Of a stretch of DNA of 64,000 bases, positions 1 through 64,000 are shown in pieces; positions within the stretch are counted from its first letter, which is position 1; every line of letters begins with the position of its first letter. The notes under the pieces are model-generated. The model ran no database searches. It worked only from the letters and a program-made list of their open reading frames with translations, and was not told the origin of the DNA. The position numbers and the translations under genes were made by a program. The stretch is from Methanimicrococcus blatticola. GTDB lineage: Archaea; Halobacteriota; Methanosarcinia; Methanosarcinales; Methanosarcinaceae. Location: positions 124,001 to 188,000 of the forward strand of contig NZ_SNYS01000010.1 in NCBI RefSeq assembly GCF_004363215.1, in the 5' to 3' direction.

Positions 1-228
1 TCCGCTAAAATGACACTGTCCGATGAAATTGACTTTGCCGAACTTGCAAAGATGACGGAAGGCGCAAGCGGTGCCGATATCAAAGCTGTTGTCACGGAAG
101 CCGGTATGTTTGCCGTCCGCGGCGAAAAAATGTCGGTTGAAAAAGCGGATTTCATTGACGCCATTCACAAAATTATGGAATCTAAGAAAAAGGAAGAATT
201 GCCTGTTCCTGAAAATATGTTCTATTGA
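1..228 (+). CDS. pan: Proteasome-activating nucleotidase PAN, C-terminal fragment
   Basis: This is the 3' end of a gene that begins before the window; the frame is open from base 1. The residues visible match the C-terminal alpha-helical part of the AAA ATPase module, with the sensor-2 region stretch [10 protein letters not shown] and the helix around AGMFAVR. PAN is the hexameric ATPase that unfolds substrates and opens the archaeal 20S proteasome. The last three residues are Met-Phe-Tyr, where the gate-opening HbYX motif of this family would have a penultimate Tyr; here that place is Phe. The tail before it is Lys/Glu rich. Confidence 0.9.
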
Positions 229-540
229 ATGGGTTTTTCTTTGTTGAATTCTTCTGAATCGAAGAATTCATCAATTTCTTTTTTAATTTTTTTAAAAAAT
301 TTTTAATTTTTATTTCGGAGTTTTTTCTTTTTAAGAATTTGAAAGCGATAGTAACTTTTTTAAATTTGAGCGTTTATAAAATAGTTCACCATAGGAATTA
401 TTAAATATTTCAGAAACTTATTGATTCCATTTATGATTTAATGATTTGATATTTATCAACTATCATTTCATCTTTTACATACGCTGTTCGGTAACGTCAC
501 ACGAGCCGGCATCGTTTTTTATAAACACAGAGGTTCACAC
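229..540. other. Intergenic region between pan and ftsZ
   Basis: AT-rich DNA with no convincing gene. The first 90 bases after the pan stop carry several runs of T and A (around 280-310) that could serve as a U-tract termination region. TATA-like stretches occur around 365-372 and 517-526. The second lies too close to the ftsZ start for a normal leader, so the promoter position is uncertain. A ribosome-binding sequence AGAGGT sits just before the ftsZ start. Confidence 0.5.
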
Positions 541-1662
541 ATGAAATCCATCGTAGAAGAAGCATTAGCCAGAAGCGCCCGCGAGGACCGCACTGAAGCA
601 CCCCGTTATTCTCCTAACATCAACCTTCAAGGCGAAGAAGTGGATGAAGAATTACGCGCATTTTTAGAAGGCTTAAAGACAAACATCAAAGTTATCGGCT
701 GCGGCGGCGGCGGTTCTAACAGTATCCAGAGAATGCTTGAAGAAGGCATCTCCGGCGCTGAGCTCTATGCCGTCAATACTGACGCCCAGCATCTTTTAAA
801 GATCGGTACCAACAAGAAAATCCTCATCGGCAAAAAGAAGACACGCGGTCTCGGCGCAGGCAGTCTTCCGCAAGTCGGTGAAGACGCAGCCATCGAAAAT
901 GTCGATGACATTCGCCGCGCTGTTGAAGGCGCTGACATGGTTTTCATTACAACCGGTCTCGGCGGCGGTACAGGTACCGGCTCCGCACCCGTTGTCGCTG
1001 AAGCTGCCCGCGCAGCAGGCGCACTCACAATCGCTGTTGTGACCTTGCCGTTCGGCGTGGAAGGTATTGTCAGAAGAACAAACGCAGAAGCAGGTCTTGA
1101 AAGACTCCGCGATGTCGCTGACACTGTTATCGTTATCCCGAACGACAAACTCATTGAAATGGTTCCGAAACTCCCGCTCCAAGCTGCTTTCAAAGTTTGT
1201 GACGAAGTTTTGATGCGCGCCGTCAAAGGTATCACAGAATCTATCACTGAAGACGGTCTCGTGAACGTCGACTTTGCCGATATCCGCACCATTATGCAGA
1301 ACGGCGGTGTTGCAATGATCGGTCTTGGTGAAGCTTCCGGTGAAAACAAAGCTGTCGAATCCATCCAGAAAGCACTCCGAAGCCCGCTTTTGGATGTTGA
1401 CATTTCCGACGCAACTTCTGCGCTCGTTAACGTTATCGGCGGTCCGGACATGACGATTGAAGAAGCACAATCCGTTGTTCAGGAAGTCCACAACCGCATT
1501 GACTCCGGCGCTCGTCTCATTTGGGGTGCCAGAATCGATCCGAAACTTGAAAACAAGATTCGTACAATGATTATCGTGACCGGCGTTAAATCTTCACAGA
1601 TTTACGGTCAGGGCAGCGGTACATTCATCACCGCAAAATACGGCATTGACTTTGTCGAGTAA
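541..1662 (+). CDS. ftsZ: Cell division protein FtsZ
   Basis: FtsZ is the tubulin-like GTPase that polymerises into the cytokinetic ring. The 373-aa product has an N-terminal extension of about 45 residues, then the G-box GCGGGGSN at residues 53-60, the tubulin signature GGGTGTG at 141-147 and the catalytic synergy-loop region NVDFADI near residue 242. Length and motifs are normal for archaeal FtsZ1-type proteins. ATG is preceded by AGAGGT. It stands alone, transcribed toward secE/spt5, the usual archaeal neighbours. The two long opposite-strand open frames inside it are shadows of its codon bias. Confidence 0.97.
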
Positions 1663-1938
1663 TCTCGACAAATCAATCTTTTCTTTTTATTTTCTCTCAC
1701 GTTCTTTTGATTGTTTTATTCTTGTTTTTCTTTAGTTTTTATTGTGTTTTATTTTCTGTTTTTTCATCTTTGTTCTTCTTATCGTTTCTCATTTCGAAAA
1801 AAGGACAAAGTATATTAAGTATGAATGTATTAGAATCGCTATCTTTTTTGAGTTTTTAGTTTTTCGGATATCTGTTAGATTCGAAAAATTTTCAATTCAA
1901 ATTTTAATTTAATCGCTTCTCTTGAAGCTTATTCGGAT

Positions 1939-2178
1939 GTGAATAATTTGGCAGAAAACAATACGGCAGATAAAGTTAAGGACGGCATTTCAAACATCGG
2001 TCCGACACTTCGCTCTTATCTCAGAATTTTAAAATTGGCCCGCAAGCCGACCCGCAAAGAATTCTTTACCATTGCAAAAGTTGCAGCACTCGGTATTCTC
2101 GCAATCGGTGTCATGGGCTTTCTCTTCTATGTCTTGATGGATATTGTTCCGGAATACTTCATCCCGGTCAGGTCATAA
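1939..2178 (+). CDS. secE: Protein translocase subunit SecE (Sec61-gamma)
   Basis: This 79-aa protein is the small essential clamp subunit of the archaeal SecYE-beta translocon. The N-terminal amphipathic part contains a basic segment (LARKPTRKEF) that lies on the cytoplasmic face. It is followed by one membrane span at about residues 49-70, matching the Sec61-gamma layout. GTG at 1939 is the start given here; a TTG at 1948, yielding an N-terminus like MAENN, is an alternative. The gene ends one base before spt5, the conserved archaeal secE-nusG pair. The Sec61-beta gene is far away, at 51289-51465. Confidence 0.93.
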   Translation: MNNLAENNTADKVKDGISNIGPTLRSYLRILKLARKPTRKEFFTIAKVAALGILAIGVMGFLFYVLMDIVPEYFIPVRS

Positions 2179-2179
2179 A

Positions 2180-2656
2180 ATGTTTGAAGAAGAAAATAAT
2201 GACGACGTTAACATTTTCATTGTAAAGACGACCGTCAACCAGGAAAAATCCGTTGCCAAGTCGATGGCGCTGGTGGCAAAAAAAGAGCATTTGGACGTCA
2301 GAGCCGTTCTCGCTCCTGAGGAGCTGAAAGGGTATGTTTTTGTTGAAACGCCCCGTTCCGCAGTCGTTGACAGTTTGATTCAGGCTGTTCCGCATGCAAA
2401 ATCCATGTTGAAAAGCCCGACAAAACTCAGCGAAATTGAACACTTCTTAAAGCCCAAACCCATCTCTGTCGGCATTACCGAAGGCTCGATTATCGAAATC
2501 ACATCCGGCCCGTTCAAGGGCGAAAAAGCCAAAGTCAAGCGTATCGGTGCAGGACAGCATGATGAAATTACGGTGGAATTATTCGACGCCGTGGTTCCCA
2601 TCCCGATTACCATTCGGGGAGACACAGTTCGTGTCTTGAAAAAGGAAGAAGACTAA
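2180..2656 (+). CDS. spt5: Transcription elongation factor Spt5 (NusG)
   Basis: The 158-aa product has an N-terminal NGN domain (about residues 8-90), which binds the RNA polymerase clamp with Spt4. A C-terminal KOW domain (about 100-150) follows, containing GPFKGEKAKV. It promotes processivity and couples transcription with translation. The ATG at 2180 is chosen because it follows the secE stop directly; the open frame extends upstream to 2144, but only by overlapping secE. Length and domain order are those of archaeal Spt5. Confidence 0.96.
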   Translation: MFEEENNDDVNIFIVKTTVNQEKSVAKSMALVAKKEHLDVRAVLAPEELKGYVFVETPRSAVVDSLIQAVPHAKSMLKSPTKLSEIEHFLKPKPISVGITEGSIIEITSGPFKGEKAKVKRIGAGQHDEITVELFDAVVPIPITIRGDTVRVLKKEED

Positions 2657-2881
2657 ATACAAACGCAGACAGTTCAAAAGACTGTTTGCCGATTTACTTT
2701 TTTCATTATTCCTTATGCAGCGTTTCGTCGTTGTTCTTGAACAACTTCGTATTCCCGAAATTTCATGAGAAAGCTTTAAATCAAAGAATTCGATTTATTA
2801 GAATCTCTTTCAGAATAAACTCATTTACATTTATCTGAATTATCAATTCAAATTAAATTTATTATATCCACGGTGATTTTA

Positions 2882-3367
2882 ATGGCAAGTTCAGTAGAAG
2901 CATTGGTCCCCGGAGGAAAAGCCACTCCCGGTCCGCCGCTCGGTCCGGCATTGGGTCCTCTCGGTGTCAACATTAAAGACGTTATTGATCAAATCAATGA
3001 AAAAACAAAAGACTTTAACGGCATGCAAGTTCCGGTGACGGTGGTTGTGGCCGACGACAAGAGTGTCACAATTACAGTCGGTACGCCCCCGACATCCTCT
3101 TTGCTTCTTCAGGAAGCAGGTGTCCAAAAAGGCTCCGGCAAACCCAACGTTGAAAAAGTCGGAAACATTACCGTCCAGCAGGCTGCAAAAATCGCACGCA
3201 TGAAGAAGGACGACATCCTTTCATACGACTTGAAAGCAGCCATCAAAGAAGTCACCGGTGTCGGTGTTTCAATGGGCATTACCGTCGAAGGCATGGACGT
3301 CAGAGACTTCCAAAAAGCAATTGACGCCGGTCAGTACGACGACGTTCTCAGCAACGAAGAATGGTAA
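2882..3367 (+). CDS. rpl11: 50S ribosomal protein L11 (uL11)
   Basis: L11 binds the GTPase-associated region of 23S rRNA at the stalk base. The 161-aa sequence shows the proline-rich N-terminal segment (GGKATPGPPLGPALGP) that moves on factor binding, and a C-terminal rRNA-binding domain. The ATG at 2882 is preceded by GGTGA with about six bases of spacing; the in-frame GTG at 2873 overlaps that ribosome-binding site and is unlikely. It follows spt5 after about 220 bases and precedes rpl1 after about 250, so it may be transcribed separately. Confidence 0.97.
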   Translation: MASSVEALVPGGKATPGPPLGPALGPLGVNIKDVIDQINEKTKDFNGMQVPVTVVVADDKSVTITVGTPPTSSLLLQEAGVQKGSGKPNVEKVGNITVQQAAKIARMKKDDILSYDLKAAIKEVTGVGVSMGITVEGMDVRDFQKAIDAGQYDDVLSNEEW

Positions 3368-3532
3368 TCTTTTACCGTTCTTTTTTCATATTTATTTAAA
3401 GCACCTTTCGAATAAAGCCGGCTTTGGTCGACATGAACATTATTATGTAATGCCGATTGCGTTGACATTATTCTGAAAACAGCTTTTTCATTTAAAACAT
3501 CAAATTAACCGTAGAAAGTCGAAATGACTGAC

Positions 3533-3585
3533 GCACGTTAAAATGCCGTGCAACCGAAAACATTCGGCTGCTTCACTTTTTCGGT
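3533..3585 (+). promoter_or_regulatory. Structured leader of the rpl1 operon with two competing hairpins
   Basis: Upstream of rpl1 there is a 5-bp hairpin (3533-3537 with 3547-3551). A second hairpin pairs CCGAA at 3554-3558 with TTCGG at 3563-3567. The same left arm can instead pair as ACCGAAAA (3553-3560) with TTTTCGGT (3578-3585), an 8-bp perfect stem that excludes the second hairpin. In methanogens related to Methanococcus, ribosomal protein L1 is known to repress its own operon by binding mRNA. Autogenous control through this leader is therefore plausible but not shown here. Confidence 0.5.
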
Positions 3586-3619
3586 GTTTTAATTGGCGGG
3601 ACTACGGGGAGGCCTTAAA

Positions 3620-4261
3620 ATGGCAGATGTATCTATCGAAGAAATCGTAAAAAAATTATTAGAGGAGTCCCCTCAACGCAAATTCTCAGAAAGCGTTGAC
3701 ATTGCGATTAACCTCAAAAACCTTGACCTCAACCAACCCAAAAACAGGGTTGATGAAGAAATCGTTCTCCCGAACGGTCTCGGCAAAGAATTGAAGGTCG
3801 GCGTTTTTGCAAAAGGCGAAGTTGCATTGCAGGCCAAACAGGCCGGGGCAGCATACGTTTTTGACGATGCGGATATCCAGGAAATGAAGGACGACAAGGC
3901 ACGCGCAAAAGCCGTTGCCGATGAATGTGACTTCTTCATTGCGGAAACCCAGTTCATGGCAACAATCGGTAAAACAATCGGTACCGTTCTCGGTCCGAGA
4001 GGTAAAATGCCGGTTCCGCTCCTTCCGGGAAAAAGCATCGGTGAAATGATTCAGTCAAAACAGAGCGCTGTTCGCGTCAGATCCAAAGACAAGATGACGT
4101 TCCACGTTTCCGTCGGACGCCGCGACATGCCCGCTGACAAATTGGCTCAGAACATTGAAGCCGTCGTCTCACGTGTTGAGCGCGCACTCGTCAAAGGAAG
4201 ACACAACATTAAATCCATTTATGTCACAACGACAATGGGAAAATCCGAGAGGGTGATGTGA
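3620..4261 (+). CDS. rpl1: 50S ribosomal protein L1 (uL1)
   Basis: L1 forms the mobile L1 stalk at the E site and in methanogens can act as translational repressor of its own operon. The 213-aa product contains the family signature region TVLGPRGKMPVPL and the RNA-binding N/C-terminal domain. The ATG at 3620 is preceded by GGGGAGG with about seven bases between; the longer frame from TTG at 3593 would add nine residues over the ribosome-binding site. It ends one base before rpl10 and forms a stalk operon with rpl10 and rpl12. Confidence 0.96.
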   Translation: MADVSIEEIVKKLLEESPQRKFSESVDIAINLKNLDLNQPKNRVDEEIVLPNGLGKELKVGVFAKGEVALQAKQAGAAYVFDDADIQEMKDDKARAKAVADECDFFIAETQFMATIGKTIGTVLGPRGKMPVPLLPGKSIGEMIQSKQSAVRVRSKDKMTFHVSVGRRDMPADKLAQNIEAVVSRVERALVKGRHNIKSIYVTTTMGKSERVM

Positions 4262-4262
4262 T

Positions 4263-5126
4263 ATGGCAGAAACTCGAGGCGCAGAAGCAATCCCGCAGTG
4301 GAAAATGGATGAAGTTGCAGAACTCAAAGATCTCGTCAAAAATTACAACATTTTCGGTGTTGTCAGCTTTGAAAGTATCAGTGCCGACCAGCTCCAGAAG
4401 ATGAGACGCAACTTAAGAGAATCAGCCGTTTTGAAAGTCACACGTAACACTTTGAACGAAAAAGCGCTCAAAGAAAGTGACGGCAGCGTTCCTGACATGG
4501 TTCAATACATTGAAGGGCAAACCGCTTTGATTTTCACAAACGACAACCCGTTCAAATTATACAAAATGTTGGCCCAGACAAAGACACCGGCCCCCATTAA
4601 AGCAGGCGCAGTTGCTCCTTTTGACATCACTGTCAACAAAGGTCCGACCAGCTTCCCGCCGGGTCCGATGCTCAGTGAATTCCAGGGCGCAGGCATTCCG
4701 ACAGCTGTTGAAGGCGGTAAAATCGCTATCAAAGAAACAAAAGTCGTCTGTAAAGCCGGCGAAAAAGTTTCCCAGAAATTAGCAAACGCATTAAGCAAGT
4801 TGGAAATTTTCCCGATGGAAGTCGGTTTAATTTTAAGAGCTGTTTACGAAGACGGAACTGTTTATCTTCCGGAAGTCCTTCACGTTGACGAAACTGAAAT
4901 GTTCAACAAATTCGTCACCGCGGCACAGGAAGCATTCAACTTGTCCGTAAACGCAGCCATCGTGAACAAGGATAACATCGAAGTTCTCATCCAGAAGGCA
5001 CACACAGAAGCCGTCAATTTGGGTGTTGAAGCCGTTGTCTTTGAACCTGAAGTGATGGACAAATTAATCGGCAAAGCCAACGCACAAGCAACATCCGTTG
5101 CAAAAGCAAGCAAATACGAATTATAA
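4263..5126 (+). CDS. rpl10: Ribosomal stalk protein L10 (P0, uL10), lacking the usual C-terminal tail
   Basis: P0 anchors the P1 (L12) dimers on the ribosome. The N-terminal rRNA-binding domain, the insert domain and the helical spine that carries P1 dimers are all visible. The protein stops at residue 287 with ASKYEL. Archaeal P0 proteins I know are about 335-350 aa and end in an acidic tail plus a GLGALFG-like motif shared with P1. Here that tail is absent and no remnant is seen in the 50 bases before rpl12, so this looks like real loss rather than a frameshift. The start ATG follows GGTGAT. Confidence 0.95.
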   Translation: MAETRGAEAIPQWKMDEVAELKDLVKNYNIFGVVSFESISADQLQKMRRNLRESAVLKVTRNTLNEKALKESDGSVPDMVQYIEGQTALIFTNDNPFKLYKMLAQTKTPAPIKAGAVAPFDITVNKGPTSFPPGPMLSEFQGAGIPTAVEGGKIAIKETKVVCKAGEKVSQKLANALSKLEIFPMEVGLILRAVYEDGTVYLPEVLHVDETEMFNKFVTAAQEAFNLSVNAAIVNKDNIEVLIQKAHTEAVNLGVEAVVFEPEVMDKLIGKANAQATSVAKASKYEL

Positions 5127-5176
5127 ATTAACGAATCATAAATAAAATTTAAACATAAATCAAAAGGTGAAATAAT

Positions 5177-5482
5177 ATGCAGTACATCTACGCAGCACTT
5201 TTAATCTACAAGAGCGGAAAAGAAATCACAGAAGACTCAGTCAAAGCAGTCCTTGCAGCAGCAGGCGCAGACGTTGACGATGCACGTGTCAAAGCACTCA
5301 TCTCAGCACTCGACGGCGTTGACATCGAAGAAGCAATCGCAAAAGCAGCATTCGCAGCACCCGCCGCAGCAGCACCCGCCGCAGCAGCAGAAGCAGCACC
5401 CGCAGCAGCAGAAGCAGCACCCGAAGAAGAAGACCACTCCGAAGAAGAAGGTATGGCCGGTCTCGGTGCACTCTTCGGTTAA
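5177..5482 (+). CDS. rpl12: 50S ribosomal protein P1 (L12)
   Basis: P1 is the acidic stalk protein that recruits elongation factors. The 101-aa product has the alpha-helical dimerisation and P0-binding domain (residues 1-58), an Ala/Pro-rich hinge (about 62-83), an acidic stretch and the factor-binding end GLGALFG. AAAGGTGAAAT precedes the ATG at good spacing. It is the last gene of the stalk operon and is followed at once by two hairpins, the second an intrinsic terminator. Because P0 in this genome has no acidic tail, P1 would be the only carrier of the factor-binding motif. Confidence 0.96.
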
Positions 5483-5499
5483 TTTCGGTTTCCGAAATT
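5481..5499 (+). other. Hairpin directly after the rpl12 stop
   Basis: AATTTCGG at 5481-5488 is complementary to CCGAAATT at 5492-5499, with a 3-base loop. The stem begins inside the stop codon. No T run follows, so it is not a terminator by itself; it may protect the mRNA 3' end ahead of the terminator at 5511. Confidence 0.6.
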
Positions 5500-5510
5500 T
5501 GTACCACTCA

Positions 5511-5544
5511 AGCCCGGGGGATTTTTCCCTCGGGCTTTTTTTTT
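5511..5544 (+). terminator. Intrinsic terminator of the rpl1-rpl10-rpl12 operon
   Basis: A GC-rich 10-bp stem (5511-5520 with 5527-5536, one G-T pair) has a 6-base loop and is followed by nine T residues (5536-5544). It has the form of a classical hairpin plus T-tract terminator. Confidence 0.9.
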
Positions 5545-5671
5545 AATATATGGATTTTTGGTTTTTCTGTTTTATTTTGAAAAAATCATTCTTGTTTTAA
5601 ATGAAAAATTTCGAGCAACGCGAGGAATCTTTCGGGTTAACTATAAGTCTCTTTGATTTCTTTTTCTTTTC

Positions 5672-6733
5672 GTGTCAAAATTCGATCCCGTTTTTATGGC
5701 GAAAAGCGCTTGGCAAATGAAAATTCGCCGCCGTCCTGTGACAATTTCTCATACCGTCAACTCCGGTTGTAATTTAAGATGTGTTTTTTGCGATGAATGG
5801 AAAAAGAGTTTGAAAACGGATGATGAATCTGTTTCCCGAAGAGAGCCTTCTTTTGAAGAAGTTTGTAAAATTATTGATTTGGCCGTTGACTTCGGTATCG
5901 GCTCTTATAATGCTTGGTCGACCGAGCCTTTTTTGAGAAAAGATTTGCCGGATATTATGAAATATGCCAAATCGAAAGGGATGAAGACATTTACGATTAC
6001 AAACGGTCTGCTGCTCAAAAAAAGAATGCATGAGCTCAAAGATGTGGATTATATTTCTGTTTCTGTTGACGGGCCGACAGCAACGCGTGAAATTCGCGGT
6101 GCCGATTATGAAATGATTTTAGACGGCATCCGGTATGCGTCACAAAGCGGTTTGCTGAATGAACCTCTCTTAATGAACTGTGTCATCAGCCGCAAAAATT
6201 TAGACGAAGTCGAAGATTTGCTCCGGTTTGCTAAAGATCTCGGGAATGTTAAAATGGCGGTTGAGCCGCTTTATGTTTTTCAGCGAATGGGCGATACGGA
6301 TTGGGATGATTTATCAATCGGCGAAGCACAGCAGGAAAAATTTGTTTCTTTGATGAACACGCTCATCGATATGAAAAAGAAAGGGTATCCGCTGATTAAT
6401 TCCAAAACTTATTTAAAACAAATCCGTGACGGTAAAAATATTAAAAATTGCCGGGTTGATCGCGGTATTTTAGCGGTGGATCATCACAGCAACATGTACA
6501 ATTGCCGCATTCACAACAAACCGCTCGGAAACGTGATTGAAGAGTCTGTCTTTGATAATGAAAATGACGAAAAAATTGTACAAAACGGAATCACAAAAGT
6601 TTGGAATCAAACGAAAAAAGAAAGAAAAGAAATGATTCAAAATTGTGAAGGCTGCCGTTTTTTCGGATACGCCGAATTAACGCTGATGAACAATTACAAT
6701 ATTGAATCTTTTTACGGCTACGAATGGCTGTAA
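5672..6733 (+). CDS. Radical SAM/SPASM-like protein
   Basis: The 353-aa protein has the radical SAM cluster motif CNLRCVFC (C-X3-C-X2-C) near residue 31. The position of the usual GGEP SAM-amino-group motif reads STEPFL. The C-terminal part carries more cysteines (NCRVD, YNCR and NCEGC), arranged like a shortened SPASM or twitch auxiliary-cluster domain. Such enzymes cleave SAM to start radical chemistry, often on peptides or cofactors. The substrate cannot be told from sequence, and no precursor-peptide gene is seen next to it. The start is GTG at 5672; the gene stands alone between the stalk operon and a gene on the opposite strand. Confidence 0.85.
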   Translation: MSKFDPVFMAKSAWQMKIRRRPVTISHTVNSGCNLRCVFCDEWKKSLKTDDESVSRREPSFEEVCKIIDLAVDFGIGSYNAWSTEPFLRKDLPDIMKYAKSKGMKTFTITNGLLLKKRMHELKDVDYISVSVDGPTATREIRGADYEMILDGIRYASQSGLLNEPLLMNCVISRKNLDEVEDLLRFAKDLGNVKMAVEPLYVFQRMGDTDWDDLSIGEAQQEKFVSLMNTLIDMKKKGYPLINSKTYLKQIRDGKNIKNCRVDRGILAVDHHSNMYNCRIHNKPLGNVIEESVFDNENDEKIVQNGITKVWNQTKKERKEMIQNCEGCRFFGYAELTLMNNYNIESFYGYEWL

Positions 6734-6749
6734 TTTTTTTATTTATGTT

Positions 6750-7295
6750 TTATTTTTGAAGCGAATATTTGGAGTAATCACGTCCCAATTGGATGTTGAT
6801 TGCCGTCATTTTCTTTGAAATGTCTTCAATAATCGCTTTTGATAAAGTGATGTTTTCGGCAAGTAATTTATCAACTGAATCCAATTGTTTCAAGGTATCT
6901 TCGACACGGTTCTCTTCTAAAATTGCATCCGTCATCATATTTTTAATAGATTCTAATGTGACGATAATTGTTGTCGAATTCTTAACCTGTCTTTTTCCAA
7001 GATGCGGGTACGGTCTTCCTAAAAATTTGCCTTCATTGATGTAATAATCCAATATTTCCGTTAATTTGTCGCTGTATTTTGAAATCGGAATTTTTACAAA
7101 CGGCGGAGTTGTTTTGCCGTCTTCAACCAATTCAGCCCTTAATGCCTGCAAATCTGCTTTTAATCTCAAATTTAATCTTTCGGCGGGATAGAAAAAAACA
7201 TCAATCGCATGCTGGTAATATTTGTAATTTTCAATATCAATCATTTGCTTTTGATATTCGTTCAACTGATCCAGTTTTTTTTCCGTTGCGCTCAT
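6750..7295 (-). CDS. Hypothetical helical protein
   Basis: This 181-aa soluble protein is rich in Lys, Glu, Leu and Ile, with predicted long helices and no signal peptide or membrane span. The N-terminal half has the heptad-like pattern EKKLDQLNEYQKQM. A central segment (PYPHLGKRQVKNSTT) is more polar, and the C-terminal third is again helical. The gene is convergent with the radical SAM gene (16 bases apart). An AGGTGAGTT sequence precedes its ATG, which supports real translation. I recognise no family; a small scaffold or regulator is possible but not supported. Confidence 0.7.
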   Translation of the reverse strand: MSATEKKLDQLNEYQKQMIDIENYKYYQHAIDVFFYPAERLNLRLKADLQALRAELVEDGKTTPPFVKIPISKYSDKLTEILDYYINEGKFLGRPYPHLGKRQVKNSTTIIVTLESIKNMMTDAILEENRVEDTLKQLDSVDKLLAENITLSKAIIEDISKKMTAINIQLGRDYSKYSLQK

Positions 7296-7725
7296 TAACT
7301 CACCTTTTTAAACCAAAAATCTAAATTAATATTGTTTTTAGGATAACCTTTAAAATACTCCTGCCAGATTATATATTTTATCTCAATATTCTATATATAT
7401 TTGAAGCCGTATTTTTTTGCCTGATTTTCGGTCACGACGGTTCAATCTTTCTTATCGCGGCCGAAGAATAAACTTTATAAACCCTGAATGTATTAAGGGG
7501 TTACAAATCGGGCTTAAAGTCTGTTGTTTAATCCGCGCCAAACGTTTAGGCTAACCGTCATACATAGGATGTTTCTTTAGAATGGCTGAAGAAGCAATGA
7601 TGCACAAGCGGATTGTTTTTTGATGTTTAACAAACGGTTGGATTTATCGTTTTGTTTCATCGCATTCAAATTTCAATTTAATTAATACAATTAATTTACA
7701 ATTTATTCATTATCGGAGAATTATT
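7296..7725. other. Divergent intergenic region and long rpl10e leader
   Basis: These 430 bases separate the minus-strand helical protein from rpl10e. A clear TATA box (see 7474-7481) would start transcription near 7500 and leave a leader of about 220 bases. A small inverted repeat (AACCC near 7479, GGGTT near 7498) lies at the predicted start. The rest holds no open frame of note, no tRNA fold, and no complete C/D-box RNA, although a GCTGA and an ATGATG occur near 7590-7600. Confidence 0.5.
7474..7481 (+). promoter_or_regulatory. TATA box for rpl10e
   Basis: TTTATAAA is preceded by a purine-rich BRE-like stretch (GAAGAATAAAC). It is the only strong archaeal promoter match in this region and points toward rpl10e. 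Confidence 0.6.
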
Positions 7726-8247
7726 ATGGTTAGAAAGCCGGCAAGTATGTACAGAAACATCAGACAGCGCTCCTTCACCAGAAGAAAATATATGGGCGGT
7801 GTTCCGGGTGTTCAGATTATCCACTACGACATGGGTAACTTAACAAGACAAGACTACCCTGTCAAATTATCATTGCTCGTTGAAGAAAAATGTGCGATCA
7901 GACACACAGCTCTTGAAGCTGCCCGTATTACCGCCAACAGACACATGGTCAACAAGGCAGGCAGAGGCAACTTCCACATCAAGTTGCGCGTCTATCCCCA
8001 CGAAGTTCTCAGAGAAAACAAGCAGGCCACCGGCGCCGGTGCTGACCGTGTTTCCAGTGGTATGAGAGCAGCTTTCGGTAAGAACGTCGGAACCGCAGCA
8101 CGTGTTGTGCCGCTCCAGAAAATCTTTACCATTTCCTGCGACAAGGAATATTTCCTCGCAGCAAAGAAAGCACTCCAAAACGCAGGACAGAAACTTCCGA
8201 CACCCACCAGAATTATCATTGACCAGGGTGCCGATTTGGTTTTGTAA
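7726..8247 (+). CDS. rpl10e: 50S ribosomal protein L10e (uL16)
   Basis: L10e is the archaeal counterpart of bacterial L16 and lies near the tRNA elbow in the central protuberance. The 173-aa sequence begins [12 protein letters not shown] and contains the conserved GGVPGVQI and basic RNA-binding segments ([17 protein letters not shown]). Length and motifs are normal. An ATCGGAG-like sequence lies before the ATG. It is transcribed alone from the promoter at 7474 and ends in the terminator at 8278. Confidence 0.97.
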
Positions 8248-8277
8248 GCGCGTTGTTTTTAAAATAAATCCTTTTTA

Positions 8278-8298
8278 AAATCCGAATCTTTCGGATTT
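8278..8298 (+). terminator. Intrinsic terminator of rpl10e
   Basis: AAATCCGAA (8278-8286) pairs with TTCGGATTT (8290-8298) across a 3-base loop. It is followed by a C and a T-rich tract. Confidence 0.85.
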
Positions 8299-8467
8299 CT
8301 TTTTTCATTTTTATTTTCATTTGCAGCATTTGTTATTCTTATTTCAAAAAGCGGGCAGCTTTTTTTTAAAAGCGTTTAAAATATGCGCGTTGTAAAACCT
8401 TTTATAATATCTGGGTCTTCTGAAAAAGCATATATTATCATATTATCAAAAACAAAGAGGGAAAATT

Positions 8468-9076
8468 ATGGACGATTATGAAAAACTTTTAAACAGGGCG
8501 ATTGAACAGCTCCCTGAAGAAGAGACGACGGATGAGCGTTTCACTGTTCCCGAAGCAAAACTCTTCTCGGAAGGTAAAACAACCGTTTTAGATAATTTCT
8601 CAAATATTGTCGGTGTTCTCAGAAGAGACCCTGACCACGTTATGAAATATCTCACGCGCGAACTGGGTACCGCCGGCAAAATTGAAGGCGGTCGCGCTGT
8701 TTTTCAGGGACGCTTTACAAGAGATCAAATGGATGCCAACATTCAGAATTATGTTGACGAATACGTCATGTGTTCCGAATGCAACCGTCCGGATACAACG
8801 CTCGGCAAGCGCGAACGTGTTTTGATTTTACAGTGTGCTGCCTGCGGTGCGCACCGCCCTGTCAAGAAAAGACAGACAACGACAACCAAAGCCGTTGCCA
8901 CACTCGAAGAAGGCAACACTTATGAAATCAACATCGAAGCGGTCGGCTCAAAAGGCGACGGCATTGCCAAGTTTGATAAATTCACGATTTTCGTTCCGGG
9001 CGGCGTTAAAGGCCAAACTTTGAACGTTAAAATTAAGAAAATTTCCGGTTATTTGGCTTTTGCCGAAAAAGTCTGA
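8468..9076 (+). CDS. aif2b: Translation initiation factor aIF2 subunit beta with C-terminal TRAM domain
   Basis: aIF2 delivers initiator tRNA to the small subunit. The 202-aa product has an N-terminal helix, the alpha-beta core (about residues 35-95) and a C2C2 zinc finger (CSEC at about 100, CAAC at about 120). A TRAM RNA-binding domain (about 143-202) with [16 protein letters not shown] follows. The beta-TRAM fusion is known from Methanosarcina relatives, while most other archaea have only the first two domains. AGAGGGAAAATT precedes the ATG. The cysteine-free radical SAM-like gene follows 64 bases on, past a terminator. Confidence 0.96.
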
Positions 9077-9084
9077 TTTCCTAT

Positions 9085-9105
9085 AGCCGTTTATTATAAA
9101 CGGCT
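9085..9105 (+). terminator. Intrinsic terminator of aif2b
   Basis: AGCCGTTTA (9085-9093) pairs with TAAACGGCT (9097-9105) with a 3-base loop, and is followed by a T-rich tract. The TTATT run after it also lies just ahead of the next start codon. Confidence 0.85.
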
Positions 9106-9140
9106 TCATTTTTTTATATTTATTATGCGGGTGTGATGAA

Positions 9141-10343
9141 ATGCAGCAGCCTGTCAATGTTTTTAAAATGCCCGGCCTTTCCGTGAATGCGGTTCGGACC
9201 GATGAAGGCAAAATCAATCTTTCTGCCGGCGGTTTTTTAAAATTCGCGGCGCGTCCTTTTTTATCGGTTGCCAACAAGCATCTGAAAGATGAAAAGCCGG
9301 CCCTTGTCACAGAATCTGCCGTCTATCCGTCCTCCTGGCTTCCGCCGATTCCGAGCCCTGTTTTCAAACGTCTCGTGAAAGATGAAATCGGTATCGGCTT
9401 TGGAAAATATGTTCCTGAAACGGTTTCAATCGAAGTGACGCGTAAATTCAATGCAAACGCTGAAAGGTATGCCAAAAAAAATCGCACGGCAAATGTTAAT
9501 TTTGATAATCCGCATTTTTCAGTCGACCCGTCCGCACCGCTCATTGAAAAAGCGATTGATGAGGCTTTGGGTATGGGTGCCGTTGTCATTACGTTCACGG
9601 AAGGTGACCCGCTGCTGAATGAAAATATTGTTGATTATGTTCGTTATGTTGATAAATCAAAAGCAGTTGTCATGGCTTATACATGGGGGCTGGATTTTGA
9701 TTTGGAAAAAGCGAAGCAACTCAAAGAAGCCGGTCTTCAGACGCTTTTGGTCAGCATTTATTCAACCGATCCGTCTGTTCATGATCAAAAACGCGGTATT
9801 TCAGGCGCGTATGATAAAGCGGTTGCTGCCATTCAATTCGGCCTGGAAGCCGGACTCATGGTGACGATGGCAACGCATTTGGATGGCGCGAAAGTCGGTG
9901 AGATGGAAGGCTTATGGAAATTAGCAGGCGATCTCGGCGTTCATGAGTTTTCGATTTGGGAATCTGTTCCAACGCTTGAAGGCGAACGCAGGATGAGTGA
10001 TGCCGAACGCAAAGTCATTAATGATTTTTACCGCAAAGTCAATGCGGTTGATGACGGTACGCCGCGTATTTTCTCTAACACGATTTTCGAAGGAGAAATG
10101 TTTGGCGCAATGGCAGGACGCCGTTGGTTGCATGTAACGACGGAAGGGGAAATGCAGCCCGACCCGTATATTCCGTTTTCTTACGGCAATCTGGATGAGG
10201 TGTCAATGAAAACCGCATGGAAGCGGATGCGCAAAGAATCTGCGCTTCGGGAAAAACGCGGGATGCATGTGCTTTATGACCCGATTTATCTTCAAAAGGT
10301 TCGGGAAGCCAACGGGTGGGATTTCAGAACACCGAAAGAATAA
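9141..10343 (+). CDS. Radical SAM-fold protein without any cysteine (probable pseudoenzyme)
   Basis: The 400-aa protein follows the radical SAM barrel closely: VSIEVTRK before the cluster loop, then FTEGDPLL at the place of the GGEP motif, VSIYSTDPSVHDQKRG, GAYDKAVAAI and a C-terminal PYIPFSYGNL segment. The cluster loop reads FNANAERY, so the three ligands of C-X3-C-X2-C are Phe, Ala and Tyr, and the C-terminal position often held by Cys in this layout (QPDPYIPF) is Asp. There is no cysteine anywhere in the protein, so it cannot bind a 4Fe-4S cluster through cysteine. The reading frame is full length and well kept, so it is not a decayed gene. Function unknown: a regulatory or structural role, or SAM binding without the cluster, would fit. 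Confidence 0.85.
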   Translation: MQQPVNVFKMPGLSVNAVRTDEGKINLSAGGFLKFAARPFLSVANKHLKDEKPALVTESAVYPSSWLPPIPSPVFKRLVKDEIGIGFGKYVPETVSIEVTRKFNANAERYAKKNRTANVNFDNPHFSVDPSAPLIEKAIDEALGMGAVVITFTEGDPLLNENIVDYVRYVDKSKAVVMAYTWGLDFDLEKAKQLKEAGLQTLLVSIYSTDPSVHDQKRGISGAYDKAVAAIQFGLEAGLMVTMATHLDGAKVGEMEGLWKLAGDLGVHEFSIWESVPTLEGERRMSDAERKVINDFYRKVNAVDDGTPRIFSNTIFEGEMFGAMAGRRWLHVTTEGEMQPDPYIPFSYGNLDEVSMKTAWKRMRKESALREKRGMHVLYDPIYLQKVREANGWDFRTPKE

Positions 10344-10427
10344 AAACGGCTGTAAACCTATTCATTACTTCATTCGTAATTTCAAATTTATTTGTGTTAT
10401 TTTAATTCATGACAGGAGACTATTCAT

Positions 10428-10730
10428 ATGGCAAAAAAAGACGATATGGAAGAAATCATCGCTGATATTGACGATGATGACACACCGACCGCATATACGG
10501 AAATTAAAATGGGCGGCGGCTGGTATATGGCGATTTCTTTGGAAAGAAGCGAACGCTTTGACAAGGAATATGTTGAAATTTCAAAAGAGCGCGCCGGTAA
10601 AAAAAGAGCCCGCTTCAACTTAAGCCCCAAACACACCCGCGTTTTGGGCGAAGCGCTCATCAGATTCGCCGACGAAAATGATTTGGATAATTTTGTCAGC
10701 AAAAGCAGCAGTAAAGAAGATGACGAATAA
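10428..10730 (+). CDS. Small acidic-tailed protein, possibly PC4-like nucleic-acid binding
   Basis: This 100-aa protein has an acidic N-terminus (DIDDDD) and a compact middle segment. That segment includes GGGWYMAISLERSERFDKE, followed by a Lys/Arg patch (GKKRARFNLSP) and an amphipathic helix. The tail is Ser/Lys/Asp rich. The order of strands then helix with basic residues recalls the PC4 family of single-stranded DNA-binding coactivators, but I rate that resemblance weak. AGGAGA precedes the ATG. It lies 84 bases after the cysteine-free radical SAM-like gene and 14 bases before a DUF3784 membrane gene, so the two small genes are probably one transcript. Confidence 0.7.
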   Translation: MAKKDDMEEIIADIDDDDTPTAYTEIKMGGGWYMAISLERSERFDKEYVEISKERAGKKRARFNLSPKHTRVLGEALIRFADENDLDNFVSKSSSKEDDE

Positions 10731-10744
10731 GCGCGGCGATCACA

Positions 10745-11080
10745 ATGGCGTTTGAAACTTCTTATCTCGCTTTTCTTTTTCCGGTTTTTTTGGCTGCGAT
10801 GGCGCTGTATTTTTTCAGCGGCCGCGGTGCTTTCTTAATTTCAGGATACAATACGCTTCCGAAAGAAGAGCAGGAGAAATATAATCTGAAAGAGCTGACA
10901 CGCGCGATGGGAATTTTTACAATCGTTCTGGCAGTTCTGATGACAGCAACTCTTTTTGCCGGGATCGTTTTAAACAACAGCATGTACGCTCTTGTCGGCA
11001 TCATCTGCATTTTGGTTTTTACAGCCGGCTGGCTTTATTATATGAACCAAAGCAAAAAAATGAAGAACACACCTTTTTGA
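10745..11080 (+). CDS. DUF3784-family small membrane protein
   Basis: The 111-aa protein has three predicted membrane spans (about residues 5-25, 55-77 and 80-100). Between the first two lies the family motif around GAFLISGYNTLPKEEQEKYN, characteristic of DUF3784 proteins, whose function is unknown. It starts 14 bases after the preceding small gene and is likely cotranscribed. The product ends with a short basic tail. The T-rich DNA after the stop may act as a terminator. Confidence 0.8.
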   Translation: MAFETSYLAFLFPVFLAAMALYFFSGRGAFLISGYNTLPKEEQEKYNLKELTRAMGIFTIVLAVLMTATLFAGIVLNNSMYALVGIICILVFTAGWLYYMNQSKKMKNTPF

Positions 11081-11164
11081 TTCTTCATTTTTCGTTTTCA
11101 TTTTTTTTGTTTTCAATTTTTTTCTTCATTTTCGTTTTCTCATTTCTATATCTTTTTAAATTGA

Positions 11165-11392
11165 AGAAAAGTTCGCGAACGACCGCAATTTTCGGTTTTT
11201 GTGAGCGAAGGGAGCAAAAATTGAAAAATGCGGATTATACGACTGCGCTGCCAAAAACAAATATCCCGACTGAATATGTCTGGAATAAATACTGCTGTTT
11301 AATGTGTTTTATTCAACGAATGGGACGAATCTCCAACTCCTTCTTTCACTCGCTTCGCTCGTGAAACGCGTCGTTGGAGGTGGTTGTTTTGG
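11165..11392 (+). repeat. Two-hairpin structured repeat, copy A
   Basis: This copy of about 228 bases contains hairpin I, a 19-bp imperfect stem running from CCGCA at 11183 to its partner TGCGG. Hairpin II pairs CTCCAAC at 11331-11337 with GTTGGAG at 11373-11379, with inner TTTCAC/GTGAAA. It ends in a conserved GGTTGTTTTGG. It resembles copy B (11549-11777) along its whole length and shares the second hairpin layout with copy C near 15.2 kb. No plausible protein is encoded. Confidence 0.7.
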
Positions 11393-11548
11393 TTTTTCAA
11401 TATTTTTGGGATAATCCGAAACATCTTTTTTGTCATATTCGTAAAACCGAACGCCGTCTAAACCTTAAATAAAAAATCTCTTTTATTTTTGGATTTTATC
11501 GGGCGTTCGGGTTTGAAAAAAAGAAAAAATGATGTTTCGTTTATTGAA

Positions 11549-11777
11549 TTGAATAAAAGTTCACAAACGACCGCAAGACGAGATTTTGCGAATGAAATGA
11601 GCAAAATTGAGACTTGCGGATTCTTCTCCGCCGTTATTGAAACTACATAATACTTTAAGTCTGAATTTGTAAAATCAGGTTCTATCTAAGGGTTTTATTT
11701 AACGAATGAGTACGAATCTCCAACGCCTTCTTTCACTCACTTCGTTCGTGAAACGCGTCGTTGGAGGCGGTTATGTC
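11549..11777 (+). repeat. Two-hairpin structured repeat, copy B
   Basis: This is the second copy, direct orientation, about 150 bases after copy A. The left hairpin (CCGCAAG near 11571 with CTTGCGG) differs in sequence from copy A but can still pair. The right hairpin pairs CTCCAACG at 11718-11725 with CGTTGGAG at 11759-11766. The flank TGAGTACGAATC is shared with copy C. It lies just past the end of tmk, which is transcribed toward it. Confidence 0.7.
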
Positions 11778-11849
11778 TTTTTTTCGATTATTTTTCCAAA
11801 ACTGCGTTTCAACACACGAAATTATAAAAAAAGGTTAAGTAAAGAAATA

Positions 11850-12488
11850 TTATTTCAAAATCGCACGTATTTTTTCCAAAATGATTTTCTCATTCTCTTC
11901 CGGTGCCGCTTCGGCGTTCAAAATCACAAATCGGTCCGGCTCGCGTTCTGCCAGTTTCTTGAAATTTGCCGTCACTTCTTTTAAGAAATCGACGCGTTCG
12001 AATTTGGTTTGTGCGCCGCGGTCTTTGCAGCGTTCACAGGAAACTTCCGGGCGAATGTCAAAAAGAAATGTCAGGTCAGGCTTTCTCGTCCACGGCTCGT
12101 GCAGGCGGCAGACAAAGTTAAAGGCGTCGGAGATGGTTCCGTTCAGCGTCGCGCCTTGGTAAGCGCATCGGCTGTCAGAGTAGCGGTCGGAAACGACAAG
12201 CTTACCGTTCTCCAGTGCCGGAAGAACCGTGTCGGACAAATGTGCGGCATGGTCTGCCAGGAAAAGAAAGAGTTCGGCTAAGGGGTCGACATTATTTTCA
12301 ATTGCCGCATATACGGCTTTTCCCGTGAGCGTCTCTTTTGTCGGCTCGCGCGTAAAAACAGATCCGCTGCAAGAGAGCGGCTCGGATTCATCGACTTTTT
12401 GGAGGCGGGAGAGCATTGTGCTTTTTCCCGATCCGTCGATTCCTTCAAAGGTTACCAACTTTCCTGATTTTCCCAACTTTTCGGTCAT
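11850..12488 (-). CDS. tmk: Thymidylate kinase
   Basis: Tmk phosphorylates dTMP to dTDP for DNA synthesis. The 212-aa protein has the P-loop GIDGSGKST near residues 16-24, the DR(Y/H) motif in SDRYSDSR (about 100) that binds dTMP, and a lid with CERCKDRG. Length and motifs are normal. An extra short acidic and cysteine-rich piece (EPLSCSG) lies in the first third. It is transcribed toward the repeat pair at 11.2-11.8 kb and divergently from serB, with about 90 bases between the two starts. Confidence 0.93.
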   Translation of the reverse strand: MTEKLGKSGKLVTFEGIDGSGKSTMLSRLQKVDESEPLSCSGSVFTREPTKETLTGKAVYAAIENNVDPLAELFLFLADHAAHLSDTVLPALENGKLVVSDRYSDSRCAYQGATLNGTISDAFNFVCRLHEPWTRKPDLTFLFDIRPEVSCERCKDRGAQTKFERVDFLKEVTANFKKLAEREPDRFVILNAEAAPEENEKIILEKIRAILK

Positions 12489-12578
12489 CAGTCAATCTTA
12501 GCGTTTGAATGATATTATTCTTTTCGTTCTTTCCTCATTGTAAATGATTTCTTGTTTTATCCACAAGGTTTAAAAGCA

Positions 12579-13499
12579 ATGCCTGTCATTCATCAAAACT
12601 ATTGCGATTCGATGTGTCAATTAATTTCGGTTTTTGTTAATATTTCAAAAAGCGACGGCACAGTGTCCGAACAGGTCAAACCGTTCGCCGCACAGCGCGG
12701 AGATACTTTGTATTATGAATCAATTTCTCTGGCGCGGCAATACTATCCCACAAAGCAGACAGGTTATGATTCTGTGAACTTTTCTCATTACAACAAAAAA
12801 CCGGAAAATAATACATTTAAACTCTTTGTGTTCGACATGGACAGCACTCTGATTGATGCAGAAGTGATTGACGAACTTGCAAAGGCGGCCGGCGTTGAGG
12901 AAAAAGTTTCACGCATCACGGAAGCGGCAATGAGCGGTGAAATGGATTATACGGAATCCTTTCAAATGCGTGTCAGTTCTTTAAAAGGACTTTCTTACGA
13001 CAAAGCGCTTGCGGAAACCGGCAAGATCCAATTGATGCCGGGCGCGGCCGAACTGATTCAATACATTCATGAAAACGGCGGGAAAACAGCGATGCTGACC
13101 TGCGGTTTCAGTATCATGGCCGACAAAGTCAAAGAGCAGTTGGGTTTGGATTACGTTTATTCAAACGACTTGGTTGTCAAAGACGGTTATTTAACCGGTG
13201 AAGCAACCGGACCTTTAATGGTCACGAATGCGAAAGAAGTCGTTTTGGGCGAACTGGTTAAAAAAACAGGCATTCCGTTTGAGGAATGTTTGGTTGTCGG
13301 CGACGGTGCCAATGACATATGCCTGTTTGAAAAAGCAGGGTTTTCGATTGCGTTTAACGCAAAACCGCGCGTTCAGGAAAAAGCGCATGCGGTTGTTTCC
13401 AAAAAAGATTTACGCAGCGTGATTCCGATCTTGGAATCCGTGACCGCGCCGACCGGAATGTCCGCGCCGTCTGAATCAAACTCAAACGCCGAAAACTAA
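12579..13499 (+). CDS. serB: Phosphoserine phosphatase SerB with N-terminal extension
   Basis: SerB removes phosphate from phosphoserine, the last step of serine synthesis; serA is at 28.4 kb. The HAD core begins at about residue 85 with the nucleophile motif FVFDMDSTL. It continues with motif II in MLTCGFS, the Lys of motif III and the acid pair in VVGDGANDI. The first 80 or so residues precede the catalytic core and look like a small ACT-like regulatory piece, but I cannot assign it firmly. The C-terminus has a low-complexity Ser/Asn tail. ATG at 12579 is chosen over an in-frame TTG at 12552. Confidence 0.9.
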   Translation: MPVIHQNYCDSMCQLISVFVNISKSDGTVSEQVKPFAAQRGDTLYYESISLARQYYPTKQTGYDSVNFSHYNKKPENNTFKLFVFDMDSTLIDAEVIDELAKAAGVEEKVSRITEAAMSGEMDYTESFQMRVSSLKGLSYDKALAETGKIQLMPGAAELIQYIHENGGKTAMLTCGFSIMADKVKEQLGLDYVYSNDLVVKDGYLTGEATGPLMVTNAKEVVLGELVKKTGIPFEECLVVGDGANDICLFEKAGFSIAFNAKPRVQEKAHAVVSKKDLRSVIPILESVTAPTGMSAPSESNSNAEN

Positions 13500-13556
13500 A
13501 AACGAATTGCAAAATAATTTCACATTTATGAAATCCGAATTTCGGACAATCATAAT

Positions 13557-13608
13557 TTAAGCCGCTTGGCTTAACGTACAGAAACCGGCCCGGGAACGTT
13601 TTTCCGGG
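13557..13608 (+). promoter_or_regulatory. Two hairpins in the leader of the COG1340 gene
   Basis: TTAAGCC (13557-13563) pairs with GGCTTAA (13568-13574) around a 4-base loop. A GC-rich stem then pairs CCCGG (13589-13593) with CCGGG (13604-13608). The second stem abuts the strong ribosome-binding run of A and G at 13609-13616, so it could tune ribosome access; it has no T run and is not a normal terminator. Confidence 0.5.
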
Positions 13609-13623
13609 AAGGGGGACCAAAAT

Positions 13624-14478
13624 ATGACGAATGAACTGCAAATCCGAAAAGCAGAATTGAAAGACATCTCTGAAGAGGCAAAAGAAAAGAGAAATCAGTT
13701 AAATGCCGAAGCAAGCAAATTTGCTGCTGAAAGAAATGAATTAAACAACAAGACAAAAGAATTGATTACAGTCGCACAGGACTTGAAAGTGAAACGTGAC
13801 GAAGTGAACGTCAACGTCAGCAAATACAAGACCCTCCGCGATGAAACCAACGCAAAAGCCAACGATCTTTTCGCAAAGGCGGATGAACTCAGAAAGGAAG
13901 GCGGCCTCGCCGGTCCGTCCATTAAAGAAATCCGCAAGCAAATTGACGAACTTGAATTCAAGCAGCAAACCGTTGCGATGAACCCGAAAAAGGAAAAGGA
14001 ACTCGTCACCAAAATCAAAGATTTGACGCTTGAATACAATGAAAAGAAGAAGCAGTTGGAAGAAAACAGCGACTTGAAAGCTGTTTTGGACGAAGCGCAG
14101 GTTATCCGCGACGAAGCATCCGAATATCATGCACAATTGGCTGTTTACGCTTCTCAGGCACAGGAATTCCACGAACAGATGATCGGCACCTTCAAGGAAG
14201 CTGACAAAATCCGTGCGGAATCTGATGTCGCGCATAAAAACTTCATCCGCGCGCAGGAAGCTGCTGATGAACAGCACAAAGTCTTCATCGAAGCCCAAAA
14301 AGAAATCCGTGACATCGACAAAGAGAACGGAAAGGCTAAGAAGAAGGACAAAGACGCAAAAACCAAAGTCGACAAAGAAGAACAGGAAAAAGATGCGCAA
14401 GACATCTTCGACAAGTTCAAAGACGGCGGAAAACTCACAATGGAAGACCTTATGGCCCTCCAGCGTTCCAAATATTAA
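13624..14478 (+). CDS. COG1340-like archaeal coiled-coil protein
   Basis: The 284-aa protein is almost entirely Lys/Glu/Asp/Ala-rich helix with heptad periodicity. A break occurs near residue 95-105 (EGGLAGPSIKEIRKQ), and a short C-terminal segment (KFKDGGKLTMEDLMALQ) is non-coiled. This layout matches an uncharacterised archaeal coiled-coil family (COG1340) that often lies beside serB, as it does here. There is no signal peptide or membrane span. A very strong ribosome-binding site and a hairpin leader suggest high expression. A role in chromosome or cell organisation has been suggested for such proteins only by their shape; treat function as unknown. Confidence 0.85.
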   Translation: MTNELQIRKAELKDISEEAKEKRNQLNAEASKFAAERNELNNKTKELITVAQDLKVKRDEVNVNVSKYKTLRDETNAKANDLFAKADELRKEGGLAGPSIKEIRKQIDELEFKQQTVAMNPKKEKELVTKIKDLTLEYNEKKKQLEENSDLKAVLDEAQVIRDEASEYHAQLAVYASQAQEFHEQMIGTFKEADKIRAESDVAHKNFIRAQEAADEQHKVFIEAQKEIRDIDKENGKAKKKDKDAKTKVDKEEQEKDAQDIFDKFKDGGKLTMEDLMALQRSKY

Positions 14479-14580
14479 GCGTCGTGTCGCAAGTTGAGAT
14501 TATAATTATTGAATCAGCTTAAGGAGAACTCATTACTGTTTTTCTCCCGCGGCTTTAAAAAATCGGTCCCCTGAAAAGGC

Positions 14581-14603
14581 GGCAGCGGAATTATTCCGCT
14601 GTC
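14581..14603 (+). terminator. Intrinsic terminator downstream of the coiled-coil gene
   Basis: A 10-bp stem centred on CAGCGGAA/TTCCGCTG (14583-14590 with 14594-14601) has a 3-base loop and is followed by TCTTTTT. Confidence 0.8.
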
Positions 14604-15001
14604 TCTTTTTCAAACATCCTTTTTTTTAACGATTTCAATCCGCTTGTTTATTTCATTGAGCGAAAGCTATGGCTCTGAAAATTCATGAAATCGCAGTTTT
14701 TTAATTCTTTTTTCAGTTCTCTTATTGCCGGTCTTTTTTTTGTTTGTTTTCAGACGATGGCGTTTTTCTGTTTTGTTTATTTTTAAGTGGTGGTGTTTTT
14801 TTGTTTATTTTTTAAGCGGTGGTATTTTTTTGTTTATTTTTTAAGTGGCAGCAGGGGTTTGTTTTATTTTTAAGTGGTGGGGTTTGCGCGCGGCGGGCGG
14901 CAACGGCAGTAATGAGCAGCGAACATGAACGGTAGGTGCCAGCAGCGAACGCGAACGGCAAGGTAGCGATGCAAAACGGAATCGGCAAGGTAACAGTGCC
15001 A

Positions 15002-15021
15002 CCGTTCGCGCAAGCGAACGG
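15002..15021 (+). other. Perfect hairpin with GNRA-type loop
   Basis: CCGTTCGC (15002-15009) pairs with GCGAACGG (15014-15021) around GCAA, a GNRA tetraloop in RNA. The outer CAC/GTG can extend the stem past a bulged G. There is no T run, so this is not a terminator. Confidence 0.6.
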
Positions 15022-15148
15022 GTGTGATAAGAATGAGCAGATGCACACAACAAAGCAGATGCATACGGCAAAGCGGACACGCACAGAAAACCAGATATCG
15101 GAGAAAATAGAATTGATTTGAAAAACAGTTATTCGTTTTTGCTGTATC

Positions 15149-15232
15149 GACTGAGTACGAATCCGCTAATTTCCGATTCTTCACTCAGCTTCGCTTCGTT
15201 CAGAATCGAAAATTAGCGGGCGGTTGTTTTGG
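15149..15232 (+). repeat. Structured repeat, copy C (right hairpin only)
   Basis: The flanks TGAGTACGAATC and GGCGGTTGTTTTGG match those of copies A and B. The stem between them (15163-15180 with 15202-15219, 18 bp with one mismatch) has a quite different sequence. The loop keeps the TCACTC and GCTTCG words. Kept flanks and loop with a changed but still paired stem suggest selection on structure. Confidence 0.6.
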
Positions 15233-15301
15233 GTTTATTGTATATTTCAATCGAAATTTGAAGTTATCATTCAATAAATTCGGTTCAATCTTTATTTTGA
15301 T

Positions 15302-16093
15302 TTATTCCGCGCCGGCTTTTTTCAGCATTTCTACTGTTTTCAACGCTTCTTCGACTGTTTTATTTTCGGCGATTAAAACGGCTTTGTCTTTTTTCGCTTT
15401 TTTGACAATCTGTTCCAAGATGTTAAATCCGATTGTTCCGTTTCCGAAACCGAGATGATTGTCAACATCGCCGGCGTTGTCATGAATATGATAATGAGCG
15501 ATTTCTTTTTCTAAAAATTCGTTTAAATTGCCGGCGGTGTTCGCGTGACCGATGTCTAAAATGAATTCAAGGTTTTTTGATTTTAAATTGATTTTTTTCT
15601 CATCTTCCGGGGTTTTGAAAAGATAAATTTCGGCATTCGGCATGTTTTCAATGCAAATTCGAACGCCTGTTTCTTCTTTGATTTTTTCCAGCTCGGCCGT
15701 TGATTTTTCAAATGATTTGTATGCGGCAGGCAACGTTTGAACATCAGCGGCATAGCCCGGATGAACAACCAAAATCTCAATATTGTTGTTCATGCAAAAA
15801 ACGGCGCTTTCATTGATGATCTCAACGCCGGCTTTTCGAATTTTCTCACGAACGGCGGCCAAATTAATGTCCAACGTCGGCGCATGAATCGAGTAAGAAA
15901 GAGAAAATGAAGATAATATTTCTGAAGAGTTTTCCGAATCGGGGCGAATAGTACCGGGATGGATGACATCGGGATGAATGACATTATGAATCCCTTCCGA
16001 AAAAATCTCCGCGTGCTTCGCTGATTTTTCAATTTCGGATAAAGCAAACGTCAAAGATTTGTTTGAATAAGCAAGCGTTGAAATCCCGATCAT
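15302..16093 (-). CDS. Xylose isomerase-like TIM-barrel protein (AP endonuclease family 2)
   Basis: The 263-aa protein is a TIM barrel of the sugar isomerase/endonuclease IV superfamily. Visible are YSIHAPTLD, VVHPGY, ICIENMPN, ILDIGHANTAG and HYHIHDN, which carry the His, Glu and Asp metal ligands expected at the strand ends. Such proteins may be sugar-phosphate epimerases/isomerases or DNA repair enzymes; the motifs do not decide which. The ATG at 16093 is chosen because the upstream 44 codons run through hydrophobic low-complexity DNA containing tandem repeats. The gene reads away from ppk1. Confidence 0.82.
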   Translation of the reverse strand: MIGISTLAYSNKSLTFALSEIEKSAKHAEIFSEGIHNVIHPDVIHPGTIRPDSENSSEILSSFSLSYSIHAPTLDINLAAVREKIRKAGVEIINESAVFCMNNNIEILVVHPGYAADVQTLPAAYKSFEKSTAELEKIKEETGVRICIENMPNAEIYLFKTPEDEKKINLKSKNLEFILDIGHANTAGNLNEFLEKEIAHYHIHDNAGDVDNHLGFGNGTIGFNILEQIVKKAKKDKAVLIAENKTVEEALKTVEMLKKAGAE

Positions 16094-16147
16094 AAAAATA
16101 AATTTGAAATCAATGATAAATAAGTAATCCAAGCAGTATCCAAATAA

Positions 16148-16226
16148 TATTGAACAATAGGGTTGAACAATAGGGTTGAACATCAGGGTTGAACAGTAGG
16201 GTTGAACAACAATGTTGATCAACATT
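16148..16226. repeat. Tandem GGTTGAACA units ending in a palindrome between divergent genes
   Basis: About five units of 13-14 bases sharing GGTTGAACA(A)TAG run head to tail. They end in the perfect 16-base palindrome AATGTTGATCAACATT (16211-16226), whose half-site GTTGA resembles the unit core. The array lies upstream of both the isomerase-like gene and ppk1, so it could be a regulator-binding array. Units are shorter than CRISPR repeats and have no spacers. Confidence 0.6.
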
Positions 16227-16339
16227 ATTCATTTTTTGTGAACGCTCCTGCTCGAAAAAGCCAACCGTTTTATATAACAATGGGCTTATAAAAATAACTG
16301 TGATTTAATTTAATGGTTATAGTTTAATAGTTAAATCTA

Positions 16340-18535
16340 ATGGTTAAAAATGGTTTTATTATGAATTCGGATTCGCTTCCTCCCGCTGCAAAAAAAACGA
16401 CAGATGTTGTTGATATTCCGGAATATGAAGATATTGTAACATCTTCTGATCCCGACCTTTATATCGATCGCGATTTCAGCTGGCTTTATTTTAATGACCG
16501 CGTCATGGAAGAAGCGTTGGATGGGAACAATCCGCTCCTTGAACGCGTCCGATTCCTTTCGATTTTTGCAAGCAATTTAGACGAATACTACATGGTGCGC
16601 ATTCCGACTGTCAACAAAAGCATCTTAGAAGACAGCATGAGCCCGGGAACTGAAAATCACATTTATCAGGAAATGCAGAAAATTTACGCCGAACTTCCGG
16701 TCATGCTCGGGGGAATGGAAAATTGCTGGAGTAATATTCTGATGCCGGAGCTGAAAGCTCAAAACATTCACATTTTAGAATATTCCGAATTGGAAGATTT
16801 TCAAATCGAATACGTCAGCAAATATTTCAAGAAAAATATCTTCCCGCAATTGACGCCGCTGGCCTATGATTCCAGTCATCCGTTCCCGTATATCGCAAAT
16901 CAGAGCGTTAATTTAGCAGTCATCCTTTCCGATACCGCTTACGGAAGAATTTTTGTCCGCATCAAAATCCCGTCCAACGTGAGACGTTTGGTTCAGGTGC
17001 CCTCCAAAGAAGACTTAAAATCAGGCAAAGTCGAAGACAATATGGCAGCCGGAAAATCCGGTAAATTCAATTTTGTTTGGGTCGATGATGTCATTATTGC
17101 TAATTTGGATCTGGTTTTTCCGGGTCAGGTGATTCAAGAAGCACACGCTTTTAGAATTACGCGTGACGGCGATTTGGGACTGGACGACGACGGTGACTTC
17201 AATTTAATGAAATCCATTGAAAAGAAATCAGGTGCCAAATATTTCGGAAATCCGCTTCGTATGGAAATCAATGACGGCATGTCTGATTACGTTTTGAAAA
17301 TCTTAATGGAAAATTTAAAATTGCGTTCCACACAAGTTGAGGCACTGGCATCTCCTGTCGGGTTGTCTTCCATTTCAGAGCTTTGCGACATCAATCGCGC
17401 GGATTTAAAATATGAACCGTTTTCGCCGAAGAAAAAAGAGTATCTGAAAATCACAAAGAAAAACAATATCTTTTCAAAAATCAAAGCGAAAGACGTTTTG
17501 ATTTATCGCCCTTACGACAGCTTTGAAACCGTTGTCGATTTTGTTCAGGCCGCGTCCGTTGATCCGGATGTTATCGCCATCAAAATCACGCTTTACCGCG
17601 TTGATAAGAAATCCAGAATTATCCAATACTTAAAAGACGCAGCTGATAACGGAAAACAAGTTGCCGTTTTAATCGAACTCAAGGCCCGCTTTGACGAAGA
17701 AAACAACGTCGCCAAAGCCAAAGAGCTGGAGCACGCGAATATTCACGTTGTCTACGGGGTCCCGAATCTGAAAACGCATGCGAAAGTCTGCATGGTTCTG
17801 CGCAAAGAAGAAGACGGCATCACTCCGTATGTTCATATGAGTACCGGCAATTACAACGCAACAACAGCCAGAATCTACACGGATTTTGAATACTTCACCG
17901 CCGACCCCGATATCGGTCAAGATGCGGTCGATTTGTTCAATTCGCTGACCGCTTACTCGCGCAAATTAAACTACAGAAAGCTTCTCGTCGCGCCGAACAC
18001 GATGCGGGCCGAATTGATTTCCAAAATCCGCCGCGAAGTTGAAAATCATAAAACAAACGGCAACGGGTACATTCTTTTCAAACTGAATTCGCTTGTCGAT
18101 CCCGAATGCATTGCAGAATTGTATAAAGCATCGGTTGCAGGTGTTAAGGTGGATCTTCAAGTCCGCGGCATCTGCTGCCTCCGTCCGCAAATTCCGGGAT
18201 ACAGCGACAACATTCATGTCACTTCAATTGTCGGCCGTTTTCTGGAACACGTTCGCGCCTATTATTTCTACAACAACGGCGATGAAGAATTATATCTCGG
18301 CAGCGCCGATTTAATGCAGCGCAATTTAGACAGGCGCGTTGAAATTTTATTCCCCGTCAATGCCGATTATTTAAGAAAAATCAAAGATGTCATCTTAGAA
18401 ACACACTTAAAAGACAATGTCAAACTCAGAGTCGGTCTCCCTGACGGCTCATTCAAAAAAGTCATTCGACCGAAAAAGGAATCACCGCTGGACTCTCAAA
18501 TTTGGATGACAGAAAATCAGGAACAATGGGATTAA
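16340..18535 (+). CDS. ppk1: Polyphosphate kinase 1
   Basis: PPK1 reversibly polymerises the terminal phosphate of ATP into polyphosphate. The 731-aa protein shows the N-terminal helical domain with DRDFSWLYFNDRVMEEA, the head domain, and the catalytic domains. Visible are the autophosphorylated His in THAKVCMVLR, STGNYN, and YLGSADLMQRNLDRRVE near the C-terminus. Length and motifs are normal. ATG codons at 16340 and 16361 are both possible; neither has a clear ribosome-binding site, and a TATA-like sequence near 16289 would give a very short leader. It opens a polyphosphate-related neighbourhood that includes the CYTH/CHAD gene. Confidence 0.96.
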   Translation: MVKNGFIMNSDSLPPAAKKTTDVVDIPEYEDIVTSSDPDLYIDRDFSWLYFNDRVMEEALDGNNPLLERVRFLSIFASNLDEYYMVRIPTVNKSILEDSMSPGTENHIYQEMQKIYAELPVMLGGMENCWSNILMPELKAQNIHILEYSELEDFQIEYVSKYFKKNIFPQLTPLAYDSSHPFPYIANQSVNLAVILSDTAYGRIFVRIKIPSNVRRLVQVPSKEDLKSGKVEDNMAAGKSGKFNFVWVDDVIIANLDLVFPGQVIQEAHAFRITRDGDLGLDDDGDFNLMKSIEKKSGAKYFGNPLRMEINDGMSDYVLKILMENLKLRSTQVEALASPVGLSSISELCDINRADLKYEPFSPKKKEYLKITKKNNIFSKIKAKDVLIYRPYDSFETVVDFVQAASVDPDVIAIKITLYRVDKKSRIIQYLKDAADNGKQVAVLIELKARFDEENNVAKAKELEHANIHVVYGVPNLKTHAKVCMVLRKEEDGITPYVHMSTGNYNATTARIYTDFEYFTADPDIGQDAVDLFNSLTAYSRKLNYRKLLVAPNTMRAELISKIRREVENHKTNGNGYILFKLNSLVDPECIAELYKASVAGVKVDLQVRGICCLRPQIPGYSDNIHVTSIVGRFLEHVRAYYFYNNGDEELYLGSADLMQRNLDRRVEILFPVNADYLRKIKDVILETHLKDNVKLRVGLPDGSFKKVIRPKKESPLDSQIWMTENQEQWD

Positions 18536-18890
18536 ATTCTCTGAATTTAATCTGCTTTTTTATTTTTTGTTTTATTTGTTACCTTTCGTTTTTGTTCTCT
18601 CTCATTTTTATTACCTTCCGTTTTTGTTCTCTTTCATTTTTTGTTACTTTCTTTAGTTACCTTCTGTTTTTATTTTCATTCTATTCTATCCAATATCGTC
18701 TATTCTATGTGTCTCATGCTTGTGTTTTTCCTTTTTCCTTTATTTGTCATCTCATTTATTCTATTTGTAATTATTTTATTAAATTTATTTTCTGTGTATT
18801 ATATATAAGGGGTAGCGTCTTCTCACTCCGTTTTCTTAAATCGCTTGGTATATTATTTCTTGACGTTCTATATATTATTAGTCAAATTAT
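18536..18890. other. T-rich spacer after ppk1
   Basis: About 350 bases, strongly T-rich on the plus strand, with imperfect tandem units of about 32 bases containing TTTTTGTTCTCT (18560-18690). An open frame crosses it but encodes only Phe/Ile/Leu-rich low-complexity sequence. I read it as a termination region. Confidence 0.5.
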
Positions 18891-19160
18891 TTAGATAACT
18901 TTAAATATACTCAATTTATACTTTACTATTGAGAAAGCTGCATCGATTGGGTATATCCCGATTGAAAAACGGTCTGCAGTTTTCTCACATTCGCAAATCA
19001 CAATCGGTTTTCGAATTTGATTGAAATAGCGAAAAACAAACGTGTAAAAACTAAAGCCCATTAAACCAAAAAGTAAGCCTCTTAAACGCTCAGAAGGCAT
19101 ACCCCTAAAATAAAAACGAACGCCAAAAATCCTAAAACGAAAGAAGCAGGTGATTTTCAT
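18891..19160 (-). CDS. Possible small membrane-associated protein
   Basis: An 89-aa frame beginning MKITCFFRFR encodes a basic, aromatic-rich N-terminus, one possible membrane span (GLLFGLMGFSFYTFVF, about residues 29-44), and a more polar tail with the segment IVICECEKTAD. I recognise no family, and the ribosome-binding site is poor. The longer frame to 19283 reads through improbable sequence. It may be a non-coding stretch; the call is tentative. Confidence 0.3.
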   Translation of the reverse strand: MKITCFFRFRIFGVRFYFRGMPSERLRGLLFGLMGFSFYTFVFRYFNQIRKPIVICECEKTADRFSIGIYPIDAAFSIVKYKLSIFKVI

Positions 19161-19396
19161 CTGTTTCTTTCGATAAAAAACGAAAAAAGAACTCAACATG
19201 AAGAAATCAGTACGAAATATTCTCCGATATGATCTCCATCTGTCACACCATTTTAAAGTCGGACATAAATTAAAAACACACACAAAAAAACTGAAAACAT
19301 CTGTTCCGCGAGCGATATATTTTTCCTTATTTTCCGGGTGTTACCGGTTGATATCACTTGTTTTTTCCGGAATTAGTTACAACGGAGGAGGTTTAA

Positions 19397-20302
19397 ATGC
19401 CAAAAATATTTCATAAAACCATTTCGGCTTTTCAAAAACAGTCGAAAAAGACAAAATACGCGGCAATCGAATGCCTGATTTTTTGTCTGGTGGCATTTAC
19501 AACTCCTCTTCTCTATTTCCTTCCCGTTTTGGTAAATTATTCTTCCATACCAAACGGCAAAGAGGTTCTCATCTATACATTTTGGCAGTTTGTCAGCATG
19601 ATTCTGCCGTTCATATTGATTATTTTAGTCGGAACTGTTCTTTTCATCAATTTTCGAATTGTTTTTGATTATAAATTGAAAGTTTGGTTCTACGGGATCA
19701 TGTTTTCCGTCTCCAGCATGTATACTTTCCTTTTTTACAACAGTGCCATTTTGGTTGCCAATCCGTTAGCTTTCCGGCCGGAAGTCGGTCACATATATTG
19801 GCTTTTAATTGTTTTCTTCTATCCGCTCATTCTGAATTCTATTCTGTTATTGAAAGAATTTTCCGCCGCGGAAAAAAGTGAAAATTTTCAGCTCAGAATT
19901 ACTTCAGAAGCTCTCCTTCTTCTGATTTATCTGATATTGGCAATTTCTGTCGGCCATTTGGAAGATCCGGAATTTGTCAGAGAATTCAATTTAACATTCC
20001 TTCTTCTTGTTCCCGGGACAATCGTCTTATTGGTTATGTATAAATTCCTGTTTCAAAAATCCGTTACCAATCGCAGCATCGCTTATATGCCGCTCGCTGT
20101 TTTTTTGGTTTACAGTTTCAGTTTTCAAATCGCGCCGGGCTATCCGGAAATGCTGTCGCGCAGCTTTGTCCTCTCCGAATATGTTTATTACATGGTCGTC
20201 GGCTGTGTCGTCTCATTCTTCTTTATGATTTTTGTCTGGTTCGTTAACCAAATCGGCTCCAAAATAATTCAGCAAATTTCAAAACCGGAGCCGCAAAATT
20301 AG
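19397..20302 (+). CDS. Polytopic membrane protein of unknown function
   Basis: The 301-aa protein starts with a basic amphipathic segment (residues 1-24) followed by about seven or eight predicted membrane spans (near 26-48, 62-86, 95-118, 130-150, 168-186, 200-218, 230-248 and 265-290). It ends in a short charged tail. No transporter or enzyme motif is evident. A strong GGAGGAGG ribosome-binding site precedes the ATG, so it is surely translated. It lies between ppk1 and the CYTH/CHAD gene, so a link with phosphate or polyphosphate handling is conceivable, but only by position. Confidence 0.75.
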   Translation: MPKIFHKTISAFQKQSKKTKYAAIECLIFCLVAFTTPLLYFLPVLVNYSSIPNGKEVLIYTFWQFVSMILPFILIILVGTVLFINFRIVFDYKLKVWFYGIMFSVSSMYTFLFYNSAILVANPLAFRPEVGHIYWLLIVFFYPLILNSILLLKEFSAAEKSENFQLRITSEALLLLIYLILAISVGHLEDPEFVREFNLTFLLLVPGTIVLLVMYKFLFQKSVTNRSIAYMPLAVFLVYSFSFQIAPGYPEMLSRSFVLSEYVYYMVVGCVVSFFFMIFVWFVNQIGSKIIQQISKPEPQN

Positions 20303-20335
20303 GAAGAAAAATAAAAATGAAACGAAAAAACGAAA

Positions 20336-20450
20336 CGAAAAAACGGAATGAAAAAATGGAATGAAAAAATGGAATGAAAAAATGGAATGAAAAATGGAAT
20401 GAAAAAATGGAATGAAAAATGGAATGAAAAAATGAAATGAAAAAACGAAA
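20336..20450. repeat. Tandem repeat with unit AATGGAATGAAAA
   Basis: Eight or so head-to-tail units of 12-13 bases lie between two convergent genes. On the minus strand they are T-rich and follow the stop of the Lys-rich protein gene, so they may form its termination region. Confidence 0.75.
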
Positions 20451-20500
20451 AATAAAAACAAAAAATAAAAAAGAAATAAAAAGGCAAAAGGTAAGGAGAA

Positions 20501-21052
20501 TTATTTCCAAAATTTATACCATTTTTTGGATTTTGATTCTATTTCTTTTTCCGTTTCTGTTTTTTCTTTTTGTTTTATCTCGTCTCCTGCTTTCTCTTCC
20601 TGTTTTATCTCGTTTTCTGTTTTCATTTCAGTTTGTTTTTCACTTTCGTTCGACAGCTTTAACTCCGACGCTTTTTGAAGCTGCGCCGCTTCAACCATCG
20701 GCTGTACTTGGAGCATATACGCCTGATATGTTTTCATTAATTCTCCGTAATTTTTATTAGACGTTTCCAGCTGGTCTTTTAAATCCGAAATGTGGCGGCG
20801 CTGAATTTCAATAATATTATTGTCAATTTCTTTTTGAAGCGCATTTTCTTGACGGCGGCCTGATCCGTTATAATAATTTTCCAAAGCTTTTGCCATGACC
20901 GCTTCCGGGTTCTTTTCCGAATTCATCTTCTCCTGAATATTTTTCGGCAGCGCAGGAATCATTTTTCTGAAATCCTTCTTTCCGGCTTTAACTGCTTTGA
21001 TTTTCTTTTTGTCAACCAATTTATTTTCCGATTTCTTTGATTTTCCGGCCAT
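20501..21052 (-). CDS. Lys/Glu-rich coiled-coil protein downstream of the CYTH-CHAD gene
   Basis: The 183-aa protein has a very basic N-terminus (GKSKKSENKLVDKKK), a central helical and probably coiled-coil region (about residues 70-125), and a low-complexity Lys/Glu/Thr-rich stretch. It ends in the aromatic-basic motif KKWYKFWK. No family is recognised. It begins 95 bases after the CYTH-CHAD gene on the same strand and is probably in its operon. Its lysine-rich ends would suit an anionic polymer partner, such as polyphosphate; this is inference only. Confidence 0.75.
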   Translation of the reverse strand: MAGKSKKSENKLVDKKKIKAVKAGKKDFRKMIPALPKNIQEKMNSEKNPEAVMAKALENYYNGSGRRQENALQKEIDNNIIEIQRRHISDLKDQLETSNKNYGELMKTYQAYMLQVQPMVEAAQLQKASELKLSNESEKQTEMKTENEIKQEEKAGDEIKQKEKTETEKEIESKSKKWYKFWK

Positions 21053-21147
21053 TTCTTTTCACCGCATTTTCATCTATTTAAGACATTCTATATTCATTTT
21101 AAAATCCATTCTATATTTATTTTAAAAATCCGTTTGATAAATCCATT

Positions 21148-23739
21148 TTAAAAGTTCGCGTCCGCTATTATTTTTGAAATTCTTTCATTAAAGAAGCGAC
21201 GATCCATCTTTTCCCATTTCAAATGGAACTCTGAAAGCAATATATCCATTTCTTCTTCCCGATAATTCTTATATTTTTCAAGCATCTCAAGCGTTGTTTC
21301 AATTTCTGCAACTCTCGTTTCGTCAGTGTTTCTCTTGCTTTCGCTTTCTTTTTCAATTCGCTCAATATAAGTGCCGATGACTTCCGCGGCAACCACTGCG
21401 TCATGGAAATCGCCGAGAATGTCTTGCAGCTCTTTGAATTCTTTAATCAGTTGACCGGCAGCATCTCCCAAACATTCTTTAAAGAAATCCAATGTGTAGC
21501 GGAAGTTTTTTGCCGCAATGCGAAGACGGTGTAATTTATCCACATAAATGTACGCGCCGTCCATCCATTCATGATAAGCGGTTATGTCCGCCGCCTTTTC
21601 GTACAAAATAGACGGCAAAATGTCGCAAATGCGAACCGGCGCAACATCTCCTTTCTTATTGATGCGCGGCATACCGAGGTAAGTGCTGTCATCAAATGTT
21701 TCTTTCAAATCGTCCATGAATTTCGTATATTCTTTTGACGTCAAATACTCAACAGCGACAACATGCGCTTTTTTTCTGTCCGCCGTCACAAAATCATAAA
21801 AGACTGACATTTTTTCTCGTTCAATCTTTTCTGATTCCCGCCACTCATCCGTCTTTTCTAAAAGAACATCCAAATCTCTCAATTCGCCGAGTCCCGAAAG
21901 CGTCTTCTTAATGCCCGCTTCCGTTTCGGTTAACCATTCCGGGTCTAAGAAATCTTTAAAAATCAAGTTTGACGAGCGCATTTTTCGAAGCGCGACACGC
22001 ATTTCGTGAACATCTTCAATGTCTTTTGCCGCCAGAACGCCCGGCTCCGCCTTTTTGACTTCCGAAAGGCGGGCGGAAAGTATTTTCTCGGCGGCAACGG
22101 CCATCATGTCAGTCGCTTCTATTTTTAACTCCGATTTCAACGGTTCGCAGGGCTCATCCGTTTTCGGAGCATCGTTAATCGGATAATTAAATACAATCTC
22201 CGCGAGTTTTTTCTTCGGGATTTCTAAAACGGCTGCCAAAATAATTGCTTTCTTTTGATAAACGGGCGGCACGAAGAATCCTTTTTCCCGAATCGCCTTT
22301 TTGATTTTTTCCGGCGTCGGGTTTTTAATTTCTTTTATAATTAAGGTGAGCGCTAATGTTTTGATTTCATTCAGCGCGAGTTTTTCAATCGGATGCGTCA
22401 AAATAATATCGGCAGCAATATTTACATTTCTTTCAACCGATATTCCTTTTCCGATTTCCGAAAGCTGCGCTGCCGCGTTCAATATTATTTTGTCACTTTC
22501 AAAAAGACCGTGGGCGGGGGCAACATCATCAAACAATTTGCCGGCGCATTTTTCCCGTAATTGCGCGTGTGCAGGATCTAAACCGTAATATCTTGCCAAT
22601 TCGCCGGCAGACCAAATTTTGCCGTCTTCAATCGGTTTTTGATAATAATAAAGTTCTTTTTCCTCCGTTTCAAAAACGAACGGAAACATATCGAGGCGGT
22701 TTTGATCGAATTCGGCTCGAATGTCTTCGATTTCGACCGCGGTTAAACTGAATGCCCGTGCCGCGAAAGCTGTCGTCATGCCGCTGTCAAGCGACAACAA
22801 TATCGCCGCGCTGCGTGAAAATAAATCGCCGGTTTTTTCATTTTGATTTAAAAATCCGGTGCTTCCGAAATAATCTGTCGGGTCGGCTGTAAATTCTTTT
22901 TCCGAAATCTGAAACAATGCTGCTTTTTCCCGCGGCAGCAAAAAGCCGGAGCTTGTCGAGTCATATTCCAAAACGCTGTCCTCTTCTTCAGCTTCGTCAA
23001 CATTTGTGAAATAAGATTTCTTTTCAATGCCGGAAATCACATTTCCTTCAATTTTGTCGCGATTGAAATATAATATCAAGCCGCGTTCAAATTTCGAAAA
23101 ACGGCTGATTTCAATATTTTCTTGAAGGGCGGGGAGGGCTTTTATCGTGTCAATAAATTCCTGCAATTCACTTTCCGTTCCGTTTGCCAATTCAATTTCA
23201 AGTTCCGTAAAAGTGTGTTTCTGCTCCGAAAACTTCAAACTGACCAAATCCACCGACAAATCGCCCAATCTGTTTTCCGAAGGATTCAGAGTAATGTCTT
23301 CTTCTCCCGTTCCTTTTTTATAAACGGTTTTAAAAACACGATCCTGTTCCATCGTTAAAATTTCGGTAAGAACGGCGTCGCCGAGAATGTCTGTTAACAT
23401 CTTTTCAAAAGCAGGATCGGATATGTCTTTAACAGTCGACTCAAGCGGCAGAGATTGAATCATTTCTTTGCGCCGGCAAGCGTCATCTTCTGACGCATCT
23501 GCTTGTTTCAGCGTCCAAACGGCATCTTCTCTTCCGGTTTCCAATCTTTTTCTCAAGTAAATGCCGAGCGAAAAAAGCAGCAAATCGGGCGTGTCATAAA
23601 AAATATCCGTGAACAGCGGGTGAGATTTGTCTTTGATTAGATAGTCTCCCGCAACCGCCAAGGTCGTTAAAAAGTCAAACGTTTCAGCATCTTTGATGCC
23701 GAATTTATATTCGATTTCCATTTTATTGATGCCGGACAT
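21148..23739 (-). CDS. CYTH - Ppx/GppA C-terminal-like - CHAD fusion protein
   Basis: The 863-aa protein begins with a CYTH domain (about residues 7-215) with the triphosphate-tunnel motif EIEYK intact. The middle (about 350-480) matches the helical C-terminal part of exopolyphosphatases (YYGLDPAHAQ, KLFDDVAPAHGL). The catalytic HD/HE site there is degraded: LSEIGKGIS stands where LHEVG-like residues occur, and the following histidines are missing. From about 540 to 860 lies a CHAD domain with DVHEMRVALRKMRS and HRLRIAAKNFRY, helices whose conserved His and basic residues bind polyphosphate. The protein probably senses, binds or trims polyphosphate made by Ppk1, encoded 2.6 kb away. Confidence 0.9.
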   Translation of the reverse strand: MSGINKMEIEYKFGIKDAETFDFLTTLAVAGDYLIKDKSHPLFTDIFYDTPDLLLFSLGIYLRKRLETGREDAVWTLKQADASEDDACRRKEMIQSLPLESTVKDISDPAFEKMLTDILGDAVLTEILTMEQDRVFKTVYKKGTGEEDITLNPSENRLGDLSVDLVSLKFSEQKHTFTELEIELANGTESELQEFIDTIKALPALQENIEISRFSKFERGLILYFNRDKIEGNVISGIEKKSYFTNVDEAEEEDSVLEYDSTSSGFLLPREKAALFQISEKEFTADPTDYFGSTGFLNQNEKTGDLFSRSAAILLSLDSGMTTAFAARAFSLTAVEIEDIRAEFDQNRLDMFPFVFETEEKELYYYQKPIEDGKIWSAGELARYYGLDPAHAQLREKCAGKLFDDVAPAHGLFESDKIILNAAAQLSEIGKGISVERNVNIAADIILTHPIEKLALNEIKTLALTLIIKEIKNPTPEKIKKAIREKGFFVPPVYQKKAIILAAVLEIPKKKLAEIVFNYPINDAPKTDEPCEPLKSELKIEATDMMAVAAEKILSARLSEVKKAEPGVLAAKDIEDVHEMRVALRKMRSSNLIFKDFLDPEWLTETEAGIKKTLSGLGELRDLDVLLEKTDEWRESEKIEREKMSVFYDFVTADRKKAHVVAVEYLTSKEYTKFMDDLKETFDDSTYLGMPRINKKGDVAPVRICDILPSILYEKAADITAYHEWMDGAYIYVDKLHRLRIAAKNFRYTLDFFKECLGDAAGQLIKEFKELQDILGDFHDAVVAAEVIGTYIERIEKESESKRNTDETRVAEIETTLEMLEKYKNYREEEMDILLSEFHLKWEKMDRRFFNERISKIIADANF

Positions 23740-23971
23740 TTTTGAATCAACCGTCTGTTTTTGTATTTCTAATTCTTTCTTCGAATTTATATGCCGCTAA
23801 TATATAATATGGTTGCTGATTTGACTAATTTTCCTCTTCCCTTTCTCTCCTCTCTTCCCTTAAATCTTCAATTTTTTGAAAACGATTATATAATGTGCGG
23901 CAGTAGTCATTTTATCATTTGAACTCATTCATTTTTTGAAATTATTTTTAAAAACCGGAGACGTGGATACG

Positions 23972-25090
23972 TTGACAACAGAAAAAGATATGCTGATGTG
24001 GGATGAAACTCTTTTTCGGGAATCCGATATTTTTGAACTGGATTATCTGCCGGACTACTTTCCGCACCGCGATAATCAGCTCAATTCCATCCGCTATGCG
24101 CTGAAGCCCACTGTTCGCGGCGGCCGTCCGCTGAACTGTCTTTTGTACGGTCCGCCCGGTACCGGAAAAACAAGCGCCGCGCTGAAAATCTTTGACGAGC
24201 TGAAAGAGTACACGGATAAAGTCATCACCGTCAAAGTGAACTGTCAGATCGACTCCACCCGGTTTGCTGTCATCTCACGCATTTACAAAAGCGTTCTCAA
24301 CATCGCGCCGCCGGCTTCCGGCGTGTCGTTCAACCGCATTTTTGACAAACTCGCTAAAAAACTGATTGACACGGATAAGGTGCTTATTGTTGTTTTGGAT
24401 GATATCAATTATCTTTTTTATGAAGGCCACGCCGACGAAGTGATGTATTCGCTTCTCCGCGCCCACGAACAGTATCCCGGCTCCAAAATCGGCGTCATGG
24501 CAATCGTGAACGACCCTGAAGTGATTTACGGTTTTGACAAACGCGTCACCTCCGTTTTCCTGCCGGAAGAAATCGAATTTCCGCGTTACGAGTGGTCGGA
24601 AATTGATGACATTTTAGCTGACAGAATTCAGCGCGGCTTTTTCCAGGGCGTTGTTTCCGATTCAGTTCGCGAAGCGATGACAGATTATGTCGCCGAAAAC
24701 GGTGACCTTCGTGTCGGTATTGACCTGATGAAACGCTCCGGGTTGAACGCAGAAAAGCGTTCGTCACGCAAAATTGATGTGGAAGACGTCAACAAAGCGT
24801 ATGCTGCTTCCCGCTCTCTTTACCTTTCCCGAATGTTTTCGGTTTTAACGGATCATGAAAAATATTTGGCAATTCAAGCCGCGGAAGCCGGTGAAATTTC
24901 TGCCGGTGATTTGTATGAAAAGTTCCGTGACCATACCGGCATCGGCTATACGCGTTTTTATGAAATTGTCAATAAAATGGTTTCTGCCGGCTACTTGACG
25001 GCTGATTTCTCAGGCAAAGGATCTAAAGGGCGGACGCGCATGATTCGCTCGGGATTCAAGAAAGAAGAGTTGGACGAGCTTTTGAAATAA
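23972..25090 (+). CDS. cdc6: ORC1/Cdc6-type replication initiator
   Basis: Orc1/Cdc6 binds origin repeats and loads MCM. The product of about 372 aa has the AAA+ module with Walker A GPPGTGKTS, Walker B VLDDINYL and sensor regions, then a C-terminal winged-helix domain (from about residue 285) with GIGYTRFYEIVNKM. The start is uncertain: TTG at 23972 gives MTTEKDML and lies 11 bases after GGAG; the frame is open to a TTG at 23936, and a GTG at 23963 is also available. No clear set of origin-recognition repeats was found in the 200 bases upstream. Confidence 0.93.
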   Translation: MTTEKDMLMWDETLFRESDIFELDYLPDYFPHRDNQLNSIRYALKPTVRGGRPLNCLLYGPPGTGKTSAALKIFDELKEYTDKVITVKVNCQIDSTRFAVISRIYKSVLNIAPPASGVSFNRIFDKLAKKLIDTDKVLIVVLDDINYLFYEGHADEVMYSLLRAHEQYPGSKIGVMAIVNDPEVIYGFDKRVTSVFLPEEIEFPRYEWSEIDDILADRIQRGFFQGVVSDSVREAMTDYVAENGDLRVGIDLMKRSGLNAEKRSSRKIDVEDVNKAYAASRSLYLSRMFSVLTDHEKYLAIQAAEAGEISAGDLYEKFRDHTGIGYTRFYEIVNKMVSAGYLTADFSGKGSKGRTRMIRSGFKKEELDELLK

Positions 25091-25103
25091 ACGCGGTGAT
25101 CGA

Positions 25104-25877
25104 ATGCTGGGACGTTTTCAGTATAATGATATTGTTTTTTCGGGCGAAGTCTTTGAAGATATTGTTTATCCCGATCCGATTTATCAGCAGCTTGATGATG
25201 AATATCCGCTGTCTTCTCTTGTGATTTTGCCGCCGGTCAACCCGTCCAAAATCGTCTGTGTCGGTCTCAATTACACCGACCACGCTAAAGAATTAAACAT
25301 GGAATTGCCGAACAACCCGATTTTGTTTTTAAAACCGCCATCTGCCGCGTTGGCACATGAGGGTTTGATTCAGTATCCGCCGGAAAGCGAACAAGTGGAT
25401 TACGAAGCGGAACTCGGCATCGTCATCGGAAAAACGTGCCGAAATGTTTCGGAAGCTGACGCATTTGATTATGTTCTCGGCTACACTTGTTTTAATGATG
25501 TGACGGCGCGCGATTTACAGCGGGCGGACGGGCAGTGGACGCGCGCCAAAAGTTTTGACACGTTTGCGCCGTTCGGACCTTTTATTATCACGCCGGAGGA
25601 GCTTGCACAGCAGAATTTGGCGCCGGGCAATCTTTCAATCGTGTGCCGTGTCATTCGCAATGAAAATGAAGAAATTCGGCAAAACTCATCAACGGCTGAA
25701 TTTATTTTTGATATTCCGAAACTGATTGCGTTTATTTCTTCCGTGATGACGCTTGAAAAAGGAGATATTATCGCGACGGGAACGCCGCCCGGTGTCGGGG
25801 AATTGCTTGTCGGCGATGTCGTTGAAGTTGAAATCGAAGGGGTCGGAATTTTAAGAAACACGGTTGTTTCGGAATGA
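25104..25877 (+). CDS. Fumarylacetoacetate hydrolase (FAH) family protein
   Basis: The 257-aa protein has the FAH fold: an N-terminal small domain, then IVCVGLNYTDHAKE, FLKPPSA, the metal ligands in YEAELGIVIGK and GYTCFNDVTARDLQ, and ATGTPPGVG near the end. Members hydrolyse or hydrate C-C bonds of 2-oxo acids or decarboxylate oxaloacetate; the archaeal version has no fixed substrate. It starts 13 bases after cdc6 and is likely cotranscribed, although no functional link is evident. Directly after it the sequence GTTTCGGAATGA occurs twice. Confidence 0.9.
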   Translation: MLGRFQYNDIVFSGEVFEDIVYPDPIYQQLDDEYPLSSLVILPPVNPSKIVCVGLNYTDHAKELNMELPNNPILFLKPPSAALAHEGLIQYPPESEQVDYEAELGIVIGKTCRNVSEADAFDYVLGYTCFNDVTARDLQRADGQWTRAKSFDTFAPFGPFIITPEELAQQNLAPGNLSIVCRVIRNENEEIRQNSSTAEFIFDIPKLIAFISSVMTLEKGDIIATGTPPGVGELLVGDVVEVEIEGVGILRNTVVSE

Positions 25878-25978
25878 CCGTTTCGGAATGATAAATCCCG
25901 GAATTTTTTAAAATCAAGAAGAACTTATATGAATGTAAAGACGTTAAGAATGAGCATTGAATGGATTCAGGTTTTGTT

Positions 25979-26284
25979 ATGTTATTTGATCAGGCCCGTA
26001 ATGAATTGGAATTAATCGACAGGCACACGCAGGTGCTGAAAATCGTCATTGAAAACGGACCGATCGGTATCTTAAAATTGTCCGAAATTACAGGCATGCA
26101 GGCGCACAAAGTGCGTTATTCGCTTCGTATTCTGGAGCAGAACGGATTGATTAAAGCGTCACCGCAAGGCGCGGTTGCAGGCGATTCTGTTGATGAATTC
26201 TTGAGAACCGCCAATGAAAAATTCCGCGAACTTAAAGACCTTTTGGAAATGATTGAAAAGCACGGCGATGAAATCATCCGCTGA
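25979..26284 (+). CDS. Winged-helix transcriptional regulator
   Basis: The 101-aa protein has a winged-helix DNA-binding core (about residues 15-70: VLKIVIENGPIGILKLS, HKVRYSLRILEQNGLI) and a C-terminal helical segment that could dimerise. ATG at 25979 is chosen because AGGT lies seven bases before it; ATG at 25961 would add six residues. It follows the FAH gene by about 100 bases and precedes gltX. The target genes are not evident. Confidence 0.82.
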   Translation: MLFDQARNELELIDRHTQVLKIVIENGPIGILKLSEITGMQAHKVRYSLRILEQNGLIKASPQGAVAGDSVDEFLRTANEKFRELKDLLEMIEKHGDEIIR

Positions 26285-26472
26285 TTTTTGTTTTTATGCC
26301 GCGGTGCCGTGTGCAAACGGGTTTGTTTTTAAAATATTTGCAAATCATTTTTGATTTTATCACTAATTTTCGTTTTCGGTTTGGCTCATATGAGCATCTT
26401 TAAATATCTAAAAAGGAAATTCTGTTCTTTCATCTAATTGTTATTTTTATATCATTGAAATAAGGGAAAATT

Positions 26473-28182
26473 ATGGCATTAGACCCCGAAGATTTACTCA
26501 CGATTGAAAAATTTACGCTTCAAAACGCTGTTAAATATGAAGCGGTGCCGCAGGAGAAAGCGGTTCTCGGAAAAATTATGGGCATCCTCCCGCAGTTGCG
26601 CAGCCGCGTTCCGGAAGTGACGGAGGCAATCAAAGAAATTGCCGCGAATCTGAACAAAACAAAGCCGGAAGACTGGCGCCAAAGATTGGAATCCATCGCG
26701 CCCGAATTGCTTGAAGAACTTTCCGTTAAGAAAGAGCCGGAGAAAGGACTCAAAGCGCTTCCGAACGCCGAGAAAGGCAAAGTCGTGATGCGTTTTGCCC
26801 CCAACCCCAACGGTCCGCCGACAATCGGCAGTTCCCGCGGCATGGTTGTCAATTCCGAATACGTCAAAATGTATGACGGCAAATTCATTCTTCGTTTTGA
26901 TGACACTGATCCCGACCAGAAACGCCCGATGCTTGAAGCGTATGATTGGTACGTCGATGATTTCAAATGGCTCGGCGTCACGCCCGATGAAATTGTGAAA
27001 GCGTCTGACCGTTTTGATACTTATTATGAAATTGCCGAGCAGCTGATTCTCGCCGGTCACGCTTACGTCTGTTTCTGCGACGGTGAGACTTTCAAAGGAT
27101 TGAAGGATAAAAAGCAGGCTTGCCCGCACAGAGAAGCGGCACCTGAAGACAATTTGGCGCATTGGAAAAAGATGCTTGCCGGCGATTATGAAGAGCGTGA
27201 AGCGGTTCTCAGAATTAAAACCGATATCCAACACAAAGATCCCGCGCTTCGCGACTGGGGGGCTTTCAGAATTTTAAAGAAAGACCACCCGAGACCCGAA
27301 ATCGGCAATAAATACATTGTTTGGCCGCTTTTGGACTTTGAGGGCGCGATTGAAGACCATTTGCTTGGAACAACGCACATCATTCGCGGCAAAGATTTAC
27401 AGGACAGCGGCAAACGCCAGAAATATATTTACGATTATCTCGGCTGGACGTATCCGGTGACGCTTCACTGGGGCCGTGTCAGAATTGAAGAATTCGGCAA
27501 GCTCAGCACAAGCGGTATCCGCCGTGACATCGAGGCCGGCGTTTACACGGGCTGGGATGACCCGCGGCTGCCGACGGTTCAGGCGATTCGCCGCCGCGGC
27601 ATTCAGGCTGAAGCGCTTAAAAAATTCATGATCGAAATGGGTGTCGGGGAAACCGATGTCAGCATGAGCATGGATTCGCTTTACGCGGAAAACCGCAAGT
27701 TTGTCGACCCGATTGCGCACAGGATGTTCTTCGTTGCCGATCCCGTTGAAATGAAGATTGACGGCTACGCCGGCGGGGTCGTTGAAGCGCCGCTTTACCC
27801 GAATCAGCCGGAAATGCGTAAAATCGAAACCGGCAATCTCATTGTCGTAACGCGCGAAGATGCCGGCAATTTATCTGTCGGCTCAAAAGTCCGCCTGAAG
27901 GATTTGGGCAACGTTGAAATCACATCCGTGTCTCCGCTTGCCGGCAAATACATTGACAATTCAATGGAAACGACCAAGAAAGAAAAGATGAAAATCATCC
28001 ACTGGGCACCGGTTGACGGCTTGAAGGTGACGGTTCTCGGTCCGGAAGGCAATTTCGAAGGCATCGGCGAGCGTAATATCACGGCCGAGCTTGATAAAGT
28101 TGTTCAGTTTGAGCGTTTCGGATTCTGCCGTATTGATTCAGTCGACGGTGAAAATGTTGTTGCGTATTTCGCGCACAAATAA
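26473..28182 (+). CDS. gltX: Glutamate--tRNA ligase (archaeal type)
   Basis: GltX charges tRNA-Glu, and in archaea also tRNA-Gln for later amidation. The 569-aa protein has an N-terminal appended domain (about 1-100) and then the class I catalytic core. The signature FAPNPNGPP is followed by TIGS where HIGH is expected. The KMSKS-like segment is KLSTSG. The C-terminal beta-barrel anticodon domain resembles GlnRS, as in archaea. The overall sequence is strongly conserved, so the altered HIGH motif is unlikely to reflect inactivity; I believe similar variants occur in related methanogens. AAGGGAAAATT precedes the ATG. Confidence 0.95.
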   Translation: MALDPEDLLTIEKFTLQNAVKYEAVPQEKAVLGKIMGILPQLRSRVPEVTEAIKEIAANLNKTKPEDWRQRLESIAPELLEELSVKKEPEKGLKALPNAEKGKVVMRFAPNPNGPPTIGSSRGMVVNSEYVKMYDGKFILRFDDTDPDQKRPMLEAYDWYVDDFKWLGVTPDEIVKASDRFDTYYEIAEQLILAGHAYVCFCDGETFKGLKDKKQACPHREAAPEDNLAHWKKMLAGDYEEREAVLRIKTDIQHKDPALRDWGAFRILKKDHPRPEIGNKYIVWPLLDFEGAIEDHLLGTTHIIRGKDLQDSGKRQKYIYDYLGWTYPVTLHWGRVRIEEFGKLSTSGIRRDIEAGVYTGWDDPRLPTVQAIRRRGIQAEALKKFMIEMGVGETDVSMSMDSLYAENRKFVDPIAHRMFFVADPVEMKIDGYAGGVVEAPLYPNQPEMRKIETGNLIVVTREDAGNLSVGSKVRLKDLGNVEITSVSPLAGKYIDNSMETTKKEKMKIIHWAPVDGLKVTVLGPEGNFEGIGERNITAELDKVVQFERFGFCRIDSVDGENVVAYFAHK

Positions 28183-28220
28183 GCAACAAATAAGCAACAA
28201 ATAAGCAACAAATAAAGCAA
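28179..28220 (+). repeat. 11-bp tandem repeat across the gltX stop codon
   Basis: ATAAGCAACAA occurs three times in tandem (28179-28211) plus a partial unit, beginning at the gltX stop. It is a simple-sequence expansion just downstream of the gene. Confidence 0.8.
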
Positions 28221-28308
28221 AAAATCCGAAAGAGAAAGCAAAAAGACCCGAGAAAGCAAATCGGATGAAAAAGGAAAAGGGATATACGGTTTGAAATTTA
28301 TTCAATCA

Positions 28309-28344
28309 TACTTTCAAATATACTTTCAAATATACTTTCAAATA
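28309..28344 (+). repeat. 12-bp tandem repeat upstream of serA
   Basis: Three perfect copies of TACTTTCAAATA end 22 bases before the serA start. They could affect promoter or leader spacing. Confidence 0.8.
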
Positions 28345-28366
28345 ATTCATTTTGGAGTTAAATAAT

Positions 28367-29941
28367 ATGAAAATTTTAGTCAGTGATTCCCTCTCGGAAG
28401 AGGGATTGACGATCTTAAGAGAAAGCGGTTTTGACGTTGTTGTCGATACCGGTTTGTCGGAAGATCAGCTTGTTGAGAAGATTAAAGGCGTTGACGCGCT
28501 TGTTATTCGCAGCGGCACGCAAGTGACCGCACGCGTCATTGAAGCGGCGGACCAGCTCAAAATCATCGGCCGCGCCGGTGTCGGTGTTGACAATGTTGAC
28601 ACGGAAGCAGCAACCAAGAAAGGCATTATCGTGTCCAACACGCCCGACGGCAACACGCTTTCGGCAGCGGAACACACTTGCGCCATGATGATGGCGGTTG
28701 CCAGAAACATTCCGCAGGCTTGCGCTTCTCTCAAATCCGAAAAATGGGAGCGCAACAAGTTTATGGGCGTTGAATTCAACAAAAAAGTGCTCGGTGTCAT
28801 CGGTCTCGGCCGTATCGGCGCTGAAGTCGCCAAACGCTTCCAATCTTTTAACATGACGGTTCTCGGCTACGACCCGTTCGTTTCCGAAGAGCGCGCTAAA
28901 TCAATGGGCATCACGCTTACAACCGTTGAAGACATTTGCAGAAACGCGGATTTCATTACCGTTCACACGCCGTTGACGAAAGACACAAAAAATCTCATCA
29001 ACGCGGATATGTTTAACGTGATGAAACCGACGGCACGCATCGTTAATTGCGCCCGCGGCGGTATTATTAATGAAGAAGATTTGGTTGAAGCCGTCAACTC
29101 CGGCAAAATTGCGGGCGCCGCAATCGATGTGTTCGTCGAAGAACCGCCGTTTGCTTCCGGTCTCATCAAATCCGATAAAATTATCGTCACACCTCACCTC
29201 GGTGCTTCTACAGTCGAAGCTCAAGTGAATGTGGCAATCGACATCGCGCACGAAATCATTTCCGTTTTGAACGGCGAAGGCGCAAAGAGCGCGGTCAACA
29301 TTCCGGCCGTTCGCCCTGAAGTGATGGAATTCATTTCACCGTACGTCAAACTCGCGGAAGTTTCCGGCAAAATCGCGGCAACGCTGATCGGAACCGGCTA
29401 CGATAAAATCGAACTTGCTTACAACGGTGAAATTTCCACAAAAGATGTCCGAACCGTCACGCTTGCAGCTCTTAAAGGCGCGCTTGCAGTCGCTGTCGGC
29501 TCCGGTGTCAATTACGTCAACGCGCCCGGCCTTGCAAAATCCCGCGGTGTTGAAGTGAGTGAAAAGAAGTCTGAGACATCCGGCGAATATGCTTCTGTCT
29601 TTACCGTGACAGTTGCAGGCGGCGGTAAATCTGTCAGCGTTTCCGGCACAGCTGTCGGCAACGACATTAAAATCATTCAGATTGACAAAACACGGGTCGA
29701 TGTTTATCCGTCCGCACACATGATTTTTGCCGACCATGTCAACAAACCCAATGTGATCGGCCCGTGCTGTCAGATTCTCGGTGAAAACAACATCAACATT
29801 TCCGGCATGCAAGTCGGTCATGTGAAAGTCGGCGAATCGACCATCATGGTCATCAGCGTTGACAGCGATGTTCCGGAAGCCGTTTTGAGTAAATTGACGA
29901 CGGTTGACGGCGTTTTGAGCGCGAAGATCGTTGCGATTTAA
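28367..29941 (+). CDS. serA: D-3-phosphoglycerate dehydrogenase
   Basis: SerA oxidises 3-phosphoglycerate in the first step of serine synthesis; serB lies at 12.6 kb. The 524-aa protein has the catalytic and Rossmann domains (GLGRIGAEVAKR; catalytic His region TPHLGAS), an intervening domain (about 315-445) and a C-terminal ACT domain (about 450-524), which in this family binds serine for feedback inhibition. ATG at 28367 follows GGAGTTAAATAAT; the frame is open to TTG at 28352. A short hairpin terminator follows. Confidence 0.96.
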   Translation: MKILVSDSLSEEGLTILRESGFDVVVDTGLSEDQLVEKIKGVDALVIRSGTQVTARVIEAADQLKIIGRAGVGVDNVDTEAATKKGIIVSNTPDGNTLSAAEHTCAMMMAVARNIPQACASLKSEKWERNKFMGVEFNKKVLGVIGLGRIGAEVAKRFQSFNMTVLGYDPFVSEERAKSMGITLTTVEDICRNADFITVHTPLTKDTKNLINADMFNVMKPTARIVNCARGGIINEEDLVEAVNSGKIAGAAIDVFVEEPPFASGLIKSDKIIVTPHLGASTVEAQVNVAIDIAHEIISVLNGEGAKSAVNIPAVRPEVMEFISPYVKLAEVSGKIAATLIGTGYDKIELAYNGEISTKDVRTVTLAALKGALAVAVGSGVNYVNAPGLAKSRGVEVSEKKSETSGEYASVFTVTVAGGGKSVSVSGTAVGNDIKIIQIDKTRVDVYPSAHMIFADHVNKPNVIGPCCQILGENNINISGMQVGHVKVGESTIMVISVDSDVPEAVLSKLTTVDGVLSAKIVAI

Positions 29942-29982
29942 TTTTTGAATTTAATACAGATTTTATTTTTTAATTTGAGTCG

Positions 29983-30008
29983 GCAGGTTTTATCCTGCTT
30001 GCTTTTTT
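29983..30008 (+). terminator. Intrinsic terminator of serA
   Basis: GCAGG (29983-29987) pairs with CCTGC (29994-29998). A T run (TTTTTTT) follows after TTGC. The stem is short. Confidence 0.65.
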
Positions 30009-30040
30009 TCTATTTTGTTTATTGTAAGCTCGGTTGGAGA

Positions 30041-30063
30041 TTGTGCCTCCACCGGGGGCACAA
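30041..30063 (+). repeat. Hairpin element, copy 1, between convergent genes
   Basis: TTGTGCC (30041-30047) pairs with GGCACAA (30057-30063), extended inward by a T-G pair and CC/GG to a 3-base loop. It is followed by TTGAGTTCGG. Copy 2 at 30204-30224 has the same plan. Confidence 0.65.
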
Positions 30064-30203
30064 TTGAGTTCGGTCTGTTTTGCTATGTTTTCCTTCTTTT
30101 TGCAGCTGCTGTCGCGCGCGAACTGCACCATTTTTCAAAAATTAGCAAAAACGCAAGGTTAGGTTTTATCTTTTTGTTTTTCGATAAAACAGAGGGAGGG
30201 GAG

Positions 30204-30224
30204 TGTGTCACCGCCGGTGACACA
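30204..30224 (+). repeat. Hairpin element, copy 2, with changed but paired stem
   Basis: TGTGTCACC (30204-30212) pairs with GGTGACACA (30216-30224), with a loop GCC. It is followed by TTGAATCGG, as in copy 1. Both copies share a GGAG before the stem. The stems differ at several places yet both stay paired. Confidence 0.65.
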
Positions 30225-30269
30225 ATTGAATCGGATAAATCATTTGCTGATTTTTCTAAAAAGATCTTC

Positions 30270-31454
30270 TCAGTCATTCATCCCGTCATGACCGCCGTAA
30301 TAATCATTTTCATCCTCAATTCCCATGCTGTCATATGTTCCGGTGCCGATGGCAACGCCGGGCAATACTTTGTTTCTGACGTAAATCTTACGTTGCGGGA
30401 TGGGAAGTTCAACGCGTTCTGCACGGAATCTGTGAAGGACTTCGCTGTTGATGTAATCTCTGGATTCCCATTTTCTGTCATAACGGTTTGAATAAAACGT
30501 GACCATGTATTTCAGGCGGTATTCTTCAATATCCAAAAGGAAAACTTCGGGAACCGGGTCGTCTAATATAAAATCGAAGTTGTCAGCGGCTTGTGTTGCG
30601 ACTTCCAACAATATTCTTCTCACTTTTTCAATGTCTGAATTCGGGCTGACATAAAAGGTCAGGCGGACTTTGATTTTGACATCCGGAAGCGCGTAATTTG
30701 TAATAATGCTGCTTGAGACGGTGGAGTTTGGAATCGTCATCAATTCGTTATCCAATGTTTTTATGCGTGTGCTGCGGTTTCCGATATCCATGATGTCGCC
30801 GACATGTTCGCCGATTTTGACACGGTCGCCGATTTTAAAGGGACGGTCGACGTAAATCATGGCGCTGCCGAAGAAGTTGCCGAGCATATCCTGGGCGGCA
30901 AGCGCGATTGCGATACCGGCAATACCTGCGCCGGCCAAGAGCGGTGTCAGGCTGATGCTATACAGTTTTAAAATAACCAAAAACGCGACAAACCAAATAA
31001 CATAAACGGAGATCAAATCCAAAAGACCTAAAAATCGGGCGGTAAAATCTCTTTTAGAACCGCGTGCCGTTCCGTGAATGAATTTCCGGCCGTAAAATTC
31101 CATGACATTTTGAACCAACGCCGACAAGAACCAAGCGGCGACAATGACGAAAAAGACTTCATTTAATTCCGTCTCTCTGTAAAGTTCCAATCCTTCCGGC
31201 GTCAGGATATATTTTGAAAAACCGTAATATGCCGGCAGAAGAAGCAGAACAATCGTTGTCGGCTTTCCGAAGGATGCCAACAGAATATCGTCCCATTTTG
31301 TTTCCGTTACCTGCACTTTCAAAAGCAAAGCCTTTCGAACTTTTCTCATTACAGCAAATAATAAAAATCCGAGTGCTATGAAAAAAAGACCTGTTATGAC
31401 CATATCATTTTGATTGATATACGGCAGTATAAACTCTGAAATAAACGTATCCAT
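30270..31454 (-). CDS. Mechanosensitive channel, MscS family
   Basis: The 394-aa membrane protein has four or five predicted spans in the first 190 residues. The pore-lining helix has the Gly/Ala pattern GAGIAGIAIALAAQDMLGN. Next is the beta domain (DRPFKIGDRVKIG, GDIMDIGNRSTRIKT, IPNSTVSS), and a C-terminal cytoplasmic domain follows. Such channels open under membrane tension to release solutes during hypo-osmotic shock. The tail after residue 370 is acidic and Gly-rich. It is convergent with serA, with two hairpin elements between them. Confidence 0.93.
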   Translation of the reverse strand: MDTFISEFILPYINQNDMVITGLFFIALGFLLFAVMRKVRKALLLKVQVTETKWDDILLASFGKPTTIVLLLLPAYYGFSKYILTPEGLELYRETELNEVFFVIVAAWFLSALVQNVMEFYGRKFIHGTARGSKRDFTARFLGLLDLISVYVIWFVAFLVILKLYSISLTPLLAGAGIAGIAIALAAQDMLGNFFGSAMIYVDRPFKIGDRVKIGEHVGDIMDIGNRSTRIKTLDNELMTIPNSTVSSSIITNYALPDVKIKVRLTFYVSPNSDIEKVRRILLEVATQAADNFDFILDDPVPEVFLLDIEEYRLKYMVTFYSNRYDRKWESRDYINSEVLHRFRAERVELPIPQRKIYVRNKVLPGVAIGTGTYDSMGIEDENDYYGGHDGMND

Positions 31455-31636
31455 CCTGTTTGCCCCACGCTTTGAAGATTTTAAGCCTTACTCTATAATT
31501 AAGTTTTCGTCTGCTGATTCTTGGCAAACTTCCTTCATTTTTTTCATAAAAATATTTATACACCTGTTTATTCTACACTATCAAAACATTTTATTATCAG
31601 GGTTTGATTTTTGAGCAAGTTTAACAAGGGGAAAAT

Positions 31637-33961
31637 ATGCGATTACGTTCGGTTTTATCTCAATTTCTATTGATTGTTTTAATTTTATTTTGTTTGACGG
31701 GGGCAGCTTCTGCTGCAGAGCTTGTTTCGAGTGACGGTTCTGGCAATGTCATAATTACTATTGATCCCGGATTGTATGGCAACTCTCTACCAATAAAAGG
31801 GACCGAAGATGTTGTGTATACAGATGCGATGTATGTTAATGTCGGGCATTATAAATCTAGCAGCAGTTTGGTAGATTTCACTTATAATATCTCAAATAAT
31901 CCCTCTTTTCATATTTTTATTAATGATTCAGGTGTCCAAAATCTTACTTTGAATTTAGTTGGTCCCACATCAACTTCTTTAGATTTTCTTAATCTTGCAC
32001 TGGGTCCCTCCTCTTCTCTTAATGTCACTTTCAACGGCAATGGACATAACATCCTATTCGGGAATTTTGTTGCGAATGGGGGTACCAATGGGTTTGGTAA
32101 TTTTGAAATTTCCGGATTGAATCTGTCAAATGGTAATTTGGATATCTCAAATTTGAATTCAACTTCTCAAAAATTGAATATTAATAATTCTAAAATCAAC
32201 GGGTCTGTTTTAATTTCTAATGCAGCATTCGGTACAAACCCGACAAGTTTAAAATTCAATTTCTCGAATTTAGCGGTAACAAACGGACATTTGGACTTGT
32301 CAGATATTCGCGCAACGGATTTGCTTGTAAACAATTCAACATTTGAAAGCGGAGGCATATTCATTTCTTCTTCTTATTCCGACAATATTCCAACGAACAT
32401 TGTCTTAAATAATGTAAGTGTAATGTTGGAAGGAGATATTGAGATCGGGTCCGGATCATCAGGTGCATTTGGAAACTTGAATGTTTCAAATTTGACTTTA
32501 ACAAACGGTAGTTTTAATGCTTTTCAATTTGATATTTCATCCCTTGATATTGTTTTTAAAGATTCATATGTTAATGGATCAGTTCTCATCGATAAAGATT
32601 ACGGGGGGGTTTCCACTCGTAACGTTACGGTTTCAAATTTAACTTTAACAAACGGGTCATTGGAACTGTCCGGAATAACTTCTTCTAAATTGTTAATCCA
32701 AAATTCTAACCTTTCAAATACTTCCTATCTCGGTTCCTATTCTCCGGGCATTATCCTCAATAACATGACAGCGACTGATGGAAAAATTGTTAATACAACA
32801 GTAACCCTTGGAACTTTTTCTTTGATTTTTTCAAAAGGGGCATATGATATTTCCGGGAATAGATTCTCTAATTCGGGGTATGTCTTTGATTTTCGAGATT
32901 TGAATTTTGTAAGTCCCGTTGGTGTAGACATATATAATAACAAACTTTGCAGTGATATGGATTATATTTTTTCCACTGGTGATTTTTCTGCAAATGTAAC
33001 TTTTTATAAGGCACCGACTTCCGGCAGAAGTATTATGGGCGGTTCCAATATTGCAGGTAATTATTGGACAAATTCCGATTTTACAGGGCATTCTGATTTG
33101 TTGAGCGTATCCGCGTTGGGATATTCTGATGTGCCTTATTTAATTCCTGCATCGGTTGGTGTCTATTCTGATAATTACTCGCTTACAAAACCTCCTTCAA
33201 ACGGCGGTGGCGGCGGCACTGAAGGTCCCGCTCCGATTGTAATACCTCCTGCTGAGCCTGAACCTGAGCCGCCTCAAACACCTCCGGCTAATCCGGAGGA
33301 TCCGACTCCCGAGACGCCCGGTCCGGGTGCCGAACCTCCGTCCGGCTCTTATAGTGCCGGTTCGGGAAGCGGTACGAATCAGATTTTAACCGAGTTGAAA
33401 GATGAAGGCCTTTCCACAGAAGAAGTTGTGACAGGATATGTCGCGCCTGCATCTGTTGTTCTCGGCGCGACAGCAGGATCTGTCTTATTAATTATTTCCG
33501 GTATCATTGACTTTTTCTTTGATGTAACGTCCGGTCAGGTTCGCGGTTTGGCAAAGGGCAAAGCCAGTCTGAAATTTAATCCTCCGGGATTGTCTCAGAT
33601 TTTTTCGGCACGAACCGCTTACATGGTGCTGTTCTTCATTTTCGGTATCGGTGTGATTGATACGTTTTTGGGGGATGCGGTTGAAGCGTCAATGAACGGC
33701 GGTCTGCTGACACCTTTTACAGCTTACATTTCCCCGCTTGTCCTTTCAACAACCGTTAATATCGGCGGCGGATTGTTCTTTGATGAAGTTTTGGAATTCA
33801 TCTTCAAAAGAATCGGAAAATATGTCAACCAAACTACGGGAATCTTGGATTTAATCAAGTTCGGCGGAACCGCAAACGCAATTGTTTTTGTCTGTTTGAT
33901 TGGGTTGGCCGGCGGATTGCTTGCATTCTGCGTTTATTTCCTGGAATGGACTCTCATTTAA
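31637..33961 (+). CDS. Secreted surface protein with beta-helix-like repeats and C-terminal membrane domain
   Basis: The 774-aa protein has a signal peptide (residues 1-29, ending in AASAAE). A long Asn/Ser/Leu-rich region follows, with recurring phrases such as LTLTNGSL and VSNLTLTNGS at about 20-50-residue spacing, suggesting a right-handed beta-helix. It is rich in N-glycosylation sequons. A Gly run and a Pro/Glu-rich linker (about 525-575) lead to a C-terminal domain with about four predicted membrane spans (about 605-774). A cell-surface protein anchored by a multi-span tail is the likely role; function is unknown. GGGGAAAAT precedes the ATG. Confidence 0.8.
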   Translation: MRLRSVLSQFLLIVLILFCLTGAASAAELVSSDGSGNVIITIDPGLYGNSLPIKGTEDVVYTDAMYVNVGHYKSSSSLVDFTYNISNNPSFHIFINDSGVQNLTLNLVGPTSTSLDFLNLALGPSSSLNVTFNGNGHNILFGNFVANGGTNGFGNFEISGLNLSNGNLDISNLNSTSQKLNINNSKINGSVLISNAAFGTNPTSLKFNFSNLAVTNGHLDLSDIRATDLLVNNSTFESGGIFISSSYSDNIPTNIVLNNVSVMLEGDIEIGSGSSGAFGNLNVSNLTLTNGSFNAFQFDISSLDIVFKDSYVNGSVLIDKDYGGVSTRNVTVSNLTLTNGSLELSGITSSKLLIQNSNLSNTSYLGSYSPGIILNNMTATDGKIVNTTVTLGTFSLIFSKGAYDISGNRFSNSGYVFDFRDLNFVSPVGVDIYNNKLCSDMDYIFSTGDFSANVTFYKAPTSGRSIMGGSNIAGNYWTNSDFTGHSDLLSVSALGYSDVPYLIPASVGVYSDNYSLTKPPSNGGGGGTEGPAPIVIPPAEPEPEPPQTPPANPEDPTPETPGPGAEPPSGSYSAGSGSGTNQILTELKDEGLSTEEVVTGYVAPASVVLGATAGSVLLIISGIIDFFFDVTSGQVRGLAKGKASLKFNPPGLSQIFSARTAYMVLFFIFGIGVIDTFLGDAVEASMNGGLLTPFTAYISPLVLSTTVNIGGGLFFDEVLEFIFKRIGKYVNQTTGILDLIKFGGTANAIVFVCLIGLAGGLLAFCVYFLEWTLI

Positions 33962-34045
33962 ATTCAATTCAAAAAATATTTGGTGCTTAAAACAGAATCG
34001 TGCAGCATCCTTGTTTTAAATCGCTGTGCGCTGTTTTAAGAAACC

Positions 34046-34053
34046 TTTATATG
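34046..34053 (+). promoter_or_regulatory. TATA box for the rpl18e-rps2 operon
   Basis: TTTATATG is preceded by a purine-rich AAGAAACC. It would start transcription near 34075 and leave a leader of about 155 bases before rpl18e. Confidence 0.6.
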
Positions 34054-34230
34054 CCATTACTCCTTTCTAAGCGGTCACCTATAGGAAAATAGCGTATATC
34101 TGATTTTGTAAGATATCTTTTTTGATATTAATTTCAGGGTACTTTATTTTCGAACGCAACCTGCTTTTCATATTTTTAAGCAAACTGCGTGAGTAGGATT
34201 TTTATTCAAAAAATCTTGCGGAGGAAAATA

Positions 34231-34611
34231 ATGGGTAAGAGAACACTTGTAAAGCTCTCGAGAAAGACAAATCCGAGAATGATTAACCTTATTTTGACGC
34301 TTAAAAGCGCCAGTACAGAAAATGATGCACCGATCTGGGCCGCAATTGCCAAGAAATTGGAAAACCCGTCCAGAAACTATGCCGATGTCAATTTGAGTCA
34401 AATCAACAGACACGCAAAGGAAAATGATGTCCTTTTGGTTCCGGGAAAAGTCCTCGGTGCCGGTGACGTTACCTTCCCCGTGACCGTTGCAGCTTTGAAC
34501 TTCAGTGTCGGTGCGTTTGAGAAAATCACCGCAGCAGGCGGCACATGTGTCCGTATCGAAGACATCATCGAAGAGAACCCGACAGGTTCCGGCATCAGAA
34601 TTTTCCAGTGA
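34231..34611 (+). CDS. rpl18e: 50S ribosomal protein L18e (eL18)
   Basis: The 126-aa product is an archaeal/eukaryotic large-subunit protein, starting [15 protein letters not shown] and containing [14 protein letters not shown], both typical of eL18. GCGGAGGA lies seven bases before the ATG at 34231; the frame extends upstream to 34189 but lacks a ribosome-binding site. It is the first gene of the conserved archaeal rpl18e-rpl13-rps9-rpoN-rpoK cluster. Confidence 0.96.
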
Positions 34612-34622
34612 GGTGCAAAGAC

Positions 34623-35045
34623 ATGACAGTTATTGACGCAAACGGATTAATTATGGGACGTCTGGCAAGTATTGTCGCAAAGCGTCTCCTTGCCGGTGAA
34701 AAGATCGATATTATCAACGCCGAAAACGCGGTTGTTTCCGGAAACAGATACACTATTTTTGCAGACTACCGCCACTCTGTCGAGAGAGGAAGACCCGAAT
34801 ACGGTCCCTACTTCCCGAAGAGACCGGAGAGAATCTTGAAAAGAACAGTTCGCGGAATGCTCCCTTACAAAAGACAGAGCGGCCGCAATGCAATGGCAAA
34901 TCTCAAAGTCCACATGGGTGTGCCGGCAGAACTGAAAAGCGCAAAAGCCGAAACAATTGAAGCCGCAAGTATGACACGCCTCAGCTCCGCAAAATATGTG
35001 AAGCTCGGTGAAATCGGCAAGAATCTCGGCGCTAAAGTGGAGTGA
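34623..35045 (+). CDS. rpl13: 50S ribosomal protein L13 (uL13)
   Basis: The 140-aa protein starts [20 protein letters not shown], the conserved N-terminus of uL13, and contains the basic RVRG-like segment [14 protein letters not shown] at 34623 follows GAGGTG by seven bases and is preferred over the longer frame from 34545, which overlaps rpl18e out of frame. It starts 11 bases after rpl18e and is followed by rps9 five bases on. Confidence 0.96.
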
Positions 35046-35050
35046 TTCAA

Positions 35051-35458
35051 ATGGCAGAAAAAGTTGTAAACACTTCAGGTAAACATAAAACCGCCGTTGC
35101 CAGAGCAACCGTTAAGAGCGGAACAGGCATCGTCAGAATTAACAAAATCCCGCTTCCGATTTACGGCAACTGGCTCGTGAACCAAAAAGTTTCCGAACCC
35201 GTTAACATCGCCGGTGAAGCGGTCATTTCCAAGCTCGACATCATCGTCACCGTTCAGGGCGGCGGCTTTGTCGGCCAGGCAAACGCAGCCCGCACAGCAA
35301 TCGCAAAAGGTATCGTTGAATTCACCAACGACACAGCTGTTCGCGATGCATTTGCAGAATTTGACAGAAGCTTGCTTGTCAGCGACTCCAGACAGAAAGA
35401 ACCGAAATACTTCGGTGGTCCGGGCGCCAGAGCAAAATACCAGAAATCTTACAGATAA
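35051..35458 (+). CDS. rps9: 30S ribosomal protein S9 (uS9)
   Basis: The 135-aa protein has [15 protein letters not shown] near its start, [19 protein letters not shown] in the core, and the C-terminal basic tail [11 protein letters not shown], which reaches the P-site tRNA in the small subunit. All are features of uS9. ATG at 35051 is preceded by GGAGTGA; a GTG at 35042 would overlap rpl13. It sits in operon with rpl13 and rpoN. Confidence 0.97.
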
Positions 35459-35469
35459 AGTGATAAAAC

Positions 35470-35658
35470 ATGTTACCGGTCCGTTGTTTTTCATGCGGGA
35501 AAGTCATTGCTTCCGGATATGAAGAATTTAAAGCACGCGTTGAAGCAGGTGAGGATAAAGGCCAGGTCTTAAATGACCTCGGCTATTCCAGATATTGCTG
35601 CAGACGAATGCTTTTGAGTCATATCGAAATGGTTGACGTGATTGCGCCGTATCAGTAA
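35470..35658 (+). CDS. rpoN: RNA polymerase subunit Rpo10 (RPB10, RpoN)
   Basis: This 62-aa subunit stabilises the assembly platform of archaeal RNA polymerase. The zinc-binding motif is visible as CFSCGK at the N-terminus and YCCRRM near residue 42, the exact plan of Rpo10/RPB10. It lies 11 bases after rps9. A hairpin between this gene and rpoK may separate their expression. Confidence 0.95.
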
Positions 35659-35692
35659 AAACTAAAAAAATCAATTGAATTGATGCACAAAC

Positions 35693-35717
35693 GACAGAGG
35701 CAGTTTATTCCTCTGTC
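35693..35717 (+). other. Hairpin between rpoN and rpoK
   Basis: GACAGAGG (35693-35700) pairs with CCTCTGTC (35710-35717), extended by AC/GT past a bulge. No T run follows, so read-through into rpoK is expected. Confidence 0.6.
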
Positions 35718-35765
35718 CGTTTCACATTCAGAAACAGCAACGGACATTGTTCCGGGTGAAAGGGT

Positions 35766-35951
35766 ATGAAACTTCAAGTACAAGAATACACGCGGTTCGA
35801 AAGAGCCAGAATTGTCGGTGCCCGCGCCCTTCAAATTTCAATGGGTGCCCCCGTCTTAATTCAAGATTATGAAAAATCGGGCGTTGATCCGCTCTATATC
35901 GCTCTCGAAGAGTTTGAAAGAGGCGTCGTTCCGATTACCGTCAAAAGATAA
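35766..35951 (+). CDS. rpoK: RNA polymerase subunit Rpo6 (RPB6, RpoK)
   Basis: The 61-aa protein is the archaeal counterpart of bacterial omega and eukaryotic RPB6, which clamps the largest subunit. It shows [21 protein letters not shown] and the C-terminal PITVKR. GGTGAAAGGGT lies directly before the ATG. It is 107 bases after rpoN and 140 bases before rps2; an enolase gene, often found between rpoK and rps2 in archaea, is absent here. Confidence 0.95.
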
Positions 35952-36091
35952 AACAGATCCGGCGGTTCAAGTCACGAATTCGAGTCGGCAGGATTCGAAG
36001 AAATATTGTGATTACAATCATCACTCATCGAATTAAGGAAATTTAAACATTAAGGAACCAAATTTAAATTCAATTTTCAGGTGAATAATCT

Positions 36092-36718
36092 ATGGAAAAT
36101 CAAGAAACACCCGCAGTTGAAGAAACTGCAGCAAACGAACAGAATTACCTCGTCTCAATTGACGAATACTTGGCAGCCGGTGTCCACATCGGTACCCAGC
36201 AGAAAACAAAAGACATGATGCGCTTTGTTTACCGCGTCAGAACCGACGGTCTTTATGTCCTTGACATTCAGTCCACCGACGAAAGAATTATCGCAGCAGC
36301 AGAATTACTTTCCAAATTTGACATTTCTCGTGTTTTGGTTGTCTCTTCCAGACAATACGGTCAGTACCCTGCAAAAATGTTCGCAAAAGCAACAGGCTGC
36401 CGCTCCGCACTCGGACGCTTTATTCCGGGCATGCTCACCAACCCGAAAATGGACAGCTATTTCGAACCCGAAATCGTTATCGTTACAGACCCGGCCGGTG
36501 ACGCTCAGGTGATTAAAGAAGCTTATGACATCAACATCCCTGTTGTTGCGCTTGCTGACTCCAACAACCTGACCAAGAACGTTGACCTTGTCATTCCGAC
36601 AAACAACAAAGGAAGAAAAGCACTTTCACTCGTTTACTGGCTTTTGGCAAGAGAACTCTGCAAAGCAAACGGAACACCGTTCAACTACGAACTCTCCAAC
36701 TTTGAAGTTCCGTTGTAA
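36092..36718 (+). CDS. rps2: 30S ribosomal protein S2 (uS2)
   Basis: The 208-aa protein starts with a short acidic extension (residues 1-18), then the uS2 core with [38 protein letters not shown] and [11 protein letters not shown]. It binds the head-body junction of the small subunit. TCAGGTGAAT precedes the ATG. It is the last gene of the cluster and ends in a terminator at 36756. Confidence 0.96.
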
Positions 36719-36755
36719 TTGAGCTGATTTTTTCAATTAATTTTATTAACTCTTT

Positions 36756-36774
36756 GAACAAGGTTTCCTTGTTC
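36756..36774 (+). terminator. Intrinsic terminator of rps2
   Basis: GAACAAGG (36756-36763) pairs with CCTTGTTC (36767-36774) around TTT and is followed by a T/C-rich run of more than 15 bases. Confidence 0.85.
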
Positions 36775-37362
36775 ATTTTTCTTTTCTTTTTTCTCATCTC
36801 TGATTCTTTTTTTGGTTTTTCTCATTTCCAATTCTTTTCTTTTGGTTTTTTTGTTTTCTATTCTGTATTTGTGTGCTCTTCTTTCTCTCTTTTCAATTTT
36901 ATGCAACAGTCCAAACTTCTAAAAAATTTTTAACTTCAATTCAAATTGCAGTTAAAGTAAGTGATTTAATACATCGGCCGTTTTATTCCTTGCTCCTTGA
37001 ACGAAAAACACATTATACACTTCCCGAAAAACGATTTATCCTGTAATCCACGGATATGAACCCCTCGTTCCAAACCCGAACCCATTCCCGCAAAGTGTTT
37101 GTTTTTCGTTCGAGGTTTGATCTAATCACTGATAATCGCACTGACAATCACTGATATTTACACCGGTAATTGTTCTCAAATCGGTATGGTGTTCGCAATT
37201 TTGTTTGATTGTTTTTAAACAACTTTAAATACCAAGTATCAGATAATATACTTTAATTCGAAGCAACTCGATTGAGGTTTTTTGATAAATACGCTACAAG
37301 CAAAACATTTTTTCTAAATCGTATTCAAATTGTTTTTAAAAATGGATTCCGGTGTCATTTAT
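36775..37362. other. Long spacer between rps2 and thiL
   Basis: The first 130 bases are T-rich. A 121-base structured element occupies 36995-37115. After it come several similar words (AATCACTGATA, CACTGACAATC) at 37123-37157. A TATA-like CTTTAAATA near 37220 probably serves thiL. No open frame of interest, tRNA or known riboswitch was recognised. Confidence 0.5.
36995..37115. ncRNA. Candidate structured RNA or small inverted-repeat element
   Basis: The ends pair over 16 bases with one G-T pair: CCTTGAACGAAAAACA (36995-37010) with TGTTTTTCGTTCGAGG (37100-37115). The pairing continues inward after an internal loop (ACACTT 37017-37022 with AAGTGT 37093-37098). The C-rich interior includes CCCGAACCCATTCCCG. 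Length and end pairing recall a 5S-like layout, but the conserved 5S residues are not there. Confidence 0.4.
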
Positions 37363-38490
37363 ATGAGCGTTCTGCCGACAGAGAAAGATTTCATCCGCGT
37401 TTTTTCAAATGTTTTTCGGCTGAAAAATAAACCGCTTCTTTCCGGTTCGGAATTTGACGATTGCGCTGCTTTAAGACTTGATTCTTTTTCTCAAAACTTG
37501 TTTGCCGATTCATTGACTTTCAGTACAGATACCGTTCGCGAGTCAACCGATTTTCCGGCCGGCATGACGCTTTGGCAAAGAGGATGGATGACTGCCGCTG
37601 TTAATCTCAGCGATTTGGCAGCGATGGGATCTAAACCGGTTGCTTTTCTTTTTTCGGCCGGTCTGCCCCGCGGATTTACGCTTAAAGATGCGGAAGAGTT
37701 TGCGCAAGGAATTCAGGATTGTGTTTCATTTTTCGGCGGCGAAGTCATTGGCGGCGACACCGAATTCAACGAGGAATTCACAATCACGGGAACCGTCATC
37801 GGAATTTCCGATAACAAAAATCTGATTCTTCGAAAAAATGCTCAGCCGGGGGATCTTCTTTGTGTCACGGGTTTTACCGGGTCGGCCGGGGTCGCTCTTT
37901 CGGTTATGCTCAATAAAATCCGAGTGCCGGCATCCAATCGTTTTTTGAAAAATATAATCGAGCCGTTCCCGCGCATTTTTGAAGGCATGATGCTTGCACA
38001 AAGCGGTGCCGTCAATTCAATGATTGACACAAGTGACGGTTTGGCTTCATCCGTTTACGAATTATCGGCGCTTTCGGGCGTCTTCTTTGAAATTGATGAG
38101 CGCAGTCTTCCGCTTGAAGACGAAGCTTTGTCGATTCTTTCAACTTCTTTAAAAAACGAGCTCAATGGAGAGCAAATCGGTGCAAAAGCACAATCTTTGC
38201 TTGTTCATGAAGCGCTTTATACGGGCGGCGATTACGAATTGTTGTTTACGATTCCTCAAGACAAGCTTTCTCTTGTCGAAGAATTGTTTCAGACACTCAA
38301 CACGACTGCAGCAATGCGATTTGGCTCCCTTTCTTCCGCCGGCAAATCCGGCAGATCTCCCTGCAAGTTCACGGTTATCGGAAAGGCAATCGCCGAAAAG
38401 GAAAACGTCATTATCACACAGTCAGGTTCAGGGGAACAACGTCTTCCTTTATTGAAAATGGGTTATGATTCGTTCACAAAATATATATGA
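37363..38490 (+). CDS. thiL: Thiamine-monophosphate kinase
   Basis: ThiL converts thiamine phosphate to the active diphosphate. The 375-aa protein has the AIR-synthase-type fold: FDDCAALRL near the start, FSTDTVRE, AAVNLSDLAAMGSKP, IGGDTE, MIDTSDGLASS and GGDYELLFT, which together form the ATP and metal site. It is somewhat longer than usual because of a loop near residues 285-300 and a C-terminal tail. ATG at 37363 follows GGTG by eight bases; upstream in-frame starts at 37342 and 37330 are possible. Confidence 0.92.
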   Translation: MSVLPTEKDFIRVFSNVFRLKNKPLLSGSEFDDCAALRLDSFSQNLFADSLTFSTDTVRESTDFPAGMTLWQRGWMTAAVNLSDLAAMGSKPVAFLFSAGLPRGFTLKDAEEFAQGIQDCVSFFGGEVIGGDTEFNEEFTITGTVIGISDNKNLILRKNAQPGDLLCVTGFTGSAGVALSVMLNKIRVPASNRFLKNIIEPFPRIFEGMMLAQSGAVNSMIDTSDGLASSVYELSALSGVFFEIDERSLPLEDEALSILSTSLKNELNGEQIGAKAQSLLVHEALYTGGDYELLFTIPQDKLSLVEELFQTLNTTAAMRFGSLSSAGKSGRSPCKFTVIGKAIAEKENVIITQSGSGEQRLPLLKMGYDSFTKYI

Positions 38491-38586
38491 TATGAAATTG
38501 TGAAACAAATTCATCTGTTTTTACTTTTAGAGTAAAAATTTAAGGAACTATTTCACAAAATATGATAAAAATAAGGAAAAAATATT

Positions 38587-41500
38587 ATGAAAAATATATT
38601 AAAATACGCGGTCGTTTTGCTCATCCTGTTTGCGATGATCGGGACGGCGAGTGCTGATGTAGGTACAGTTACCGCATCCGCCGAAATCCATTCTACAAAT
38701 GATGGAAATTATAATGTTACTGTATCATGGACTGGTACAGGCAGTGCCCCCTATACTGTTACTATTGAAGGGACAGCCATTCCTGCAAATGATACAGGTG
38801 TGGATTCTGCTACTTTTAACGATGTTACATTAACTCCTGGAAATACTTACACTGTTAATGTTACAGATAGTGCCAGTACGTTTGAAATAACAACTTTTGC
38901 TGCTCCTATACCTCCTACTCCGTTGAGTCCGCCGGTTATGGACAATTTTGAATCCACTACAACAGCAGGATCTAATCTCTACAGTTTAACATGGGATTGG
39001 GTTACATATCCTGCAGGAACTATTTTACTCTATAACAATTCCGGTACATGGGTTACTGTGACTGTTGTTCCTTTTGAAGTTTCAGGAAGTCCTGCTTCTG
39101 ACCAAAAATTTGAGTTTAAATTAAATGATTCCACCGTTGATAGTACAACTACTTCTTTTGAATTTAAAAAAATCGGCTTTGATAATGCAACCACCGAAAG
39201 TAAAATTACGTGGACTTTGGATACTTCTGGTTGGGATTCTTTTGAATATAATGTGACTAAAGGTGACGGTTCTGAAATTGTTCCGATCACTACAAGCAGT
39301 TCTGCTACAATCGTTACACCTGATACACTTGAGGCTGCAACTTCTTACACAATCAATGTTCGTGGAATTAATGGATATGGATATGGATTGTGGACATCGA
39401 ACTCTACTACAACAGGAACAGCAACAGTTGATTTTGTTGATAATTTTGAATCCAGTAAAGAAATTTTCAATGACGATAACAGTTCAAACGGAACTAAAGA
39501 TTTCACTGCTGAGGCCGGAGTCACTTTCTATATCAACATGACTGCAACCAAAGAAGTCGATTTCACATGGAAACTTGAAGTTTACGATGAAGATGCAACT
39601 ACTTGGGGTCCTGTTCCTTCAACTGTAAAATACAATGTTGAAAATGATGCTGCCAACAACTCAAGCAACTTTTCATGGAAGCCGAATGAAAAAGGTAAAT
39701 ACAGATTAAATTTGACAATGACTGATACTTCCACGACTCCTGATACGGTGCAGGAATTATCTTGGGTTGTCACTGTCACACCCAGCACAACAGGCGACCG
39801 TATTTGGGACGAGTCTCTCGGTATGCCCAAAGACAAATACACATGGACCGCCCGCAGTTTCTCCGGGTTCTATTATGATTTGGACACCGGCGAAGGCAGC
39901 GAATATATGACGATTTCTAATATCGGCCGTACTATTTCCAAAGGCGACATCTATTATGAAACAACAACATCAGATGTTGATTTCGAATATGACGGCTGGG
40001 GATCTTACCAGATTGTCGGTTTCATGGGCGACAAATATTATGCCGGTTCCGGTTCTGACAGCTTGATGAAGAACGGCAATTTGTCCAAGGTTTTACTTGA
40101 TGTTGATGACAGTGAAAATTACCGTGTCGGTCAATACCTTGCTCTCGAAGAAGGGTATTCCATCAGAATCGATCAGATTGACGTTAACGGAAACGCTGCT
40201 TTGCTTGTTGTCGAAAAAGACGGTAAGGAAGTGGACAGCGGTATTGTCAATATCAACAACAACGCAACATTCACCTATGAGAAAAACATCAGCGGTACCA
40301 AAGTTCCGTTTATCATGATTCACGTCAAAAGCGTTTTCATGGGTACAGAAAGCAGTCTCGTGACAATTGACGGTATCTTCCAAATTTCTGACAAATTGCT
40401 TAAACTCGAAAGCGGAACAGAAATTGACAAAATGGAAATCGACAGTGTCAGCGGTAATACCATTACGATGTCCAACAGTGAAAAAGTCAGTTTGAGCAGT
40501 GACTCTGAAGTCACTTTAATGGGCAAATTGAAATTCATTGTCGCCGACAGTGATACTTTAAGATTCGCTCCGACAATCGAATACACCGATCCGGGTATTT
40601 ACGAAATCAGAGGAACGGTTTCTGACTTCAGCAACAATGAATATATTGTTGACTTGTGGACACCGCAGAACTTCGAAGGATTCTATTATGATATCAATGA
40701 CGATATCGAAAACTCTGAAAGCATTAAAATCGATACCGATTTAAGCTCAACACGCAAAATCGCAAACGGTGAATTAACATACACCGCAAACACAACAATC
40801 GCTGACTATGAATATGAAACATGGGGTCAATACACCGTTATCGGTTTCATGGGTGAAAAATACTATGCAGGAACCGGCGGCGGTCTCTTAAGCAACGGCA
40901 ACTTGTCCAAAGTCTTAGTCGATACCGATGAAAAGAGAAACATGTATGTCAACCAATCCGTCTCTCTTGAAGAAGGTGTTTCCGTCAGAGCCAGTCAGAT
41001 TGACGTAAACGGTAACCGCGCTTTATTGGTCGTTGAAAAAGACGGCAAAGAACTCTATTCCGAAATCGTTCAATCCGGAAACGACTTGAACTACTCAAAG
41101 AAAATCGGTTCCGGCAGTGAAAACACAACTTTCGTTAAAGTTCACGTCGATGCCGTTTTCATGGGTACTGAAAGCAGTCTCGTGACAATTTCCGGTATTT
41201 TCCAGGCTTCGACTGAATTAACAAAGATTGAAGAAGGAACAACATACGGTAAAATGGAAGTGACCAGTGTCAGCTCCACCGGTATCATTCTTGAAAACGA
41301 CGGATCACTCTCCTTGTCTGACGGTGATGATGTTGAATTCATGAAAGTCGGCAACAGCACAATGTATTTCAAAGTCGGTGACAGCGATGACAGCACTTTG
41401 AGATTCGCACCGGTCGTCGAAAAAGAAATCGGCTCCACCGATCCGTTGAATGTTAAATTGTCCAACTCCACAGTGACTTCAAGCGATGTCGTTACAATCA

Positions 41501-42429
41501 CGGTCGAAGATCGCGGTGTCACAATTGAAGGCGTTACGGTTACAGTCAACGGCTCAACTGTCGGTACAACCAACTCTTCCGGCCAGGTTAACTACACAAC
41601 CAATGCGGTCGGAACATTCAGAGTCAATGCTGAAAAATCCGGTTACACAGCAGGCAATGCCAGTTTGACCGTAAACGAAAAACTCATCAACATGACTGTC
41701 CGCGTCTCCCCTGAAACCGTTTACTTCGGAACGGCCGGCACAATCAAAGCCACAGATTCTTTGAACGGGTCTGCCATCAGTGACGCAACGGTTTACATCA
41801 GCGGTGAAAGCATCGGTAAAACGAATTCTTCAGGCGAACTGAATTATACGTTTAACAAAACCGGATCCGTGACAATTGATGTTGCCAAAGAGAAATACAA
41901 CAACGGAACAACCACTGTCAATGTTTCTCAGGAAGTTGCTTTCGCGTATTCCAATTTCGCATTGAAGCCGGATGAACCGTCTGCCAAAAAGGCCATCAAA
42001 CTTTCATTTGATGTGACCAACAACGGTATCAAAGACGGCTCACATGACGTTTCTTTGATCTTGAGAGACGGCAGCGGAAATGTGGTTGATCAGGACAACA
42101 AGACGGTTTCTGCCAACATGGGCAAATCCAAGAGTGTTTCCTTGTCTGTTAAAGCACCGGAAGAAGGCACTTACACATTGACATTGGTCGAATCAGACAG
42201 CAACAGAACAATCGACTTACCCTCAAGCATGTCTAAAGTTTCAGTCGGTTCCGCTAAACTCGGATCAACCATCCTGTACATCATCTTAGCCTTTCTTGCA
42301 ATCATTGTCATTGCAGTTATCGGATTTGTGGCATACCTTTTCGGTGTGAAAGGCGCAAACAGAGACAATTATAAGATGGTGGCAAGCGAAGTTGTCGATG
42401 ACATCAAATACAAATTCCAAAGAAAATAA
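38587..42429 (+). CDS. Large S-layer-related surface protein with two tandem S-layer domains
   Basis: The 1280-aa protein has a signal peptide (residues 1-24, ending GTASAD), then about 370 residues of Thr/Ser-rich Fn3-like beta modules. Two copies of the Methanosarcina-type S-layer domain (DUF1608) follow, near residues 410-680 and 685-950. Both have FSGFYYD or FEGFYYD, ALLVVEKDGKE, VFMGTESSLVTI and LRFAP. Next come two Big/peptidase-regulatory-like Ig modules (about 955-1110), a CARDB-like module, one membrane span (about 1226-1250) and a short basic cytoplasmic tail. It is much longer than the two-domain S-layer protein known in the group, so it may be an accessory or a main lattice protein. 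It has its own terminator. Confidence 0.9.
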   Translation: MKNILKYAVVLLILFAMIGTASADVGTVTASAEIHSTNDGNYNVTVSWTGTGSAPYTVTIEGTAIPANDTGVDSATFNDVTLTPGNTYTVNVTDSASTFEITTFAAPIPPTPLSPPVMDNFESTTTAGSNLYSLTWDWVTYPAGTILLYNNSGTWVTVTVVPFEVSGSPASDQKFEFKLNDSTVDSTTTSFEFKKIGFDNATTESKITWTLDTSGWDSFEYNVTKGDGSEIVPITTSSSATIVTPDTLEAATSYTINVRGINGYGYGLWTSNSTTTGTATVDFVDNFESSKEIFNDDNSSNGTKDFTAEAGVTFYINMTATKEVDFTWKLEVYDEDATTWGPVPSTVKYNVENDAANNSSNFSWKPNEKGKYRLNLTMTDTSTTPDTVQELSWVVTVTPSTTGDRIWDESLGMPKDKYTWTARSFSGFYYDLDTGEGSEYMTISNIGRTISKGDIYYETTTSDVDFEYDGWGSYQIVGFMGDKYYAGSGSDSLMKNGNLSKVLLDVDDSENYRVGQYLALEEGYSIRIDQIDVNGNAALLVVEKDGKEVDSGIVNINNNATFTYEKNISGTKVPFIMIHVKSVFMGTESSLVTIDGIFQISDKLLKLESGTEIDKMEIDSVSGNTITMSNSEKVSLSSDSEVTLMGKLKFIVADSDTLRFAPTIEYTDPGIYEIRGTVSDFSNNEYIVDLWTPQNFEGFYYDINDDIENSESIKIDTDLSSTRKIANGELTYTANTTIADYEYETWGQYTVIGFMGEKYYAGTGGGLLSNGNLSKVLVDTDEKRNMYVNQSVSLEEGVSVRASQIDVNGNRALLVVEKDGKELYSEIVQSGNDLNYSKKIGSGSENTTFVKVHVDAVFMGTESSLVTISGIFQASTELTKIEEGTTYGKMEVTSVSSTGIILENDGSLSLSDGDDVEFMKVGNSTMYFKVGDSDDSTLRFAPVVEKEIGSTDPLNVKLSNSTVTSSDVVTITVEDRGVTIEGVTVTVNGSTVGTTNSSGQVNYTTNAVGTFRVNAEKSGYTAGNASLTVNEKLINMTVRVSPETVYFGTAGTIKATDSLNGSAISDATVYISGESIGKTNSSGELNYTFNKTGSVTIDVAKEKYNNGTTTVNVSQEVAFAYSNFALKPDEPSAKKAIKLSFDVTNNGIKDGSHDVSLILRDGSGNVVDQDNKTVSANMGKSKSVSLSVKAPEEGTYTLTLVESDSNRTIDLPSSMSKVSVGSAKLGSTILYIILAFLAIIVIAVIGFVAYLFGVKGANRDNYKMVASEVVDDIKYKFQRK

Positions 42430-42458
42430 GATTTCAATCCGATGATTGAAACAAAATG

Positions 42459-42483
42459 AAAGGTTTGGTTTTTCCAAACCTTT
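42459..42483 (+). terminator. Intrinsic terminator of the S-layer-like gene
   Basis: AAAGGTTTGG (42459-42468) pairs with CCAAACCTTT (42474-42483), with a 5-base loop. It is followed by GCTCTATTTTTTT. It also lies near the end of the convergent regulator gene. Confidence 0.85.
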
Positions 42484-42518
42484 GCTCTATTTTTTTATTC
42501 ATTAAAAAAGAAATTTAT

Positions 42519-43037
42519 TTACCCGATTTTTCTCATTGCGATTTCAATCGCTTCTGTGATACTTTCTTTAGGCATAATCGTGGTCACGGGAATCGAGACG
42601 ATTTTTTCAACGGTGTGGCTGACAATCGGTGCGCAGACCAACGCTTTGGCACCGTCTCGTTCGGCACGCGTTGCAACAATAATGGCTTCTTCAATCGAAT
42701 TTGCCGAATATTCTTTGACCGTGATTAAACGGCCGCCGATTTTTCTTTTTGTTTCTGTAATTGTGTCTAAAACCATACGGGCGGCAATGACTGCGATAAA
42801 TTCATCTGTCGGCATTTCGTGTTTTCGAACCGTATTCACGATCTGGCGTACGGTTTTTATGTTCGGCGCGCGCGTTCCTGATAAAATCTTGTATAACGTG
42901 CTGTGCGGAATGCCGGCTTCTTTTGAAAAGTCAACAGCACTCATGTTTAAATCTTCTTTAATCACACGGTGAAGCACGATTTGAAAATTTTCATCTGACT
43001 CAAAAGCCGCTTTAATCAAACGGTCTGAAATATTCAT
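42519..43037 (-). CDS. HTH transcriptional regulator with C-terminal sensor-like domain
   Basis: The 172-aa protein has a helix-turn-helix of the Cro/XRE type at about residues 30-70 (SAVDFSKEAGIPHSTLYKIL, GTRAPNIKTVRQIV). A C-terminal alpha/beta domain (about 105-172) contains SIEEAIIVATRAERDGAKAL. The order resembles a conserved archaeal regulator type found in methanogens. It is convergent with the S-layer-like gene and divergent from the ABC binding-protein gene, so control of the latter is possible. The ligand is unknown. Confidence 0.85.
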   Translation of the reverse strand: MNISDRLIKAAFESDENFQIVLHRVIKEDLNMSAVDFSKEAGIPHSTLYKILSGTRAPNIKTVRQIVNTVRKHEMPTDEFIAVIAARMVLDTITETKRKIGGRLITVKEYSANSIEEAIIVATRAERDGAKALVCAPIVSHTVEKIVSIPVTTIMPKESITEAIEIAMRKIG

Positions 43038-43494
43038 TTCCTCATCTTTCCTTTTTACATTTTAGTTTGTTTTTGATATTTTTCTCTTATTTTAATTATT
43101 ACTGTCCATAACAGGAAAACAGGTATAAAATATTATCACAAAAATGATAAAAACAAGACGATTTCGGATAGTTTTTTATATTAATTTCAGGCAAATTAAT
43201 ATTTACGGTTTCATTTGAGCCGTACCCCATTAACATTGCCGTATCTGAATTCGGCTCAATAATTCGGAAAAAGTGTTTCGAGGAAAAATCAAAAAACCTT
43301 GTGGGCATACTTAATCAACTCTAAGTGTGTCACTTTTCATTCCCCTGTATTACGCCGTTTCCATTTTTCTTCGAAACACTTCAATTTAATTGAAGTTTAA
43401 CTTATCGGATTTTAATAGAAATTCAATTCAAGAAATACAAATTCATTTAACGACAAAACGATTGATATTGTTTTTGAACTTTCGGAGGTTTACT
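43038..43494. other. Spacer between the regulator and the ABC binding-protein gene
   Basis: AT-rich, with the inverted-repeat element at 43271-43381. A small inverted repeat GAAGTGT/AATTGAAG region follows near 43375-43395. An open frame crossing 43099-43308 encodes unlikely sequence. The ABC promoter is not clear; a TATA-like stretch lies near 43175. Confidence 0.45.
43271..43381. ncRNA. Inverted-repeat element with 18-bp stem
   Basis: AAGTGTTTCGAGGAAAAA (43271-43288) pairs with TTTTTCTTCGAAACACTT (43364-43381), 18 pairs including one G-T pair, around a 75-base interior. The interior includes CCCCTGTATTACGCCG, somewhat like CCTGTAATCCACGG inside the element at 36995. It could be a small RNA, a leader element of the ABC gene or a tiny terminal-inverted-repeat element. 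Confidence 0.4.
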
Positions 43495-44490
43495 ATGAAA
43501 AAAATAATGTTTATCAGTCTCTCACTTTTGCTGATTGCGGCCGTTGCATTTTCCGGCTGTTTAAACAGCGGTGACAAAGAAACGACAGATGTTGTTATCG
43601 GCTACCAGCCGAGCACACACCAAATGGCTTACACCAGCGCAAAAGAACTCGGCTGGTGGTCCGACAACTTAACGAAAATGGATGAAGTCACAAAGGTCAG
43701 CGACAAATCCTTCCCGAGCGGACCGTCTGAGGCAACTTCTCTTGCATCCAATGCCATTCAGGTCGCATACATCGGTGCCGCGCCGCTGATTCCGGCTGTC
43801 GCGCAGAACAACGCTGATTTGAAAATTATCGCTGCCGTCCAAATTAACGGCTCCGGCCTTGTTATCCCGACAAATGCAACTTACACCGACCCGACGTACT
43901 TTGAGGGCAAAAAGATTGCCACTTTCCCGCCCGGCTCCATTCAGGACACACTTCTCAAACAGTGGCTCACCGATAACGGCGTGGACTTGTCAAAAGTCGA
44001 AATCAAAGGCATGGACTCCGGCGAAGCGCAAACCTCTTTAAAAGCAGGGTCCGTTGACGCAGTCTTCTTGCCGCACCCCGCACCTTCCATTATCGTGAAA
44101 GCCGGTGACGGAAAAGTCATTATGGACTCCGGCGAAATGTCACCTGACCACGCCTGCTGTGTTTTGGCCGTCAGCCAGAAGTTCATTGATGAACACCCCG
44201 ATGTCGTTGCGGAAATCGTAAAAATTCATGTCGATGCAACCAAATACACAAACGAAAACCCTGAAACGGCCGCAAAATACTATGCGAACGTGACCGGCGT
44301 TTCCGAAGACATTATCCTTTCATCCATCAACGAATGGGACGGCGCATGGGTTTCTGATCCGCATCTCATTGAAGAGTATGTCGTTGCCTACGCAAAATCC
44401 CAATATGAGCAAGGATTGGTTCCCAGACAATTAACCTCTGAAGAACTCTTCGACATGTCATTCTATGACGCTTATGTCAACAAAAAATAA
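43495..44490 (+). CDS. ABC transporter substrate-binding lipoprotein (NitT/TauT type)
   Basis: The 331-aa protein has a lipoprotein signal peptide with lipobox FSGC (mature Cys near residue 22). A two-lobe periplasmic-binding fold follows, with VIGYQPSTHQMAY, AYIGAAPLIP, FPPGSIQDTLL and AGSVDAVFLPHPAP, features of the nitrate/taurine/riboflavin-precursor group. The ligand is not predictable. Start 43495 follows CGGAGGTTTACT. Its permease and ATPase (49417-50979) are not adjacent: three unrelated genes and about 4.9 kb lie between. Confidence 0.92.
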   Translation: MKKIMFISLSLLLIAAVAFSGCLNSGDKETTDVVIGYQPSTHQMAYTSAKELGWWSDNLTKMDEVTKVSDKSFPSGPSEATSLASNAIQVAYIGAAPLIPAVAQNNADLKIIAAVQINGSGLVIPTNATYTDPTYFEGKKIATFPPGSIQDTLLKQWLTDNGVDLSKVEIKGMDSGEAQTSLKAGSVDAVFLPHPAPSIIVKAGDGKVIMDSGEMSPDHACCVLAVSQKFIDEHPDVVAEIVKIHVDATKYTNENPETAAKYYANVTGVSEDIILSSINEWDGAWVSDPHLIEEYVVAYAKSQYEQGLVPRQLTSEELFDMSFYDAYVNKK

Positions 44491-44522
44491 TTTAATTGTT
44501 TGACACCCCTCATTAAAAAACG

Positions 44523-44550
44523 AACGGATTGCTGAATTCGGCAATCCGTT
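44523..44550 (+). terminator. Intrinsic terminator of the binding-protein gene
   Basis: AACGGATTGC (44523-44532) pairs with GCAATCCGTT (44541-44550) across an 8-base loop and is followed by TCCTCATTTTATTT. This makes read-through to the distant permease gene unlikely. Confidence 0.8.
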
Positions 44551-44646
44551 TCCTCATTTTATTTATCAGCTTTTCCAAAAAAGGAAAGTTATTTTAAAGT
44601 CTTATCCTGTTTTGTGTTACTACGATTTCTTTTTCGAGGTATTTTT

Positions 44647-47586
44647 GTGTCCGCGTCCAAGCCGTCTGAATATTCCGATTCTGTTTCCGTTTCAGATTCA
44701 GTTTCGAATCCCGCTTCTGATTTCGCATCAGACTCTTCTTCCGAACTTTTGGCACCGGCAGGGACGCTGATTTCATTGCTTGCAGCTATCCAAAACGGCG
44801 CAGACGCGGTTTACATGGGTGCCTCCCGCTTCAGCGCGCGCGCTTACGCGGGCAACTTCTCCGACTGCGAGCTTGCGGCAGGAATTGATTACGCGCACGC
44901 ATTCGGGAAAAAAGTTTATGTCACGCTGAACACACTTTATCGGGACGATGAATTGGATGATGTTATGCTCTTGTTTGACGAGCTTTACCGTCACGGGGTT
45001 GACAGCGTTATTGTTCAGGATTTAGGGTTGCTGGCAAGGGTTGCCGATCAATATCCGGGCTTTGCCGTCCACGCGAGTACGCAGATGACGGTTCACAATT
45101 CTTATCACGCCGCTTTTCTTCAAAAAAAGGGCGTTTCACGCGTTGTTCCCGCACGCGAAAATTCCATTCCGGAATTAATCGAAATTAAAAAAACAGGCGT
45201 TGAAGTCGAAACTTTCGTTCACGGCGCGCTTTGCATTTGTTATTCCGGTCAGTGTTTATTCAGCAGTCTCGTCGGCTCCCGCAGCGGCAACCGCGGGAAA
45301 TGTGCGCAGCCGTGCCGAAAGAGATATGTTTTTTTAGTCGGCGGTAATCCTGTTTCCACAGACGGTCAATATTTAATCAGCCCGAAAGACTTGAACGCTT
45401 CGGAAAATATCAGTGCTTTAATTCAAGCCGGCGTCGATTCTTTTAAAATCGAAGGACGCATGAAAAAACCGGAATATGTCGCAGGCGTTGTTTCTGTTTA
45501 CCGACATTTGATTGACAGAATTATTTCAAATGACTCGTCTTCTCAAAAAGTTCCGACACGCATTGAAAAAGAAAAATTAAAAAAACTTTTCAACCGTGAT
45601 TTTACGGACGGATATTTCCTGAAAAATCCGGGAAACGAATTGATGAGCCGAAAACTGCCCTACAATAAAGGCATTTTAATCGGCAAAATCGTCAGCGTTG
45701 ACCGCCGAAAATTCAATATTACCGTTCTTCTGACTTCAGATTTGTCGGCGCATGACGGCATTTCAATCGGTGACATCGGCAAAAACATGAATTCAACCGA
45801 AGACCCGCGTATCGGATTTACGGTCAAGAAAATGTATGTCGGACGCAGCATTTGCAGCAAAGCCGCTTCCGGCGATTCCGTTGAAATTCCGCTTCCGCAA
45901 TTGGGAGCCGGCGAAAAACTTCTGTTCCCCTCAATCGGTGATTCCGTTTATAAAACATTTGACTTTGAACTCCAAAAAGAGATTTCAAAAACATTCCCCG
46001 CCGCAACTGTCAGCGAAGAAGAGCGGGATGTGTTCATTGAACAAACCGTTTCAGACGCCTACAGTCAAGCGGCTCTGCCTGCTTCCCTGCCCGCTTCTCT
46101 GTCTGTTTCTTCGTCCGTCTCTCCATCAGACTCTTCACCGGTCGCTTCATCAAATTCTTTGTCAGACTCGCTTGCTCTTTATTCTTCTTCAACCGTTTTC
46201 CCGATTTCTGAAATGATTGAAAAATTGTCTCCTGCCGAATCCGTTCAAATAACGGTTTCATTCAATTGTCAAATTGAAGCCGGAAAACCCATTCAAATTA
46301 CTGTTTCCGATTCAGAAGGCTGTCAAGTGACTGTTCAATCCGATTACATTATTGAAACCGCTCAAAAAAATCCGTTTTCAGAAAACCAAGCGCGTGACCT
46401 TCTTCTCAAACTCGGCGGCACAATTTATCGGGTTCACTCTGTTGATATTTCCATCGTCGGAGATTGTTTTGTTCCCGTCGGCGAATTTAAAACCGTTCGC
46501 AACAAAGCGTTGCAGGCGCTGTTAAATGAAAGAATCATCTCCCAAAGAAGACAATCTCCGGTCGGGGCTGTTTTTTCAAATAATGGAATTGAAAAGACAG
46601 ATGTGATTGCAGGTGACGTTCTTCCGGCTCAGGTGTCGGTTTGCGTTTATTCCGAAGATGAATTGTTTGCGGCATTAAACGCAGGTGCTGACAGAGTTTA
46701 TATTGGCGGCGACATTTTCAAAGATCCGCTGACTCAGATTGAATACGGCATCACGGTTGACATGATTCCGAACATTTTCGATAAATTGTCGGCATCTGAT
46801 AAAGAAAAAATATTTTTCAAAACGCCTTTTATTACAAAGGAAACGGATTTCGAATCTTTAAATCAAAATTTAATCCGTCTCAAAGAAATCGGAATTTCAG
46901 GAATTTCGGCATCTAATATCGGTGTTTATGAATTTATTCGCTCCAATCCGGTTTATTCGGGTTTTTTCAGAATTGCAACCGATTCGGCTTTTAATCTTTT
47001 TAATTCAGATGCCGCTTCTCTTTTCTTAAAAGACGGCGTTTCTTCTGTTCTTTTATCGCCCGAGCTTTCGATTTCGGAAATTGAGCAGCTGATTCGGTCG
47101 TCTGTTTTAGAACACGAAGGAATCCTCCCGCCGGTTGAATGTATTGTTCATGGCAGGCAAAGATTGATGGTTACGGAACATCCGCTTCTGCAATCTCTTT
47201 TAAAAGATATGAAACAAAAAGACATTAAACAAAAAGACATGAAATCGGCAAGCGAGTCTGCCGGCTCCGATAATAAAACGCTGCCGTTTTTCGAATATGC
47301 GATCAAGGATTCTAAAAATTATACATTTCCGGTTTTAGTTGACGCCGTCGGGCGAAATTATGTTTTTAATTCCCGCGAATTAAATGCGTTCGATTTGCTG
47401 CCGCGTCTTCTTGAAGCGAATGTCACATTTTTCAGAATTGACGGAATCGGGCACACGCCTGACGAAATTGGCGCATTGGTTCGACATTATAAAAACGGTT
47501 TAAGCAATTCGAATGATGTACCGAAAAATAATTCGAATGACGGCGCAGAATTTACAAAAGGCAATTTCCTGAGAAGTGTTGATTGA
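44647..47586 (+). CDS. Double U32-family peptidase/collagenase-like protein
   Basis: The 979-aa protein begins with a Ser/Asp-rich low-complexity extension (residues 1-32), then a U32 domain with LAPAGTLISLLAAI, GADAVYMGA, HASTQMTVHN and the family's Cys motif SGQCLFSSLVGSRSGNRGKC. A second Ser/Pro/Ala-rich linker (about 475-520) leads to a second half that repeats the barrel (ELFAALNAGADRVYIGGD). U32 proteins include collagenases and tRNA or ubiquinone hydroxylation factors with an Fe-S cluster, so 'peptidase' is only the family name. GTG at 44647 follows CGAGGT by six bases; an upstream GTG at 44614 is less likely. Confidence 0.88.
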   Translation: MSASKPSEYSDSVSVSDSVSNPASDFASDSSSELLAPAGTLISLLAAIQNGADAVYMGASRFSARAYAGNFSDCELAAGIDYAHAFGKKVYVTLNTLYRDDELDDVMLLFDELYRHGVDSVIVQDLGLLARVADQYPGFAVHASTQMTVHNSYHAAFLQKKGVSRVVPARENSIPELIEIKKTGVEVETFVHGALCICYSGQCLFSSLVGSRSGNRGKCAQPCRKRYVFLVGGNPVSTDGQYLISPKDLNASENISALIQAGVDSFKIEGRMKKPEYVAGVVSVYRHLIDRIISNDSSSQKVPTRIEKEKLKKLFNRDFTDGYFLKNPGNELMSRKLPYNKGILIGKIVSVDRRKFNITVLLTSDLSAHDGISIGDIGKNMNSTEDPRIGFTVKKMYVGRSICSKAASGDSVEIPLPQLGAGEKLLFPSIGDSVYKTFDFELQKEISKTFPAATVSEEERDVFIEQTVSDAYSQAALPASLPASLSVSSSVSPSDSSPVASSNSLSDSLALYSSSTVFPISEMIEKLSPAESVQITVSFNCQIEAGKPIQITVSDSEGCQVTVQSDYIIETAQKNPFSENQARDLLLKLGGTIYRVHSVDISIVGDCFVPVGEFKTVRNKALQALLNERIISQRRQSPVGAVFSNNGIEKTDVIAGDVLPAQVSVCVYSEDELFAALNAGADRVYIGGDIFKDPLTQIEYGITVDMIPNIFDKLSASDKEKIFFKTPFITKETDFESLNQNLIRLKEIGISGISASNIGVYEFIRSNPVYSGFFRIATDSAFNLFNSDAASLFLKDGVSSVLLSPELSISEIEQLIRSSVLEHEGILPPVECIVHGRQRLMVTEHPLLQSLLKDMKQKDIKQKDMKSASESAGSDNKTLPFFEYAIKDSKNYTFPVLVDAVGRNYVFNSRELNAFDLLPRLLEANVTFFRIDGIGHTPDEIGALVRHYKNGLSNSNDVPKNNSNDGAEFTKGNFLRSVD

Positions 47587-48098
47587 AGGAAAGGTTAATT
47601 GAAATTTGTTCAAAATGACAAATATTTCAACTATAATTTTTATTATATGTTTCTTCTCATGTTTTTATTTTTTATTTGAAATCTATTTCTTTTTTATTAT
47701 AGTTAATTCAATCTAATTATTTCGATTAAATTTAAATAAAATCAGATATTTTGTCAATTTTACAAAACAGTTTAAATGTTGGGGAAATTGCATGGGTTTG
47801 CTTCTTTAACACATACTTAAATTTGTCACTCGTCGTTTTAGATGAATCATTGGCATTATTTTTTAACTGCTCAATTTGATTATATTTACAAGCGATTACT
47901 GTTTACAAAAATTAAGTAGGTGTTAAGGTATAGGGTTATATAAAAAAGATTTTGAAACAAAACCTTTAATTATGACCGTTTCAGTATACCTTTTATTAAC
48001 TATCATCAATGATTATTTTCATACGAAATTTTTTTCGAATGAACAATCATGATGACCCCCGATATAAATTCTTCTATCAAAAAACAGAGAGAGGGACA
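47587..48098. other. AT-rich spacer and leader upstream of the DUF1699 gene
   Basis: No gene is seen. A TATA-like GTTATATAAA lies at about 47934 and suggests transcription from about 47965, leaving a leader of about 130 bases. Near 47812 the words CATACTTAA and TGTCACT recur in the same order as inside the 43271-43381 element, a weak resemblance. Confidence 0.45.
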
Positions 48099-48491
48099 AT
48101 GAAAATCAGAATTATTAGTTCTAAAGATGAAATAGGAACATTGAAAACAGGTGATAAAATTGTTCACTTAGCATTTCGACCTTCAAATAAGGATATTATG
48201 ACATTGGTTTCACTTTGTCCGAGTGTAAAAGCGATTCATATTCCAAGCTCTTACAAAAAAACGTTGTCTGAGTCAATTCAGATGTTTTTAACAATGCATA
48301 ATGTTGTTCTTTTGGAAGGGGATGTTTGGGGACACAGAAAAGATATCAATGAATATTTTGAAATTCCCGCAGAAACCGTTAACATGATTCATGAATTGAA
48401 AGGAACAGGTGCCTCTACCGACGATATTATTTCACGTCTTCGAGAAACCAAATTAAGTGCCGATTTAGTTCGTTTTGTGTTAACTTCTTAA
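48099..48491 (+). CDS. DUF1699 family protein
   Basis: The 130-aa protein matches DUF1699, a family seen mainly in Methanosarcina relatives: MKIRIISSKDEI, VHLAFRPSNKDI, IHIPSSYKKTLSESIQMFL and GDVWGHRKDINEYFE. No biochemical role is known. The ATG at 48099 is preceded by GAGAGAGGGACA; the frame is open to 48009 but the added residues are unlike the family. It stands alone between the U32 gene and the nuclease-like gene. Confidence 0.85.
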   Translation: MKIRIISSKDEIGTLKTGDKIVHLAFRPSNKDIMTLVSLCPSVKAIHIPSSYKKTLSESIQMFLTMHNVVLLEGDVWGHRKDINEYFEIPAETVNMIHELKGTGASTDDIISRLRETKLSADLVRFVLTS

Positions 48492-48813
48492 AAAATATCT
48501 CTTACCGGTTACAGCTTTATCTTTTTTTGCAGTCGGTGCTTGTTGAATTTGATGTTGCCTGTTTCGGCACATCACTATTTTTATTCACGTCTATTATATC
48601 TTATTATTCCAAATTTTATATTTTGATGATTTTATGTTTTAATTGTTCCATGTTTAATTATTTTTTATGTTTTCAATGGTTTTATGCTTTGATTTTACAT
48701 CACAGAATAACTCCTGTCAACAACTTCTTTCATGTTAACAACTATCTTTCATGTTGCGAATACTTTCTCTCCGCACGGCAAGTTCTCATATAGCTGTATG
48801 TCTATTTTTCAAT
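48492..48813. other. T-rich spacer
   Basis: An open frame crosses this 322-base stretch but encodes Phe/Tyr/Leu-rich low-complexity sequence. TTTTATGTTTT-like words repeat around 48630-48690. I see no gene or strong promoter; it may combine the termination region of the DUF1699 gene with the promoter of the next. Confidence 0.45.
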
Positions 48814-49296
48814 ATGACTGAATTTGAAAGAGGCTTAGTGACTTCTTTTAACAATTATTTTAAAGAAAATAATATGCGCGGCATTTCCTACCGTTTAAAA
48901 CAACACCGGTTTACACCGCAGTTTTTAGACGTTTTGGTTGATTCGCTTCATCCTGATTATTACCTGGGAATCGAGTGTAAAAGCATTTCCGTTGAAAAAG
49001 GAACGAAAGCCCTTTACTTCACGCAGCATTTTACAACGGATAAAAAAGGCGTTCATCAAATCGAACGTATTTCTGATTTTTTAAATCATTCCGGAAGAAG
49101 CGGTTTTTTAGCGGTTGAACTTCGGTTCGGTGTCGGACGATCTCGCGAAGCTTATGCCATCCCTTGGAAAGACATTTGGGAGCGGTTTACTTCCGATTCT
49201 TTAAAATTTACGGTTGAGGAAATTTCAACATATCCGTCGATTCTCCGGTCCGGCGGCGGTTATCGGGTGGATCCTGATTCGTGGATTAAAAGATAA
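48814..49296 (+). CDS. Nuclease-like protein, possible Holliday-junction resolvase fold
   Basis: The 160-aa protein has the motif order of the PD-(D/E)XK nucleases: an N-terminal helix (FERGLVTSFNNYF), an Asp-rich strand (FLDVLVDS), then the catalytic-type YLGIECKSIS (ExK) near residue 50, and a following helix with FLAVELRFG. Size and layout resemble archaeal Hjc resolvases, but the early Glu/Lys/Gly signature is not exact. ATG at 48814 is used; the frame extends upstream without a good ribosome-binding site. Confidence 0.6.
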   Translation: MTEFERGLVTSFNNYFKENNMRGISYRLKQHRFTPQFLDVLVDSLHPDYYLGIECKSISVEKGTKALYFTQHFTTDKKGVHQIERISDFLNHSGRSGFLAVELRFGVGRSREAYAIPWKDIWERFTSDSLKFTVEEISTYPSILRSGGGYRVDPDSWIKR

Positions 49297-49416
49297 AAAA
49301 TAAATCCAAATATGAATCCAAAAATGAATCAAGATTGTTTTCTTTTTTCGAAGATTTAAAGACTTGAGGGCGCATGCCTTTTTTTCATCATTATAAAAAC
49401 AATGAGGTTATAAACA

Positions 49417-50214
49417 ATGAACTCATTTATAATCGGCATGGAATCCCAGAATGTACAAAAAATTGTTATAGGGGCTTTATCGCTGGCGGCATTCGCAATT
49501 TTATGGGAATTGCTGGCCATTATTGTTAATAATTCATTTTATTTGCCCCGCTTTTCAAGCGTTTTATCTGCTTTTTTCAGCGTCATTCAAAGCAGCTTTT
49601 TCTTTAATGACGTGGCAATCAGTTTATACCACTTTATTATCGGGTTTGCTTTTGCGCTTATTATCGGCATCCCGATCGGTATGTTAATGGGTTGGTTCCC
49701 GGTTTTGGACAAAGCACTCAACCCGATTGTTGAAATTTTCAGACCGATTCCGCCGCTCGCTTGGATTCCGTTTGCCATTATCTGGCTCAAACTAACGCAT
49801 CAGGCTGCCGGTTTTATCATTTTTATGGGAATGGTTTTTCCGATTATCATTAATACCTATTCGGGTTTTAAAAACATCCCGAAAATATATGTGGAAGCGG
49901 CAAAGGTTCTCGGCAGCGTTTCCAGCATCAAGCTGATTAAAAATGTGGCGATTCCGGCAGCGTCTCCGATGATTCTTTCCGGTATCAAAACCGCAATGGG
50001 TGTCGGCTGGATGTGTTTGGCTGCGTCTGAAATGTTTGGTGTCAGCGACTCCGGCATCGGTTATAAAATCTGGTTCTACTACGGCATCCAGGCAATGGAT
50101 TATGTCGTTGTTTACATGCTGATTTTAGGATTTATCGGCTTGCTGCTCGACTTCCTGTTCAGATATTTCATTCAGAATCGTGTCTTGAAGTGGCAAAAAG
50201 GAACGGTGGTCTAA
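49417..50214 (+). CDS. ABC transporter permease (NitT/TauT type)
   Basis: The 265-aa membrane protein has about six predicted spans and the permease EAA-type loop VEAAKVLGSVSSIKLIKNVA, which couples to the ATPase. The region ALIIGIPIGMLMGWF and IFRPIPPLAWIPFAIIW are characteristic of the SsuC/TauC/NrtB group. It is three bases from being joined to the ATPase gene (stop TAA then ATG), a tight operon. The partner binding protein is probably the lipoprotein at 43495, but no adjacent one exists. Confidence 0.93.
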   Translation: MNSFIIGMESQNVQKIVIGALSLAAFAILWELLAIIVNNSFYLPRFSSVLSAFFSVIQSSFFFNDVAISLYHFIIGFAFALIIGIPIGMLMGWFPVLDKALNPIVEIFRPIPPLAWIPFAIIWLKLTHQAAGFIIFMGMVFPIIINTYSGFKNIPKIYVEAAKVLGSVSSIKLIKNVAIPAASPMILSGIKTAMGVGWMCLAASEMFGVSDSGIGYKIWFYYGIQAMDYVVVYMLILGFIGLLLDFLFRYFIQNRVLKWQKGTVV

Positions 50215-50979
50215 ATGGGCGATTTAATTATTGAGAATTTATCCAAGGAATTCAAAAAAGGCAGTAATGAATTTTTGGCATTAAAAGACATCAATTTGTC
50301 TGTCAAAAACGGCGAGTTCGTGACCATTTTAGGTCCGTCCGGCTGCGGCAAAACAACGCTTTTGCGCATCATCGCAGGACTTGAAACCTATTCAAGCGGG
50401 ACGGCGACTTTGGACGGTGAACTGATTACCGGTCCCGGTCCCAAGCGCGGCATGGTTTTTCAGGAATATTCACTTTTCCCGTGGAAAACCGTTCTCGGAA
50501 ATGTGATGTTCGGGCCGCTCATGCAGAATTTTTCAAAAGACGAAGCGGAAGCCAAAGCCATGACTTATTTGAATTTGGTCGGTTTGTCCGAATTCAAGAA
50601 CAGTTACCCGTATGAACTTTCCGGCGGCATGAAACAGCGCGTCGCAATCGCCCGAGCGCTTGCCAATGAGCCTGAAATCATATTAATGGACGAGCCGTTC
50701 GGCGCGCTTGACGCTCAAACCCGAAACAATCTTCAAAATGAGCTTCTCCGCATTTGGCAGGAAGAGAAAAGAACAATTATTTTCGTGACTCACAGCGTTG
50801 ACGAAGCCGTTTTCCTCTCCGATCGAATTGTTATTTTATCCAAACGCCCGGGAACGATTAAAAAGATCATCGAAGTTTCTATTCCGCGCCCGAGAGACAG
50901 AACGCGCCCGGAAGAAAACGCCATTCGAAATGAAGTTCTCCGGCTTTTGGACACCAATGAAAATTGTGAAATTGATTAA
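50215..50979 (+). CDS. ABC transporter ATP-binding protein (NitT/TauT type)
   Basis: The 254-aa ATPase has Walker A GPSGCGKTT, Q-loop in GMVFQEYSLFPW, the ABC signature LSGGMKQRVAIARAL, Walker B ILMDEPFGALD and the switch His in VTHSVDEAV. It powers the preceding permease. The stop codon is part of a terminator hairpin that begins inside the last codons. The system probably imports a small anion, amino-sulfonate or vitamin precursor; no substrate can be named from sequence. Confidence 0.95.
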   Translation: MGDLIIENLSKEFKKGSNEFLALKDINLSVKNGEFVTILGPSGCGKTTLLRIIAGLETYSSGTATLDGELITGPGPKRGMVFQEYSLFPWKTVLGNVMFGPLMQNFSKDEAEAKAMTYLNLVGLSEFKNSYPYELSGGMKQRVAIARALANEPEIILMDEPFGALDAQTRNNLQNELLRIWQEEKRTIIFVTHSVDEAVFLSDRIVILSKRPGTIKKIIEVSIPRPRDRTRPEENAIRNEVLRLLDTNENCEID

Positions 50980-50997
50980 AGATTTTCTTTAATCAGT
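50971..50997 (+). terminator. Terminator overlapping the end of the ATPase gene
   Basis: GATTAAAGA (50974-50982) pairs with TCTTTAATC (50986-50994), extended outward to 12 pairs, with a 3-base loop. It is followed by GTTCTCTTTTTTG. The stem contains the stop codon. Confidence 0.75.
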
Positions 50998-51004
50998 TCT
51001 CTTT

Positions 51005-51125
51005 TTTGTTTTTATTTTGGTTTTACTTCGTTTATTATTTTCATTTTGATTTTACTTTGTTTATTATTTTCATTTTGATTTTACTTTGTTTATTTGTTTT
51101 CACTTTGATTTTATTTTTTTATTTC
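51005..51125 (+). repeat. T-rich tandem repeat, unit about 32 bases
   Basis: Three to four imperfect units share TTTACTTTGTTTATTATTTT. On the plus strand the array is more than half T and directly follows the ABC operon, so it probably reinforces termination. The DNA from 51126 to 51288 is also T-rich with no gene. Confidence 0.75.
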
Positions 51126-51288
51126 ATTCCTTTTTTATAATCTATTTCATCCTCACTCTTCTTCACCCTGTTTTACCATTTCATTTTTCCATTTTTAAAG
51201 CATGTATGCTTATTGTATTTGATTTTTTAAAAATGAGATTTTTTGAAAATTAAAAAATTAATGTGAAAATGAATTGATTCATTTTCAA

Positions 51289-51465
51289 TTAAAGAGTAAG
51301 CGGCCATGTGCCGTAGAAGTATGAAATCAATAAAACAGCAAGACCGATAATGATGCCTGCAATTAAAACATAAATCGGTTTGAATGTAATTGCTTTTTTG
51401 TCCGCATCAAAATATCTCATCAATCCTGCGGAAGACTGAAGTCCGTTTCCCTTTTGTTTCGCCAT
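51289..51465 (-). CDS. secG: Preprotein translocase Sec61-beta subunit (SecG-type)
   Basis: This 58-aa protein begins MAKQKGNGLQSSAGLMRYFD, the typical start of archaeal Sec61-beta. It is followed by a short charged linker and one membrane span at about residues 31-52 (IYVLIAGIIIGLAVLLISYF). It is the nonessential third subunit of SecYE-beta. The minus-strand ATG lies at 51465, preceded by AAGGAAAGATC. The gene lies just downstream of mtnA on the same strand, with 140 bases between. Confidence 0.9.
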   Translation of the reverse strand: MAKQKGNGLQSSAGLMRYFDADKKAITFKPIYVLIAGIIIGLAVLLISYFYGTWPLTL

Positions 51466-51605
51466 AAAAAGATCTTTCCTTATTAATTTTTAAATTTACG
51501 TCGTAAATCAAGAATACAACATAGAGCGTCTGTTCTTATATAAACATTTATCTTTTTCTTCTATTTCAAATAATTATTTCCAATTGGTTTTTTCATCGGT
51601 TTTGC

Positions 51606-52637
51606 TCATCCGAGGATGATTTCATCAATTAAAATCGGCGGAGAAAACACGCCGTTTTCGGTAATAATTGCCGATACATTTTCCATCGGCGTTTTATCAA
51701 ATGCTAAATTCAGAATCGGGACGCCGTTTGGAACATTTTGGTCTTTGCATGAACCGATATATCTGAGTTCATTTTCCGAACGCCTTTCGATTTGAACATT
51801 TTCCTCCCAGCTGTCGGGGTCCAATGTTGAAACCGGCGCCGCCACGTAAAACGGAATATTGTGTTCTTTCGCCAAAACGGAATGTGTATACGTGCCGATT
51901 TTATTGTAAACGAATTCCTGCGTGATTCTGTCGGCACCGACGATAACTTTGTTAATGACGCCTTCGCTCATCAAAAACCCGGCTGTTGAGTCGGTAATGA
52001 CTTGAACGGGAATCTTATCCTGCTGCAGCTCCCACGCGGTAATGCGGCTGCCCTGGTTGAGCGGGCGCGTCTCGCAGGCCAGCACAGTAATCTTCTTGCC
52101 GTCGGCAACTGCTGAGCGGATCACGCCAAGTGCTGTTCCCCAGTCAACGCATGCCATTCTGCCGGCGTTGCAGTGTGTCAGCACGACATCGCCGTCACGA
52201 AGCAGTTTCGCGCCGTTTTTGCCGATTTTTTTATTGATTGCGACATCTTCGTCAGCCATATTTTTGGCTTCTTCCAAAGCGATATTTTTCACCAGGTGCG
52301 GGTCCATTCCTTCTTCTTCGGCGATTTGAAGAACGCGGTCTACGCCCCATGCTAAATTAATGGCTGTCGGACGTGTTTTTTTGATTGCTTCGCCGGCCGC
52401 TTTCATATCTTTAATGATGCCTTCAACAGTGTCCGCGCTGCTCAGCTGTGCCGCCAATGCAACGCCGAATGCGCCGCAAACGCCGAGTGCCGGTGCGCCT
52501 CGAATTCTTAAATTTTGAATCGCCTCGCAAACCTCGGCTGTATTTTTGCATTCAATGAATTTCAATTCGCCGGGGAGGAGCGTTTGATCAATCATTTTTA
52601 TGGTAGAATTCGAATCGTTCCATTCAATCGTTCTCAT
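51606..52637 (-). CDS. mtnA: S-methyl-5-thioribose-1-phosphate isomerase family protein
   Basis: The 343-aa protein has the eIF2B-alpha/MtnA fold, with LRIRGAPALGVCGAFG, the active-site LTHCNAGRMACVDWGTALG, CETRPLNQGSRITAWEL and VIVGADRIT near its metal/substrate region. MtnA converts methylthioribose 1-phosphate to methylthioribulose 1-phosphate in methionine salvage. A related archaeal branch acts on ribose 1,5-bisphosphate; length and motifs favour MtnA. It is the middle of a minus-strand set with radB upstream and secG downstream. Confidence 0.9.
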   Translation of the reverse strand: MRTIEWNDSNSTIKMIDQTLLPGELKFIECKNTAEVCEAIQNLRIRGAPALGVCGAFGVALAAQLSSADTVEGIIKDMKAAGEAIKKTRPTAINLAWGVDRVLQIAEEEGMDPHLVKNIALEEAKNMADEDVAINKKIGKNGAKLLRDGDVVLTHCNAGRMACVDWGTALGVIRSAVADGKKITVLACETRPLNQGSRITAWELQQDKIPVQVITDSTAGFLMSEGVINKVIVGADRITQEFVYNKIGTYTHSVLAKEHNIPFYVAAPVSTLDPDSWEENVQIERRSENELRYIGSCKDQNVPNGVPILNLAFDKTPMENVSAIITENGVFSPPILIDEIILG

Positions 52638-52680
52638 ATTTTCGCCTTTTTTGATAATTTAAAATTAATATTTCCCACCG

Positions 52681-53340
52681 TTACTTCAATCCGTCTGAAG
52701 TGATTGTAAAGTAGCACATATCGCCTTCGGGGCGGCATCTGTGCTTCATGATTTTCGCGCTTCTCTCGCCTGTTCCGACGCGGTCCAGTTTTAAAATTGT
52801 TTTTGAAATATGTTCAATCCCGCGGCCGCCGATCGGGCGCACGCCGCCGTTATTTTCGACATCGCTGAAAATCTGGTTTGTAATTAAAACAGCGATCCCC
52901 GTTTTTCTTGCGATGCCCTGAAGAAAACCGATTTGATTTGCCAGTTCCCGCCGGCTTTGAATTCCTGAATCCTCGTCATCCAATTCGTAGCGGTAAAAAG
53001 AAGTTGCCGAATCGACAATAATCAAGCCGATATTTTCGCTCGATATTTTTTCAACCTCGCAGATGGCAGTGTATTGTTCATCAAAACTCATCGGCTCGTA
53101 AATCAAAATATTTTGCGCCGTTTCTTTTGATTTTTCGCCGGCAATTTGTGAAAAACGATCAAAAGAAAGACCTTCCGTGTCAATATAAATGACTTTTTTG
53201 CCGGATTTCGAACATTCAATCGCGACTTGAAGGCACAAATTTGTCTTACCTGAGCCGGGCTCGCCGTATACTTGCGTGACAATGCCGCATTCAATGCCGC
53301 CGCCAAGCAGGTCATCAATGGGCTTGCATCCGGTCGTCAA
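52681..53340 (-). CDS. radB: DNA repair protein RadB
   Basis: RadB is a short RecA/RadA paralog of Euryarchaeota that regulates RadA. The 219-aa protein consists only of the ATPase core: CKPIDDLLGGGIE, Walker A GEPGSGKTN, the IDTEGLS strand, Walker B LIIVDSAT, and VLITNQIF for loop 2. It lacks the N-terminal DNA-binding domain of RadA, as expected for RadB. Transcription goes toward mtnA, 43 bases on. The start ATG is at 53340. Confidence 0.93.
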   Translation of the reverse strand: MTTGCKPIDDLLGGGIECGIVTQVYGEPGSGKTNLCLQVAIECSKSGKKVIYIDTEGLSFDRFSQIAGEKSKETAQNILIYEPMSFDEQYTAICEVEKISSENIGLIIVDSATSFYRYELDDEDSGIQSRRELANQIGFLQGIARKTGIAVLITNQIFSDVENNGGVRPIGGRGIEHISKTILKLDRVGTGERSAKIMKHRCRPEGDMCYFTITSDGLK

Positions 53341-53507
53341 ATAGTTTCCGATGTTTGCACCTCTTTTATATGTCTGATTTTATTAACTGATGAATGAAGA
53401 AATGGTATAAAAACCTTTAACGTTTGTGTTTTTATTAACTCTTTATTAATTTATTTCGAAGTAAGGGGGACAGCAAGAGTCATATAACAAAAAACTGTAG
53501 GTTCTGT

Positions 53508-53729
53508 ATGGCAAACTCAATACTTGCGGTTATTTTATCGTTTTTCATACCCGGGCTCGGTCAGTTTTATTGCGGCAGTTTTTTAAGAGGACTGATGGTT
53601 TTTATTGCAACAATCATTGTCAGCGTTATATCTGTCGCTTTAAGTGTATTCATTATTCCCCTTTTGTTCCCGCTTCTGTTTTGGCTGTGGAATATGTATG
53701 ACGCTTACACATTAGCTCAAAAAACCTAA
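53508..53729 (+). CDS. Small TM2-like membrane protein (paralog 1)
   Basis: The 73-aa protein has two hydrophobic segments and the TM2-type motif PGLGQFYCG between the first residues and the loop, with FWLWNMYDAY near the end. It resembles the next gene closely, which points to a local duplication. No biochemical role is known for such proteins. It is transcribed divergently from radB. Confidence 0.75.
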   Translation: MANSILAVILSFFIPGLGQFYCGSFLRGLMVFIATIIVSVISVALSVFIIPLLFPLLFWLWNMYDAYTLAQKT

Positions 53730-53859
53730 ACAATGAAAAATTAAAGAAATTTAAAATAATTTCTTTAAATCTTTTTTATTCTCGTTTTTCTTTTTATATT
53801 TTCATCTGCAGCTGCCATTTTCCGAAACATACATAAACTATAACGATTAATTATTAATT

Positions 53860-54156
53860 ATGGCAAACCAAGTCATTGCTGTTGTCCTTTCTTCAATTAT
53901 TCCGGGAATGGGGCAATTCTACTCAGGGCATTTCTTGCGCAGTTTGCTTATATTTGCTGTAATCACAGTGTTGGTAGCTATTGGTTGGGTTTTGTATGTT
54001 CCGTTTGTGATGCCGCTTTTCTTCATCGTGGCGGCGTTTTTGTTCTGGTTGTGGAACATTTATGACGCTTATCAATTGAATGATAACACAAGTACAAGAA
54101 AATCCGGTACAAGATCTGCTTCAAGGTCGGTCATCGACCGCCGCTCAAACAACTGA
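53860..54156 (+). CDS. Small TM2-like membrane protein (paralog 2)
   Basis: The 98-aa protein begins MANQVIAVVLSSIIPGMGQFYSGHF, like its upstream paralog, and contains FLFWLWNIYDAY. The C-terminus adds a Ser/Arg-rich tail of about 22 residues (RKSGTRSASRSVIDRR), absent from paralog 1. The short hairpin after the stop lies between it and the convergent DHH gene. Confidence 0.75.
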   Translation: MANQVIAVVLSSIIPGMGQFYSGHFLRSLLIFAVITVLVAIGWVLYVPFVMPLFFIVAAFLFWLWNIYDAYQLNDNTSTRKSGTRSASRSVIDRRSNN

Positions 54157-54159
54157 TGC

Positions 54160-54175
54160 GCTGCTTGACAGCAGC
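54160..54175 (+). terminator. Short terminator between convergent genes
   Basis: GCTGCT (54160-54165) pairs with AGCAGC (54170-54175) around TGAC and is followed by TGTTTTTTTC. Confidence 0.65.
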
Positions 54176-54182
54176 TGTTTTT

Positions 54183-55622
54183 TCATTTTTTAGCGGTCAG
54201 TTGCGCGCCGATATACTTATCTAACAATTCTATGAATTCTGTCGCTCTTTCGGGAGGGACCGTTCCGCCGGCAGCAATATCATGCCCGCCGCCCGCGCCG
54301 CCAACCATTTCCGTGACATCGCTCATTGCTCGGGACAAATTCAATCCGCGGCGAATCAACTCCTGCGTGCCGCGCGAGGATATTTTAATGCCGTCTTCTG
54401 AGTCGGCCATGCCGATAATCGGTTTTTTGCGGTCAACGCCGTCGAGTGACGTTGCCATACCGGCAATAATCCCGACAATGGTTTCTTTGATTTCTTCGCC
54501 CGAATAGAAATATTGAATATATTCCAGCTGCGTCACACCGTTTTCCTTAACAAAATTCAAACCGTTGACCAGATTTTTCCGGTGTTCCGAAAGCAGTGTT
54601 CGGGCTTCTGCGAGTGCTTCTTCCCGATCTCCCATACAGACGCGAACCCCAATGTCCGCTTTATCATATCGTCCCGTCGCGTTTAAAAGCGTTGAAAATT
54701 CAGATGCGTCTCTCATTTCCGTTCCTTCTTTTTCCGTGAGCAGCGTGTAGCATTCGCGAATCAGCTCTTCAACACGATGTGTCGGGAAGCCGCGGTCCTG
54801 ACAGAATTTCATGAGCGCGGAAATCACTTTTGTCCGTTCTTCTCGGGACAGCTCAATCCACAGCTTTGCGCCGTCACGCTGGTCATAGCCGACGCCTGCG
54901 TTTTGAAGAAAACGAATGCATGCTTCTTCTTCGCCTGTCAATCCCGGCAGATACGGCTCGGAGGAATATTGAAGCATTTTATAAATCGGGCGGGTCTGTT
55001 TCCCGAAAAGAGATAAATCCGGCGCATTCATTAAAACGCCTGCGTCAACGCCTTGTTCCAATATTTCTTTATTCAGCGTGACCAATTTTCCGTATTTGCG
55101 GTTTTGCATATCGCCGATGGCGCCGACAACCGCCAAGCCGGCCAAATCTTTATTGTCGCCGAGCGCGTTTGCCAAAATATAAGATACGCCCGACCCGCTG
55201 ATTTCAAAACCGCCGTTTCCGCCGAACAAATGCGGATTTATGTGATACGGAAATGTTTCGGAATCGGTTGCGATATTTTCCGGGCGACCGCTCGGTTGAT
55301 GATGATCAGCAATGACGACATTCATTTGATTGTCAACAATAAAATCCGGCATCGCGCTTCCGAGGTCGGTAAAAACGATCAGTTCATGCTTTTCTTCTAA
55401 AAGGCGTTCCATAATCCTTTCATCGAGTTTTTTGACATATTCCGCTGTATAGTTAATTCCTGCGCGTTCAAATGCGAGAGACATGATTGCAGCCGATGTA
55501 ATGCCGTCAGCGTCAATATGAGAAACAAGATGAACAGTATTTGCCGTTTTTAAATGCGCCGCGCATAACTCTGCCCGTTCGCTTAATTTTTTAAAAGTGT
55601 CAGTTGACGATTTTTCATTCAT
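54183..55622 (-). CDS. DHH-family phosphoesterase, RecJ-like
   Basis: The 479-aa protein has the DHH domain with motif I HIDADGITSAAI, VFTDLGS, the DHH motif in ADHHQPSG, and a C-terminal DHHA1 domain with GGAGGGHDIAAGGTVP. The domain order is that of archaeal RecJ-like exonucleases (GAN/RecJ family), which degrade single-stranded DNA or RNA. The linker (about 220-350) is family-typical. It is not near a gins gene here. The TTG/ATG start lies at 55622 with a weak ribosome-binding site. Confidence 0.88.
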   Translation of the reverse strand: MNEKSSTDTFKKLSERAELCAAHLKTANTVHLVSHIDADGITSAAIMSLAFERAGINYTAEYVKKLDERIMERLLEEKHELIVFTDLGSAMPDFIVDNQMNVVIADHHQPSGRPENIATDSETFPYHINPHLFGGNGGFEISGSGVSYILANALGDNKDLAGLAVVGAIGDMQNRKYGKLVTLNKEILEQGVDAGVLMNAPDLSLFGKQTRPIYKMLQYSSEPYLPGLTGEEEACIRFLQNAGVGYDQRDGAKLWIELSREERTKVISALMKFCQDRGFPTHRVEELIRECYTLLTEKEGTEMRDASEFSTLLNATGRYDKADIGVRVCMGDREEALAEARTLLSEHRKNLVNGLNFVKENGVTQLEYIQYFYSGEEIKETIVGIIAGMATSLDGVDRKKPIIGMADSEDGIKISSRGTQELIRRGLNLSRAMSDVTEMVGGAGGGHDIAAGGTVPPERATEFIELLDKYIGAQLTAKK

Positions 55623-55735
55623 ATGTCTTTGACATATGATTTTCTGCTTTAAAAAGATGATTAAAAAACGAATTTCGTAAAACAGATAAAGAATCTCATC
55701 TCATGAAAGATGATTTTGTATGAAAAATAAAACCT

Positions 55736-55760
55736 AATCGGCAGCGTTTAACTGCCGATT
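55736..55760 (-). terminator. Intrinsic terminator of hisF
   Basis: AATCGGCAG (55736-55744) pairs with CTGCCGATT (55752-55760). On the minus strand, the stem is followed by AGGTTTTATTTTT. It lies 25 bases past the hisF stop. Confidence 0.85.
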
Positions 55761-55784
55761 TGAATCAAAGTAAAAAGAGTGAAT

Positions 55785-56603
55785 TTAAGATTTAACCGGA
55801 ATTCCTCTCTTGCGGAATTCTTCTTTGACGTCGCCGACGGTATAAACATCAAAGTGGAAAACGCTGGCTGCCAACACAGCGTCAGCATCGCCTTCAAGGA
55901 CACCCTCGACCATGTGCTCAATTGTTCCGACGCCGCCTGATGCGATGACGGGGATTGAAACGGCTTCGGCAACAGCGCGTGTGATCGGGAGGTCATATCC
56001 GTCTTTTGTTCCGTCGCGGTCTTTGCTGGTCAAAAGGATTTCGTATGCGCCGAGCGCTTCGATTTGTTTTGCCCATTCAACGGTGTCCATTCCGGTGCCT
56101 TCGTTGCCGCCCATAATGACGACTTCGTACCAGAATTTTTGTCCGTTTTCTTCAAAAATATTCACGCCTTCGACACTGATGTCCGGATTTCTTTTACAGT
56201 CAACAGCGATAACAATTCTGTCGGCGCCGAATTCTTCAATTGCTTTTGAAATAAATTCTGGATTTTTGACACCGGCTGTGTTGATTGACACTTTTGTCGC
56301 GCCTGCGTCTAAATTCTTTTGAGCGATTTCAAGGGTTGAAATGCCGCCGCCGATTGTGAACGGAATCGTGATGGCCGCTGCCGCTCTTTTGATCACATCT
56401 AAAATCGTTTCTCTGCCTTGAACAGAGGCTGTAATATCTAAAAAGACAATTTCGTCCGCGCCTTGCGCTTCGTATTTCTTTGCAAATTCGACCGGATCTC
56501 CGGCATCGACAAGTTCTTCAAACTCAATGCCTTTGACAACTCTGCCGCCTTTCTCATCCAGAAGAAGATCAAGACAGGGGATAATTCGCTTTTCTCTTGA
56601 CAT
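55785..56603 (-). CDS. hisF: Imidazole glycerol phosphate synthase subunit HisF
   Basis: HisF is the (beta/alpha)8 cyclase that joins ammonia from HisH to PRFAR. The 272-aa protein has IPCLDLLLDEKGGRVVKGI at the start with the catalytic Asp, TIGGGIST, KVSINTAGV, the catalytic LTSKDRDGTKDGYD and IASGGVGTIEHM. Length and motifs are normal. It is at the end of the local his set and is separated from hisB by about 290 AT-rich bases, so it likely has its own promoter. Confidence 0.96.
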   Translation of the reverse strand: MSREKRIIPCLDLLLDEKGGRVVKGIEFEELVDAGDPVEFAKKYEAQGADEIVFLDITASVQGRETILDVIKRAAAAITIPFTIGGGISTLEIAQKNLDAGATKVSINTAGVKNPEFISKAIEEFGADRIVIAVDCKRNPDISVEGVNIFEENGQKFWYEVVIMGGNEGTGMDTVEWAKQIEALGAYEILLTSKDRDGTKDGYDLPITRAVAEAVSIPVIASGGVGTIEHMVEGVLEGDADAVLAASVFHFDVYTVGDVKEEFRKRGIPVKS

Positions 56604-56891
56604 AATTTAAACTGATTTGAAGTAGAATATAAATCTTTTTGATGAAAAATATCACGCTAAATCATGATATAACTCCCAATCATAATAATTTAGATTCCTC
56701 ATTACGATTTTAAAAAACAAGGTGTGTTCGAAGTCATGATAATTAAAAATGAATAATTCTGATGAATTATTATGATTATGGCTCATTTTTTGTAAAATGA
56801 ACAAACAAAATTAAAAAGAAAATGAAAAACAACATAAAATACAAAATAAAAAAAGAAATCCGTTCCATCAAAACGATAAAATTAAAAGAAA

Positions 56892-57476
56892 TTAAAGCAC
56901 GCCTTTTGTGCTCTTAATTTCCTGTCCTTCAATAACGGCTGCTCTTTTCATGGCGTACGCGAACGCCTTAAACAACGCTTCTGTTTTGTGGTGGTCGTTG
57001 TCGCCTTCCGCTTTCATGTTCATATTGATGCCGGCGGCGGAGACAAACGATTCAAAGAAGTGTTTCGTCATCTGGGTGCTGTATGTGCCGATGACGGGGG
57101 AATAAAAGTCCGCGTTCATCACCAAAAAGCTGCGGCCGCTGATATCAACGGCAACTTCCGCGAGTGCTTCGTCCATCGGAATGCGCGCTTCACCAAATCG
57201 GGCGATGCCGCGTTTGTCACCGAGCGCGTCTGCCATCGCTTGTCCGAGAACAATTCCGGTGTCTTCCACAACGTGGTGGCCGTCTACATGCAGGTCGCCG
57301 ACAGCTTTAACAGTCAAATCAAAGCCGGAGTGGCGCGAAAACGCGTCAAGCATGTGGTCAAAAAAGCCGATGCCCGTGTCGATTGCGGACTTGCCGCTGC
57401 CGTCTAAATTGATTTCAATCGTAATATCCGTTTCTTTGGTTTTTCTGGAAACAGAAGCTTTTCTGGATTGTGACAT
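56892..57476 (-). CDS. hisB: Imidazoleglycerol-phosphate dehydratase HisB
   Basis: The 194-aa protein is a monofunctional His[41 protein letters not shown] and [16 protein letters not shown] carry the His residues that bind manganese. The reaction is the sixth step of histidine synthesis. It lies 86 bases after hisA on the same strand. A short C-terminal basic/Thr extension ([11 protein letters not shown]) is normal. Confidence 0.96.
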
Positions 57477-57562
57477 CGTTCTTCTTCCTGATTATTTTAA
57501 ACTTATAATTCGTATACAATGTACAAATTGCCGTTTCTATTATTTATTATTTTATTTTTCAT

Positions 57563-58297
57563 TTATTTTTTCAAAACCGCAATTGCTTCTTCCAATGTGA
57601 ATTTATCCGTATAAAGCGCGCTGCCGACAACCGCGCCGTATGCGCCGGCATCCCGCAATTTCAGCAAATCATCCGTTGCCGTCACGCCGCCTGACGCAAT
57701 CACCGGAATATTCACGGAATCAATCAAATCTTTGGTCGGTTTGATATCGACTCCTTTGAGCAATCCTTCCGTGTCGATATTTGTAAACAGGATGTAGCCC
57801 GCGCCCAAATCTTCAAACTGCTTGGCGACATCGGTCGGACCTTTGTCGGAGAGTTTCGTCCAGCCCTCAAGTGCGATTTTTCCGTTTTTAGCGTCCAACC
57901 CGACAATCACGGCTTGTTTTCCGAAACTTTCAGATAAATCTTTTACAATTTGCGGATTTTTCATCGCGGCTGTCGTCAAAATGACGCGGTCGGCACCGGC
58001 GGAAAGCAGCGTTTCGGCATCTTCATAGGATCGAATGCCGCCGCCGATTTGAATCTCAATGCCGAGCGGTTTTGCGCGTTCAATGATGTTTTCAATGATT
58101 GCGCCGTTTTTGCGTTTACCTTCAAAAGCGCCGTCCAAATCAATTAAGTGAAGCGTTTTCGCGCCGCGGGCAACCCAGTTAAGTGCTGTTGCGGCAGGGT
58201 CGTCCAAAGAAACCATTTCGCTGCCGGGAATTCCCTGAACAAGCTGAACGCATTTGCCGCCTTTCATATCAACAGCCGGAATAATCTGAAATGACAT
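57563..58297 (-). CDS. hisA: 1-(5-phosphoribosyl)-5-[(5-phosphoribosylamino)methylideneamino] imidazole-4-carboxamide isomerase HisA
   Basis: The 244-aa barrel has IIPAVDMKGGKCVQLVQG with the catalytic Asp, QIGGGIRS and IVGLDAKNGKIALEGW, and VIASGGVTATDDL in the second phosphate site. HisA isomerises ProFAR to PRFAR, the HisF substrate. The gene lies 35 bases after hisG on the same strand, so hisG-hisA and probably hisB are cotranscribed. Confidence 0.96.
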   Translation of the reverse strand: MSFQIIPAVDMKGGKCVQLVQGIPGSEMVSLDDPAATALNWVARGAKTLHLIDLDGAFEGKRKNGAIIENIIERAKPLGIEIQIGGGIRSYEDAETLLSAGADRVILTTAAMKNPQIVKDLSESFGKQAVIVGLDAKNGKIALEGWTKLSDKGPTDVAKQFEDLGAGYILFTNIDTEGLLKGVDIKPTKDLIDSVNIPVIASGGVTATDDLLKLRDAGAYGAVVGSALYTDKFTLEEAIAVLKK

Positions 58298-58332
58298 ATT
58301 TACACTCTTTCATTCACAAAATCATTTTCCGC

Positions 58333-59196
58333 TCACGGAATCAATCGTTCAACCGGCAAAACCAAAATGTCTCTTGCACCGAGAATTTTCAACTTTCGGA
58401 CAATTGCAAAAATCGTATCGGCATCAACAACTGCATGAACGGCAAACATCGGCTCAGCACCCTGAACTTCCATGACCGTCGGTCCGTTCATTCCGGGAAT
58501 GACTTTTTCGACATCTTTTAACGAAGCGGCCGGGACATTCATCATAATGTATCTTTTGGTTTTGGCCAAAAGAACGCTTTCCAATGCCATTTCAACATCT
58601 TTGATTTTTTCCTGGGCGGCCAAACTTTTTTTGTTGGCGATTAAGAAAACCTTCGAATCAAAAACAACATCAATCGCTTTGAGTTTGTTAATCATCATAG
58701 TTGTTCCGGAACTCGTGATATCAACAATCGCTTCGGCAACACCGATGTGCGGTGTCATTTCGCAGGCGCCGCTGACTTGAATCACTTCAACATCTTTGAT
58801 TTTATTGAATTCGAAATACTGTTTTGTAATTTCCGGAAATTCTGTTGCGACGCGTTTTCCGCTGAGCTCTTCCGGTTTTTGGATCTCGGAAGTTTCGGGA
58901 ATCGCCAAAATCAAACGTGAACTACCGTATTTGAGGTCAATGAGGCATTCGACATCCGCTTTTCTTTCCGTTACCAAATCCAGGCCGGTAATTCCTATGT
59001 CTGCCGTTCCTTCTTCCACATAAAGCGGGATGTCGGCGGCACGCGCAAAAATAAACGTAATTTCCGGATCGGTTGTTTTGGAGATGAGTTGGCGGCTTTC
59101 GTGTCCGCCGCCGTAAACGGGCAAACCGGCATCCTTAAACAATGCCAATGTCGGCTCGTGGAGACGGCCTTTATTCGGAATTGCAATTCGAATCAT
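58333..59196 (-). CDS. hisG: ATP phosphoribosyltransferase HisG
   Basis: HisG carries out the first and regulated step of histidine synthesis. The 287-aa product is the long form, with the catalytic barrel-like domain (IAIPNKGRLHEPTLAL, GITGLDLVTERK, SGACEMTPHIGVAEAIVDI) and a C-terminal ACT-like regulatory domain (about 215-287), so histidine feedback is expected. AGGAAAAT precedes the ATG. It is first in the local his operon and is divergent from the MAT gene. Confidence 0.95.
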   Translation of the reverse strand: MIRIAIPNKGRLHEPTLALFKDAGLPVYGGGHESRQLISKTTDPEITFIFARAADIPLYVEEGTADIGITGLDLVTERKADVECLIDLKYGSSRLILAIPETSEIQKPEELSGKRVATEFPEITKQYFEFNKIKDVEVIQVSGACEMTPHIGVAEAIVDITSSGTTMMINKLKAIDVVFDSKVFLIANKKSLAAQEKIKDVEMALESVLLAKTKRYIMMNVPAASLKDVEKVIPGMNGPTVMEVQGAEPMFAVHAVVDADTIFAIVRKLKILGARDILVLPVERLIP

Positions 59197-59764
59197 TTTA
59201 TTTTCCTTATTATTTGATTAAATTTTATTCATTTTTAAGTTAATTTTTAAGTTAATATAGCCGTATTGAACACATTGTGTTTATAAAAACTTTGTTTACA
59301 ATCATCTGTCCGATAATTTTCGATTTTATTGGGTTGAATTGATTTGTTTGAGTTGATTTGTTTAAGGTAATTGTTTGAATTGATTTGTTTAATTTGTTTA
59401 AATTGTTTAAATTGATTTTTTAATTGTTTTTTGAATCGTTTTTTAGATTTTATTTTGAGTTTGATTTTTGTTTCTTTTGAATTTTTGTCAAATTCGTTTG
59501 TTTTCATTTCAAATAATTTTGTTTAAAAACGGCTGATTATTACCGAATCTCATGAGCTTCTATTACTGTCAGTTATATCGCGGTGTAACAATTATATACT
59601 ACTTTCACGTAAGTTTCATTCCTTATTTTACAATCTATCCTATCTAAAAACGTCTGATTTTTGGGAAAATAGAAGCAAAAGCAGACTTTATCTAAAAACG
59701 ATTGAGGCTTAAATTAATTAAAAAACGGTTTAGGCTTACAACAATAAAAAAGGAAACAGTTTAC
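59197..59764. promoter_or_regulatory. Divergent hisG/MAT spacer with repeated leader words
   Basis: The left part (59330-59450) is a simple T/A/G-rich repeat with the word TTGATTTGTTT; a frame crossing it encodes Lys/Gln low complexity only. TTATATAC at 59592-59599 is a good TATA box for the MAT gene. TAAAAACG occurs at 59524, 59645 and 59693, and TAAAAAACG at 59719. Two 12-base perfect repeats TATCTAAAAACG (59641-59652 and 59689-59700) bracket a hairpin with stem GTCTG/CAGAC (59652-59656 with 59682-59686). Confidence 0.5.
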
Positions 59765-60973
59765 ATGAGTCAAAGAAATATTTGCGTTGAACAATATCTG
59801 GAAACGCCTATTGAAAAGCAGCAGATCGAGCTGGTCGAGCGTAAAGGCATCGGTCATCCGGACAGTATCGCCGACGGACTTGCCGAGGCTGTCAGCCGCG
59901 CTTTCTGCAAAGAATACATTGACAAATGCGGTGTTATTCTTCACCACAACACCGATGAAACACAAATCGCAGCCGGTCATTCTATCCCGAAATTCGGCGG
60001 CGGTCAGGTTGTTCATCCGATTTATATTTTACTCGTCGGCCGCGCCACAAAATCATTCGGCGATGTCGATATCGCAACCGATACACTCGGTTTAAAAACC
60101 GCCCGCAATTATCTGAAGAACACAATTCCGAATCTGGACCTGGATTCCGATGTCATTTTGGATTGTAAATTCGGCCGCGGCTCTTCCGATCTCTCCGATG
60201 TTTTCGGCCGCGAAGGATATGTTCCGATGGCAAACGATACATCTTTTGGTGTCGGTCACGCGCCGTTTTCAGAACTCGAAACCATTGTTTACAATACTGA
60301 GCGTTCTTTGATTGAAGATCTGAAAAAGAAGAAAGGACTCAAAGCCATCGGCGAAGACATTAAAGTGATGGGTCTTCGCAGCGGTGAGGATATCTCGCTT
60401 ACAATTTGCTGCGGTATGGTTGACAAATACGTCGATGACATCGGTGCTTATCTCAGCTATAAAGAACAATTGGAAGACTATGTCAAAGATTTGGTGACAA
60501 AGCACACCACACGAAACGTTAATGTTTTTATCAACACGGCCGACCAAATTGAAAAAGAATCCGTTTTCTTAACCGTCACCGGCACATCTGCTGAAATGGG
60601 CGACGACGGATCTGTCGGCCGCGGCAACCGCTGCAACGGCTTGATTACGCCGAACCGTCCGATGAGCATGGAAGCGACAAGCGGCAAAAACCCGATCAAT
60701 CACATCGGAAAAATCTATAACTTGATGTCAACGCAAATCGCAAGACAAATCGCAACCGAACTTGACGGCATTGATGATGTTTACGTTAAACTGTTGTCTC
60801 AAATCGGTCATCCGATTGACAAACCGCTCGTCGCAAGCGTTCAAATCAGCGTCAAAGACGGCGTTAAATTCGATTCCATGAGAAAAGAAGCGGAAGGCAT
60901 CACAGACGAATGGCTTTCCAACACAAAGAAAATTACCGAAATGGTTTCAAAAGGCGAATTAGATACTTTCTAA
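59765..60973 (+). CDS. mat: Archaeal-type S-adenosylmethionine synthetase (MAT)
   Basis: MAT makes SAM from methionine and ATP. The 402-aa protein is of the archaeal class, distinct from bacterial MetK. It has [18 protein letters not shown] near the start, [36 protein letters not shown] and [18 protein letters not shown], which together form the substrate and phosphate sites. AGGAAACAGTTTAC precedes the ATG at 59765; the frame is open further upstream, but that part is the structured leader. With mtnA (51.6 kb) it covers SAM use and salvage. Confidence 0.96.
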
Positions 60974-61118
60974 ACGTCTTTCTTTTCTTTTTCTTTTTCT
61001 TTTTTGTTTTCTTTTTTCATTTTTATTTGAATTCGTATAATTTATTGTCAAATAATTTAATTTCCTATAAATACTTCCGATTCAATTAGTTTTATTGAAA
61101 TTCCGAAGGTGATTTACA

Positions 61119-61544
61119 ATGGTTACAGAAACATCCGAATCGTATCCGCTTCTATCCGATTCCGCCATGATTGATGAAATCAGCCGTACATTTCTCGAGA
61201 CCGGTCAATCAAATACGGCGGTCTATCACTTGACGGAATTTATTGACTCTGTCTCCTCCCTGACATTACGTCATCCTCTTAAACTGAATCTCAAATTTGA
61301 AAACGGGTTATATCTCGTTGAAAATTCTACTTTCAACATTTTTTCTTTTTCAGATAATTTGAAAACAGCAATTCAAGATATTGAACGGCACTTGTTCTTC
61401 TTGTGGGAAGAATATGTTTTAGATGATGAAAGAAATCTGGCGCCTGAAAGCATTCAGCTTAAGAATATTTTAAAAGAATATTTGGAGGAGATTGAATGCT
61501 CTCAAAAACATATAAAACAAGGGAAATCGAATCGGCTCTCTTAA
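61119..61544 (+). CDS. Putative antitoxin partner of a HicA-like protein
   Basis: The 141-aa protein is soluble, with a short beta-rich part (LKLNLKFENGLYLVENSTFNI) followed by helices (SDNLKTAIQDIERHLFFLW). The strand pattern recalls the partial RNase H-like fold of HicB antitoxins. The C-terminal 16 residues overlap the next gene by 49 bases in another frame, indicating coupled translation. GAAGGTGATTT precedes the ATG. The pairing and order (antitoxin first) are typical of some archaeal toxin-antitoxin pairs; identity rests mainly on context. Confidence 0.6.
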   Translation: MVTETSESYPLLSDSAMIDEISRTFLETGQSNTAVYHLTEFIDSVSSLTLRHPLKLNLKFENGLYLVENSTFNIFSFSDNLKTAIQDIERHLFFLWEEYVLDDERNLAPESIQLKNILKEYLEEIECSQKHIKQGKSNRLS

Positions 61545-61780
61545 AAAAAGGATTTAAAGCTTACAAAAAAACGCATCATAAATACTATATTTGGCAAAAC
61601 AAAGACCGGAAATCAATTGCTCAAACTTTTATCAGCCACGGAATTACGGAATATTCCGGTCCGGTTTTATTTTCTATGATTAAACAGCTGCAGCTGGAAA
61701 ATGATCAATTCGACGGTTTAATTAAATGTCATTTTACAAAAGAACAGCTTGAAGAATTCTATATTCAAAAAATTTCATAA
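61496..61780 (+). CDS. HicA-like toxin
   Basis: The 94-aa basic protein has the compact double-stranded-RNA-binding-like layout of HicA toxins: an N-terminal helix (IESALLKKGFKAYKK), the conserved His in THHKYYIW, then a Ser/His turn (FISHGITEYS). A C-terminal Lys/Asp-rich helix FTKEQLEEFYIQ follows, as seen in the archaeal branch. HicA cleaves mRNA unless held by HicB. The start overlaps the preceding gene by 49 bases and has GGAGGAGATTGA in front. Confidence 0.65.
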   Translation: MLSKTYKTREIESALLKKGFKAYKKTHHKYYIWQNKDRKSIAQTFISHGITEYSGPVLFSMIKQLQLENDQFDGLIKCHFTKEQLEEFYIQKIS

Positions 61781-61790
61781 AATGATTCTT

Positions 61791-63188
61791 TTAAATCATT
61801 TCATTAACATATTTTTTGCCGATTTCCAAATATTTTAAAGCGTCTTCTTCGCTTTTTGCTTCGGCCGTTACCCGAATTATCGGCTCGGTTCCCGACGGGC
61901 GAATTAAAAGCCAGCCGTTGGCAAACCATAATTTCAAACCGTCAATCCGCTCAGCTTCTGAATAATCCAATTTATTCCGGTCAGCAATGATTTTGTCCGT
62001 TATTTCCGCCATCGCTTTCTTTAAATTTTTATCAGGGATACGGATTTTGATTTTTTCATTAAAATAAGTCGGAACGGCATCCTTAATTTCAGATGCTTTC
62101 ATGCCGGTATGCGCCAGCATTTCCAAGACAAGCGCCGCCGCCATTGCACCGTCACGGCAAACCTGATGGCGCGGGTAAATAATGCCGCCGTTGCCCTCGC
62201 CGCCGTAAACGGCGCCGACATCCACCATTTTCCGGCCGACATCAATGGATCCGACAGGCGTGTAATAAATATCAACTTCTTCGTCTTTTGCAATATCCGT
62301 AAAACGCTGAGACGTGCTGACGGTTGTGACAACCGGTCCTTTTTCTTTATGAAGGATATATTTTTCAACCGCCGCGAGCATGATTTCATCATCAATGAAA
62401 TCCCCGTTTTCGTCAATGAAAACCGCACGGTCAGCATCGCCGTCCTGTGCGATTCCGAGATCAAAGTCTGATTCGCGCATCACGGTTGCAGCTTCTTGCA
62501 ACGCATCCGGCAGCGGTTCCGGATTGCGCCACGGGAAAGTGCCGTCCGGCTGCGCACCGAGTGCCAGCACGCGGCAGCCCAAGCGGCTCATCAGCAGAGG
62601 CATTGTCAGTGAGCCTGCGCCGTTTCCGGTGTCGGTAACAACTTTAAAGCCTTTCTTTTCAATGGCTTTTCTGTCAATGATTGCTAAAATGCCGGTTAAA
62701 TATTCTTCATTGCAATTGTTTTCAACGTAAATTTCGCCGGTTTTTGACCACTCGGCAGCGATAAATTTTTTAGAATTGTAAATTTCTTCAACGACTTTTT
62801 CAGATTCTCTTGAAAATTCGGTTCCGTCACAAGCGATTAATTTCAAGCCGTTATATTCGCGCGGATTGTGGGAGGCCGTAATGACAATTCCTGCGTCGGC
62901 TTCCGGACGGTTTTTAACATAATATTGAAGAGACGGCGTCGGGACTGTGCCGACATCAATGACTGTGACGCCGCTTGCCATTAAGCCTGCCGCGGCGGCG
63001 GATTTTAACATTATTCCTGAAATACGCGTGTCCGTTCCGAGAATCACAACCGGTGCCGTTCGCCGGTCCGTTTCATTTTTCTGACTCCATAAAAAAGCAG
63101 CTAAACTGCGCGCCAAATTGAGCGCGGTTTCAGGGGTTAAATCCTCATTTACAATTCCGCGGACACCGTTTGTTCCGAAAAGTGCCAT
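61791..63188 (-). CDS. glmM: Phosphoglucosamine/phosphomannomutase GlmM family
   Basis: The 465-aa protein has four domains: FGTNGVRGIVNEDLTPE at the N-terminus, the active-site serine loop TASHNPREYNG near residue 103, metal-binding DGDADRAVF near 255, the sugar-binding GGEGNGGIIYP, and the phosphate-binding RPSGTEPIIRVTAEA at the end. It interconverts hexosamine or hexose 6- and 1-phosphates for cell-surface glycan synthesis. Length is normal. It is convergent with the HicA-like gene and follows the PAC2 gene on the same strand. Confidence 0.94.
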   Translation of the reverse strand: MALFGTNGVRGIVNEDLTPETALNLARSLAAFLWSQKNETDRRTAPVVILGTDTRISGIMLKSAAAAGLMASGVTVIDVGTVPTPSLQYYVKNRPEADAGIVITASHNPREYNGLKLIACDGTEFSRESEKVVEEIYNSKKFIAAEWSKTGEIYVENNCNEEYLTGILAIIDRKAIEKKGFKVVTDTGNGAGSLTMPLLMSRLGCRVLALGAQPDGTFPWRNPEPLPDALQEAATVMRESDFDLGIAQDGDADRAVFIDENGDFIDDEIMLAAVEKYILHKEKGPVVTTVSTSQRFTDIAKDEEVDIYYTPVGSIDVGRKMVDVGAVYGGEGNGGIIYPRHQVCRDGAMAAALVLEMLAHTGMKASEIKDAVPTYFNEKIKIRIPDKNLKKAMAEITDKIIADRNKLDYSEAERIDGLKLWFANGWLLIRPSGTEPIIRVTAEAKSEEDALKYLEIGKKYVNEMI

Positions 63189-63255
63189 TTCTCTTTCCGC
63201 CTTTATTTTTTAAAATAAACAAAAAAGTAAAAATAAAATTAATAAAAATTCAGAC

Positions 63256-64000
63256 TCAGCCGAAATAAACCAAGTCTTCTTCCGATGCGGGAGCTTGTTC
63301 GTAATATTCTTCCCCGTCTTCGCCGACAACGGAATCTTTAATTTTCTCAACAATCTGATCCATATCTTTGATCTTTTCGTCAAGCGCGTCAGCATTGACT
63401 TCAATGCCTAAAATATCGCATAATCTTCCGAGAAGCACTTTCGAACTTTTCGGGTCGGCAATGTATCCTGTTGTTGTTCCCATCAAACAGGCCGCATCAA
63501 TATTTCTGAATTTTGCAAAAGATAAAATTAAACCGGATGCGCCGACAATACCCCCCGGCGGCTCCGACGGACTGAATTGAATATTTTTCTCTTTCAATTC
63601 GTCAATCATATCAATATTATTCACGGCACCGATGACATAATCTTCCGCGTTTATAACGCCTGTCGGATATCCGCCGAGCGTAAAAATGCGATTGACTTTA
63701 AACTGTGACGCAAAATCAATGTAAATTTCACATAATCTGTAATGGCCGGCAGGGTCTGTGCTCTGTGAATCCCCTGCTAAAATCAGCAAATCCATTTTAT
63801 CGGTTTTGGCCAAATACAATCTGTTCCCGACAAGCTCGACAGTGCTGTCTTCTTTGACCATAACCTGTGGCGGGAAGTGTTCGGAATAAATATCTACGAT
63901 TTTTTTGGCGTCCAAGGCTTCAACCATGTGGTCGGCAACCAATTTCCCGACATGCCCGACGCCCGGGAGTCCGACAATCATTACCGGATTGTTTAATTCA
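63256..64000 (-). CDS. PAC2/DUF75-family proteasome assembly chaperone-like protein (5' end outside window)
   Basis: The protein matches the PAC2 family: MIVGLPGVGHVGKLVADHMV, FPPQVMV and GDSQSTDPAGHY, with FTLGGYPTG and GASGLILSFA further on. The frame continues past the ATG at 63981 to the window edge as ELNNPVM, which fits the family's usual N-terminus, so the gene is probably cut by the edge. Archaeal PAC2-like proteins are suggested to aid 20S proteasome assembly. Visible length is about 248 aa. The tail is acidic (EDGEEYYEQA), and the gene is 67 bases upstream of glmM. Confidence 0.85.
   Translation of the reverse strand, partial: ELNNPVMIVGLPGVGHVGKLVADHMVEALDAKKIVDIYSEHFPPQVMVKEDSTVELVGNRLYLAKTDKMDLLILAGDSQSTDPAGHYRLCEIYIDFASQFKVNRIFTLGGYPTGVINAEDYVIGAVNNIDMIDELKEKNIQFSPSEPPGGIVGASGLILSFAKFRNIDAACLMGTTTGYIADPKSSKVLLGRLCDILGIEVNADALDEKIKDMDQIVEKIKDSVVGEDGEEYYEQAPASEEDLVYFG

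Follow-up and report, generated by a model that had tools for sequence, protein, structure and literature searches.

A predicted pseudoenzyme-like family with a radical SAM fold and no cluster cysteines in Methanimicrococcus and Methanosarcina

Introduction

The best barrel profile matches of the protein described here (gene A), and of its two paralogs (B and C), are to radical SAM/SPASM proteins of the AhbD/AhbC/NirJ type (TIGR04545, TIGR04546 and TIGR04055), which are likewise archaeal and share a Twitch/SPASM-like C-terminus. Gene A differs from these proteins in an extra N-terminal domain of about 90 residues and in the absence of cluster cysteines, and scores only 46-88 bits against profiles whose cut-offs are 500-650; the value for the heme b synthase AhbD (TIGR04545) is 87.5 bits, against a cut-off of 500. 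A precedent for a radical SAM fold that works without a cluster is TIGR04347, named as an archaeal pseudo-SAM/SPASM family, although the likeness is one of name and profile score (58.4 bits, far below the cut-off of 525) and that family, unlike A, is named for haloarchaea. By sequence profile and fold, the nearest structures are BlsE (7VOB/7VOC), SkfB (6EFN), PqqE (6C8V) and MoaA (1TV7), with 14-18% identity in fold alignments. All four are catalytic and contain Fe-S clusters, whereas A lacks the cluster ligands. Few accounts exist of radical SAM proteins that lack a cluster altogether, and we found no paper on one in the literature searched; here, such a protein has become fixed throughout a genus amenable to genetics.

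Methanophenazine is the membrane electron carrier of these methanogens. The geranylfarnesyl diphosphate synthase Mmah_1452, a homolog of MM_0789, is a methanophenazine enzyme (PMC3017947), and several papers describe the rest of the biosynthetic pathway as unknown. In Methanimicrococcus, methanophenazine is the sole route of energy conservation (PMC11362671), and Methanoperedens uses menaquinone, without methanophenazine (PMC5244752). In the literature searched, with subscription papers outside its scope, neither gene A nor any radical SAM protein tied to methanophenazine synthesis was reported.

Results

An intact radical SAM-fold gene without cysteine

We analysed a stretch of 64,000 nucleotides, hereafter the window, in which the following features surround gene A:

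5672..6733, + strand: intact radical SAM gene, PTO1314-like, not part of the A/B/C system (profile, neighbourhood comparison)
7726..8247, + strand: gene for ribosomal protein L16 (uL16), in the conserved order L16 - aIF2-beta - A (profile, synteny)
8468..9076, + strand: aIF2-beta/TRAM gene, the syntenic upstream neighbour that marks orthology (profile, synteny)
9085..9105, + strand: hairpin with a downstream T run, in the aIF2-beta/A intergenic region (fold, -10.6 kcal/mol)
9141..10343, + strand: gene A (P0001), radical SAM-fold protein of 400 residues without cysteine (frame, Pfam, orthologs, AlphaFold model)

P0001 is a single intact open frame under table 11, with an ATG start and 400 codons, none of them for cysteine. 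It matches the Pfam Radical_SAM profile PF04055 at 39.7 bits, above the cut-off of 29.5 and as befits a radical SAM fold, with an alignment that begins at residue 132, past the cluster loop. Structure modelling, which the earlier note had proposed, returned a confident radical SAM barrel (AlphaFold2, 47-sequence alignment; mean pLDDT 90.7, pTM 0.91), in which residues 111-130, just past the loop, are the sole poorly predicted inner part (pLDDT < 60). The nearest solved structures to this model in Foldseek were SkfB, BlsE, PqqE, SuiB, MoaA and viperin, and an ortholog from Methanolobus that carries the cysteines (hereafter Cys+), modelled likewise, gave a fold and structure matches of the same kind. 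The frame, the Pfam match and the model thus bear out the earlier note, which had described a full-length radical SAM-fold protein without any cysteine and without a frameshift. Recoding or a frameshift at gene A was rejected, given the open frame and orthologs that are alike.

We do not regard the lack of cysteine as a rare event in itself: cysteine accounts for 0.85% of the residues in window ORFs, its absence from 400 residues has a chance probability of P ~0.03, and six further window ORFs of at least 180 residues also lack it. What is beyond chance is that all ligand columns are lost together in every ortholog of two clades.

The hairpin at 9085..9105 looks like a terminator, and because it separates the aIF2-beta gene from A, the latter may have its own promoter. 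Directly downstream of A, positions 10428-10730 (+ strand) encode a small acidic protein of 100 residues (MAKKDDMEEIIAD...), which is conserved in the same place in the Methanimicrococcus loci L035-L039. Elsewhere in the window, positions 38587-42426 hold an open frame of 1280 residues that is also free of cysteine.

Loss of both ligand sets and changes in the pocket

The positions compared with Cys+ orthologs were as follows:

9447..9470, + strand: degraded counterpart of the radical SAM cluster loop, FNANAERY at residues 103-110 (comparison with Cys+ orthologs)
9597..9611, + strand: TEGDP, counterpart of the GGE motif past strand 2, identical in Cys+ orthologs (alignment)
9681..9698, + strand: TWGLDF past strand 3, with W182 and D185 (alignment)
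10107..10268, + strand: remnant Twitch/SPASM-like auxiliary cluster region, ligand columns A323/T333/D341/H376 (comparison with Cys+ orthologs)

Cysteine occupies columns 103, 105, 107 and 110 in 100% of the Cys+ orthologs (n=49), usually as the loop C-K-C-N-C-E-H-C, with C103, C107 and C110 as the CX3CX2C ligands and C105 as an extra cysteine. The corresponding stretch of P0001 reads R-K-F103-N-A105-N-A107-E-R-Y110, without the CX3CX2C motif of radical SAM enzymes. The C-terminal cysteines of SPASM/Twitch proteins are missing as well: the auxiliary columns of the same Cys+ orthologs (C323 in 100%, C333 in 92%, C341 in 96% and C376 in 100%) are A323, T333, D341 and H376 in P0001. The loop had been read as FNANAERY in the earlier note, with an Asp at a SPASM-like cysteine position, and both readings agree with the columns (F103, A105, A107, Y110; D341), the whole auxiliary set being lost besides. 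Because the cluster ligands are missing, the standard radical mechanism is excluded for A, there being no SAM-ligating cluster from which a deoxyadenosyl radical could arise by known chemistry.

The loss of cysteine is specific to the ligands, since 18 of 24 Methanosarcina-type sequences still have a non-ligand cysteine at column 37. We therefore rejected a genome-wide poverty in cysteine as its cause, both on account of column 37 in Methanosarcina and because B and C retain theirs. It is very improbable that A is still an Fe-S or metal protein by way of other ligands (Asp341, His376, Tyr, Asn); D341 and H376 are found in 8/8 sequences of the Methanimicrococcus clade, but the Methanosarcina clade has Ser/Gly and mostly Ser/Ala/Thr at these positions, which are poor ligands.

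Other residues have changed in a uniform manner. Every Cys-less row (45/45) has Trp at position 182 and Asp at position 185, where Cys+ rows have Pro (64/65) and Glu (57/65), respectively. Radical SAM enzymes have active-site residues after barrel strand 3, and since site 182 follows this strand, W182 may reasonably be thought, from the alignment and the model, to fill the emptied pocket.

The main alternative to a partner or scaffold role for A (see Discussion) is that A remains an enzyme without a cluster, in which the remodelled TWG-x-D pocket would bind SAM or a prenyl or aromatic substrate for non-radical chemistry. The Cys-less proteins retain 76 of the 104 residues that are invariant in Cys+ orthologs, all of them have W182 and D185, and the barrel-motif residues T153, E154, D156, P157, T181, G183, Y207, H214, R218, E269, W273 and E274 are kept, as such an enzyme might require. 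However, the loop is highly variable among the Cys-less proteins, as for a dismantled site, and the retained residues may serve structure or an interface; we consider a cluster-free enzyme unlikely.

Distribution of the cysteines among orthologs

Orthology of A was assigned by position, as L16 - aIF2-beta - A in Methanimicrococcus and as L16 - aIF2-beta - A - trpS - pheS elsewhere in the family, with a KaiC-like gene before A in many genomes and trpS - pheS downstream of A only outside the gut clade. We identified Cys-less orthologs in all 6 Methanimicrococcus genomes, in two that are Methanofrustulum-like, and in all Methanosarcina and close kin sampled; in both Cys-less clades, the CX3CX2C set and the four C-terminal cysteines are missing together. 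The CX3CX2C motif is kept in the orthologs from Methanolobus, Methanococcoides, Methanomethylovorans, Methanohalophilus, Methanosalsum, ANME-2 and Methanothrix, in which the C-terminal set is mostly or wholly kept, and the loops of loci L104 and L111 carry cysteine. Sister genera carry Cys+ orthologs in the equivalent position, which makes this locus a clean natural experiment in the passage from a radical enzyme to a pseudoenzyme.

Two findings had been named in the earlier note as jointly contrary to its reading, of which one was observed, namely that other genera keep the cysteines, and the other was not, as no A ortholog of Methanimicrococcus has internal stops. Gene A is of full length even in reduced genomes of 1.3-1.8 Mb.

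A gene for a KaiC/RAD55-like ATPase adjoins A in 20 Cys+ loci (e.g. L042, L060 and L092) and in 0 Cys-less loci; its loss may have accompanied that of the clusters of A.

A probable single loss followed by selection

The loss of all cluster-binding cysteines was probably a single event, in the lineage ancestral to Methanosarcina, Methanimicrococcus and Methanofrustulum. The Cys-less proteins share the derived residues P182W, E185D and M186F, which argues for one origin. In a concatenated tree of B and C, used as a proxy for the species tree, a single branch separates the genera with a Cys-less A from the others (96/98; 94% of bootstrap replicates). The tree of A itself has an unresolved backbone and long branches, and does not reject a single Cys-less clade (AU p 0.469).

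The median dN/dS (NG86) values for gene A, 0.14 (Methanimicrococcus) and 0.10 (Methanosarcina), are about double the 0.05 of the Cys+ gene in Methanolobus, and constraint on the Cys-less gene is thus somewhat relaxed in comparison. The same ratio could be taken to mean that A is slowly losing its function, its role being dispensable and its sequences persisting by inertia. This reading is already disfavoured, and we give it very little weight: close relatives contain no broken copy, the gene remains complete in the reduced genomes, dN/dS is still 0.10-0.14, and new residues have been fixed.

From sequence, gene A has the marks of a pseudoenzyme-like family under strong selection, and not of a decayed gene: the catalytic ligands are lost, the fold and the gene are kept by selection, and homologs of the active type exist. 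The Pfam match, the model, the ligand columns and the dN/dS values accordingly uphold the earlier suggestion that the fold was kept by selection after Fe-S chemistry was lost.

Paralogs B and C

Searches with P0001 and paralog B as queries identified three paralogs, A, B and C, in near-complete genomes of the Methanosarcinaceae; at E <= 1e-40, almost all of the 61 genomes of the family had three, and the few incomplete ones had two. In the genome studied, the other two are:

G000:C6:114252-115445: paralog B, 8.5 kb upstream of the window
G000:C6:29524-30663: paralog C

Both B and C keep the CX3CX2C motif and the first auxiliary cysteine in 20/20 loci each, including genomes with a Cys-less A. 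Paralog B follows genes for archaeosine TGT, UbiA and a geranylgeranyl-reductase-like flavoprotein, and C lies between a polyprenyl synthase gene and the A-type ATPase operon, a neighbourhood that matches the published position of the geranylfarnesyl diphosphate synthase Mmah_1452 of the methanophenazine pathway (PMC3017947). In a Methanothrix-like family (f6), C also adjoins a polyprenyl synthase (G163, G240). In three other families of the phylum (f11, f17 and f21), all three paralogs are Cys+ and lie in one cluster, together with a geranylgeranyl-reductase-like gene and a further radical SAM gene. In the Methanosarcinaceae, A is located among translation genes, away from B and C.

The intact radical SAM gene at 5672-6733, which the earlier note had offered as a partner for A, adjoins only three Methanimicrococcus orthologs of A and was rejected; the co-conserved paralogs B and C are better candidates. 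The earlier interpretation thus stands as to a selected, pseudoenzyme-like barrel without Fe-S chemistry, but not as to its partner.

Exclusion between the A/B/C family and menaquinone synthesis

The A/B/C family is present in families f1, f2, f3 and f6 and absent in f4 and f5, which belong to the same order as f1-f3 and whose 16 genomes contained no close member (best E 2e-15 or weaker). The menaquinone-pathway protein MqnC scored above its cut-off in 14/14 f4/f5 genomes tested, in 0/17 f1-f3 genomes and in 0/4 f6 genomes, and did not reach it in the f11, f15, f17 and f21 genomes that hold the A/B/C family. The two are mutually exclusive in 46 of 47 genomes. The sole exception, G166 (f20), has MqnC and two A/B/C family matches, one of them much like the Methanosarcinaceae B. 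This paralog (G166:C36:7878-8831) is 57% identical to the B of Methanimicrococcus, and could reflect contamination or transfer.

Family f5 presumably corresponds to the Methanoperedenaceae, and the lack of the A/B/C family together with the presence of MqnC in f4/f5 matches the literature on Methanoperedens (PMC5244752). As a strict marker of presence, the geranylfarnesyl diphosphate synthase had to be discarded, good homologs being found also in G120 and G107, both without close family members.

The trio may instead serve membrane lipid or other isoprenoid modification, with A as its cluster-free member. UbiA and reductase genes such as those beside B also serve the synthesis of archaeal ether lipids, which favours this view and counts against a role in methanophenazine synthesis. 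Yet C adjoins a synthase published as specific to methanophenazine, and the trio is missing exactly where menaquinone genes occur in the same order, in archaea that need ether lipids too; a lipid role thus seems to us rather improbable.

Discussion

We tentatively favour the explanation that A, having lost its ligands in one episode, assists B and C in methanophenazine synthesis without a cluster of its own, as a partner, a scaffold or an allosteric subunit. On this view, the ancestral A would have been an ordinary radical SAM/Twitch-type enzyme with two clusters, working as a set with B and C. One episode in the common ancestor of the three Cys-less genera (Methanosarcina, Methanimicrococcus and Methanofrustulum) would have removed the ligands of both clusters, after which the gene was kept; the chemistry of A would have disappeared or passed to B or C, with A staying on as a partner, scaffold or regulator of these proteins. 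A physical interaction between A and B or C, and any retained binding of SAM or substrate, are predictions. The location of A among translation genes in the Methanosarcinaceae and the roughly doubled dN/dS relative to Cys+ Methanolobus speak against this explanation.

The association of A, B and C with methanophenazine is one that we infer from gene neighbours and from the exclusion of menaquinone. Paralogs B and C are, on this genomic evidence, good candidates for the methanophenazine pathway, and as the companions of A provide concrete genes for an open problem in methanogen energy metabolism. A more specific proposal, which we regard as possible but doubtful, assigns to A, B and C the synthesis or attachment of the phenazine head group of methanophenazine, with A having become, in Methanosarcina and the gut lineages, an obligate Fe-S-free subunit of a hetero-oligomeric radical SAM system.

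Most of the f11, f17 and f21 loci (L159-L166) additionally encode an NMT1-like protein and a protein of 308 residues without a Pfam match. We rejected the 308-residue protein and the 293-residue NMT1-like protein as parts of the shared core, as they have no match and only weak matches, respectively, in Methanosarcinia. The cluster of these families is possibly a complete carrier-synthesis locus.
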